From an uncultured Pseudomonadota bacterium (lineage in GTDB: Bacteria; Myxococcota_A; UBA796; SXON01), in the NCBI GenBank assembly GCA_903844155.1, contig CAIMSU010000213.1:1-46118 (forward strand): a DNA stretch of 46,118 nucleotides, given 5' to 3'. Below, piece after piece: positions 1-46,118 of this stretch. A program made the translations under genes and the position numbers. The notes under the pieces are model-generated. The model searched no databases. It was not told the DNA's origin and saw nothing but the letters and a program-made list of their open reading frames with translations. Numbering within the stretch: the first letter of the stretch is position 1; every line of letters begins with the position of its first letter.

Positions 1-14
1 CGCGCCGCATGCCG

Positions 15-74
15 TACCCGCGCCGGGTATAGTACCCGAACCGGGCCGGTACAGGCCGGCACGGGCGGGTATAC
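15..74. promoter_or_regulatory. TACCCG/CGGGTA dyad cluster upstream of a sigma-54 promoter
   Basis: A perfect dyad TACCCG-cgc-CGGGTA lies at 15-29, followed by another TACCCG at 33-38 and an inverted CGGGTA at 66-71. The cluster sits about 140-200 bp upstream of the sigma-54 promoter at 213-228, the usual distance for an enhancer site of a sigma-54 activator. The repeats are visible; the enhancer role is inferred. Nothing else in 1-212 looks like a gene. Confidence 0.4.
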
Positions 75-212
75 GACTCGTCGAAGGCATCTAAGTTGCT
101 GAAATTACAATACGCCGCGGAGAGTGAGAACTTCGGGATGAGCATCGCAACACCGCGACATCCACGTCCGCCCCGTGACGAGGAGATCGCCAACTCCCGG
201 CGTTGGACCATA

Positions 213-228
213 TGGCACGGCCCTTGCG
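213..228 (+). promoter_or_regulatory. sigma-54 (-24/-12) promoter
   Basis: The sequence TGGCACGGCCCTTGCG matches the sigma-54 consensus TGGCACGRNNNTTGCW at every fixed base except the last. The -24 GG (214-215) and -12 GC (226-227) are separated by exactly 10 bases. Transcription should start near 239. No protein gene follows on this strand before the terminator at 291-329, so the promoter most simply serves a short RNA. Confidence 0.75.
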
Positions 229-238
229 TTCTCGTCTG

Positions 239-329
239 TCGCCCCCCTCCTGCAGACGTCGAAAGTGCCCTGACCCGGCGGGAGGAGGCCAGCGCCGCCG
301 GTAATTCTGCCGGCGGCGCTGTTCTTTTT
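239..329 (+). ncRNA. candidate sigma-54-dependent small RNA (about 90 nt)
   Basis: A strong sigma-54 promoter (213-228) and a strong intrinsic terminator (291-329) bracket about 90 nt with no convincing reading frame. A 5' stem can form between the C-rich stretch around 244-254 and the GCGGGAGG stretch around 278-288, giving a two-hairpin RNA ending in the terminator. The layout (sigma-54 promoter, about 100 nt, C-run near the 5' end, terminator hairpin) recalls the Pxr developmental small RNA of Myxococcus xanthus. That comparison is from memory and untested. The RNA ends 22 bases before the stop of the GYF-domain gene on the other strand, so its own terminator separates it from that gene. 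Confidence 0.6.
291..329 (+). terminator. rho-independent terminator of the small RNA
   Basis: An 11-bp perfect stem (AGCGCCGCCGG at 291-301 with CCGGCGGCGCT at 310-320) closes an 8-base loop and is followed by GTTCTTTTT. The T-run is on the + strand only, so it terminates rightward transcription. Confidence 0.85.
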
Positions 330-351
330 GGCCGACGTCCGATCAGCGCCG

Positions 352-1422
352 CTACTTCTTCGGTGGCATCTCGTCCGGCGGCACCGCGCGAACTTCAGCG
401 ACGGTGATGGTCGCGCCGTCAAACCCGACGCTGTCGAGCTTGATGTCGACGCCCTCGACCCAGCGGTCGACGAGCGCCTGGCTGGCTTTCGCGGCGGCAG
501 CAGCGGCGGCGGGGTCGGTGGCCGTCTTCGGGTCGACGGCGATCATGTCGTTGAACATCGACTCCGTGAGGATGCGCTGGACCGAGGTCTTGTCCTTCGG
601 GTCCGGGGCGAGGGTCCCGACCATCGTCGAGCTGTTGGGCTTGATGGTGCCTTCGATGGGCACTTCCTTGACCTCCAGCTCCTTGCCGTCCTTGTCCTTG
701 ATCGTCGCCTTGAGCTTCACGTCCGTCATCGCGAACATCGAGTTGTTGCCAAGCTCGAACACGAAATTCGTGACGTCCTTGTTGCCATGGTCCGGGACGA
801 GGCTCCACGAGCTGTTCGCGACCGTGACGTACTGGTCCGGGTAGTAGAGCGGCTTGTACTGGAGCTGCGTCGGCCCATCGGCGAAGAAGTAGGCCGGGAT
901 GACGTCGCCGAGCTTCACGTAGCCCTCCGTCGTCCCCTGCCGCAGGTGGTACCAGTCGCCGCGCTTGCCGAGCAGGTCGGCCTTGGAATTCTTGGGGAAG
1001 CTGCCTTTTGGCGTGCCGCCGCCTTCGTGGTCGAACACGCCCGCCGGGTCCGCCGTGACGAGCACCTCGGTGTAGGTGAGCCCGTGTTTGCCACCGATGA
1101 GCTGCAGATCCGAGGGGTCCGGCATGTCCTGCGAGAGGCTGTAGGCGTACACCCACGCGCCCCCCGCCGCGATCGCGAGCATGCCCGCGAGGCCCCAGCG
1201 CACGATGGGCGAGAGGCCGGTCGACACGCTGGGCATGTCGTAATCTTCGCGCAGCGAGGCCTTGAGCTCGGGAAGCTCGACGGCGTAGATCCACTCCGCC
1301 GCGCCCGGAGGCTGGAGGATGTCGCCGGGCGCGAACTTCCCTTCCTTCGCCAACTTCTTGAGCTCGTCGATCGAGGCGGCGCTGAACTGGTGCCCGCTGG
1401 CGTTGATCATCCATCGCGACAT
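352..1422 (-). CDS. GYF_2-domain membrane protein with SH3-like and FxLYD-like parts
   Basis: A 356-residue protein. Residues about 3-55 look like a GYF_2 (DUF4339) domain, with the W at position 4 and the later PPGAAEWIYA stretch. One membrane segment follows at about 72-92 (GMLAIAAGGAWVYAYSL). A region around 115-180 resembles a bacterial SH3-like fold ending in the glycine-tyrosine motif typical of SH3_3 (EGYVKLGDV). The section around 210-270 looks like an FxLYD-type immunoglobulin fold. Start chosen at the ATG at 1422, with AGGAG about 8 bases upstream. It is divergent from the flavodoxin-like gene. GYF_2 proteins commonly join cytoplasmic signalling to a membrane or secretory function; the specific role here is unknown. 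Confidence 0.8.
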   Translation of the reverse strand: MSRWMINASGHQFSAASIDELKKLAKEGKFAPGDILQPPGAAEWIYAVELPELKASLREDYDMPSVSTGLSPIVRWGLAGMLAIAAGGAWVYAYSLSQDMPDPSDLQLIGGKHGLTYTEVLVTADPAGVFDHEGGGTPKGSFPKNSKADLLGKRGDWYHLRQGTTEGYVKLGDVIPAYFFADGPTQLQYKPLYYPDQYVTVANSSWSLVPDHGNKDVTNFVFELGNNSMFAMTDVKLKATIKDKDGKELEVKEVPIEGTIKPNSSTMVGTLAPDPKDKTSVQRILTESMFNDMIAVDPKTATDPAAAAAAAKASQALVDRWVEGVDIKLDSVGFDGATITVAEVRAVPPDEMPPKK

Positions 1423-1505
1423 GGGAGGCTCCTACGGGTCAAAGGCAGGTATCGGGCGAGCGGAATACCGACCCCGCCCCTGCAGAGCAAGGCGCTTGCA
1501 GGCGG

Positions 1506-1524
1506 GTTTACCGAACGTTTACCG
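1506..1524. promoter_or_regulatory. GTTTACCG direct repeat in a divergent promoter region
   Basis: GTTTACCG occurs at 1506-1513 and again at 1517-1524, an 11-bp period of about one helical turn, between the divergent genes starting at 1422 (-) and 1647 (+). A second small dyad, CGGGTC-CCCC-GACCCG (1616-1631), lies just before the GTG at 1647. Tandem half-sites on one DNA face are typical of a regulator site; no regulator is identified. Confidence 0.35.
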
Positions 1525-1646
1525 CAGGCGGCCCCTACAACCGCGCCTGCGCGTGGTCCCGGCGTTGCGAGGACCCGTGACGCGCGACCGGCGAGAGGCT
1601 AACCGTAGCGCCCGCCGGGTCCCCCGACCCGGGTACTGGAGCCCCC

Positions 1647-2090
1647 GTGCCCTTCAAGCCGCTACGCCTGCTCATCGCCTACGACAACGCCGGCAAGCGC
1701 TGCGGCGGGGTCGTGGCGCGCATGAAGGAGCTGCTCGAAGAACGGGCGTTCCTCGTCGATACGTTTGAGCTCGGCAGCAACACGCCCGATCTCGACGACT
1801 ACCAGGGCGTCGTCATCGGCACCCCCGTCCGCGGCCTCGCTGTGCGGGACGCCGGTCCGAGCGCGGCGGTCGCGCAATTCATCGAAAATGCGCCTGGGCT
1901 CGACGAGAAGAAGGTCGCGATCTTCTGCGTCTACGACGTGCGCCCGGGCGCCGTCTTCGACCGGATGAAGAACCTGCTGAACGCCCGCGGCGCCGAGGTC
2001 GTGACCGAGTACCCCTACTGGCGCTTGCAGCCGCGCGACGGTGAGGACGGCTTGCCCGCCGAGTGCATGGTCCGGATTCGCACGCGCTGA
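1647..2090 (+). CDS. flavodoxin-like domain protein
   Basis: A 147-residue protein starting with GTG (GGAG five bases upstream). The opening strand [21 protein letters not shown] and the later VVIGTPVRG and VAIFCVYD strands follow the alternating beta/alpha order of flavodoxin-like folds. The FMN phosphate loop normally reads T/S-x-T-G-x-T; here it is DNAGKRCG, so flavin binding is uncertain. It lies 76 bases upstream of clpP on the same strand but is probably a separate unit. Function unknown; perhaps a redox or signalling protein. Confidence 0.7.
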
Positions 2091-2166
2091 TTCTACCCAA
2101 ACGGCTAGGCGCAAACGGCGTTGGCGCGGTTACCTTCGGGGGGTACCTCCCCCTCAAAGGAAGCTC

Positions 2167-2766
2167 ATGCCCATCATCCCGTACGTCACCGAGCAGACCC
2201 ATCGCGGCTCCGAAGGCTCGGACATCTACTCGCGGCTCCTGAAGGACCGCATCATCTTCCTCGGCACGGCGATCGACGACAACGTGGCGAACGTCATCGT
2301 CGCCCAATTCCTCTGGTTGGAGTCGCAGGATCCGGAGCGGGATGTCTACCTGTACATTCACAGCCCCGGCGGCAGCGTGACGGCCGGCATGGCGATCTAC
2401 GACACGATGAACTACATCAAGCCGGACGTGCAGACGATCTGCATGGGCCAGGCCGCCTCGATGGGCGCTGTGCTCCTCGCCGCAGGAGCCAAGGGCAAAC
2501 GCCGCATCCTCCCGCACGGGCGCGTGCTCATCCACCAGCCCCTGGGCGGCGCGCAGGGCCAGGCGACGGACATCGAGATCCAGGCGCGCGAGATCATGCG
2601 CATCAAGCGCGAGTTGAACGCGATCCTCATCAAGCACACCGGCCAGGACGCCGAGCGTGTGGCGAAGGACGTCGAGCGCGACTACATCATGACCGCGCAG
2701 GAAGCCGTGGAATACGGCATGGTGGACGAGATCATCGAGTCGAAGAAGTCAGGCCCCGTCAAGTAG
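2167..2766 (+). CDS. clpP: ATP-dependent Clp protease proteolytic subunit
   Basis: A 199-residue serine peptidase that forms the tetradecameric barrel fed by ClpX or ClpA. The catalytic triad is intact and falls on the classical numbers: Ser98 in GQAASMGA, His123 in LIHQPLGG and Asp172 in ERDYIMT. The start is the ATG at 2167, preceded by AAAGGAAG; an upstream extension of the frame is not conserved-looking. clpX follows 15 bases after the stop and lon after that, so the three are likely one operon for protein quality control and regulated proteolysis in the cytoplasm. Confidence 0.97.
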
Positions 2767-2781
2767 GATCCGGTAACCGCC

Positions 2782-4044
<1,263 letters not shown>

Positions 4045-4048
4045 CACC

Positions 4049-6403
<2,355 letters not shown>

Positions 6404-6436
6404 CGCCGGCGGCCGTGGCTCCCGTCGCGACCCCCG

Positions 6437-8056
6437 CTATTCCAGCCCGAACCGCCGCATCTTGTAGATGAGCGACGAGCGCGGGATGCCGAGGTCCTTC
6501 GCCGCCGCGGACCGGTTCTGGCCATGGCGCTCGAGCGCGCCCTCAAGCATGGTCCGCTCAGTGTGGTCGAGCAACGCTGGCGGCCGCTCGGAGACCCGGG
6601 CGATCCGCGCCGGGGGCAGGTCGAGCGGGTTGAACATCAGGCCGTCGAGGTGGACCTGCGCGCCAGTCAACACGAACGCGCGTGTCAGCACGTTCCGAAG
6701 CTCACGGGCGTTCCCCGGCCAGTCGTGCGCCCGGAGCGCGTCCATGGCATCCTCGTCGATGCGCATCTCAGGGTGGATGCGACGGGCGACGGCGCGGGCG
6801 ATGACGGGGATGTCGTCGGGTCGCTCGCGGAGGGCCGGCAGGCGCACGGCGAGGACGGCCAGCCGAAAGTAGAGATCGCTTCGGAAGCGGCCTTTCTGGG
6901 CGTCCGCGCTGAGATCCCGGTTGGTCGCCGCGACGACGCGCACGTCGGGGAACGTCGCCTCCGCGCCGCCAACCCGCCTCACCTCGCCGCTCTCCAGCAC
7001 CCGCAGCAGCTTGGCTTGAGCCTCCTCGGGCAATTCACCGACTTCATCGAGGAAGATCGTCCCGCCGTCCGCGCGCTGGAACGCCCCGTCCCTGCGCTCA
7101 GCGGCGCCGGTGAACGCGCCCTTCTCGTGGCCGAACAGCTCCGCTTCAAAGAGGTTCTGCGCGATCGCCCCACAATTGACAGCCACAAACGCCCGACCCG
7201 CGCGGGGACTCGCGTCGTGTACCCCCCGGGCTGCGAGCTCCTTTCCCGTACCCGATTCACCAAGCAGCAGCACAGGGGCGTGATGCGCGGATACGCGGCG
7301 AAGTATGCCGAAGACCCGCTGCATCACCGGCGTATTGCCGACCATATCGCCGAAGTGATCAGCGATGGGCTGCTCGACCCGCGGCTCCCAGTGTACGAGG
7401 AACTCCGTACTTCCGACGCGAACTTCTTCGCCCGGGTAGAGCGGAAACACGTCCCGCACCCGCACTCCGCCGACGAACGCAGCACCCAGCCCAGGCTCGA
7501 TCAGCGTGCGACCGTGGAACAGCCGGATCTTCACGTGGTCCTTGACGAGAGAAGCGTCCTTGATCGTGACCTTTGAGCCGGTCCCGCCGACCGTCAGCCG
7601 TCCGCCCTTCAGCCGCAGCGTCTGTCCCTCGGCAGGTCCACGCGTCACCGTCAGAAATGCAGCTTCAACCGCCAGCTCCGCGTCCGCGCCGACAAGCTCC
7701 TCATCCCGGCGCTCCGCCTGGGCCTCCTCCGTCGCCCGCGCGCTTCCGGAGTCCGTCAGGTCGCAAACCACGATGAACGGCCCCACCTTCACCTTGTCCC
7801 CGTCCTTCAGGACCGCCCGCGTCACCCGCTCCCCGTTCAGGTACGTGCCGTTGGACGACCGGTCGACGAGCACGTAGGCGCCGTCGTTCTGGTCGATCAC
7901 ACAGTGAGACCGGCTGACTTCGTTGTCCGGCAGGACCACATCACAGTCATCCACGCGCCCGATCCGCGTGCGCGTCTGGCGCAGGCGCGCCACGAAAAGC
8001 GGCGGTTCAGAGCCGGGATCTGCGCCGCCCGTGCGAAAGAAGAGGAGCCGGGCCAT
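6437..8056 (-). CDS. FHA-domain sigma-54 activator (FHA-AAA+-Fis)
   Basis: A 539-residue transcription activator. A first FHA domain (about 30-95) has GR at 33-34, SRSH at 48-51 and SSNG at 67-70, the residues that bind phosphothreonine. A second, degenerate FHA-like stretch lies at about 133-223. The AAA+ domain has Walker A GESGTGKE (266-273), the sigma-54-contacting GAFTGA (313-318) and Walker [10 protein letters not shown] Fis-type helix-turn-helix is at the C-terminus (about 500-539). There is no receiver domain, so input is probably Ser/Thr-kinase phosphorylation, as is common in myxobacteria. Start set at the ATG at 8056, because the upstream extension is not FHA-like. It converges on lon. 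Confidence 0.93.
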
Positions 8057-8209
8057 CGCGGGTGAACTTAAGGTGGGAGCACGCGGGCGACAAGGTGGGT
8101 CTACGCCATTCGGGCGAGCACTGCGCTCGGGGCACACCCCGGTCCACACTGCGAGGGGAATTGCCACCTACTTGTCGCCGGACGCCGCCGCGCCCGCTGG
8201 AGGAGGCCG

Positions 8210-8581
8210 TCAGTCGAGCTTAAAGTGGTAGTTGTACCTGAACTTGACGGCGGTGGCCACGCCGTTGTACTTGTACGGGTAGAAGCGGGACGACATCGCC
8301 GCCTCGATGGCGGAGTCCCGAAAGTCGGGCGGGCACGGGTCGGGCGTCGCGCACGTGGGCGTGCCGTCCGCGTCGATGGCGATGGCGACGACACAATCGC
8401 CCTCCTCAGCCGAGGCCTTTGCAGCCTCCGGATAAACCGGCCGGATTCGCAACTTCTCCTGAACCGCACCCCAGTAGACGTATCCATCCGCGTTGGGTCC
8501 CGGCGGAACCCAGCCTGCCGGCACCTCCACGCCCGCGGCCACCCGCTGTGCCGCACACCCCGCCACCAGCGCCAACCACAT
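8210..8581 (-). CDS. small lipoprotein with a TonB C-terminal-like domain
   Basis: About 123 residues. A short hydrophobic start ending in VAGC could be a lipobox, although the n-region lacks positive charge. The rest resembles the TonB_C fold: IRPVYPEAAKASAEEGDCVV, then a substrate-like IDADGTP, and DSAIEAAMSSRFYPYKYNGV. The ATG at 8581 shares bases with the stop of the SPFH gene (TGATG), so translation is coupled; a GTG one codon earlier (8584) is also possible. No ExbB/ExbD pair is adjacent, so it may be a structural or scaffold protein rather than a working TonB. Confidence 0.7.
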   Translation of the reverse strand: MWLALVAGCAAQRVAAGVEVPAGWVPPGPNADGYVYWGAVQEKLRIRPVYPEAAKASAEEGDCVVAIAIDADGTPTCATPDPCPPDFRDSAIEAAMSSRFYPYKYNGVATAVKFRYNYHFKLD

Positions 8582-10899
8582 CACTCCGCCGTCCCCCCGC
8601 CCGAAAACACCTTCCTTCCCGTCAAATACTGCAGCAGCGCGATCGACATCAGCGAATTCTGCGTCTCGCCGCCCTCGCCCGACCCGCCACTGGATCCGCC
8701 GATGTACACATCCGGGATCAACTTCAGCTTGTTCGTGGCGATCTTCTCGACGACCTGGATCTGCCCGAAGATCTCGTTCCCCATCGCGTTGACCTGCAAC
8801 TTGTAGCTCTCGGCCGTCGACTTTCCCTGCTCCAGGATGACGAGCGCCTGCGCCAGGCCCTTCTTCTCGATGGCCTCCGCGTCCGCGAGCGCGTTCACCC
8901 GCGTGGCCTCCGCCGATGCCCCAGCCGTCACTTTCGTCGCCTTGGACGTACCTTCCGCGCGCACCTCAATGGCCCGCGAGTCGCCCATCGCTTTCTCGAT
9001 CTCGGCGTTCGCAAGGTTCTTGGAGATCTCGACCCCTCGCTCCGACTCCACGACCTTCGGCTGCATGTTCGCTTGGGCCTTGGCGTTCTCCAGCATCTTC
9101 CGCTCTTCCTGCGCCTGCTTCTGCGTGGCGAAGGTGATGCGCTCCTGCTCCGCGATCTGGCGGTCGGTGACCGTACGGGTCAGCTCGGCCGGCAGCACGA
9201 CGTCGGCGATCATCGTGTCCTTGGACTCGATGTGGTGGACCCGAAGCACGCTTTGGAGGTGCTCTTTCGCGTGCGCCTGCAGCTCGGCCCGCTTCGTGTA
9301 AAGGTCCAGCGCCTTGACCGACTGCGCCGAGTTGCGGAAGTGCGACGAGATCGCCGGCTCCAGCACTTGCGAGATCATGTTGTCGACCGAGCCAAGGTTG
9401 GCGACGACCTTGGGCGCATCCGCCATCGCGATGTGGATGATGACGCTCACGTCCATCGACACATTGAAGGCGTCCGCCGTCCGCAGCGTGATCGTCTTCA
9501 GCTCACTATCCAGTTTGTGCGCCGAGTTCTGGCTGTCTGCCCAGTTGAGCAGGATCTGCGTCGTCGGCACCTTGTCGACCTTGCACACCTTGGTGTTGAG
9601 CGGGTGCCGGCCCGGCCCGAGCGGCTCGGCCCAGATCCCGCGCTTGCCGTTCGCCACGATCTTCGCGTTCACGTTGGAGTCCGTGGTGTCCTCGCCATCG
9701 TCGCCCACAAAGCTCGTGATGACCGCGCACTCGCCGATCTTGACCTCCACCATCGGCACGGTCTCGATCGTCGCAAACCACGGGTTGATCGCGTAGTTAC
9801 CGGAGCGCAGGACGGGGATCTGCAGGCCCTTCTGCCCGCCCGCTGCCAGGAACGCCGCCGCGTTCTGGAAGTTGTTGTGCACGTCCAACCCGAGCTCCTC
9901 GGCCGCGATCTCCTTCGCCTTCATGATCGGCCGGCCTTCAAGCACGGTCACGATGCCGATGGAGTCCGCCGAGATGTTCGTCCACGGGACGACCGCCTTG
10001 ATCACGAAAAGCGCTGTGTTGATGCGGTATGTTCCGGGCATCAGCACGTCGAGTTGGTGACCCTTCTGGCCGCCGTTCGTGATGAACGCCTGCCCGTTCT
10101 CGAAGTTGGAGTGCCCCTCGATCTTGCGGCTCAACAGCGACCCTTCCGGGATGCGCGCGCCGTCCATCGCCGTGATGAGCCCGATGTGCCCGTTCGGGAT
10201 GACCGTGACCGGGCGCTTCTCGACCTTGAAAAGTGCGGTGTTGATGCGGTAGTTTCCGGGCGGAAGCACGCGAATCTGAGGCCCTTTTTGTCCGCCGTTG
10301 CGCAAGAAGGCGTCCGCGTCCTGGAACGCGTCGCACTCCACGGGATCCGCGAAGATCCGCCCCATCGCGCTCGGCCCGCCCGCGACGGCTTCGACAACGC
10401 CAACCTGCGTTTCCGTGATCAGCACCGCGTCCTCGATCTTGACGGTGAACAGGTGCGGGTTGATCTGGTACTCGCCCGGCGGCAGGATGGAGAGCTGCGG
10501 CCCCTTCTCGCCGCCGTTCTTCAGAAAGGCTTCGCCATCCTGGAAGATGTTGCAATCCACGGTCCTGGCGAAGAACTGGCCCGGCGGGATGGGAAGGCCG
10601 GTGATCGCCTGGACGATCCCGATCTGTGTCTCGTTGATCGAGAAGAACTTGTGCTTCTCGGTCTTGTAGATGAACGGCACGAAGAAGTGGACACCCGGCC
10701 CGAGGGTGCGCGCCTGCACGCCCACCTCGGTTGCCAGCGCGATCGTGCGCCCGTCCGCCATCGTCTTGCCAAACCATCGGCGTTCCATGGTGATGAATTG
10801 CTCACCGCCAACGATCGCGATGCTCTGGTAGAGCAGCACGAGCAGGCAGAAACCAAAGAACACCAGCAGCGGAACGCTGGCGAGGATGAGGTCGAACAT
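8581..10899 (-). CDS. SPFH/flotillin-like protein with four tandem repeat modules
   Basis: A 772-residue protein with an N-terminal membrane segment (about 3-30). Four modules of 73-78 residues follow, each marked by GGxKG (near 129, 202, 276 and 354) and an L-x-P/S-G-x-Y-x-I-N stretch. After this come an SPFH/band-7 region (about 385-580), a charged coiled-coil with KQAQEERKMLENAKAQANMQ, and a Gly-Ser-rich tail. SPFH proteins build ring or cage scaffolds on membranes; the coiled coil is the usual assembly part. The repeat modules are unusual for flotillins and faintly recall the repeats before the SPFH-like shoulder of the major vault protein, which is only an analogy. Start at the ATG at 10899. 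Confidence 0.85.
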   Translation of the reverse strand: MFDLILASVPLLVFFGFCLLVLLYQSIAIVGGEQFITMERRWFGKTMADGRTIALATEVGVQARTLGPGVHFFVPFIYKTEKHKFFSINETQIGIVQAITGLPIPPGQFFARTVDCNIFQDGEAFLKNGGEKGPQLSILPPGEYQINPHLFTVKIEDAVLITETQVGVVEAVAGGPSAMGRIFADPVECDAFQDADAFLRNGGQKGPQIRVLPPGNYRINTALFKVEKRPVTVIPNGHIGLITAMDGARIPEGSLLSRKIEGHSNFENGQAFITNGGQKGHQLDVLMPGTYRINTALFVIKAVVPWTNISADSIGIVTVLEGRPIMKAKEIAAEELGLDVHNNFQNAAAFLAAGGQKGLQIPVLRSGNYAINPWFATIETVPMVEVKIGECAVITSFVGDDGEDTTDSNVNAKIVANGKRGIWAEPLGPGRHPLNTKVCKVDKVPTTQILLNWADSQNSAHKLDSELKTITLRTADAFNVSMDVSVIIHIAMADAPKVVANLGSVDNMISQVLEPAISSHFRNSAQSVKALDLYTKRAELQAHAKEHLQSVLRVHHIESKDTMIADVVLPAELTRTVTDRQIAEQERITFATQKQAQEERKMLENAKAQANMQPKVVESERGVEISKNLANAEIEKAMGDSRAIEVRAEGTSKATKVTAGASAEATRVNALADAEAIEKKGLAQALVILEQGKSTAESYKLQVNAMGNEIFGQIQVVEKIATNKLKLIPDVYIGGSSGGSGEGGETQNSLMSIALLQYLTGRKVFSGGGTAE

Positions 10900-10952
10900 G
10901 GGTCAATCCGGGGGACGGAAGTAGATAATCGCGCTCGGGCCGGGACTCAAGC

Positions 10953-11038
10953 CTTTTCGGGGCGGCTCGCTCGGCCCCTCTCGGGTGCCAGGGTCCGCTG
11001 TGGAACGCCGCGCAGCACCCCCGCGGGGTCCCGGGCGT
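10953..11038. repeat. interspersed intergenic repeat, copy A
   Basis: One of four related stretches in this window. It shares the blocks GGGCGGCTCGCTCG-like near the start, TGGAACGCCGCG in the middle and CCCCGCG(GGGTC) at the end with copies at 19671-19745, 28555-28650 and 44002-44077. GGGGC and GCCCC can fold back in the first half. It lies between the SPFH gene start and the end of the next minus-strand gene. Confidence 0.65.
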
Positions 11039-11043
11039 GGCCG

Positions 11044-11754
11044 TCAGCCAGGGTGTAGCTCCAGGCAGCGATCGATCAACACCGGCGCTGCGCTCACCAG
11101 CTTCGCGAGCGTTGCCCCCGCGTCGGTGCCCGCCTGGAACTGGTCGTGGCAATCCGCGCGCGGCGAGTTCGACCAGACACTCAGCGTCACGTCCACCCAA
11201 GTCGGCGACCACTGGGTCGTCGTGACCCCGAGCGCGACGTCTACGTGGATCGCAAGCTCGCCCGGATCGCAAAGGCCAAGGTTCTCGGCCAGGTGGTCGA
11301 CGTCCGGTTGGAGCGTCTGAGCGTAGAACGCCTTCCGCGCCGCGCCGGTCAGCACAAAGTGCCCGTCCCAGTCGCATCCAAGCAGGGGCTCCTGAAGATG
11401 CGGCGGATAGTCCTCATCACAGCCCGCCCCGAGGTCGGCAGACCGGGTGACCTCCGAGGCACACCACGCCCTCGCCGCGTGCGCCCACGCAACCAGCGCC
11501 GCGACCACCGGCGCCTTCGGAGACCCCTCCCCTGGATCCTCCTCCTCCGCCTCTCTTGGCGTCCTTGGCGCTCTTGGCGGTTCAACCTCTTGTGTTTCCT
11601 CGACGCAGCCGCCAACCAGAACCACTGCCCCCGCACCAGGCACGGCCAGAGGGGAGGGGAGGCAGATTGAACCGCCAAGGCCGCCAAGTGCGCCAAGGAA
11701 ACACGAGGAAGAAGATGAGAAAGACAGGACCACCGCACGACGACGGCGCGTCAT
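11044..11754 (-). CDS. hypothetical secreted or lipoprotein whose N-terminus overlaps an inverted repeat
   Basis: About 236 residues from the ATG at 11754, which overlaps the GxxExxY stop as ATGA. The first residues (MTRRRRAVVLSF) look like a signal peptide; an alternative GTG at 11643 would start just before a lipobox-like VLVGGC. The segment between is encoded by an inverted pair of AACCGCCAAG-type repeats and is low in complexity (PPRAPRTPREAEEEDPG). The remaining ~150 residues are a Cys-bearing domain (CDEDYPPH, CDWDGHF, CDPGEL, CHDQF) that I do not recognise. The repeat seems to have been inserted in or near the 5' end of the gene without breaking the frame. Confidence 0.55.
   Translation of the reverse strand: MTRRRRAVVLSFSSSSSCFLGALGGLGGSICLPSPLAVPGAGAVVLVGGCVEETQEVEPPRAPRTPREAEEEDPGEGSPKAPVVAALVAWAHAARAWCASEVTRSADLGAGCDEDYPPHLQEPLLGCDWDGHFVLTGAARKAFYAQTLQPDVDHLAENLGLCDPGELAIHVDVALGVTTTQWSPTWVDVTLSVWSNSPRADCHDQFQAGTDAGATLAKLVSAAPVLIDRCLELHPG
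11553..11602 (-). repeat. AACCGCCAAG repeat, arm 1 (inverted pair)
   Basis: On the minus strand this reads TTGAACCGCCAAGAGCGCCAAGGACGCCAAG, i.e. three CGCCAAG units at a 9- to 11-base period. It faces an inverted copy at 11667-11708. This short repeat is known, from memory, to occur with GxxExxY genes in many unrelated bacteria. Confidence 0.8.
11667..11708 (+). repeat. AACCGCCAAG repeat, arm 2 (inverted pair)
   Basis: Reads TTGAACCGCCAAGGCCGCCAAG followed by TGCGCCAAGGAAACACGAGG, the same unit as arm 1 in the opposite direction, 64 bp away. The two arms could form a hairpin in DNA or RNA. It begins 43 bases past the GxxExxY stop. Confidence 0.8.
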
Positions 11755-12140
11755 CGGGTGCGTACGATGCGCTCGACACCGTCCTTCATCAGCAGACACC
11801 CGAAGTTCAGCGGGAGCCCGAGCGGCAGCCCGGTGGTCTTCAAGTAGGAGATGACTTGTGCACGGTGAATCGGGAGAATCCGCTCCGCGGCCTTGATTTC
11901 GACCACGACCTGCAGCCCGACGAGGATGTCCATGCGGCCGAACCCCACCAACACGCCCTTGTAGTACACCTCCGTGGGTGCCTGGCGCGCGAAGGGGATG
12001 CCCCGCAGGGTCATCTCAACGCCGAGCGCCTCCTCGTACACAGCCTCCAGAAACCCAGGCCCAAGCTCCCGATGAACCTCGATCGCGGCGCCAATCACCG
12101 CGTGAGCCAGCTCATCCACCTCTTGTCGCGGCTCGGCCAT
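11751..12140 (-). CDS. GxxExxY protein (PDDEXK_3-type)
   Basis: A 129-residue protein. The family signature is plain: GPGFLEAVYEEAL near residues 27-39 gives G-x-x-E-x-x-Y. A hydrophobic core with VVVEIKAAE (near 78-86) provides the E-x-K of a PD-(D/E)XK nuclease-like fold, with an upstream DILVG. The family's function is unknown; it is usually solitary and scattered by horizontal transfer. Here it is followed by the inverted AACCGCCAAG repeats and is next to a toxin-antitoxin pair, which supports a small accessory island. Start at the ATG at 12140 with a weak upstream GGTAGG. Confidence 0.9.
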   Translation of the reverse strand: MAEPRQEVDELAHAVIGAAIEVHRELGPGFLEAVYEEALGVEMTLRGIPFARQAPTEVYYKGVLVGFGRMDILVGLQVVVEIKAAERILPIHRAQVISYLKTTGLPLGLPLNFGCLLMKDGVERIVRTR

Positions 12141-12284
12141 GTGGGAGCCTACCCCGACGCCCGCGCGAGCGCGCGCTCACAGCGTTTGCGATCTGGGCTG
12201 CGGGCGGCATCATGGTCGTCCTTGCCCTCTGGACCGGGCGCGAGGTCCTTTCCCGCACCCTCGTCAACGACGTCCCCCCCCGCC

Positions 12285-12333
12285 TTCGGGCCCCGATTCG
12301 GGCCTGCCTCCGGGCCCGAACTTCGGATATACT
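12285..12333 (+). promoter_or_regulatory. toxin-antitoxin promoter and operator
   Basis: A direct repeat TTCGGGCC (12285-12292 and 12297-12304) is followed by its inverse GGCCCGAA (12313-12320), and then by a -10-like TATACT (12328-12333). The antitoxin start is 16 bases beyond. The dyad would overlap the -35 zone, so a Phd-type antitoxin could bind it and repress its own operon. The rest of 12141-12348 shows no gene. Confidence 0.6.
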
Positions 12334-12348
12334 GCATCTGAGGATTCC

Positions 12349-12666
12349 ATGACCCACTTTACCACCGACATCCGCCCCATGAGCGACCTGAAGTCCGCCG
12401 GCGCGGACGTAGTAAGGCAAGCGCGAGAAACCGGTCGACCAGTGGCGTTGACGCGACATGGGCGGGCCGTGGCCGTCGTCCTGTCGGTTGAGGCGTTCGA
12501 TGAACTCAACGCCTCCCCCGCTGGCTATCCCTACGCCCCCCCCGACCGTGCCGCAGAGCGAGCCGCCATCGCCGAAGCGGACGCCGACTTTGAGGCCGGG
12601 CGTCACAGCTCGCACGAGGATGTTGTGGCGCGCCTCAACCACCGACTGCGCAGCCCGAAGGCGTAG
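12349..12666 (+). CDS. Phd/YefM-family antitoxin
   Basis: A 105-residue protein. The N-terminal half (MTHFTTDIRPMSDLKSAGAD then VVRQARETGRPVALTRHGRA and VAVVLSVEAFDEL) is the DNA-binding Phd/YefM fold, and the C-terminal half (about 55-105) is the charged toxin-binding tail. Start ATG 12349 with GAGG 8 bases upstream. The stop codon TAG shares its last base with the GTG of the toxin, so translation is coupled. Confidence 0.92.
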   Translation: MTHFTTDIRPMSDLKSAGADVVRQARETGRPVALTRHGRAVAVVLSVEAFDELNASPAGYPYAPPDRAAERAAIAEADADFEAGRHSSHEDVVARLNHRLRSPKA

Positions 12667-12977
12667 TGCTCCCGACCAGGTGGACTGCCGCTGCTGAGCG
12701 CGATCTCACCCGAATCGTGGACTACCTTTGGCCCAGAAGTCGGGTCGGAGCCCGCACCGAGTCCGCTGGCATCGTCGCCACGGTCGACCGAATCGCCAGC
12801 TTGCCGGAGTCCGGGGAGGTTGCGCTCGAACTCGAACCCGACGGTGACCTTCGACGCGTGGTGTCGGGCCATTACCTCATCTTCTACCGAATTCGGACCG
12901 ACGCCATCCGGATCCTCCGGATCTGGGACTCGCGGCGTGACCCGGCGACGCTGAGGCTGCCGGACGAGGAGGGTTGA
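12666..12977 (+). CDS. RelE/ParE-family toxin
   Basis: A 103-residue protein starting with GTG at the antitoxin stop. The ERDLTRIVDYLW helix, LRRVVSGHYLIFYRI strand and IRILRIWDSRRDP end are characteristic of the RelE/ParE toxin fold. ParE members poison gyrase and RelE members cleave mRNA on ribosomes; I cannot tell which from sequence alone, although ParE is the better match with Phd-type partners. A strong terminator follows at 13011-13052. Confidence 0.9.
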   Translation: MLPTRWTAAAERDLTRIVDYLWPRSRVGARTESAGIVATVDRIASLPESGEVALELEPDGDLRRVVSGHYLIFYRIRTDAIRILRIWDSRRDPATLRLPDEEG

Positions 12978-13010
12978 CTCCAACACCCCACGCAGCCGCC
13001 TCGCCGCCCC

Positions 13011-13052
13011 CAGCCATCTCGCGCGCTCCGCTTCGCGAGGTGGCTGTTTCTT
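13011..13052 (+). terminator. rho-independent terminator of the toxin-antitoxin operon
   Basis: CAGCCATCTCGCG (13011-13023) pairs with CGCGAGGTGGCTG (13034-13046) in 13 bp with one G-U pair, around a 10-base loop, and is followed by TTTCTT. Located 34 bases after the toxin stop. Confidence 0.85.
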
Positions 13053-13142
13053 CTGGGTCGGGCCTGCCAATTTCGGGTTTCTGATCTGTTCGTGACGGCC
13101 TTGACCCGTCAACCATTCGGCATCCACGAGGCAGGCCCTCCC

Positions 13143-13208
13143 GTGGCCAACCCTGATCGAAGGCACGGAACTTGCGTTCGCAAGCTCCGCGCCTTCTGGG
13201 TTGGCCAC
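13143..13208. repeat. 66-bp near-perfect palindrome beyond the end of rnd
   Basis: GTGGCCAACCC (13143-13153) is answered by GGGTTGGCCAC (13198-13208). Inside, GAAGGC-CGGA-CTTGCG (with single mismatched bases between) pairs with CGCAAG-TCCG-GCCTTC. It would fold into one long hairpin. It lies just past the rnd stop on the minus strand and has no T-run after it, so it is not a classic terminator. A REP-like or small mobile element is possible. Confidence 0.65.
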
Positions 13209-13216
13209 CCGATTCG

Positions 13217-14476
13217 CTACACCCCCGCCCCCCTCGGCCCTCGCCTCCGCCGCCTTCCAGCACCCTCCCCTTCGGCAGTCTCGCCCTCGGGTTCGCCGCC
13301 ACCGCGCTTCACATCCACGCTCGCGACGACCTCGAGGATCTGCGCTCCCCACGCCTCGATCTGCCATTTTCGCATCTCTCCGAGCCCCGCGAGCGCTGCC
13401 AGGTCGGTCGGCGCGCGCCGGGCGATCTCCTGGAATTGCCCGTTGGACACAACGCAAATCGGCGGCAGCCGCTGGGCGCGCGTGACCCTCGATCGCCACT
13501 CCTTGAGCGCCACCATGAGCTTCTCCTGGTCCCGGACGCGGATGTCGTCCGGCGAGCGCTCGGCGCGGGGGCGCCGGGGGGCGGCTTCGTCGGGGAGGTC
13601 CCGTTCATCGGCGAGCCCGGCCGTGATCGCCTTCACAAAATCAACGGACCAACGCCGAACGAGCGAGGATCCAGGCCGTAGCAACCCCGCCACGGCAGCA
13701 GCGCTCTCGGGGCGGCGCTCGGCGAGCTGCATCAGCACGTCGTCCGGGACCGTCTTGAAGACCGGGCGGTCGAGGCGACGCGCCTCTTCCTCGCGCCACT
13801 CCGCGAGCGCGCGCAGGACGCGCCTGCCGTCCTCGTCGAGCTGCTTCGCGCCCTTGATCCCCATGAAAGCAGCCGGGTCCTTCGCCCTCCCGCTCCACGT
13901 CTTGGAGCATAGATAGGTACACTCCTCTTCCAACATATGCAGCCGGCCCAGGCCCGTCAGCTTGTCGATCAGGTATTCCCGGATCGCAGCCAGAAAGTGC
14001 GTGTCGCCCCGAGCATAGTCGAGGTGCTGGGGGAGCAGCGGACGCTCGGCCCAATCGTGCCGCTGGTACTGTTTGTCGATCTCATGCCCGAACAGCGTCC
14101 GGATCACGCTGGCAAGGCCAAAAGCCTCCATCCCGGCGAACTGTGCGCCGAGCATGCTGTCAAACAGGTTCTGGAACGTGAACCCGTGGTCGCGCCGCAG
14201 GCTGACCACGTCAAAGTAGCAGTCGTGAAAGATCTTCACGATGTTCGGATCGGCGAAGATCGGGGCCAACGCCGAGAGATCGGTGACGAGCAGCGGGTCT
14301 ACGATGTAGTCGGTGGTCAGGTCGGAGATCTGGATCAGACAGACCTTCTCCTGGTAGTGGTGCATGCTGTCGGCCTCGGTGTCGATGCCGAGGACAGGCG
14401 CCTTTCCGATGGTGTCCACCATCCATTGGAGCTGTTGTTGGGTGTCGATGCGGACAAGGGGGGTCTCACCGAACAT
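13217..14476 (-). CDS. rnd: ribonuclease D with HRDC domains
   Basis: A 419-residue 3'-5' exoribonuclease that trims tRNA and other RNA ends. The DEDDy residues are visible: D and E in IDTEAD, D in FHDCYFD, and Y...D in YARGDTHF. Two HRDC domains follow (around 215-290 and 320-385). An Arg-Gly-rich tail (about 390-419) is likely RNA-binding. Start at the ATG at 14476 (a GTG two codons earlier is possible). Its start overlaps the ridA end by 11 bases, so the two are translated together. Confidence 0.92.
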   Translation of the reverse strand: MFGETPLVRIDTQQQLQWMVDTIGKAPVLGIDTEADSMHHYQEKVCLIQISDLTTDYIVDPLLVTDLSALAPIFADPNIVKIFHDCYFDVVSLRRDHGFTFQNLFDSMLGAQFAGMEAFGLASVIRTLFGHEIDKQYQRHDWAERPLLPQHLDYARGDTHFLAAIREYLIDKLTGLGRLHMLEEECTYLCSKTWSGRAKDPAAFMGIKGAKQLDEDGRRVLRALAEWREEEARRLDRPVFKTVPDDVLMQLAERRPESAAAVAGLLRPGSSLVRRWSVDFVKAITAGLADERDLPDEAAPRRPRAERSPDDIRVRDQEKLMVALKEWRSRVTRAQRLPPICVVSNGQFQEIARRAPTDLAALAGLGEMRKWQIEAWGAQILEVVASVDVKRGGGEPEGETAEGEGAGRRRRRGPRGAGV

Positions 14477-14879
14477 CGGAACCCCACTGCGGCGGGGCGG
14501 AGGGTGTGGACGACGAACGGACGGCAGCGACGCAGTCGATCTCAACGCGCACGTCGCGCGGGAGGCCGGCCACGGCGACGGTCGCTCGGGCGGGCTTGTG
14601 ATCGCCGAAGAACGCCGCGTACGCCTCGTTCATCGCGGTGAAGTCCGCCATGTCGCGGAGAAACACGTTCGTCTTCAACACCCGGTCACGTCCCGAGCCG
14701 GCGGCGAGCAGCACGGCGTCGAGGTTCTTGAGGACCTGAGCGGTTTGTTCGGCGACGGGCGCGAATGACAGGCTCGCGGCGATCTGGCCGGAGCAGTAGA
14801 CGAGGCCATCGTGGACCATGGCTTGGGAATAGGGACCGATCGCCGAGGGCGCGTCGGGGGAATGTACAGGATGAATCAA
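14466..14879 (-). CDS. ridA: RidA family deaminase (Rid/YER057c/UK114)
   Basis: About 137 residues from a TTG at 14879. It hydrolyses reactive enamine/imine intermediates such as 2-aminoacrylate. The signature AIGPYSQAM (near 12-20), the trimer-forming core and VFLRDMADF and RATVAVAGLPRD are present; the conserved Arg of the active site is in the RATV motif. The usual start region (I-H-P-V-H-S-P-D-A-P) begins right after the TTG, and no ATG fits. No clear ribosome site is visible, and it starts 10 bases beyond the hpt stop, suggesting coupling. Confidence 0.9.
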   Translation of the reverse strand: MIHPVHSPDAPSAIGPYSQAMVHDGLVYCSGQIAASLSFAPVAEQTAQVLKNLDAVLLAAGSGRDRVLKTNVFLRDMADFTAMNEAYAAFFGDHKPARATVAVAGLPRDVRVEIDCVAAVRSSSTPSAPPQWGSDVR

Positions 14880-14889
14880 AACAAAAAAC

Positions 14890-15408
14890 TCACGGTTGAT
14901 AGATGCCGATGAACGGCAGGTTGCGGTAGAGCTCGCCAAGGTCGAGCCCGTAGCCGACGACGAATTCATTGGGGATGGAAAAACCAGCGTAGTCGACCTT
15001 GACCTCGACCTCGCGGTTGTCGGGCTTGTCGAGGAGCGCGGCCACTTTGAGCGAGCGCGGGCCGCGCACTTCGAGCATGCGCAGGAGGTAGTCGATGGTC
15101 AGGCCGGTGTCGACGATGTCTTCGACGACCACGCAGTGGCGATCCTCGATCGAGGAGCGTAGATCCTGGGTGATCTGGACGACACCGGAGGAATGCGTGC
15201 CGCCGTGGTAGCTCGCCACGCCGAGGAACTCGACGGTCGCGTCGCCATCGACCGCGCGGATGAGATCCGAGAGAAAGAGGAAGCTCCCCTTCAGGACACC
15301 GATGAACGTGATGGGCACGTCGCCGTGGTCGGCGCGGATCTGCGCGCCGAGCTCCTGCACGCGAGCGGCGATCTGTTCCTTGGTGTAGAGCGGGCGGATG
15401 GTGGGCAT
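14890..15408 (-). CDS. hpt: hypoxanthine phosphoribosyltransferase
   Basis: A 172-residue enzyme that makes IMP (and GMP) from hypoxanthine (guanine) and PRPP. The PRPP loop is VVVEDIVDTGLTI, the earlier flexible loop SYHGGTHSSG is present, and LKGSFLFL is the family's phosphate-binding turn. The purine-salvage role fits the nearby uracil-type phosphoribosyltransferase and the purine breakdown genes at 19.7-24.3 kb. Start ATG 15408. Confidence 0.95.
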   Translation of the reverse strand: MPTIRPLYTKEQIAARVQELGAQIRADHGDVPITFIGVLKGSFLFLSDLIRAVDGDATVEFLGVASYHGGTHSSGVVQITQDLRSSIEDRHCVVVEDIVDTGLTIDYLLRMLEVRGPRSLKVAALLDKPDNREVEVKVDYAGFSIPNEFVVGYGLDLGELYRNLPFIGIYQP

Positions 15409-15476
15409 GGGTGGACTCCGGAGACGGTACTTAGCGCGCGGCCGGCGAGATCAACCCAACGACCCGCGGATCAGGC

Positions 15477-16292
15477 CTAAACCCACGCGTTGTTGAGCAC
15501 TTCACCAAGGCCTCCCGCGCCGGGGACGACGTACTGGTGGGCGTCCAGGCCGCTCTCCTCTGCGGGCAGGGAGCCGGGAAGCGCGGCGAGGGCGCGGGCG
15601 GTGGAGTTGCCGCGGTCGAGGCGAATGGCGTGGATCCGCACGTCTGGCTGCGCGGCGTGCACCCGGCGAACGTACTCTGGCGTGACGATCAGATGCGCGA
15701 AAACGACCCGCGAGGCCCGTCCGGCGCCGCTGGTGGCGTAGTGCTCCAGCACCTGCAACAGCGAGCCCCCGGTCGCTCCCATCGGGTCGGGAATGACGAG
15801 CGTGGCGCCCTCCAGCGGTCCGCCGATCTTGGCCCCGACGATGTCCGCGCCGACCACGCGACCGTGCCCGTCGACCCGCCGCGAGACGAACAGGTGATCC
15901 TGGCGAACGCCGACCGGGTCGAGGATCTCATTGAACCGCTCGTAGAAGAGCTGACTCCCCAGGATGCCGGCCCTGGCGACGTCCGCGACGACCACGCGCT
16001 GTTCGTGCGTGACCACATGGCCCTCCCAGAGCTGCTCTGGGTGGGCTGCGGTCATCCGCGTTGGGAGCGCCACCGGCCCGATCGCCAGCTCCGACGAGGC
16101 GATCTGCGTGAACAGGAACTCGTAGAGGCGTCGGGCCAGGACGCCGACCTCCGGCTGCTGCGCGTCGGGGTGACCGAGGCGGGCGAGCAGCCCGAGGGGG
16201 TACGGCTCGCCGTGGAGCACCAGGTTCGGGCCGAACGCGTGCGGCGATCCCCGGCCATTCAGGAATGCGGTTTCATAGGCACTATCTCTCAT
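15477..16292 (-). CDS. uracil phosphoribosyltransferase-like protein
   Basis: About 271 residues. VIPDPMGATGGSLLQVLE is the PRPP loop of UPRT enzymes (D-P-M-G-A-T-G-G), and GLGEVLNNAWV gives the C-terminal uracil-binding tail region. It is longer than the typical 209-residue Upp, with an extra N-terminal region. The start ATG 16292 overlaps the stop of the preceding gene as ATGA, a strong choice over a longer frame. Likely nucleobase salvage: uracil + PRPP to UMP. Confidence 0.78.
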   Translation of the reverse strand: MRDSAYETAFLNGRGSPHAFGPNLVLHGEPYPLGLLARLGHPDAQQPEVGVLARRLYEFLFTQIASSELAIGPVALPTRMTAAHPEQLWEGHVVTHEQRVVVADVARAGILGSQLFYERFNEILDPVGVRQDHLFVSRRVDGHGRVVGADIVGAKIGGPLEGATLVIPDPMGATGGSLLQVLEHYATSGAGRASRVVFAHLIVTPEYVRRVHAAQPDVRIHAIRLDRGNSTARALAALPGSLPAEESGLDAHQYVVPGAGGLGEVLNNAWV

Positions 16293-18205
16293 GCTGTCTC
16301 CAATAGGTTTCGCACCACCTGCAAGGTCCGGATGAGCACATCCAGGCTGCCATCCAGGGTCCACCCCGCGAGCGTCGGCACAGGACCGGTCGCCGGTGCG
16401 GCGATCGCCGCGCGAAGGCCGTCGCACTCGACCAGCTCGCCGACCCGCGTGCGCGTCGTCGCATCGTCCACGTCGTCAGCCAAGGAGGGCAGCCAGGGGA
16501 GCCCAGGATCGGCCTGGAGCGCGGGCTGAAGGTCGCCAAGAACGCCGCGAACCTGCGCGTCCGGCTGTTTCAGGAGCGACGCGGCATTGTCGACCGTGCG
16601 CCACGTCGCGTCGTTGCCGAGGAGCGTTGTGAGTGGGCCAGAAAGGTCCTCAAGCGCGGGATCGGCGCTTTGCTCGCCGAGGAGGGCCCAGAGGGTGACA
16701 AAATCCAGCGGGGCGACGCCGCCCGGGAACGCGGACGCATCGTAGTGGTGGGACGGATCGACCAGCACGCCAATCGAAGCGGTGAGCGTGGACGCGAGCT
16801 GGGTGTCGCCGAGATCCAGGACCGCGCCCTCGATCGGTGGCATCAGGCCGTCGTCGTAGGCGGTGTGTACACCGGCGACGAGCGCGTCCACGTGCCCATC
16901 ACTCGCGGCGAGCGCGGAGAGCAGGACAGGCAGCAGCTCGTCGACCTGGGGGTCGGTCAGGCGGTCGATCGATCCAAGGTCCGTCACCATCTGCCGGTCG
17001 ATGGCGGGGCAGACGCCCGTGTCCGCGACGCCGTTGAGGATCGAGTCGGTGAGCGGCACGCCCAGCACGTTGCCGAGCAGGTCCACGCCGCTGCTGACCG
17101 TGTTGGGGTCCTGCTGCCCGAGCAGGGTCAGCAGCGACACCGACAGGTTGCCGAGCGAAAAGTCCCAACTGAAGAACCCGAGGTCAACCGAGCAGTCGAC
17201 CGACTGATCACCGCGCGCGAGCAGGCGCACGAGCGAGGTGAGCGCAGAGTCCTCCCCCCCGTCCAGGGAGCCCCCGCTGACGTCAACAGACGCCAGGTAC
17301 TTGAGTTGGGCCGGCAGCGCGTCCAACCGACCGTAGCCGTCCTGCTCGAACACCATCTGCCGCATCCGCTCGCCCGTCGCCGCGTCCTGCAGCAGGGGGC
17401 CTGCGCGCTCCAGCACGTCATCAGCGACGAGAAGGCCGGAGGCCGAAGGCGCCATCATCGCGTCCGCGACGTCCCGCACCGAGCTCCCCGTCGCCCCGGA
17501 CCAGCGGTCGTTGGACGTGTCCTCGCTGTCGATCACCGTCTCGGCGAGCAGATCGGGCCATGTCGTTCCGAGGCTGTGCAGCGTCGCGTCCGTGGCGGTT
17601 GGCAACGCGGCGAGCGTCCACAGCAGCGACACCGTCCGCTCCGAGCGAAGGACCGCGTCCGCCCGCACCACCCACGCGTCGTCATCGAGCAGCGACGTCG
17701 CCAGCGGCCCCGCCACATCCATCGCCGGCAACAGGACGCCGCCAGTCATGGGGTCCGCCGACACACTGACACTCTGACCAAGCCAACCGTAAGGGACGCC
17801 ATAGGCCAGCTCAAACAGCGGCGGCAACTTGTCCGTCAACAGGGTGGGGTCGTCCAGCACGTCGCCGAGCGACGTGAGCCCCTGCACAATCGCCGACTGC
17901 ACCCCCGCGGTGTCGGACGACGTCACCTCCGCGAGCCACTGCGCGAGCACCACGCCCACAACCCCGCCACGAGTCGGGTCGTCAAGGCTCTGGTCCAGCC
18001 CGGAGAACCCCACAAGCGCGCCATCGCTGTTGACGCACGCGAACACTGCGTGCTCCTCTGCGGTGCTGCTGGTGTCGATGCCATCGAGCAGGTTGGCGTC
18101 GTAGCACGGCCCGGCAGGCGCGAGCTGCGTCGTCCAATCCGAGGTCGACCCCACAAAGCTGCAGCCGGCGAGGGTCAAGAACCCCGCGGCCTGTACAGCC
18201 CGCAC
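16289..18205 (-). CDS. large hypothetical lipoprotein
   Basis: A 638-residue protein starting with GTG. The N-terminus MRAVQAAGFLTLAGCSF is a lipoprotein signal with lipobox L-A-G-C. The mature protein is acidic, rich in LLDD/ALAASD-like helices and lacks Cys-rich repeats. I do not recognise a domain. It lies 14 bases after the outer-membrane protein gene and overlaps the UPRT-like gene by ATGA, so they share a transcript. Confidence 0.8.
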   Translation of the reverse strand: MRAVQAAGFLTLAGCSFVGSTSDWTTQLAPAGPCYDANLLDGIDTSSTAEEHAVFACVNSDGALVGFSGLDQSLDDPTRGGVVGVVLAQWLAEVTSSDTAGVQSAIVQGLTSLGDVLDDPTLLTDKLPPLFELAYGVPYGWLGQSVSVSADPMTGGVLLPAMDVAGPLATSLLDDDAWVVRADAVLRSERTVSLLWTLAALPTATDATLHSLGTTWPDLLAETVIDSEDTSNDRWSGATGSSVRDVADAMMAPSASGLLVADDVLERAGPLLQDAATGERMRQMVFEQDGYGRLDALPAQLKYLASVDVSGGSLDGGEDSALTSLVRLLARGDQSVDCSVDLGFFSWDFSLGNLSVSLLTLLGQQDPNTVSSGVDLLGNVLGVPLTDSILNGVADTGVCPAIDRQMVTDLGSIDRLTDPQVDELLPVLLSALAASDGHVDALVAGVHTAYDDGLMPPIEGAVLDLGDTQLASTLTASIGVLVDPSHHYDASAFPGGVAPLDFVTLWALLGEQSADPALEDLSGPLTTLLGNDATWRTVDNAASLLKQPDAQVRGVLGDLQPALQADPGLPWLPSLADDVDDATTRTRVGELVECDGLRAAIAAPATGPVPTLAGWTLDGSLDVLIRTLQVVRNLLETA

Positions 18206-18219
18206 GTCCAGGATCCGGT

Positions 18220-18834
18220 TCAGTCGAACAGGTAGCGGACGCCGAGCGTCGCGTTGGTCATCGGGTACACGCGCTTGCGGTAACGGATTCCGCCCGTCGC
18301 CTCGGCGAAGATCTGCACGTGCCGCGCGGGATTGAAGGTACCGCCAATGCCGGCCTCACCCTCGGCAAACTCCGTGAAGTCCTTCGTGAGGAAGCCGGAC
18401 CCGAGGTAGCTGACCGCCGTGAACTGCAGGCGCGTGGGATCGCCGACGATGCCCCATTGCAGGCCACCCTCGAAGATGCCGATGTCGCGCGTGCCGGTCC
18501 GAATGGCATAGTCGCCCGGATCGGTGTTCGTCGGCGGGGTCTCCGGGCCGTCCTGCAGGTAGGAGAACCGGAAAACGCCTGTGATCTTGTTGTCCTTGTC
18601 GCCGAGCGTGAGCTCGAGGCCGGTCCCGTAGTTCGCGTTCATCTCGGTCTCCGGGGCGTTCTGGACGGCGCCGGTGTAGCCGTACACGCGGTCGCCATGC
18701 AGGCCCGCGGAGCCGACGAGCCCGATGCCGCCTGCGAGGGCAGGCGACGACGCAAAGAGCGCGGCGAACGCGAGCATGGAGCCGAGAATGGCGGGGGCCG
18801 AAGGGAGGCGGGGGGCGGCGAGGAGGGCGGGCAT
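18220..18834 (-). CDS. outer-membrane beta-barrel-like protein
   Basis: About 204 residues. The signal peptide ends in ASSPALAGG. The mature part alternates short polar and hydrophobic strands (for example GLELTLGDKDNKITGVFRFS and GEAGIGGTFNPARHVQIFAE) and ends TLGVRYLFD with a terminal Phe near the C-end, as in outer-membrane barrels. Start ATG 18834 with GGAG 9 bases upstream; the longer frame up to 18999 lacks a signal peptide. It is first in the set with the lipoprotein and UPRT-like genes. Confidence 0.72.
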   Translation of the reverse strand: MPALLAAPRLPSAPAILGSMLAFAALFASSPALAGGIGLVGSAGLHGDRVYGYTGAVQNAPETEMNANYGTGLELTLGDKDNKITGVFRFSYLQDGPETPPTNTDPGDYAIRTGTRDIGIFEGGLQWGIVGDPTRLQFTAVSYLGSGFLTKDFTEFAEGEAGIGGTFNPARHVQIFAEATGGIRYRKRVYPMTNATLGVRYLFD

Positions 18835-18992
18835 CAGGCGAGGCTCCAGAGGAGGTCCGCGGAGAGCGGACGGTGGTGCCCTCATTACCTTGAAAGAGGG
18901 GTCGCTGGCAAGGCCCCGGCCCCGAACGGTCGCGAAAAGTCGCCAGGAACGTAAAACGGGCCTCCCGGGGGCTCCTCCGCCCATCCTCGCGC

Positions 18993-19142
18993 AAGTCATC
19001 TGTATGGTTCGTTACACAATTCTCAAATGGATGCTGCGACCGGAATCGTGTCTCGGCGGTCGCAACAAGCGCGCTAACGACCGTCAGATCCGAAAATCGC
19101 GGCTCCAAGTCATTGAAATGACTTACATTCGAGAATTATGAT
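18993..19142. promoter_or_regulatory. divergent promoter region with AAGTCAT sites, upstream of hup
   Basis: Bases 18835-19303 hold no gene. A perfect dyad AAGTCAT-TGAA-ATGACTT (19107-19124) overlaps a -35-like TTGAAA (19113-19118); with an 18-base spacer this leads to TATGAT (19137-19142), a good sigma-70-type promoter toward hup. Another AAGTCAT is at 18993-18999, toward the outer-membrane gene. A shared regulator of both genes is plausible but unproven. Confidence 0.5.
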
Positions 19143-19303
19143 TTAGCGTTGACAATGCCGACTCCGTCGATGATCCGCATCCCTGCGCCACAACCGGGGC
19201 ATGCGGGCTACGTGCGCGGCCGTCACAATTCCGATACTGCTCACGCGTCGACGCGGTCACCGCCCGACTTCCACCTCCCCTCAACTCCTCCGGAGCCCTG
19301 ACC

Positions 19304-19597
19304 ATGAACAAGAAAGAACTCGTCGCGAAGCTCGCCAAGAACACCGGCCTCTCCCAGGCCAAGGCCGCCGAGGTCGTCAACTGCCTCTTTGACGCCGACC
19401 CCGGCCACGGCATCATCGCCGTCGAGCTGGACGGCGGCCGCAAGGTCACCATCCCCGGCTTCGGCACGTTCGGCACCAAGAAGCGCGCCGCCCGCACCGG
19501 CACGAACCCGGCGAACGGCAAGAAGATCGCCATCGCCGCGAAGTCCTACGCGTTCTTCAAGCCGGGCAAGACCCTGCGCGAGCGCGTCGCGGTCTGA
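19304..19597 (+). CDS. hup: HU-family DNA-binding protein
   Basis: A 97-residue histone-like protein. MNKKELVAKLAKNTGLSQAK, the GFGTF turn (GFGTFGTKKRAARTGTNP) and the C-terminal AFFKPGKTLRERV match HU beta-arm and body regions. The arm has TNPANGKK. Slightly longer than typical HU because of a short insertion near FDADPGHGIIAVELDGG. Start ATG 19304 with GGAG about 9 bases upstream, and a terminator at 19621-19677. Nucleoid packing protein. Confidence 0.95.
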   Translation: MNKKELVAKLAKNTGLSQAKAAEVVNCLFDADPGHGIIAVELDGGRKVTIPGFGTFGTKKRAARTGTNPANGKKIAIAAKSYAFFKPGKTLRERVAV

Positions 19598-19620
19598 TCC
19601 GCGAGGGGCCAGGACATCGG

Positions 19621-19677
19621 GCCCCGACCCCAGGCCCCCGGCTCAGCTTCGGCTGGGTCGGGGGTTTGGCCTTTTTC
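19621..19677 (+). terminator. rho-independent terminator of hup
   Basis: CCCGACC (about 19624-19630) pairs with GGTCGGG (19656-19662) and CAGC-TTCG-GCTG forms the tip of the stem. It is followed by TTTGGCCTTTTTCT. It leads straight into repeat copy D. Confidence 0.75.
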
Positions 19678-19745
19678 TGGCGGCCTTGCTCGGCCCCGCA
19701 CCCTTCAAAGTCGCCTGCGGAACGGCCGTTTGCCCCGCCGCCGTT
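19671..19745. repeat. interspersed intergenic repeat, copy D
   Basis: The most divergent of the four copies: CTTTTTCTGGCGGCCTTGCTCGG, then TGCGGAACGGCCG and CCCCGCCGCCG. Directly after the hup terminator. Confidence 0.5.
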
Positions 19746-19767
19746 CCAGGGCCTGGCGCGCGCGTCG

Positions 19768-20925
19768 CTACTGCTGTTGCGCCCACGCCAACACCTTCGC
19801 GCGCTCCTCCGGTGTCATGTTTGTCATGTTCCCGAGCGGCATCTGGTTTGTGCCGACCATCGTCACGATCTTCGGCGCGACGGCGACGGCATGGGCCTCC
19901 GTGTCGAGCACAAGCCCCAACGGTGGCGCGGTGAACCCGCCGAGGCTCGGCGCGGTGGAATGGCAAGGTGAGCAGCGGGTGGTCACGACAGGGGCGACTT
20001 CCTCCCACGACACCGCTGCCGTCGGCTTTCCCGTCGGCCACGGCGCCATCGCGAGTACGATGGCTACGCCGCTCGCGACCGACGCTGCGACCCAGGGCCC
20101 GTAGGGCAACCCCTTCCCCTTGAGGTTGAAGATGTGCCGGATCATGACACCGACCGCACCGACGGCGGCCAACACAAGCCACCCGTACTCCGCGCCGTAG
20201 GTGAAGGGAAAGTGGTTTGAGACCATCACAAAAAGCACGGGCAACGTGAAGTAGTTGTTGTGCAGGGACCGTAGCCCCCCCTCCGCGCCGATTGTCAGGT
20301 CCGCCGGCAGCCCCTCAGCTGCGCGCTTCACCATCCTGCGTTGTGAGGGAATGATGACGAAGTAGACGTTGGCCGCCATGATCGTGCCCATCATCGCGCC
20401 AACGTGCATGTACGCAGCGCGCGCGGGCAGCAGGTGCGAGAGCCCCCACGCCGCGCCGACGAGCAGCCCGTAGACCAACGCGCCGAACACAGCCGGCCGG
20501 TTGACGAGCGGCGTCTTGCACAGCCGATCGTAGACGAACCAGGCCACGGGCAGCGCTGCGACGCCCACGGCGACCGCCTCGCCAGCGGGCAGCGGGCCTG
20601 CCATCCACGCGCTCGCGTTCAGCCAGTACACGACCGTCAGTAGCCCGACGCCGGACAGCCAGGTTGTGTAGGCCTCCCAATAGAACCAATGCAACGGCTC
20701 GGGCAGCTTGTCGACCGTATAGCCCTTCTTCAACGCCCGGTAGAAGGCGCCACCGTGCACCGACCACACGTCCCCGATGATCTCGCCGTCGGGCCCGGGC
20801 GGCACCGGTCGCACGTTGTTGTTCAGCCAGTTGAAGTAGAAGCTCGCCCCGATCCAGGCGGCTCCAGCGATGAGGTGCAGCCAGCGGAGCGCGAGGTGGG
20901 CCCAGTCCAGCAGGTACGGCAGCAT
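19768..20925 (-). CDS. puuD: urate hydroxylase PuuD with C-terminal cytochrome c
   Basis: About 385 residues. Eight or so membrane segments in the N-terminal part (for example WLHLIAGAAWIGASFYF near the start) match the PuuD membrane domain that converts urate to 5-hydroxyisourate. The C-terminal part is a periplasmic cytochrome c with TRCSPCHS (CxxCH), which carries away the electrons. Start ATG 20925, near the usual family start, not the longer frame to 21015. It is divergent from the allantoinase operon and supplies its substrate, which is a strong functional context. Confidence 0.92.
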   Translation of the reverse strand: MLPYLLDWAHLALRWLHLIAGAAWIGASFYFNWLNNNVRPVPPGPDGEIIGDVWSVHGGAFYRALKKGYTVDKLPEPLHWFYWEAYTTWLSGVGLLTVVYWLNASAWMAGPLPAGEAVAVGVAALPVAWFVYDRLCKTPLVNRPAVFGALVYGLLVGAAWGLSHLLPARAAYMHVGAMMGTIMAANVYFVIIPSQRRMVKRAAEGLPADLTIGAEGGLRSLHNNYFTLPVLFVMVSNHFPFTYGAEYGWLVLAAVGAVGVMIRHIFNLKGKGLPYGPWVAASVASGVAIVLAMAPWPTGKPTAAVSWEEVAPVVTTRCSPCHSTAPSLGGFTAPPLGLVLDTEAHAVAVAPKIVTMVGTNQMPLGNMTNMTPEERAKVLAWAQQQ

Positions 20926-20959
20926 CTGGCGGGGTAACCTGCGATCCCAAGAGTCGCCG

Positions 20960-21118
20960 ATGCCCTGGACCGCCGCCCTCGCCCCCGCCCTGATATTCAC
21001 ATTCGGCGCCGGCATCCTCGGCTTCGGACTCTTCCTCTCGCGAGGACGGGCCGTTGCGGCGCGTCAGGCCGAGCGCGACCGAGCCGGAGAGGCCAACACG
21101 GGCGCTGGCGAAGGATAG
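20960..21118 (+). CDS. small single-pass membrane protein
   Basis: A 52-residue protein: MPWTAALAPALIFTFGAGIL, LGFGLFLSRGRAVAARQAER. One hydrophobic helix (about 5-28) then a basic, Arg-rich tail. It starts with ATG 34 bases from the start of puuD and ends 8 bases before allB, at the head of the urate-breakdown operon. Not recognised; a role with PuuD or in the pathway's membrane step is a guess. Confidence 0.5.
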   Translation: MPWTAALAPALIFTFGAGILGFGLFLSRGRAVAARQAERDRAGEANTGAGEG

Positions 21119-21126
21119 AACGACGG

Positions 21127-22443
21127 ATGCTCTCGATCTCAGCCGAACGCGTGCTCATCGACGGCGCGCTGCGGCGCGCGACCGTTCACGTTTACGACGG
21201 GCGGATTGTGGGCGTGACCGCGGAGGCCAGCGAGCCGACCGTCGCGCTCGATGCTGGGACGGTCCTGATGCCCGCGCTGGTCGACACGCACGTCCACCTG
21301 AACGAGCCAGGGCGCGCGGAGTGGGAAGGGTTCGATACCGGGACAAAATCGGCCGCGAAGGGAGGTATCACGACGGTCGTGGACATGCCGCTGAACTGCA
21401 TCCCGGTGACGACCTCGCTGGCCGCGCTGGAGACGAAGCTGGCGGCGGCTCGGGCCGCAAAACTGTGGACCGACGTTGGTTTCTGGGGCGGGGTGGTCCC
21501 CGGCAACACCGCTGAGCTGGCGCCGATGATCACCGCCGGTGCCCTGGGCTTCAAGTGCTTCACGTGCCCCTCGGGCATCGACGAATTCCCGGCGTCGACG
21601 GAGCGCGACGTGCTCGACGCCATGCGCGTCCTGGCTCCCCGTGGCGTGCCCCTGCTCGTCCACGCCGAACTGGAGACGGAAGGGCCTGTGCTCGTCGGAG
21701 AAGCCTCCTCCTACCTACGTTACCTGCACAGTCGGCCGCGCGCATGGGAGGACGCGGCGGTTGCCATGGTCATCCGCTCGGTGCGCACGACGGGCTGCCG
21801 GGCCCACATCGTCCACCTCTCCTCATCCTCGGCGCTCGCGCAGATCCGGGCGGCGAAGGCGGAGGGTTTGCCGCTGACGTGTGAGACCTGCCCGCACTAC
21901 CTGGTGCTTTGCGCGGAGGAGATCCCGGACGGCGCCACCGAGTACAAGTGCGCGCCGCCGATCCGGGAGCGCGGCAACCGGGAGCTGCTCTGGGCCGGCC
22001 TGGCGGACGGCACCATCGACTTTGTCACCTCAGACCATTCGCCCTGCACCCCGGCGTTGAAGCTCAAGGAATCCGGGGACTTCGCGAAGGCCTGGGGCGG
22101 AATCGCGTCGGTCCAGCTCGGCCTGCCGAACGTGTGGACCGCCGCCCGTGCGCGCGGCGTGTCGATCGAGACGGTGCACCGCTGGCTGTCCAGCGGTCCA
22201 GGCCGGTTTGTGCAAGGTACAGCGCCGCGGATCGCCGTCGGCGAGCCCGCCAACCTCGTCGCCTTCCGTCCCGACGACGAGTCCACCATCGCCGCGTCTG
22301 ACCTGCTCTTTCGTCATCCGCTCACCCCGTACCTGGGGCGCACGGTGCGAGGCGCCGTCAGCGCAACCTGGCTCCGCGGCGAGCCCGCGCTCGACGCCCC
22401 GCGCGGCCGCCTCCTCCTTCGCCCCCTCACGGAGCCCAATTGA
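21127..22443 (+). CDS. allB: allantoinase
   Basis: A 438-residue dihydroorotase-type amidohydrolase that hydrolyses allantoin to allantoate. Metal ligands are in place: His55 and His57 in DTHVHLNE, the carbamylated Lys143 in GFKCF, His179 in VHAE, His230 in HIVHLSSS and Asp303 in TSDHSP. Its stop overlaps the TTG of the next gene (TTGA). It is the third step of the pathway after HIU hydrolase and OHCU decarboxylase. Confidence 0.95.
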   Translation: MLSISAERVLIDGALRRATVHVYDGRIVGVTAEASEPTVALDAGTVLMPALVDTHVHLNEPGRAEWEGFDTGTKSAAKGGITTVVDMPLNCIPVTTSLAALETKLAAARAAKLWTDVGFWGGVVPGNTAELAPMITAGALGFKCFTCPSGIDEFPASTERDVLDAMRVLAPRGVPLLVHAELETEGPVLVGEASSYLRYLHSRPRAWEDAAVAMVIRSVRTTGCRAHIVHLSSSSALAQIRAAKAEGLPLTCETCPHYLVLCAEEIPDGATEYKCAPPIRERGNRELLWAGLADGTIDFVTSDHSPCTPALKLKESGDFAKAWGGIASVQLGLPNVWTAARARGVSIETVHRWLSSGPGRFVQGTAPRIAVGEPANLVAFRPDDESTIAASDLLFRHPLTPYLGRTVRGAVSATWLRGEPALDAPRGRLLLRPLTEPN

Positions 22444-23948
22444 GCGCCACGGTCACCACCACCTTCGCCGGCCTCGTCGACCTGGCGTCCGCGGAGCTCG
22501 GCGGAAAAGCCATGCTTTGCTCCGACGACTTCTTCGCCGGCATGGAAAACCTGCTCAAGCCGGAGCCCGCGGCCTTCGACCCCAACGCCTACACCGACCG
22601 CGGCAAGCTCATGGACGGCTGGGAGTCGCGGCGCAAGCGCGTCCCCGGTCACGACTGGTGCATCGTCCGCCTCGGCGCGCCCGGCACCGTCCGCGTGGTC
22701 GACATCGACACCGCGTTCTTCCTGGGTAATCACCCGCCCTTCGCGAGCGTGTACGCCTGCCACGCCCCCGGCGCCACGCCCGAGCACCTTCGGGACCACG
22801 TCGACTGGACCGCGATCGTGCCGGAGATGCCGCTGCGGCGCGGCTCATCGAACCTCGCGCTGGCCTCGGACGCGCGCGAGTGGACGCACGTGAAGCTGGA
22901 CATCTACCCGGACGGCGGCGTCGCCCGGCTACGGGTTTATGGAACGCCAACGCCCACATCTACAGAGGAGCCGATCGACCTCATCGGCACGCTGAACGGC
23001 GGTCGCGCGGTGGCGTGCTCGGATGCCTTCTTCGCCTCGATGGACAACCTCTTGTTGCCCCACCGCGCGCCGCACATGGGCCACGGCTGGGAGACCCGTC
23101 GCAGCCGCCCGCCCGGCGAGGACTGGATCATCGTGCGGCTCGGGCAGGTCGGACGCGTCCAACGCCTCGTGGCGGACACGCACCACTTCAAGGGGAACTA
23201 CCCCGATCGTTGCGCCGTGGACGGCATCCTCTGGCCCGACGCGCCCCCGCACGCGCTCGTGCAATCGCGCGACTGGTCGCCCGTGAGCCCGTCGACCAAG
23301 CTCCACGCCGACAGCGCCCACAACCTCGACGTCACGGACGAGGGGCCCTGGTCGCACCTGCGACTGCGCATCCTCCCCGACGGGGGCGTCTCGCGATTGC
23401 GGGCGTTTGGCGTGCCGACTGGCGGCGTAGCGCGGTCGATGGACCCGGGGCTGGCTCGGATCGCCCGGGCAACGGACGCAGAGCTGCACGCCGTCTGTGC
23501 GTCCCGGCGCTGGGTTGAGGCGATGCGGCGGATGATCTCGGACGGCGGCCCGGTTTCTCGCGCGCACCTGTACGGCGCCGCCGAAGCAGCGTGGTGGCAG
23601 CTTGGCGACGGGGACTGGCTCGAAGCGTTCCGCGGGCACCCCCCCATCGGCGCCACCGCTGCAACGCTGCAACCGCACCAGGCCGCGGAGCAGTCCGGAA
23701 TCACCGGGGCGGACGCCACCACACGCGCCGCGCTGACCGATGGAAATCGCACCTATTTCGAGCGTTTTGGATGGATCTTCCTCGTCTGTGCCAGCGGGAA
23801 GACCGCGCCGCAGATGCTCGCCCTCCTCAACGAACGCCTCCCCAACGACCCCGCCGCCGAGCTGCGCATCGCCGCCGGCGAGGAGGCGAAGATCACGCGA
23901 TTGCGCCTCGACACGCTGGTCGCCTCGCCCCTCCACGGAGCCCCATGA
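22440..23948 (+). CDS. allantoicase fused to OHCU decarboxylase
   Basis: A 502-residue fusion. Residues about 1-170 and 180-325 are the two repeats of allantoicase, seen in paired motifs such as CSDDFFAGMENLL and CSDAFFASMDNLL, DGWESRR and HGWETRR. Residues about 335-500 are an OHCU decarboxylase (UraD/PucL type), with HPPIG (catalytic His), AEQSGITGAD and ERFGWIFLVCASGKT, and LNERLPNDPAAELRIAAGEEAKI. The product handles the last two steps not covered by allB or HIU hydrolase: OHCU to S-allantoin and allantoate to glyoxylate plus urea. Start TTG 22440 (TTGA overlap) with GGAG 7 bases upstream. Confidence 0.9.
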   Translation: MSATVTTTFAGLVDLASAELGGKAMLCSDDFFAGMENLLKPEPAAFDPNAYTDRGKLMDGWESRRKRVPGHDWCIVRLGAPGTVRVVDIDTAFFLGNHPPFASVYACHAPGATPEHLRDHVDWTAIVPEMPLRRGSSNLALASDAREWTHVKLDIYPDGGVARLRVYGTPTPTSTEEPIDLIGTLNGGRAVACSDAFFASMDNLLLPHRAPHMGHGWETRRSRPPGEDWIIVRLGQVGRVQRLVADTHHFKGNYPDRCAVDGILWPDAPPHALVQSRDWSPVSPSTKLHADSAHNLDVTDEGPWSHLRLRILPDGGVSRLRAFGVPTGGVARSMDPGLARIARATDAELHAVCASRRWVEAMRRMISDGGPVSRAHLYGAAEAAWWQLGDGDWLEAFRGHPPIGATAATLQPHQAAEQSGITGADATTRAALTDGNRTYFERFGWIFLVCASGKTAPQMLALLNERLPNDPAAELRIAAGEEAKITRLRLDTLVASPLHGAP

Positions 23949-24274
23949 GCATCACCACGCACATCCTGGACCTCGCTCGCGGAAAACCCGCTGCCGCCGT
24001 GAACATCCGCCTCGTCGCCCCGGACGGCACGGTGCGCAACGGCGCGACCGACGCGGACGGCCGCTGCCGCTCCCTGCTCGCTCCGGGCCAGCTCACGATC
24101 GGCATCTGGCGCCTGGAGTTCGACGTCGGCGACTACCACGCCCGCCTCGCCCCGGACGACGTGCCCTTCTACCCCCGGGCCATGGTGGAGTTCGAGGTCG
24201 TCGACCCCTCCCAGCACTTCCACATTCCCCTGTTGCTAAGCCCGTTTGGCTACTCCACCTACCGCGGATCCTGA
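23945..24274 (+). CDS. uraH: 5-hydroxyisourate hydrolase
   Basis: A 109-residue transthyretin-related hydrolase. THILDLARGKPA near the start and the C-terminal YRGS (SPFGYSTYRGS) are hallmarks; the catalytic His and Arg are in THIL and in the RLEF/FHIPLLLSP regions. ATG 23945 overlaps the previous stop (ATGA), so it is translated with the fusion. It converts 5-hydroxyisourate, made by PuuD, to OHCU. Confidence 0.95.
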   Translation: MSITTHILDLARGKPAAAVNIRLVAPDGTVRNGATDADGRCRSLLAPGQLTIGIWRLEFDVGDYHARLAPDDVPFYPRAMVEFEVVDPSQHFHIPLLLSPFGYSTYRGS

Positions 24275-24277
24275 ACG

Positions 24278-24484
24278 CTACCCGAGGTGCAGGGGGACCG
24301 TCTCGCGGTGGCCACCGAGATAGCGCCGGTAGTGAAACCCGGCTTTACTGGCCGAGAAATAGACGCCGCGGCCGTTCAGCCCGAGCCGCAGGCCCCAGAA
24401 GCCGAAGGAGACTCCGAAGCCCCCCGACCCAACGTTCAGGCGGAGCGGGCCGAACTTGAAGCCGCGGGAGAACCAGAAGGACAT
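24278..24484 (-). CDS. DUF4236-domain protein
   Basis: A 68-residue glycine-rich protein: FKFGPLRLNVGSGGFGVSFG then FWGLRLGLNGRGVYFSAS matches the DUF4236 pattern of short Gly/Arg repeats. ATG 24484 has GGAGG 7 bases upstream. It ends 4 bases from the uraH stop on the other strand. Function unknown. Confidence 0.82.
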   Translation of the reverse strand: MSFWFSRGFKFGPLRLNVGSGGFGVSFGFWGLRLGLNGRGVYFSASKAGFHYRRYLGGHRETVPLHLG

Positions 24485-24494
24485 GGAACCTCCG

Positions 24495-26315
24495 TTATCG
24501 CGTCGCCGGTCCGCGTCTTTCCAGCACGATCAGGAGCGCCCCGGCAGGCAGTCCAACGGCGGGGTCAGGCACCAGACGCACGGCGTTGCCGGTGAGATAC
24601 CCAAGTAGAACATCGTCAGTAGCGGAACCTGCACCGCCGCCGAGCGACGACGCAAGCTCGGCAAACGTGCCCTCGCGCGGCGACGGCCGGATCGACAAGC
24701 TGGCACCACGAAGCGACAGCAGGCTGTCAAGCACCTCACCGATCACGAAGTCCGCGAGGTTCTGCGCGAGCAACATGGCCACCAGCTCGGTGCTGATGAG
24801 GAAGTCTCCGCCTTGCTCCTCGCGGCTCAGGTGGTCCCGGGTTGGCCCGTGGTGTACCTCGGTGATCGTCCGACACCCCGCCACCCGCTTGTTGGCGTGC
24901 CGGTTGAGCAGCAGCTCCACGGCGAACGCGTCGCACGTCCGCACCCTCGAGCTGTCCGACGCGAGGATCACGACGACGTCGGCCGGCACGGGGTCCTCGC
25001 GCGCGACGGTCAGCGGATCGCGTTTGTCGACCTTCACCTCCAGACCGACAGCCCGCGCGGCAGCCTGATCGGCGACGCTCCTCGCAGCGGGGCTGGCCTG
25101 GGGCGTCACGCGGACCGCGAGCCCCTCGCCAAGCACCTCCGGGAGCTTCTCCAGCAGCGCAGAAAGCGACGCATTGGCGCCGAGGATCTGCACCGTTCGC
25201 GGTGGTTTTGCGGCGTCCACACTCCGCACGTCCGCGTCGACCGGGGCCGCCGAGCTTCTGCGAAGGACGACGACGCCCGGTCTCTCCGCGGACGAGCGCG
25301 TCAGCGCGATCTCGCGCGCGTTCGGCGAGCCGCTCGCCATCGCGAAGTCAACCTCGTCAAACTGGACGAGGGACCGGAGGACGTCTCCCAACCCCGGGTG
25401 CGCGACGCAGAGCGCCAGGACCGACCCCACGGTGTCCACGGGGTGGAGCACCCGAAGCTTGACGCGCGTCTGCCCGGCGACCGCGACCATCAGGCGCCTC
25501 TCTGCCTCTGCCGCCTCTTTTCCGCACGCCTCCGTCACGACGACCACGCGAATCTCCGGCGCACCCGCCTTGACCACAGCCGCAGCCCTTCGGATCGCGA
25601 GCAGGCTCACGAACGCGAGGCTCACAGGGTCGGACGGCCCGCCGTCGTCCGCACGGGTCGGCTTCGGGGGCAGCAACAGGATCGCCTTCGCAGTCCCAGC
25701 GCGCACCTTGCGCAGGGCACCCTCGCGCTGACGGTCCCCGGTGCGCACCACGACCCTCGGCTCCAGGCGCAATCCCGTCGCTTCGCGCGCGACCTCCAAC
25801 TGCGCCTCCACCGCCGCTTCAATCTCGGCTCGCGGCGAGGCGCTCAAGATCACCACCACCGCGCGCTTCTCGGCCTGCGCCAGCTCGCTCACGATCACCG
25901 GTACGCGACTGTCAAAGCCAAGGATCAGGTAGTGCCCCCGCTCGACGACCGGGCTCAAGCCGAGCCCAAGCACCCCGACCCGCTCGGCCATCTTGCTTGT
26001 GAGCACCGAGGTGAGCACGGCCACGCCGATGACCCCGGAGACCGTCGCCATCGTGGCCAACGCGCGAAGGCTGTCCGGGTCCCCGGCCATGGTGCCGCCA
26101 TCCAGAAAACGCGTCAGGGCCCACCAGATCGCGTCGCTCCCGCTCGGCGCTCGTGTGTCGAGGTGGGTGAGCGCCACCGCCCAGCCCGCGATCACCGCGA
26201 CGGCGAGCGCAAACAGCACGGCCACTTGCAGGAGCGGCTGCCGCTCGAGGAACCGGTCGGCGCGGTAACTCACGACCGCCTTGATCTCGTTCCATCCGTC
26301 CCGCGCGTCAAGCAT
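24495..26315 (-). CDS. CASTOR/POLLUX-type ion channel protein
   Basis: About 606 residues. Two membrane helices (around 40 and 95) flank a pore-like stretch WWALTRFLDGGTMAGD. The rest has a repeated Rossmann-type RCK-like module (for example YLILGFDSRVPVIVSELA and VVILASDSSRVR) with the family's ligand-binding folds. Members gate cation channels, and plant homologues work in symbiosis calcium signalling. Start ATG 26315, with GGAGG 8 bases upstream; a TTG 5 codons earlier is less likely. Ends just past DUF4236. Confidence 0.8.
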   Translation of the reverse strand: MLDARDGWNEIKAVVSYRADRFLERQPLLQVAVLFALAVAVIAGWAVALTHLDTRAPSGSDAIWWALTRFLDGGTMAGDPDSLRALATMATVSGVIGVAVLTSVLTSKMAERVGVLGLGLSPVVERGHYLILGFDSRVPVIVSELAQAEKRAVVVILSASPRAEIEAAVEAQLEVAREATGLRLEPRVVVRTGDRQREGALRKVRAGTAKAILLLPPKPTRADDGGPSDPVSLAFVSLLAIRRAAAVVKAGAPEIRVVVVTEACGKEAAEAERRLMVAVAGQTRVKLRVLHPVDTVGSVLALCVAHPGLGDVLRSLVQFDEVDFAMASGSPNAREIALTRSSAERPGVVVLRRSSAAPVDADVRSVDAAKPPRTVQILGANASLSALLEKLPEVLGEGLAVRVTPQASPAARSVADQAAARAVGLEVKVDKRDPLTVAREDPVPADVVVILASDSSRVRTCDAFAVELLLNRHANKRVAGCRTITEVHHGPTRDHLSREEQGGDFLISTELVAMLLAQNLADFVIGEVLDSLLSLRGASLSIRPSPREGTFAELASSLGGGAGSATDDVLLGYLTGNAVRLVPDPAVGLPAGALLIVLERRGPATR

Positions 26316-26361
26316 TCCCGGTTCCTCCAACGCCCGGTATCCCGACCACCGGGGTAGGGTG

Positions 26362-26435
26362 TACCCCCGACCGGATTCGAACCGGTGACCCCAGGTTTAG
26401 GAAACCTGTGCTCTATCCATCTGAGCTACGGGAGT
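26362..26435 (-). tRNA. tRNA-Arg (CCT anticodon)
   Basis: A 74-nt cloverleaf on the minus strand. The acceptor pairs ACTCCCG with CGGGGGT, the D arm is GCTC...GAGC, the anticodon stem CAGGT/ACCTG carries loop TTCCTAA with CCT at 26399-26401 (as agg on the plus strand), and the T arm is ACCGG TTCGAAT CCGGT. No CCA is encoded. It reads AGG codons. Confidence 0.96.
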
Positions 26436-26564
26436 GTGAATGGAGCATAACCATGGGCGGCGCAGCGCACGGTCGACCCCACGCTCCCAGAACCGCCGCA
26501 GGCGCACGCTCTGCGCGCGCGGGACCGTGACTCAGCGGCTCACAGGTGGCCAGCCACCCGCCTC

Positions 26565-27050
26565 TCAGCCGCCCGGCGACAGGCTGACCGAGATCGTGGT
26601 CGATCCCGTCATGTCCGTGCACGCGATCGTCATGTTCGTCGTGTCCTTCGTGTAGATCAGCGCGGTGGTCCCGCCCATGTCGGACTGGGTGGTGAGCTTC
26701 GCGCCCGTGCCGTCCGCCCAGGTCTTGATGACCTTGCACGCGTCCGACGGGCTGCCGGAGCCGGACAGGATGATGCTGGCGGAGTCGCCCTGATCGGAGC
26801 AGACGGTGGTCTTGAAGCCGGAGGGGGCGGTGAGGCCCCAGTCCTTGAACTTGCCGCACGCGCCATCGACAGCGGAGCCAGCCGAAGCGCCGCTGCTCGA
26901 CGAGGAGCTGGATGCCGCGGGGGCCTCGGTGGGCTCGGTCGTTCCGCCGCCCTTGAGGTTCTCCATCTGCGAGGAGACCTGGTCCATGTCGCCACAGCAA
27001 CAGGCCCCGATGGCGACGATGATTCCGGCGACGGGGATGAACAACTTCAT
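26565..27050 (-). CDS. small hypothetical lipoprotein
   Basis: A 161-residue protein. MKLFIPVAGIIVAIGACCCG gives a signal ending in a lipobox-like IGAC. A Ser-rich, low-complexity linker follows (about 48-60), then a compact domain with four cysteines (CGKFKDWG, CSDQGDS, CKVIKTW and CTDMTGS). Start ATG 27050 with GGAG 8 bases upstream. Function unknown. Confidence 0.78.
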   Translation of the reverse strand: MKLFIPVAGIIVAIGACCCGDMDQVSSQMENLKGGGTTEPTEAPAASSSSSSSGASAGSAVDGACGKFKDWGLTAPSGFKTTVCSDQGDSASIILSGSGSPSDACKVIKTWADGTGAKLTTQSDMGGTTALIYTKDTTNMTIACTDMTGSTTISVSLSPGG

Positions 27051-27153
27051 GGAAAACTCCGGTGGAAGCCGCCGGATCAGCCCGGCCGGGCCGCCGCGGC
27101 CCAACCAGGTGCGCGACTGCGCGGCTTCCTACCCCGTCCAGGCGTTTCGCGCT

Positions 27154-28536
27154 ATGCTGATTCCCATGTTCGCAGCGTTGTTCACCGCTTCCCTCACCGC
27201 GTTCCCGCTCGGATGCACCCACGCCGCCGTCGAGGACTCCGGCACGCCCGCCACCGTTGGCGACGTGCCCTACATCGGCGAACATGCCGAGCTTTCGCAG
27301 ACCAGTCCGATGGGCCGGGCCTGGAAGCGCGGCATCATCCACCTCCACTCGCCCTACTCCCACGACGCGTGCGACAACAACCCGATGCCCGGCGGCGTGC
27401 CGGACGAAAACTGCCTGCAGGATCAACGGGATGGCCTGTGCGCCACCCGCGAAGACTACGCGTTCATGACCGACCATCCGGACTACGCGAGCTACCAGAC
27501 CTACGAAACCATGCTTCTTCCTCGCGATGACGACCAGCTCCTCGCAGACGGCAAGATCATGACCTGCTCCGACGGCCATGTCGTGACCCTGATGCCCGGC
27601 ATCGAGGACGAGCTGATGCCGATCGGCCTTAAACGCCAGGTATCTTTGGACGCCGCAGAGAACGAGCGCATCTACAACGACTCGGACCAGGAGGCGTTCG
27701 ACCAGGAGCGGGCCGCGGGCGCCATCGTCATGCAGGCCCACACGGAGGGCCAGGACATCGATACGCTGCTTTCCAAGCAGGCTATGGGCCTGACCGGCAC
27801 CGAGATGTTCAACCTGCACGCGATGGTGGACCCGACCAAGCGCCAGGACGATCTCGGCCTCGACGCCTACGGGTACCTCGACGACATCGCGCCGTTCCTC
27901 ACCGGCACCACTCACGCCGAGCCGGACATGGCTTTTTTGGCGTTCTACCAGCAACAGGACGTGTCGATCGAGCGTTGGGATGCCCTGAACGCCGTTGGCC
28001 CGATGGTCGGCACCGCCGGGACGGACGCGCACGAAAACGCCATTCCTTCCTTGATGTCGGACGGCGAGCGCGTGGACAGCTACCGCCGGATGATGATCTG
28101 GTTCTCCAATTACCTGCTGGTCGACGGCAGCGATTCTGGGGAGCCGACCCCCAGCGACTACCAGGACGCCGTCGCCGCCGGCCGGCTGTTCGTCGCGTTT
28201 GAGATCCTCGGCGAACCTGGAGAATGGGACGTCCACTACGGGGACCTGGAGATGGGCGGCACGGCGCCGCTGGGGGACGACCTGGTCGTCACATGTCCAA
28301 CCCTTTCGCCGACTTCTCCGCAAAAGGACCAGGCGCCCGACATCACCGTGGCCGTCTACAAGGACGGCGTGCTCTGGCACGACGGCTGCGGCACGTTCAC
28401 GCCGACTGAACCGGGCGTCTACCGCGCCGTCGCGACCATCACGCCCTGGCAGCTCTCGGCGTTCCTCGACGATCAACAGCAGCTCATCAAGCCCACGCCC
28501 TGGCTGTACTCCAACGCGCTCAGAATCGGGCTCTGA
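27154..28536 (+). CDS. PHP-domain-like secreted lipoprotein
   Basis: A 460-residue protein. The N-terminus leads to a lipobox-like FPLGC near 21. The PHP metal-binding motifs are clear: HLHSPYSHD (His63, His65, His70), TDHPD, an H-x-E in HTEGQ, and GTDAHEN, so it is a probable metal-dependent phosphoesterase or related hydrolase. Two ATGs (27154 and 27166) compete, neither with a good ribosome site. A TATGCT (27153-27158) seven bases before 27166 hints at a leaderless start. Confidence 0.82.
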   Translation: MLIPMFAALFTASLTAFPLGCTHAAVEDSGTPATVGDVPYIGEHAELSQTSPMGRAWKRGIIHLHSPYSHDACDNNPMPGGVPDENCLQDQRDGLCATREDYAFMTDHPDYASYQTYETMLLPRDDDQLLADGKIMTCSDGHVVTLMPGIEDELMPIGLKRQVSLDAAENERIYNDSDQEAFDQERAAGAIVMQAHTEGQDIDTLLSKQAMGLTGTEMFNLHAMVDPTKRQDDLGLDAYGYLDDIAPFLTGTTHAEPDMAFLAFYQQQDVSIERWDALNAVGPMVGTAGTDAHENAIPSLMSDGERVDSYRRMMIWFSNYLLVDGSDSGEPTPSDYQDAVAAGRLFVAFEILGEPGEWDVHYGDLEMGGTAPLGDDLVVTCPTLSPTSPQKDQAPDITVAVYKDGVLWHDGCGTFTPTEPGVYRAVATITPWQLSAFLDDQQQLIKPTPWLYSNALRIGL

Positions 28537-28554
28537 TCGGGCGTAGCGCGGGTT

Positions 28555-28650
28555 TTCTCGATCTTCTGGGCGGCTTGCTCGATCCCGCCCCGCTCAAGGG
28601 CTCGCGCCGAGCGCTCGCGCACGGAACGCCGCGTTGTCCCTGCGCCGATC
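28555..28650. repeat. interspersed intergenic repeat, copy B
   Basis: CTTCTGGGCGGCTTGCTCGATC, then the fold-back partner CCCGCCCC, a variable middle, CACGGAACGCCGCGTTGTCC and CTGCGCC. Located 18 bases past the PHP gene stop, and shows a perfect GGAACGCCGCGT core. Confidence 0.65.
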
Positions 28651-28706
28651 CCGAACATGCTGTTCAGCCCGCAACCGTGCTATCTTGACCCGATCTGGAG
28701 TCCCTC

Positions 28707-29882
28707 ATGCGCATCGCCCCGAGCCCCCGCCTTTTGGCGTTCGCCCCAGCGGTGGCCCTCGCAGCCGCGCTCGTCGGCTGCAACCACACGAAGGCGACGG
28801 ACGCCGCAACGGACTCCACGGCTACCGTGGACCCCTGGGCTGGCCACGACATGGGAAGCTGGCTTTCGATGAAGGTAACGTCGGATGCAAAGCCCGCGAT
28901 CGCCTACTACGACCGGACCGCGGATGCGCTCGGGTACGCCGTTGGCACGATCTCCGGCGCCAGCGTCGCGTGGGCGCGCGAGGACGTGGACAGCTACCCC
29001 GACTCCAACGGATTGAACCCGGGAGACGCCGGCAAGTACGCGTCGATGGCGATCGCGGCAGACGGCACGACCTGGATCGCCTACCAGGACACGTCCAACG
29101 GCACCCTCAAGTACGCGACCAAGCCCTCCGGCGGCGCGTGGACGACGGGCATCGCGGATTCGGGCGAGGGCCCGCACTCGGACGCCGGATACTGGGCCTC
29201 GCTCGCCCTGGATCCGAGCGGGAATCCGGTCATCTCCCACTACGACGCGTACAAGAAGGACCTGCGCGTTGCCCGCTGGAACGGCACGGCGTTCTCCGGG
29301 TCGGTCGCTGTGACCGGCACCGACTACGTGCCCGCGGATACGGCCACGACCGCGATCTCGGCGCAGGTCGGGGAATACTCCAAGCTGCTCATCGGCGCAG
29401 ATGGCACGGAGTACCTGGCGTTCTACGACCGCGCGAACACCGCGCTGATGCTCGCCAGCGGCAATGGCACAAGCTGGAGCACCGAGACCGTCGACGACTC
29501 CGGCGATGTCGGCCAGTGGCCCGATCTGGCGCTGGATTCGGGCTCGCTGTACATCAGCTACCAGGACTACGGAAACCAGGACTTGAAGCTGGCGAAAGGC
29601 ACGCCGGGCAGCTTCAGCGTGTCCACGCTCGACTCCGGCGACATGGTCGGCGCGGACTCGGCCATCCTCGTGAACGGCGGTGGCGTCCACATCGTCTACC
29701 AGGACGGCGAAAACAACGACATCATGCAGGCAAAGCCGTCGAGCGGGAGCTTCACCTACTCCAAGGTGTCGGGGGATTCGGGCGCGCTCGGCTTCCACAA
29801 CGAGATCGCCTCGATCGGCGGCACGGTCTACGCGGCCTGCTACGACTACACGTCGCGCGCCGTCTGGTTCGGCGCGATCTGA
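28707..29882 (+). CDS. secreted lipoprotein with beta-propeller-like repeats
   Basis: A 391-residue protein with signal and lipobox ALVGC near 25. Repeated blocks of about 50-60 residues carry the pattern SxAxxxDGTxxIAYxD (for example MAIAADGTTWIAYQDTS, LLIGADGTEYLAFYD and YISYQDYGNQDLKLA), a beta-propeller type. No catalytic residue recognised; binding or structural. Start ATG 28707 with CTGGAG upstream. Confidence 0.85.
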   Translation: MRIAPSPRLLAFAPAVALAAALVGCNHTKATDAATDSTATVDPWAGHDMGSWLSMKVTSDAKPAIAYYDRTADALGYAVGTISGASVAWAREDVDSYPDSNGLNPGDAGKYASMAIAADGTTWIAYQDTSNGTLKYATKPSGGAWTTGIADSGEGPHSDAGYWASLALDPSGNPVISHYDAYKKDLRVARWNGTAFSGSVAVTGTDYVPADTATTAISAQVGEYSKLLIGADGTEYLAFYDRANTALMLASGNGTSWSTETVDDSGDVGQWPDLALDSGSLYISYQDYGNQDLKLAKGTPGSFSVSTLDSGDMVGADSAILVNGGGVHIVYQDGENNDIMQAKPSSGSFTYSKVSGDSGALGFHNEIASIGGTVYAACYDYTSRAVWFGAI

Positions 29883-29900
29883 CGCTCCGAGGCCCTCCGG

Positions 29901-31214
29901 ATGACGCTGCTCCTCGCCGGGATCGCGCTCCTGCACGTGCTTGTGCAGGCGGCGCTCGCGGGGGATCTGCGCGTGGACGTGCTGGACGTCGGCCAGGGCG
30001 ACAGCATCCTCATCCGTACGCCTGCAAACAAGATAATCCTGATTGATGCCGGTGAATCCAGCGGCCACGTGGCCGACCAGCTCAAGGCGCAGGGCGTCGA
30101 CCACCTCGACCTCGTCATCGCCACCCACCCGCACGCGGACCACATCGGCGGCATGGCCGAGGTGCTCAAGGACTACCCCACAAAGCTCTACGTCGACAAC
30201 GGCCTCCCCCACACCACCCAGACCTACGCCGACGTGATGAGCGAGGTGGAGTCAAAAAACATCAGCTACAAGGCTGGCATTCGTGGGACCGTCTACAACC
30301 TCGACGACGGTGCGAAGCTGGAGATCCTCTTCCCCAACGGCACGCCGCTCACGGGGACGCGGTCGGATCTCAACGCCAACTCCGTCGTCACGCGCCTCAC
30401 CCACGGGACCGACTGCTTCTACTTCTCCGGCGACAGCGAGGCACCGACTGAGGAGGCGCTGCTGGCCGAGGGGCTCGCGCAGTGTGACGTCCTCAAGGTC
30501 GCCCACCACGGCTCGCAGTACAGCACCACCCCCGCGTTTCTTGCTGCTGTAAAGCCGAAGATCGCGCTCATCTCCTGCGGCATCGGCAACCGCTACCACC
30601 ACCCTGGGCCGGACACCGTCGAGCGCCTGCGCGCCGATGGCGACGCCATCTATCGCACCGATGAGAGCGGGCAGATCACGGTGATCTCCAGCGGGCACGG
30701 CGTGACGGTCAAGACCGCGCACGCCCCCGTCGCCGTGCCCGGCACGCCCGCGCCCTGGTACCCCACCGGAACCGGTCCCGTGGCCACAACGGGCGGCATG
30801 GCCGTCCCCGCCGCGCCATCAGCCCCGATCAGCACGACCAGCAGCGGATCTGCGCCCATCGCAACGCCCACGCCGCCTTCGTCGCCCGGCGCGCTCGTGG
30901 ACATCAACACCGCCGATCTCGCCGGCCTGGAGGCCCTCCCCGGCATCGGCCCCTCAAAAGCGGCCGCGATCCTTGCCTACCGCGCGGACCACGGCGCCTT
31001 CGTCTCGGTCGACGACCTCGACAACGTCTCGGGCATCGGCCCAGCCACGATGGCAAGCCTCCGCGACCTCGTCACCGTCTCGGCACCAGCGCCCGCCACG
31101 GCCCCGCCCGAGCCGACGGCGCCGCCCGCTTCGGACACCCCCACCGACGAAACCCCAGCCGCGCCCAACCCCAGCGCCACGGCCCACCATGCGCATCACC
31201 ATCGATCGCATTGA
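29901..31214 (+). CDS. secreted ComEC-like metallo-beta-lactamase fused to a ComEA-like HhH domain
   Basis: A 437-residue secreted protein. A signal peptide (about 1-20) leads to a metallo-beta-lactamase fold with VLDVGQGDSI and THPHADHIGG (HxHxDH), plus HHGSQYSTT, as in the C-terminal nuclease of ComEC/Rec2. A Pro/Thr/Ser linker (about 265-330) follows. A ComEA-type helix-hairpin-helix (VDINTADLAGLEALPGIGPS and DNVSGIGPATMASL) ends it, with a Pro/His tail. The combination suggests a secreted DNA-binding nuclease. It overlaps the DUF3006 gene by 26 bases. Confidence 0.92.
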   Translation: MTLLLAGIALLHVLVQAALAGDLRVDVLDVGQGDSILIRTPANKIILIDAGESSGHVADQLKAQGVDHLDLVIATHPHADHIGGMAEVLKDYPTKLYVDNGLPHTTQTYADVMSEVESKNISYKAGIRGTVYNLDDGAKLEILFPNGTPLTGTRSDLNANSVVTRLTHGTDCFYFSGDSEAPTEEALLAEGLAQCDVLKVAHHGSQYSTTPAFLAAVKPKIALISCGIGNRYHHPGPDTVERLRADGDAIYRTDESGQITVISSGHGVTVKTAHAPVAVPGTPAPWYPTGTGPVATTGGMAVPAAPSAPISTTSSGSAPIATPTPPSSPGALVDINTADLAGLEALPGIGPSKAAAILAYRADHGAFVSVDDLDNVSGIGPATMASLRDLVTVSAPAPATAPPEPTAPPASDTPTDETPAAPNPSATAHHAHHHRSH

Positions 31215-31416
31215 GGGCGACCGCGCCGTCCTTGAACTCGCCGGGGACGCGGGCGTCGAGCTGATCGACGTGCCCCTGTCGGCGCTGCCGCCGGGTGTTG
31301 GCGAGGGGCAGCAGGTTCAATTCGTCAGGATAGAATCGCTTGCGACGGAAGCCGAGGCCCGCCTCGCGCGTCTGAAGGCCCGAAGCCCGCAGGGCCCCGG
31401 CTCATTTGACCTCTGA
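31189..31416 (+). CDS. DUF3006 protein
   Basis: A 75-residue protein: MRITIDRIEGDRAVLELAGD and VELIDVPLSALPPGVGEGQQ match DUF3006, a small OB/SH3-like fold. This family usually sits next to secreted ComEC-like metallo-beta-lactamases, as here. It starts within the previous gene's last codons. Confidence 0.85.
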   Translation: MRITIDRIEGDRAVLELAGDAGVELIDVPLSALPPGVGEGQQVQFVRIESLATEAEARLARLKARSPQGPGSFDL

Positions 31417-31440
31417 ACCCACAACCCCGGACATCCCTGG

Positions 31441-32004
31441 ATGCGCTCACTCCTCGCCCGCCTCGCCCTCGCGTTCATGCTCGCATTCACCCTCGCGTCT
31501 TCCCCCCACGCCTGGGCCGCCACGATCGACATCAACACCGCGGACGCCACGACCCTCGCCACCCTCCCCGGCATCGGCCCGTCCAAGTCCGCCGCGATCA
31601 TCCAGTACCGCACGGACCACGGCGCGTTCAAGACCGTCGACGAGCTCGACAACGTGCCCGGCATCGGCCCCGCGACGATGACGAACATCCGCGCGCTCGT
31701 CAGCGTGGGCGGCGGCACTGCTCCCGCGGCCACCGCTGCGCAAGCGACCACCCCGGCCGCGACCACGACAAAGGCTGCGGCCACGCCGGCCGCGACCACG
31801 TCCGCCAAGTGCCCGGTGAACATCAACACCGCAGACGCCGCCACGCTCGCCGTCATGCCCGGCATCGGCACGTCAAAGGCAGCCGCAATCCTGCAGTATC
31901 GCACAGACCACGGCGCGTTTGCGTCCTGCAGCGCGCTCTCGTCCGTCAGCGGCATCGGGCCGGCGACGATCGCCGGCCTGACGTCCTGCTGCGTCGTCCA
32001 GTAG
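31441..32004 (+). CDS. ComEA-like protein with two HhH domains
   Basis: A 187-residue secreted protein. After a signal peptide (MRSLLARLALAFMLAFTLAS to AWAA), two ComEA-type HhH modules (about 27-90 and 124-187) with PGIGPS/GIGPATM and PGIGTS/GIGPATI are separated by an Ala/Thr linker. Both resemble the HhH of the upstream gene. ComEA binds DNA during uptake; with no membrane anchor seen, this may act outside the cell or in the periplasm. Runs 24 bases after DUF3006. Confidence 0.9.
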   Translation: MRSLLARLALAFMLAFTLASSPHAWAATIDINTADATTLATLPGIGPSKSAAIIQYRTDHGAFKTVDELDNVPGIGPATMTNIRALVSVGGGTAPAATAAQATTPAATTTKAAATPAATTSAKCPVNINTADAATLAVMPGIGTSKAAAILQYRTDHGAFASCSALSSVSGIGPATIAGLTSCCVVQ

Positions 32005-32008
32005 CTCC

Positions 32009-32782
32009 CTAGCCCGCGAGCTGGAGCTGGGTGAACCCGAAGCGCACCTTCAACGTCATCTCTTCCTCGGTGATGTCAAGCGCGACGTCCTCGACGCCCA
32101 TCTTCAGCTTGAGCGGCCCGCCCGCCGGCGAGACCATCTCCTCGATCTGATCCTTCTTGAGGATCGGCACCGGGTTGACCTTCGGCGTCTGCTGCGCGAT
32201 CAGGTATTCCGCGCCGCGATTGAGCAATTGCAGGATGACGTGCTCGCCAAAGTCGACGGTCACCCCTTCCAGCGTGCCGACCAGCGCGCGGCGTTCGGCG
32301 TCGTAGTGGATGTCGCCGAGGGAGGCCTCTGCGCCGATGCGCTTTTCGATCACGAAGGGAAACTCGATGTTTTCGCGCAACAGGTAGACCTTGCCGGTCG
32401 CGACCACCTTGACGTGGGCCTCGACGCCGAAGCGCTGCTGGGCGTAGTGGAAATCGGAGCCTTCGCGGTCCACTTCCACCTTCCAGTCGCCGTTCACCCG
32501 CACAAGCTCGTTCAATATCTGGTAGACCTGCTCGCGGCGGCTCTGCCAGACATTCCCGGCGATCACCCGGCCACGATGGAGCACCTCGGGAACCTGCCGG
32601 TCCGCGAGGAGGCCCTTGACCTTCTCACGCACCTCGAGCTGTTTGAGCCCGGCTCGGACGTTCTCGACCAGGTCAAAGGTGCCGTCCCCGACCTTGTACG
32701 GGAGGCCGACGGAGAAGAGGTCGCGCCAGAGCGCCTTTCCGATGGTGAACTTGAGGTGGTAACCGTCGCTCGCCGTCGCCAT
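32009..32782 (-). CDS. conserved hypothetical protein
   Basis: A 257-residue protein without a clear signal or membrane segment. It has ordered mixed alpha/beta content, but no motif I recognise. It converges with the ComEA-like gene (stops 4 bases apart) and lies 63 bases after the gene for the signal-peptidase-like protein on the same strand. Start ATG 32782 with GAGG upstream. Confidence 0.7.
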   Translation of the reverse strand: MATASDGYHLKFTIGKALWRDLFSVGLPYKVGDGTFDLVENVRAGLKQLEVREKVKGLLADRQVPEVLHRGRVIAGNVWQSRREQVYQILNELVRVNGDWKVEVDREGSDFHYAQQRFGVEAHVKVVATGKVYLLRENIEFPFVIEKRIGAEASLGDIHYDAERRALVGTLEGVTVDFGEHVILQLLNRGAEYLIAQQTPKVNPVPILKKDQIEEMVSPAGGPLKLKMGVEDVALDITEEEMTLKVRFGFTQLQLAG

Positions 32783-32845
32783 CTCGGAGCCTCGCAGGGT
32801 GGAGCCGGTAGCTTAGCCGATCCCGCGCCTGTGTCGGCCCCGAGG

Positions 32846-33388
32846 CTACGGCGCCGTCGTCACCCAGCTCCGCCAGCGGTTTCGGGGGGCGCCGATTCGC
32901 AGGATCACGCGGCCCTGCAGCACGTTCAGCGGCACCGGACCCCACCACCGGGAGTCCAGGGCTTCGTCGCGGTTGTCGGCGCCCAGGAAGGCGCTGTCGT
33001 CGGGGACGCCGGAGCTCTCCAGGGTGTCGTCGACGGTGCGGGGCGATGGCCGGTGACGCGTCAAATGCGGCCCCTCCTTGACGACGGAATACCCGGCGTC
33101 GTCCTTGCCCATGTCGAGCAGCACCGGCTCGGCGTCGTGCACGTAGGACCCGCCGGAGTAGCTGATGGCGCCGCCGATGGCCTCCACGCGCCGAAGCGTC
33201 CACTCCGAGGGGTCAAGCGGGTCGACGACGGCGACGACGTCACCCACGACCGGCGTTCCTGGCCAGAGAACCACGGCATCCCCGGGCAAAAGGGAGGGCG
33301 CCATGCCGTCGTCGGAGACGAGCGCCGTATGGCTGCCGAGCAGCCCGAGCAGCAGCGCAAGGACCGCGACGCCGATCAGGAGGCGCAT
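32846..33388 (-). CDS. signal peptidase I-like protein lacking the catalytic dyad
   Basis: About 180 residues with an N-terminal membrane helix. The SPase I box E (GADNRDEALDSR) and box B (DDGMAPSLLPGD) are present, but the nucleophile Ser before Met is Gly (28) and the general-base Lys of box D is Arg (LRRVEAIGGA). The Gly codon is GGC, one base from Ser AGC. So it should be inactive as a classical Ser/Lys enzyme. A GTG at 33409 is an alternative start, with GGGGA upstream, overlapping the next gene by 10 bases. It may bind signal peptides or act on other substrates. Confidence 0.8.
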   Translation of the reverse strand: MRLLIGVAVLALLLGLLGSHTALVSDDGMAPSLLPGDAVVLWPGTPVVGDVVAVVDPLDPSEWTLRRVEAIGGAISYSGGSYVHDAEPVLLDMGKDDAGYSVVKEGPHLTRHRPSPRTVDDTLESSGVPDDSAFLGADNRDEALDSRWWGPVPLNVLQGRVILRIGAPRNRWRSWVTTAP

Positions 33389-33399
33389 GCCCGGCCGGC

Positions 33400-35322
33400 C
33401 TAGGGGCACAGGTCCCCGGTGTAGGCGATGCCATTGTCGTCCTCAAGGCACTCGGCGACAGCGCCCGTGCCGGTGCCATCGTCGTCGACGACGAACCACA
33501 GCGCGGTGACCCCGACGAGGTCTGCGGTCGCGACGTCCAGCTCGATGCCCGCGCTGGACTTGCCACTGGCGATGGCATCGGGAACATCAGCAGTTTTCAG
33601 CAGGACATTTCCGCTAGAGGTCTGGCCGTAGAGCGCGACCTGCAGCCCTGCGGGGATCTCGCTCCCACCTGTGTTGTCCGCGCGCGCGACGACCCGCAGC
33701 GTACCGGCATCGCAGTCATCCGTGCAGACGCTCACGATCTCGGCCTGCAATTCGGCGTCCAGGGCAACCCCGGGCGCGGAATTCATGGCGGAGTGGAAGC
33801 TGTTGTAGACCGTGAAGTTGGGGACTGCGGTCACGGGCACGGAAAGATCGTCGTTGATGTTGGTGATCGTGTAGTCGTGCTGGTTCCATACCTTGCGCGC
33901 GGGCGCCCAGGAGTTCGTGGCATCGCCGTAGATCGACATGCCCGTGCTGTACTGGTCGTGCACGACGACGATCTCGGCGTGGCCGTCGGCGTCTACGTCC
34001 GCGATCACCGGGTAGTCGTACATCGTGTCGGAAGCATGCTCGTTCGTCTGGAATTTGACCGTGCCGTCCAGCCCGTTGTACGCGACCACCTCGACCTCGT
34101 CCTCGTACACGACCTCGGGGATGCCGTCCGCGTCAAAGTCGAAGATCGCAGCACCCGTCGCCCCGCTCATGTCGTGTACGCGCGCGGTCCAGAGCTGCGA
34201 GCCATCCTCGGCGTTCAAGGCCCACAGCGTGTTGCCACCGGAGACGATGATCTCCGCCTTGCCGTCGCCGTCGATGTCGCCGATCGCGGGAATCGGGAAG
34301 ATGTTCGCCGAGGGGTTCGTGAGCGGGCCCCACATCACGCTGCCGTCCGTGTCGAACGCCTCGATGGTGTTGCCGGAGACCCGCACGAACTCGCCCTCGG
34401 GGTCGCTATCAAAATTACCCGCAGATATAGCACCTTCTCCGCCCGGGATGCGTCGAACTGTGTTGCCGTCTGCGTCGTACATCGCGTCGCCCGCGATCAC
34501 CTCTTCCTTGCCGTCCAGATCGATGTCGACGACGGCGGGCTGTGCGCCCTCGCCGTAGATCCCGAAGCCGGTGTACGCCGGGCAACCGCGCCCGTACTGG
34601 CCGATGCCGCGCGTCGACAGGTCGGAATTGAAGATCGCTCGTCCGGCGATGATCTCGGGCGAACCATCATGATCCATGTCGCTGACCGAGATGCCGGTGG
34701 CATAGTCAAACGAATCATCGTCGAACATGTCGGACTCGGCGACCTCGTGGCCCTGCCAGTCATACTCGACGACGGAGTAGACGCCCGAGCCAAAAGTATA
34801 GAGCTCACTGGCATATTCGCGGACGATGAAGATCTCCGGGTGCCCGTCCCCGTCGATGTCCGCCATCGCCGGATGAGCGCCGAACCCGGTCGCCGCCCCG
34901 GACGTCTCCCAGACCAGGCCCGACCCGTCCCCATGGTACGCCGCGAGCTCCCCGGGCCCGAGAAACGCCCAGTTCACGACGATCTCAGGGATGCCGTCGC
35001 CATCGAGATCGCCCACGACGGGCAGCGAGCTGGCCTGCTTGCCGGGAACATCCCATTCGACGATCGGCGTGAAGCTGCCCACGGCAAAGTGGCATGCGTC
35101 GTTGAGCGGGACGTCGACAGCAGGGGTGGCGTCGGTGGGGCAGGTCGTGCCAGCGCCGGTGTCGACGTCGTTGGCGGCGCCCGAGTCGCCATCGAGGTTG
35201 TGGCCGGCGTTGTCCTTGCCGCTCTTCAGGTTGTAATCCTGACATCCTGCCAACGCGACGCAAGCCACCCACGCCGGGGCCAGGATGAAGCCGGAGCGGA
35301 GGGGGGTGGGACGTCGGGACAT
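33400..35322 (-). CDS. secreted FG-GAP/VCBS-repeat lipoprotein
   Basis: A 640-residue protein. Lipobox VALAGC near 27, then an acidic linker. Several FG-GAP-type repeats carry calcium-binding loops such as DLDGDGIPEI, DIDGDGHPEI, DMDHDGSPEI, DIDLDGKEEV, DIDGDGKAEI, DFDADGIPEV and DVDADGHAEI. This builds a beta-propeller on the outside of the cell. A C-terminal CARDB-like domain follows (about 545-640). Such proteins are frequent in Myxococcota and may bind glycans or partner proteins. Start ATG 35322. Confidence 0.9.
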   Translation of the reverse strand: MSRRPTPLRSGFILAPAWVACVALAGCQDYNLKSGKDNAGHNLDGDSGAANDVDTGAGTTCPTDATPAVDVPLNDACHFAVGSFTPIVEWDVPGKQASSLPVVGDLDGDGIPEIVVNWAFLGPGELAAYHGDGSGLVWETSGAATGFGAHPAMADIDGDGHPEIFIVREYASELYTFGSGVYSVVEYDWQGHEVAESDMFDDDSFDYATGISVSDMDHDGSPEIIAGRAIFNSDLSTRGIGQYGRGCPAYTGFGIYGEGAQPAVVDIDLDGKEEVIAGDAMYDADGNTVRRIPGGEGAISAGNFDSDPEGEFVRVSGNTIEAFDTDGSVMWGPLTNPSANIFPIPAIGDIDGDGKAEIIVSGGNTLWALNAEDGSQLWTARVHDMSGATGAAIFDFDADGIPEVVYEDEVEVVAYNGLDGTVKFQTNEHASDTMYDYPVIADVDADGHAEIVVVHDQYSTGMSIYGDATNSWAPARKVWNQHDYTITNINDDLSVPVTAVPNFTVYNSFHSAMNSAPGVALDAELQAEIVSVCTDDCDAGTLRVVARADNTGGSEIPAGLQVALYGQTSSGNVLLKTADVPDAIASGKSSAGIELDVATADLVGVTALWFVVDDDGTGTGAVAECLEDDNGIAYTGDLCP

Positions 35323-35383
35323 GGCGGTTCCAGGAGACGAGCGGAGGGGTAATCAGAAACCCCGCATCCGGCCCGAGCCGGCG

Positions 35384-36469
35384 TCAGGCGCGCGAGCGGC
35401 GGCGACCCGCAACCAGGAGCAGGCCGGCGACCATCGCACCCAGCGCCGGAACGCCGCGCACCGACGCGCAGCCAATCGCGGAGGATTGTTGGGCGTCTTT
35501 CGGGAAGCCGGCGATCGTCGTGGTCGTCACGACCGAGCCGTACGTCAGCCTCACGCTGACGGGAGACACGGTGTTGTCCGCCGTGTAGCTCAGCTCGTCG
35601 CCTACCATCTGCGTCCCATCCGGCATCACCCAGCTCGGAGTGACCCCGAGCACCATCGCGCCTGCAGCGTCCAATCCGACAGCGCCGACGAGCACGGTGT
35701 CGCCGTTCGCCACGCCGACGCCGGTGGTGTTCCCGATCACCTGCAGGCCGACGACGTCCGCGGTGTCGACCGCTTTGAACGGGACATCCGCCAGGGCCGA
35801 GCCATCGGCGAGCACGGAGATCGCCTCGTCCCCCGCCAACGTCGGCCAGACAGACATCCACTCGCGGTCCTCCCAGAGCGACGAGTCCTCGACACGAACT
35901 GATACAGTATCACTCCCGTTCGCGCCGAGGACGTGCGACGAGGCAAGGCTCCGACCGCTTGCAGAGAACCGAGCTTCAAACGCTGAATATGCACCAATGC
36001 AGATCTCCTGCGGGTTCGTCGGCGCGAAGCCCGACCCGACGTCCGTGCCGAGCTTGGAGACCAGCGTCACCGTGTCGGGCGCTGCCACCTCCAGATCCAC
36101 CGTGTGCACGGTGTTCCCGTCCGGGCTGACGACGGCGAGCTGCGCCGTTCCCGGGCCCACCGCCGACCCCTCCCCGGTGAGGTTCTCCCCGCCCGCGTGC
36201 GTCGTGCTCAGCGTGATCACCGCTGGATCGGAGCTGACAATCGACCACCCCTGGAACTTCACGTCCTTGGACATGCGTCCGGACTCCCCGACGGTGAACG
36301 AAAGCTGGCTCCCCTGGGCGTAGATGTCGGCGACGTCGTCGTGATCGGTCAGCAGCGCGTCGGAGAAGTTGTCGACGACGAAGAACGCGCTGGCCGGCGG
36401 GGCGCAGCCCGCGAGCGCAATCGCAAGGATCGGGAGAAGCGCGAGGCGAACTGCGGAGGGGACGGTCAT
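35384..36469 (-). CDS. lipoprotein with a MYXO-CTERM-like C-terminal tail
   Basis: A 361-residue protein. The N-terminus LPILAIALAGCAPPASA is a lipoprotein signal (lipobox LAGC). The C-terminus has a Cys (GCASVRGVPALG), a hydrophobic stretch and RRRSRA, a MYXO-CTERM-like sorting tail. Both ends carry sorting signals, which is odd. In between, Ig-like beta domains are likely. Start ATG 36469 with GGAG 7 bases upstream. Confidence 0.8.
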   Translation of the reverse strand: MTVPSAVRLALLPILAIALAGCAPPASAFFVVDNFSDALLTDHDDVADIYAQGSQLSFTVGESGRMSKDVKFQGWSIVSSDPAVITLSTTHAGGENLTGEGSAVGPGTAQLAVVSPDGNTVHTVDLEVAAPDTVTLVSKLGTDVGSGFAPTNPQEICIGAYSAFEARFSASGRSLASSHVLGANGSDTVSVRVEDSSLWEDREWMSVWPTLAGDEAISVLADGSALADVPFKAVDTADVVGLQVIGNTTGVGVANGDTVLVGAVGLDAAGAMVLGVTPSWVMPDGTQMVGDELSYTADNTVSPVSVRLTYGSVVTTTTIAGFPKDAQQSSAIGCASVRGVPALGAMVAGLLLVAGRRRSRA

Positions 36470-36553
36470 GATGGACTCCATCCCTACCGGTATAGCAACT
36501 GCGATGCCAGCGTCAACGATCGCGCTCTCTGGCCGATCGTCGCCGCCGACCCA

Positions 36554-37591
36554 TCATTTTGCGGCGAGAAGCACGACACGCACGCCCTGCCCGTCGTTTG
36601 ACGTGGCGACCCCGACCGACGAGTACCCGGCGGCGAAAACGGCGCGCTGGTCCGGCGACCACCACATCGTCTCCAGGCAGTCCCGCAGGCTCTGCGCACG
36701 ACAGTCCGCGCCACTCGCCCCCTCGACGAAACCGGCATGGCGGAGAAGCAGGGTCGGCGACTCGGCGGTCCCCCCGGCGGCCAGCGCCCGCAAGCGCACG
36801 CGTGCGACGGAGTCCATCGTAGCGTCGCGGGTCGGCGGGTCGCGTCCGTACCAGGCCCACACCGCGGCAACGGCGTTGAACGCCGCTGTTTCAGGATCCG
36901 CCCCGGAGAGTGAGCCGACGAACGGCGGCTTCTCAGGCGTCGCCACGCCTACATAGACCGGCAACGTGGCGACCACATGCTCCGCGTCGAACGCCTGCAA
37001 GAGCCACTCGCCCTCGCGATCGAAGACGAGCCCGTCCCCAAGCGCGCGGACTTCCCCCGACGGGAGTGACGCCCGCCACGAGGGGCCGGACAGCGCCAGG
37101 TGGTCCCCGACCCTCGCCTCGCGAGGAACCGCCGGCAGATCCGGCCCACCGGCCCCATGCAGGACGACCCAGATGTCGTCGTCCGGCCCGCGCGCGCGGA
37201 CCAGTCCGACATCGCCGGAGCTGGGAAGGGTCAGCGTCGGCCGCTGCTCGTGGGGGGCGTGCACGACGTCCAGCCCGAGCACCGGAAACGGGTAACCCGC
37301 ACGCACCGCGGCCCAACGCGCGGCCGAAAGGTCGACGTCGCCACGCGTGGAGATCGTGAGCGCAAGCGCCGAAGCTGCGCCTGAGAGCACCTCCTCCCAT
37401 GGGCGCCCTTCCAGCACCGTCGTGACCAGGGGGTCAACCGGCGTTGCCACGTGGTGGACGTACAGGTCGGCAACCGGCGCGGGCAGGTGTGGCGCCGCGG
37501 GCACCGCTGGCGCGACAGCGACTGGTGCCGGGTGATGCGCCGCGCACGCCGTGAGGAGGACGAGTGCAGCGAGGGGGCGAGTTGGACTCAT
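36554..37591 (-). CDS. hypothetical lipoprotein with a possible CAP-like C-terminus
   Basis: A 345-residue protein with signal and lipobox (VLLTACAA) and a Pro/Ala-rich linker. The last third (about 260-345) faintly follows CAP/SCP order: a Trp-rich ETMWWSPDQRAVFAAGYSSV stretch then a VGVA strand. A CAP call is weak because the catalytic histidines are not evident. Start ATG 37591. Confidence 0.6.
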   Translation of the reverse strand: MSPTRPLAALVLLTACAAHHPAPVAVAPAVPAAPHLPAPVADLYVHHVATPVDPLVTTVLEGRPWEEVLSGAASALALTISTRGDVDLSAARWAAVRAGYPFPVLGLDVVHAPHEQRPTLTLPSSGDVGLVRARGPDDDIWVVLHGAGGPDLPAVPREARVGDHLALSGPSWRASLPSGEVRALGDGLVFDREGEWLLQAFDAEHVVATLPVYVGVATPEKPPFVGSLSGADPETAAFNAVAAVWAWYGRDPPTRDATMDSVARVRLRALAAGGTAESPTLLLRHAGFVEGASGADCRAQSLRDCLETMWWSPDQRAVFAAGYSSVGVATSNDGQGVRVVLLAAK

Positions 37592-37710
37592 CGACGGGAC
37601 GTAGCCGGAACCTGCCTCCCAGGCTGGTGATTCTTTGTCTCGCGATGGGGGGCCGACACGGGCGGCAACCGCGCTTTCTGGATACCGGCCGGCACATCAA
37701 GGAGCCTCTC

Positions 37711-37989
37711 ATGGCGGACATCGAGATTACCGAGGCGACAGTGACTGCCGGTCGTATCGAGCGCCTGCAGGTCCGATTCCACGGCGCCGCGCCACGCACG
37801 ATCGGCCGCGACGTTGCCCTCGCCTGGGCTCGCGACGGCCACTCCCTCATCCCCGTCGCCGGACACGGCCACGACGTCGCCCGCGGGAGCGTGCTGACCG
37901 TGGTGGAGGTCGGCGAGGACGTGTTCCTGCGCACCGACACGCGGGTCGAGGCGCTGGATCTGGTGACCTTTCCGGGCGAGCACGGGTAG
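37711..37989 (+). CDS. small hypothetical protein
   Basis: A 92-residue soluble protein, beta-rich (ITEATVTAGRIERLQVRFHG), with a small conserved-looking GHDVARGSVLTVVEVGED region. ATG 37711 has AAGGAG about 8 bases upstream; upstream bases of the frame do not look coding. Ends 2 bases before the acyltransferase stop on the other strand. Confidence 0.75.
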   Translation: MADIEITEATVTAGRIERLQVRFHGAAPRTIGRDVALAWARDGHSLIPVAGHGHDVARGSVLTVVEVGEDVFLRTDTRVEALDLVTFPGEHG

Positions 37990-37991
37990 GC

Positions 37992-38984
37992 TCAGGCTCG
38001 CCCGGTCGTCCATTTTCGCCAGCGTTCGTCCTCCGCCTGGTCGGTGAACAGCGGGTGGTCGTCAATCGTGTTGCGAAGCCGACAATGCAGGAGCCATGGC
38101 CCGTATTCCGCCGGTGACCGCCGGATCTGCGCCTCGGCAAACGCCAGCACACGCTCGGCTGCGTCGGGGGCATTGGGCGGGATCGGCTCGCCGATGGTGC
38201 AAACGGCCGGCCCCACGTCCGGCACGGTGTTGTAGCAGGGCACGATCATCGCCCCGGTAGAGGCGGCGATTCGCCAGGCCCCCGGGTTCAGGAGGGCCTC
38301 GCGCCCGAGGAAGCGATGCGGCTGCCACTTGTTCCCGATCCGGCCGTCAAACGCGATCCCCACGAGCTCATTACGGGCGAGCGTGCGGTATAGTTCGCGG
38401 GCCGGCTTGGACAGGGACAGGAAGGTGCCTCCGGTCTGGTCCTCGTCCTGCTCCCGCGCGTCCCGCACCGCCTGCCGCCACTTGTTGTGCCCAAGCAGGC
38501 GGTTGTGCGCCTCCGCAACGTCCTTCGGTGCGAGGCCGCGAGCGGCATATTGTGTATATGGATACCCGTTTTTCACCAGCCACGCGAGCATCAACATGAC
38601 CGCGCCAGCGTGGGGGTACACCCAGACCACCCCCTTCCCGTGGGAGAGCGCGCTGTCCAGATGCTCGCGGCCTTCCACGCGCACAAATGGCTCCAGCGTC
38701 TCACGCGTGAACCGCCCCAATGCCAGCTCCGTCACCGCCACGCGGTACTGAACCCGCAGCGCGCGGTCCACCTGCGGCTCAAGGCCACAGCGCAGCAGCT
38801 CGTCCTCCATCAGCCCCCGGCCGGCCCGCCAGACCCGGGGCACCAGTCGATCCGCACGGTGGAGCGCGTGGAAGACACCGGGGCGTTCCGGGTCGAGAAT
38901 GCGACGGAGTTGGACGTAGAATCCGAACCGCGCGACGTCCGCTCCCGTCGTGAGCCCCTGGGCGATGGGCCCCAGCCCCCTCAT
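37992..38984 (-). CDS. lysophospholipid acyltransferase-family (LpxL-like) protein
   Basis: About 330 residues. The region GKGVVWVYPHAGAVMLM is the motif I of the LpxL/PlsC-type family (HX4D/E), but the acidic residue is missing: His125 is followed at +5 by Met130. FDGRIGNKWQPHRF and later PNAPDAAER-like motifs fit the family. Its ATG (38984) overlaps the stop of the molybdenum hydroxylase FAD-subunit gene (ATGA), an unusual pairing. Confidence 0.78.
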   Translation of the reverse strand: MRGLGPIAQGLTTGADVARFGFYVQLRRILDPERPGVFHALHRADRLVPRVWRAGRGLMEDELLRCGLEPQVDRALRVQYRVAVTELALGRFTRETLEPFVRVEGREHLDSALSHGKGVVWVYPHAGAVMLMLAWLVKNGYPYTQYAARGLAPKDVAEAHNRLLGHNKWRQAVRDAREQDEDQTGGTFLSLSKPARELYRTLARNELVGIAFDGRIGNKWQPHRFLGREALLNPGAWRIAASTGAMIVPCYNTVPDVGPAVCTIGEPIPPNAPDAAERVLAFAEAQIRRSPAEYGPWLLHCRLRNTIDDHPLFTDQAEDERWRKWTTGRA

Positions 38985-39907
38985 CGCCCGTCGCCGAGCG
39001 CCGCGGCTGCTCGCGCCACCTCGACCCGCACCATCCGCTTCCGCCAGGTCGCTGCCGGCAGGTGCGTCGACAGTGGCTGCGAGGCCCGAAAGGCCGCCTC
39101 CGCCAATGCCGTGGGATCCTCGGCCTCCACGAAGAGCGGCGACGAAGCCACCGCGCTGATCACCGCGGCCCATGGCCCATCAGCCACCGGCGCCCTCACG
39201 GCCACGAGCACCTGCGCGTAGTCAATCGCCTGCCGCGTCCGCAGCTTCCGATGCCCGACCCGCGCCTCCGCCAGGGGTAGACGCACGGCCACCAGGACCT
39301 CATCCCGGCCTACCCCGTGCCAGGCCATCCCGTCATCGCGATACATGTCAGATACTTTTCTCAAGACAACACCGCGAGTCGACTGGAATTCGACCTCGGC
39401 CCCGTAGAGCCAGAGCGCGGGTACCGTGTCCGCCGACTGGGTCGCATAGCAGCCGCGCCCCTTCGGCGCGACGTGGCAGACGGTGCCCTCGCGCTTGAGG
39501 CAGTACCCCAGCGATGCCCGCCATCCCGCTGGCTGGTTGTAATACAAACAACGCGTATCAAGCATCAGGTTCCCACCGAGGGTCGCCATCGACTGGATCG
39601 TCGGGGTCGCCACGGTGAGGCAGGCGTCGGATAGCGCAGGAAACTGCTCGCGGACGGTCAGGTTGGTGGCGACCTGGGCAAGCGTCGTCGCAGCCCCGAT
39701 CCTCACCACCCCGCCTTGGACGGTCACGCCGCGCAACCCCAACCGGCGAATCGACACAAGATGCCGCGGCTCAAACAGCCGTTGCTTCATGGACACCAGG
39801 AGGTCCGTACCCCCGGCAATGAGTTGGGACCCGGGCTCGGCGAGGAACCGGGAGGCGTCGCGCACATCGTTTGGCGCTGAATACTCGAAACGCGGGAGGG
39901 GCAGCAT
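38981..39907 (-). CDS. molybdenum hydroxylase FAD subunit with a [4Fe-4S] insert (HcrB-like)
   Basis: A 308-residue FAD-binding subunit (medium chain). FAD contacts are in LIAGGTDLLV and TIQSMATLGGNL. An insert with Cys120, Cys136, Cys144 and Cys153 has the spacing 16-8-9 that I recall for the extra [4Fe-4S] cluster of 4-hydroxybenzoyl-CoA reductase beta subunit. Plain xanthine dehydrogenases lack it. Start ATG 39907, coupled to the large subunit (TGATG). Confidence 0.85.
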   Translation of the reverse strand: MLPLPRFEYSAPNDVRDASRFLAEPGSQLIAGGTDLLVSMKQRLFEPRHLVSIRRLGLRGVTVQGGVVRIGAATTLAQVATNLTVREQFPALSDACLTVATPTIQSMATLGGNLMLDTRCLYYNQPAGWRASLGYCLKREGTVCHVAPKGRGCYATQSADTVPALWLYGAEVEFQSTRGVVLRKVSDMYRDDGMAWHGVGRDEVLVAVRLPLAEARVGHRKLRTRQAIDYAQVLVAVRAPVADGPWAAVISAVASSPLFVEAEDPTALAEAAFRASQPLSTHLPAATWRKRMVRVEVARAAAALGDGR

Positions 39908-42261
39908 CAAGCGCTCCCCGCGCGGCGCCTGGCCGTGGTCAGGGCCGCGAGCACCACATCCGGTGTGAACGGGGGCTTGGTGAACCACAAACCCGTCGCG
40001 TCGTGGAGGGCGTTTGCGATCGCCGGAACGGTGGAGAGCTGGGGACCTTCGCCCGCCTCCTTCGCGCCAAAGGGACCGTTCGGGTCATGGGTCTCCACGA
40101 TGAACGTGCAGATCTCTGGTGTCTCGTGCACGGTCGGCACCTTGTACTCAAGCAGGCTGGGCACCGCCATCAGCCCACCCCGGTACCGCTGCTCCTCGTA
40201 GAGCGCCTCGCCAACGCCCATGTAGACGCAGCCCTCGATCTGCCCCTCAACAACCCTCCGGTTGATCGCGCGACCACAGTCATGCGCGACCCAGATCTTT
40301 TCGATGGTGACTACGCCCGTCTCCACATCCACCCCCACCTCCGCCACCTGCGCCGTGAACGAGTACGCCGGGGACGGTCCGACTGACTGCCGCCGGAACC
40401 GGCTCCCGATCTTGTGCGGCTTGTACCCCCCGACCTCGCCGATCGGCCCGAACATCTCCTCCGCGAGCCAGACGGCGTCAACGAAGGTCAACGCCCGCTC
40501 CGGAGCTGCATCGACGTACACTTGCCGCCCCCGAAACACCAGCGCGCCAACCTCAACCCCGAGCTTCACAGCCGCCGCCCGCGCGATCTTGTCGCGCACC
40601 TTGTCCGCCGCCGCGACGCAGGCGTTGCCGGCCATGAACGTCACGCGGGAGGAGTAGCTGCCGAGGTCCACGGGCGTAAGCGAGGTGTCGCCTTCAATCA
40701 CGCGAACGTCGTCCGGCTCGATCCCCAGCCGCTCCGCGCAAAGCGCTGCCAGCATGTGGATACTGCCCTGGCCGCAATCCGCGGTGCCCGAAAATAGCGT
40801 CACTTCCCCGGATCGATCGACCTTCAGTTGTACCGAGGATTGAGACAGCTCATTCTGATACACGGGATGCAACGCCCCACACATGTACGCCGAAGCCGCG
40901 AGGCCGATCCCCTTCCCCGGCCCCAGCTTCCCGCGCTTCGCAGCGTAGCCACTGGCCTCCACCACTGCGGCGATGCACTCCTTCATCCCGACCGACGTGA
41001 CCTTCAGGCCGTTGCACGTCTCGGTGTCCGGCTCGATGCAATTCGCCGTCCGCATCGCCGCCGGATCAAGCCCCAGCGCCAGCGCCGCCCGGTCCACGTG
41101 CATCTCCAACGCCAACCGCGGCTGGATGGCACCATGCCCGCGTTTCGGCCCGCACGGCGGCTTGTTGGTGTAGAGCCGGTGCGACTCAAACCGGTAGTTC
41201 TCCAGCGTGTACGGCAGCGGCATGAAAACGCCGAGGTAGTAGCTGGTGACGACGCCGTAGCTGGCGTACGCACCGCCCTCCGCCCAGGCCTTGAAGTCCA
41301 CGGCCGTGATGCTCCCGTCCTTCTTGAACCCCATCTTGAGCCACATCCGCGCGGGATGCCGGCCGCGATGGGTGTAGAAGACCTCCTCGCGTTCCAACGC
41401 GATCTTTACCGGGCGACCCAGCTTCCTCGCAAGGTGCGCCGCCACGATGTCCGTGCAGAACGGGTCGCACTTGCCGCCGTAGCCAGCGCCGACGGTCGGC
41501 TTGATGAGCCGGATGTCCTGCTCGCGCATGCCGAGCACGTGCGCGACGTCCCGGTGCACATAGTGGGGGTTCTGCGTGCTCGACCAGAGCACAAGCTTGC
41601 CGTGCCCCTCGGGGCAGGCGAGCGCCACGTGGGCCTCGAGCGGTACGTGCGTGCTGCCGGGGTACTCGTAGGTGTCCTCGACGACGAGATCAGCCTCCGC
41701 GAATCCCTTTTGGACATCCCCGTACTCCTGGAAGACACGCCGGAGGATGTTCGATGGCTTCCGGGAGGCCTCGTGGATGTGCGGTTTGGACGGGTCGAGA
41801 GCGTCCTCGATCGTGAAGATCGGCGTAAGCGGCTCGTACTCCACGCGCACCAGGCGCGCAGCCCGATGGGCGGTCTCCTCGTCCACCGCGGCGATACATG
41901 CGATCGGCTCGCCGATGTATCGCACCTTGCCGATAGCCATGGCCGTCTCATCCTGCGCCACCGGAATCACACCGTACCGCTTCGGTAATTCCGGGCCGAT
42001 GGCGACGCCAACGACCCCGGGTAGCGCCATCGCAGCCGACATATCGATCGATACAATCCAGGCATGCGGGAGCGTTGACCGGACGAACTTGCCGTGCACC
42101 ATGCGCGGGAGCACGAGGTCGTCCGTGAACTGGGCAGCACCCGTGATGCGGGAGAGACCGTCCACCTTGCGCTCCGAGCGGCCGAGCACGCCGCCCTCCG
42201 CGGGCTCACCGGAGTGGGTCGGGTAGACCGCCCAGGACGGTCGCTCCGCAGGATCGCTCAT
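39907..42261 (-). CDS. molybdenum hydroxylase large (molybdopterin) subunit
   Basis: About 784 residues. Two molybdopterin domains with GAGYGGKCD, the substrate-loop [20 protein letters not shown], and [12 protein letters not shown] with the conserved catalytic Glu. The GPKRGHG region resembles 4-hydroxybenzoyl-CoA reductase alpha, but xanthine dehydrogenase cannot be excluded. ATG 42261 overlaps the previous stop (ATGA). Confidence 0.92.
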
Positions 42262-42806
42262 TCCGGTTCGTCCGTGTGCGTCGCACCGTTTGCCGCTGCC
42301 ACCTGCCGCGCCGCAGCGAGGATCTTGGTGTACCCCGTGCACCGGCAGATGTTCGACCCGAGCGCCCGCCGGATCGCCGTGTCATCCGGGCACGGCGTCT
42401 CGGTGTACAGATGTGACAAACAAAGGATGATTCCAGGCGTGCAGTAGCCACACTGACTCGCAACATGCGTATCGAACGCCGCGATGATCGGCGCCTCCGC
42501 AGGCCCGCACCCCTCGATGGTCCGGACAGCGCCCTCGACCTCGACAGCCAGCGTAATGCAGGAGAGACGCGGCACCCCGTCGACCAGCACCGTGCAGGCC
42601 CCGCAGTCACCAACGTCGCACCCGTGTTTGGACCCGGTCAGGCGCAGGTCCTCTCGCAGAAAATCGAGCAGGGTCCGCGACGCGGAACACAACCGGCGGA
42701 CGCGCTCGCCGTTCACGTCGATGTTGACGATCACCTCGTCCCCTGCAGGCCCATCAGGGGCCCGTCCTGGGCCCAGCTCCGGGGCAGGCGACTCAAACTC
42801 GGACAT
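42258..42806 (-). CDS. molybdenum hydroxylase [2Fe-2S] subunit
   Basis: A 182-residue subunit with two [2Fe-2S] clusters. The N-terminal plant-type cluster has [16 protein letters not shown], and the C-terminal one has QCGYCTPG and NICRCTGY. It passes electrons from molybdenum to FAD. First gene of the hydroxylase set (small, large, FAD). An N-terminal tail of about 25 residues precedes the fold. Start ATG 42806. Confidence 0.93.
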
Positions 42807-42891
42807 CCGGCATCCTCAAACTGCCTCTATCCGGTTGATGCCTTTCCCGGCCATGATAGCCGCGCGGCCACCCCCCAAATCCGAGGCTTTC

Positions 42892-43986
<1,095 letters not shown>

Positions 43987-44001
43987 CACGGGTCGTTGAG
44001 G

Positions 44002-44077
44002 GTTCTTTGGGCGGCTCGCCCCTCGTGGGGGCGGGCCACCGATCGCCCGTGGAACGCCGCGTCGCCCCCGCGCGGGG
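44002..44077. repeat. interspersed intergenic repeat, copy C
   Basis: TTCTTTGGGCGGCTCGCCCC, a fold-back TCGTGGGGGCGGG, then CGTGGAACGCCGCGTCGCCC and CCGCGCGGGGTCA. Fills the gap between the convergent lipoprotein and rsmI genes. Confidence 0.65.
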
Positions 44078-44905
44078 TCACGCGCGCAGGGCCATGACCC
44101 TCGCGTAGATTTCACGCCGTGGAAGTCCGGTTTCGGCCGCAACCACGTCCCGCACCCGGCGCGCGTCTATGCCCTCCGCGAGCAGCGCTCGGATGCGCGC
44201 GTCTGCGTCGATGGTCACGGTTTCCCCACGTCCTACGAGGAGAACTACCTCCCCGCGCGTCTCAGCACCGAGCTGTTGGAGCGCCGCTGAGGCCCGCCCC
44301 GAGATCCACTGCTCGTGCGCCTTTGTGAGGTTGCGCGCCACAACGACCGCCCGCTCCGGCCAGATCGCCGCGATGATCCTCAAGGTCTCCGCCAGCCGAC
44401 GCGGCGACTCGTAGAAGATCAAGGTGCCGTCGAACCCCGCGAGCGTCGCGAGCTGCGCCCGGAGCGCCGCCTCCCCCGCTGGCAGAAACCCGCCGAACGC
44501 AAACTGATCCGTCGGAAGCCCGCTTCCAACCAGCGCCGCGATGAGCGCGCACGCGCCCGGCAGCACGTCCACCGTGAACCCCGCCGCACGAGCGCGCGCG
44601 ACGACCCGGAAACCCGGGTCCGAGATCAGCGGCGTCCCAGCGTCCGAGACCAGGCCAACGCTCCGGCCGGCGTGCAGGTGCGCGAGGATCTCGTCCGCGC
44701 GCGCCTCCTCGTTGTGATCGTGGCAGCTCCGCGTCGACCGCGCGATGCCCAGCGTCCGCAGCAGGTCGGCGGTGACGCGAGTGTCCTCGGCGTACAACTC
44801 GTCCACGTCGCGGAGCATCCGGAGCGCTCGGAGCGTGATGTCGTCGGGGTCCCCGATGGGCGTCGGGATGATCACCAGGCGCCCGGCGGGACCGGGCTCG
44901 CTCAA
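44078..44905 (-). CDS. rsmI: 16S rRNA (cytidine-1402-2'-O)-methyltransferase
   Basis: About 275 residues from TTG at 44905. VIIPTPIGDPDDITLRAL is the N-terminal SAM-methylase motif, and SDAGTPLISDPG and LPGACALIAALVGSGLPTD are RsmI signatures, followed by YESPRR. Modifies C1402 of 16S rRNA in the decoding centre. The TTG overlaps the exbD stop as TTGA. Confidence 0.93.
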   Translation of the reverse strand: MSEPGPAGRLVIIPTPIGDPDDITLRALRMLRDVDELYAEDTRVTADLLRTLGIARSTRSCHDHNEEARADEILAHLHAGRSVGLVSDAGTPLISDPGFRVVARARAAGFTVDVLPGACALIAALVGSGLPTDQFAFGGFLPAGEAALRAQLATLAGFDGTLIFYESPRRLAETLRIIAAIWPERAVVVARNLTKAHEQWISGRASAALQQLGAETRGEVVLLVGRGETVTIDADARIRALLAEGIDARRVRDVVAAETGLPRREIYARVMALRA

Positions 44906-45378
44906 TGGGACGCGCGGCTGGCCAGCGCGATGTCGGTCAGCCCGGCGGTCCGGCACTTCGCGATGACCTTCATGATGAGGTCGTACGTTGCCGCTTGATC
45001 GCCCCGGATCACCACGCGGGTGATGTTCCCGGTGGCTTTTGCCGCCGCGAGCTTGTCGCTCAGCGCGTCCATGGTCGTCTCGTCAGAATCCACGAAAAGC
45101 GTGCCGTCCGGCAGGATCGAAACGACGACATCCTTGGGCACAAGCGGCGAATCGCCGGTCCCCTGCGGCGTCTGGACCTGCAAGGCGCGCTCCGACTGCA
45201 ACCCCTTGGTGCTCTGGCTGGAGGCCTTCTCGGCCTCGACCATCGAGCTCGAAACCACCATGAAGATGATCAGCAGCACCAGGAAGATGTCCGTCAGCGG
45301 CGTGATGTTGATCTCGGCGAAGATGGCTTCGTCGTCGCCGTCGTCCCCGCCGGAGCTACTGTACGGAGCTGCCTGCAC
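44902..45378 (-). CDS. ExbD/TolR-family proton channel subunit
   Basis: A 158-residue membrane protein. INITPLTDIFLVLLIIFMVV (one helix with the key Asp in PLTD) and the periplasmic domain with VVVSILPDG and VIRGDQAATYDLIMKV. Starts with GTG 45378, overlapping the end of exbB by 23 bases. Pairs with exbB to power a TonB- or Tol-type system. Confidence 0.93.
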   Translation of the reverse strand: MQAAPYSSSGGDDGDDEAIFAEINITPLTDIFLVLLIIFMVVSSSMVEAEKASSQSTKGLQSERALQVQTPQGTGDSPLVPKDVVVSILPDGTLFVDSDETTMDALSDKLAAAKATGNITRVVIRGDQAATYDLIMKVIAKCRTAGLTDIALASRASH

Positions 45379-46018
45379 CCGCGCTCCCCTGATCGCCGCG
45401 AACGCGGATCAGCTCCAGGCATTCGTCCGCGGCAAAGCTCAACCGCCGCGCCACCGCGCCGCCCAGGTTCTGCAGCACGTTGAAGAGCACCACGGCCTCC
45501 AACGCCACGAACAAGCCCACCGCCGTGGCGATTAGCGCCTGCGAGATGCCAGTCGACACGACCGCAAACCCGCCCTGGCCCGACTCGCCGATCGCGCGGA
45601 AGCTCCCCATGACGCCAACGACGGTGCCAAGCAGCCCGACGAACGGCATGAGCGCGCCCGCGGTCCCAAGGATCCACAGCCAGGACCGGTACGACGCCAC
45701 TGCACGGCGTTGCTCGCGGGCAATCGCCATCCCCGGGTCCCCGGCAACCTTGCCAGTCGCCCGGTCCAGGCCCGCCACGAACACGCGCCGGATCGGCAGC
45801 CCAACGTCGCCGCAGCCCTGCCGCGCCTCGTCGAACTTACCGAGGCGAAGCGGCGAAAGCACCCGCACCTCCACCGTCCGCATCGCCCAGAACCCCCGCG
45901 CCATCATCAGCAGGCGCTCCAAAGCCACCGCCACGATGAACACCGACGTGAGCACCATCAGGATCATCAACGGATCTTCCTGCAAGCGCGCCAGCAGGAG
46001 CTCAAAAGTAGACGACAT
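45356..46018 (-). CDS. ExbB/TolQ-family proton channel subunit
   Basis: A 220-residue three-helix protein. The core LIATAVGLFVALEAVVLFNV and GLLGTVVGVMGSFRAIGES are the MotA/TolQ/ExbB signatures. Works with ExbD to draw on the proton gradient. ATG 46018; the longer frame up to 46087 adds a non-typical tail. Bases 46019-46118 show no further gene. Confidence 0.93.
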   Translation of the reverse strand: MSSTFELLLARLQEDPLMILMVLTSVFIVAVALERLLMMARGFWAMRTVEVRVLSPLRLGKFDEARQGCGDVGLPIRRVFVAGLDRATGKVAGDPGMAIAREQRRAVASYRSWLWILGTAGALMPFVGLLGTVVGVMGSFRAIGESGQGGFAVVSTGISQALIATAVGLFVALEAVVLFNVLQNLGGAVARRLSFAADECLELIRVRGDQGSAGAGSSVQ

Positions 46019-46118
46019 CGCCCACCCGCTTAGCCCGCTTCCCCGCCCGCCGCGACCTTCCAGACCATTCGCGACACCCAGCCCCACCTATCAAAACCGA
46101 CGACGTCGCTTTTCATAC

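Follow-up and report, generated by a model that had tools for sequence, protein, structure and literature searches.

A lineage-specific family of interspersed intergenic repeats with compensated complementary arms in an uncultured bacterial genus

The genome analyzed here, that of an uncultured bacterium, contains a real family of interspersed intergenic repeats that is specific to its lineage and is represented by four copies in the 46,118-nt stretch of DNA under study (hereafter, the window). Directly observed are the copy number of the element, its intergenic placement, its absence at orthologous sites of congeners, and the complementarity of its two arms, which is retained in variants with compensatory changes. 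Taken together, the element is probably a small non-autonomous, ERIC-like mobile repeat, with arms recognized by an enzyme acting in trans and with copies surviving mainly downstream of genes.

All four copies proposed in the initial annotation were recovered on the plus strand, at 51.6 to 79.1 bits, with a profile (R1) built from 29 copies. Copy 1 (10936–11035; 79.1 bits; core 10960–11011), which contains the exact bipartite pattern described below, carries the arms GCGGC (10962–10966) and GCCGC (11007–11011) and lies between two minus-strand genes, one starting at 10899 and the other ending at 11044. In line with the suggested location at gene ends, copies 2, 3, and 4 follow plus-strand genes that end at about 19597, 28536, and 43986, respectively. 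Copy 2 (19655–19752; 55.0 bits; core 19679–19728), apparent from the sequence, belongs to the compensated type B, with the arms CGGCC (19681–19685) and GGCCG (19724–19728). The preceding plus-strand gene encodes an HU/IHF-like DNA-binding protein (19304–19597; PF00216, E=3e-27) and has its own intrinsic terminator (19630–19669, plus strand; 18-pair stem and CCTTTTT), which is located upstream of copy 2 and outside the element, with the start of the copy corresponding to the T-tract of this terminator. Copy 3 (28544–28656; 51.6 bits; exact pattern) has a core (28568–28632) that an internal insertion has extended beyond the usual length, with the arms GCGGC at 28570–28574 and GCCGC at 28628–28632, and copy 4 (43985–44084; 65.5 bits; core 44009–44060; arms GCGGC at 44011–44015 and GCCGC at 44056–44060) is matched by an empty site in a congener. 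The blocks common to the copies are as initially described, with the copy at 19671 representing a subtype in which both blocks are changed together (GGCGGCC/GGCCG). Four copies in 46 kb constitute a local excess over the genome average of about 0.65 per 46 kb. As a separate observation, the Asp-Thr repeat (GACACGGATACCGACACC; window positions 43038–43104) of the gene at 42853–43986 has many occurrences in all four congeners.

The genome-wide statistics combine profile searches, pattern searches, and about 0.5 Mb of loci. Searches with blastn using the window copies identified 28 places in the own genome, and the R1 profile detected at least 114 copies (E<=0.01) in this 8.13-Mb genome and at least 9 in the congener G003, both numbers being lower bounds among 150 candidates scored. 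Matches to the exact pattern GGGCGGCT-N26..50-GAACGCCGC number 83 in the own genome, compared with a single match for a reversed control pattern, and among the congeners, 27 in G003, one in G001, and none in G002 and G004. The genome-wide family anticipated in the initial annotation is accordingly borne out, with G003 as the only relative that has copies in quantity; in this congener, a diverged form of the family is present at roughly 25 places. Among the remaining genomes of the order (63 in total) and of the phylum (379 in total), exact matches numbered 0 to 2, similar to the control. A wide distribution was considered and rejected, with the matches outside the genus being chance-like, except perhaps for single copies in G014 and G001, the candidates in which have weak profile scores (19–22 bits). 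A viral origin was likewise set aside, with one exact pattern match among 2.9 million contigs.

The element spans about 100 bp. In all but a few of the aligned copies, its constrained core measures 49 to 54 bp, and the consensus is CGCGGGgttTTcgGCaTCCTTT-GGGCGGCTCGCTCGGCCC-cgCGCCG-nTCCAG-...-cGTGGAACGCCGC-gTTGcCCC-GCGCCG. In the own genome, the core is bordered on either side by about 22 nt of weaker conservation; the copies in G003 have mostly unconserved flanks and a diverged center and keep both end blocks, although these copies were chosen by exact end blocks, so that the conservation of the blocks partly reflects selection of the sample. Within the element, the sequence CGCCGnTCC is present twice as a direct repeat, the second time about 40 nt further downstream, and this repetition accounts for the strongest couplings outside the arms (columns 48–88 and 49–89), which do not signify pairing. 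A coding repeat was rejected, given that the core lengths of 49 to 54 bp are not multiples of three and that the copies shift frame. The mean identity between copies is about 65 to 68% and, thus, gives no sign of very recent bursts.

The defining feature of the family is the pair of arms, GCGGC...GCCGC, located about 40 bp apart, in which all five base pairs can be formed in each of the 105 aligned copies. Double-sided changes were observed at three of the five arm pairs, in 4 to 5 copies each; this covariation was matched by none of 500 shuffles, and when the partner was slid by one to three columns as a control, pairing fell to 30 to 66%. Type B arms, CGGCC/GGCCG, are found in seven copies (the window copy at 19671 and those in loci L173, L174, L177, and L195–L197), and a third arm type, GCGCC/GGCGC, occurs in L168. 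Because the type B copies may share ancestry, the number of compensating events is about two rather than 13. Arms were read in 113 copies, those in L031 and L120 being standard on inspection. The outer position is pairable, as G-T or G-C, in 102 of the 105 copies; further helices (outer GCGCGGG/CCCGCGC, inner TCC/GGA, and a central hairpin) found no covariation support in the same alignment. The small hairpin previously attributed to the first block needs correcting in that the partner of GGGCGGC is the second block (GCCGC), not the first block itself. The copies show no excess of folding over dinucleotide shuffles on either strand (mean z +0.17 and −0.22), which implies that arm pairing alone gives no stable hairpin; the median predicted probability of an arm pair is 0.12. 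The arms are, in short, strictly matched without a classical stable hairpin.

To place the copies relative to genes, we relied on a simple dicodon caller, with both the calls and the background taken from element-bearing loci only, which makes the statistics approximate. Outside the called genes lie 71 of the 83 exact copies. Both neighbors are known for 62 copies, of which 20 are located between convergent genes, 31 between tandem genes, and 11 between divergent genes. The element is enriched in the convergent gaps (odds ratio 3.4 compared with other gaps of at least 60 nt, p=0.0025), and in tandem gaps, the stop codon is the nearer gene boundary for 24 of 31 copies (p=0.003); among the 62 copies, no significant depletion from divergent gaps was detected. 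The proposed location at gene ends is thus supported, and neither a paucity of copies nor a lack of enrichment at gene ends was encountered. The tandem gaps show no orientation bias (15 sense and 16 antisense). REPs have been reported to occupy similar locations, on the downstream side of genes and between convergent genes (PMC3733652).

Placing the window by synteny against the congeners G001 to G004 made the orthologous sites comparable for copies 2, 3, and 4, the neighborhood of copy 1 being different in the congeners. At copy 4, the convergent gap measures 91 nt in the own genome vs. 26 nt in G001; at copy 3, G003 has an intergenic region that is shorter by roughly 95 nt; and at copy 2, G001 and G003 retain a terminator and lack the element. 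The R1 profile had no match over 116 kb of syntenic DNA from the four congeners. Because the congeners lack the element at all three testable sites, its insertion in the present lineage appears to be the simplest account of these comparisons. Outside genes, the congeners are too diverged to delimit the exact ends of the element or target-site duplications. Comparison with 14 examined loci of G003 revealed no insertion sites in common with the own genome. A conserved aminotransferase gene found near copies in L011 and L046 was evaluated as a common locus and rejected, the element being at different positions relative to the gene. L011 also contains, adjacent to an aminotransferase gene, domain V of a group II intron (9896–9993; RF00029, 43.9 bits).

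Six copies, found via searches with the left half of the element, carry a nested near-perfect palindrome, CATACGAAAACGGACGACGTCAC..., of 73 nt (in L199, 33 nt), which always occupies one internal site in one orientation (L190:2927–3109, L191:3067–3248, L192:151–333, L194:2922–3103, L200:1591–1772, and L199:1850–1991). The nested palindromes are flanked by copy-specific complementary 6-mers, with 34 of 36 pairs formed, a result equaled by 4 of 720 permutations. Identity is 94% among the full-length palindromes, compared with 76% among their host elements and 68% among ordinary copies. These composites could have arisen either through amplification of one composite or through repeated insertion of the palindrome at one site. 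L179 contains an apparent remnant of a palindrome-bearing copy, and the 73-nt palindrome is also found free, outside the element (L018:3493–3563, L014:3572–3641, L199:3274–3339, and L193:2514–2576). Other repeats were encountered in the 564 kb of own DNA: related short palindromes, TATCAAAACCGACGACGTCAGTTTTGATA, with about 34 matches; a dispersed repeat, GACCGGGGTCAAAAGTCGC, often paired about 31 nt apart, with 19 matches (for instance, L009:2756–3121, L018:3143–3174, and L024:4571–6017); and a recurrent motif, GATACGAATTACGGGATGAGnATTGTCAC, with 8 matches (including L100:549, 1989, and 4033; L193:3132; L198:2669; and L020:318). A bolder reading of the family, which we regard as rather doubtful, is that the identity of the repeat is set by the complementarity of the arms and not by their sequence, such that subtypes whose arms differ but match coexist in one genome, and that the center would serve as a fixed docking site for a second palindromic repeat, each insert being clamped by a copy-specific stem, with movement effected by a non-RAYT enzyme that recognizes the fold.

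The initial annotation labeled the repeat REP- or terminator-like and suggested looking for an associated RAYT. The own genome indeed encodes two RAYT-like Y1_Tnp proteins (L034:1207–2298 and L035:1438–2280), both with weak C-terminal helix-turn-helix matches, and that of L034 matches NCBIfam REP_Tyr_transpos (E=2.5e-10, below the family cut-off); together with the REP-like placement, these genes are what speaks for a true REP/REPIN family moved by the RAYT of this genome, a Y1 transposase. Nevertheless, the 12-kb stretches around the two genes (L142 and L143) contain no confident copy, and the distributions do not coincide across the genus, with no Y1_Tnp match in G003, which has copies, and Y1_Tnp matches in G002 and G004, which have none. 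The REP tags are also missing: at the two sides of the helix foot, GTAG was found in 2 and 1 and CGTC in 10 and 11 of the 105 copies. With neither tag nor stable palindrome, and with a core of 49 to 54 bp that exceeds the REP length of 20 to 40 bp, the element does not qualify as a REP, and we rejected the RAYT-REP assignment, giving this explanation little credence. No autonomous partner or other mobiliser for the element was found.

The compensated pairing of the arms, the pairable outer position, and the proximity of stop codons would also fit a structured RNA maintained by host selection at each locus, be it a 3'-UTR element, a bidirectional terminator, or a stand-alone RNA. We consider this unlikely, in view of the balanced orientation in tandem gaps, the lack of excess folding on both strands, the lack of a U-tract, the orthologous congener loci that do without the element, and the Rfam search, which gave no match at the gathering threshold and none credible at E<=5. 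The terminator label fares no better, the sole good terminator near a copy being that of the HU/IHF-like gene. Invariant inverted half-sites at a near-fixed spacing, with few exceptions, combined with weak predicted folding, are what a bipartite site for a dimeric DNA-binding protein, nucleoid-associated or regulatory, multiplied in this lineage would look like. Yet, both half-sites change together in type B and in L168, which a single protein is not expected to tolerate, conservation reaches well past the arms and is asymmetric, and the copies are inserted DNA rather than sites evolved in place; a protein-binding site hence seems improbable.

Under the favored interpretation of a mobile repeat, the arms would stay complementary because a putative trans-acting transposase or recombinase must recognize them; what it would read is either a single strand folded back on a short stem or two inverted half-sites. 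Copies would persist mainly where they are harmless, on the downstream side of genes and beside terminators. A later role for the host, such as at mRNA 3' ends or as a barrier between convergent genes, would be secondary and hypothetical.

Several known systems share features with this family. Like ERIC and other RU elements, it is a noncoding intergenic repeat of about 100 bp, present in many copies and MITE-like, with no mobiliser assigned to it here. ERIC is a largely palindromic unit and is not known to have a mobiliser. The present element, in contrast, is complementary in two 5-bp arms only and, as a whole, folds no better than chance. The enterobacterial RU elements, ERIC among them, are intergenic and have unit lengths of 127, 168, and 103 bp (PMC2759123, PMC2229807). 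With the REP/REPIN families and their RAYT (TnpA-REP) proteins (PMC3733652, PMC8266576, PMC3116915), the element shares a high extragenic copy number, a preference for convergent gaps and for places near the 3' ends of genes, and complementary arms, but it differs in lacking the GTAG/CGTC tag, the stable palindrome, copies at RAYT-like genes, and co-occurrence with Y1 across the genus. It resembles the MITEs of DNA transposons in being short and non-autonomous, with lineage-specific insertions and short inverted arms, whereas no parent transposon or long terminal inverted repeats and, in comparison with the diverged gaps of the congeners, no target-site duplication were identified for it. Integron attC sites similarly combine two complementary arms with a variable center able to hold a long extra hairpin; visual inspection of the 105 aligned copies revealed no conserved AAC/GTT box positions, and the copies are dispersed in both orientations, without cassette arrays. 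A gene-end repeat, then, should not by default be called a REP or a terminator. This previously undescribed family functions like the ERIC/REP-type repeats, outside the RAYT-associated REPs, and adds to a class with poorly explained spread a dispersed-repeat family that is nearly confined to one uncultured genus; with the RAYT hallmarks missing, the arms compensated, and the empty sites mapped, it offers a clean case for asking which other enzymes move such repeats.
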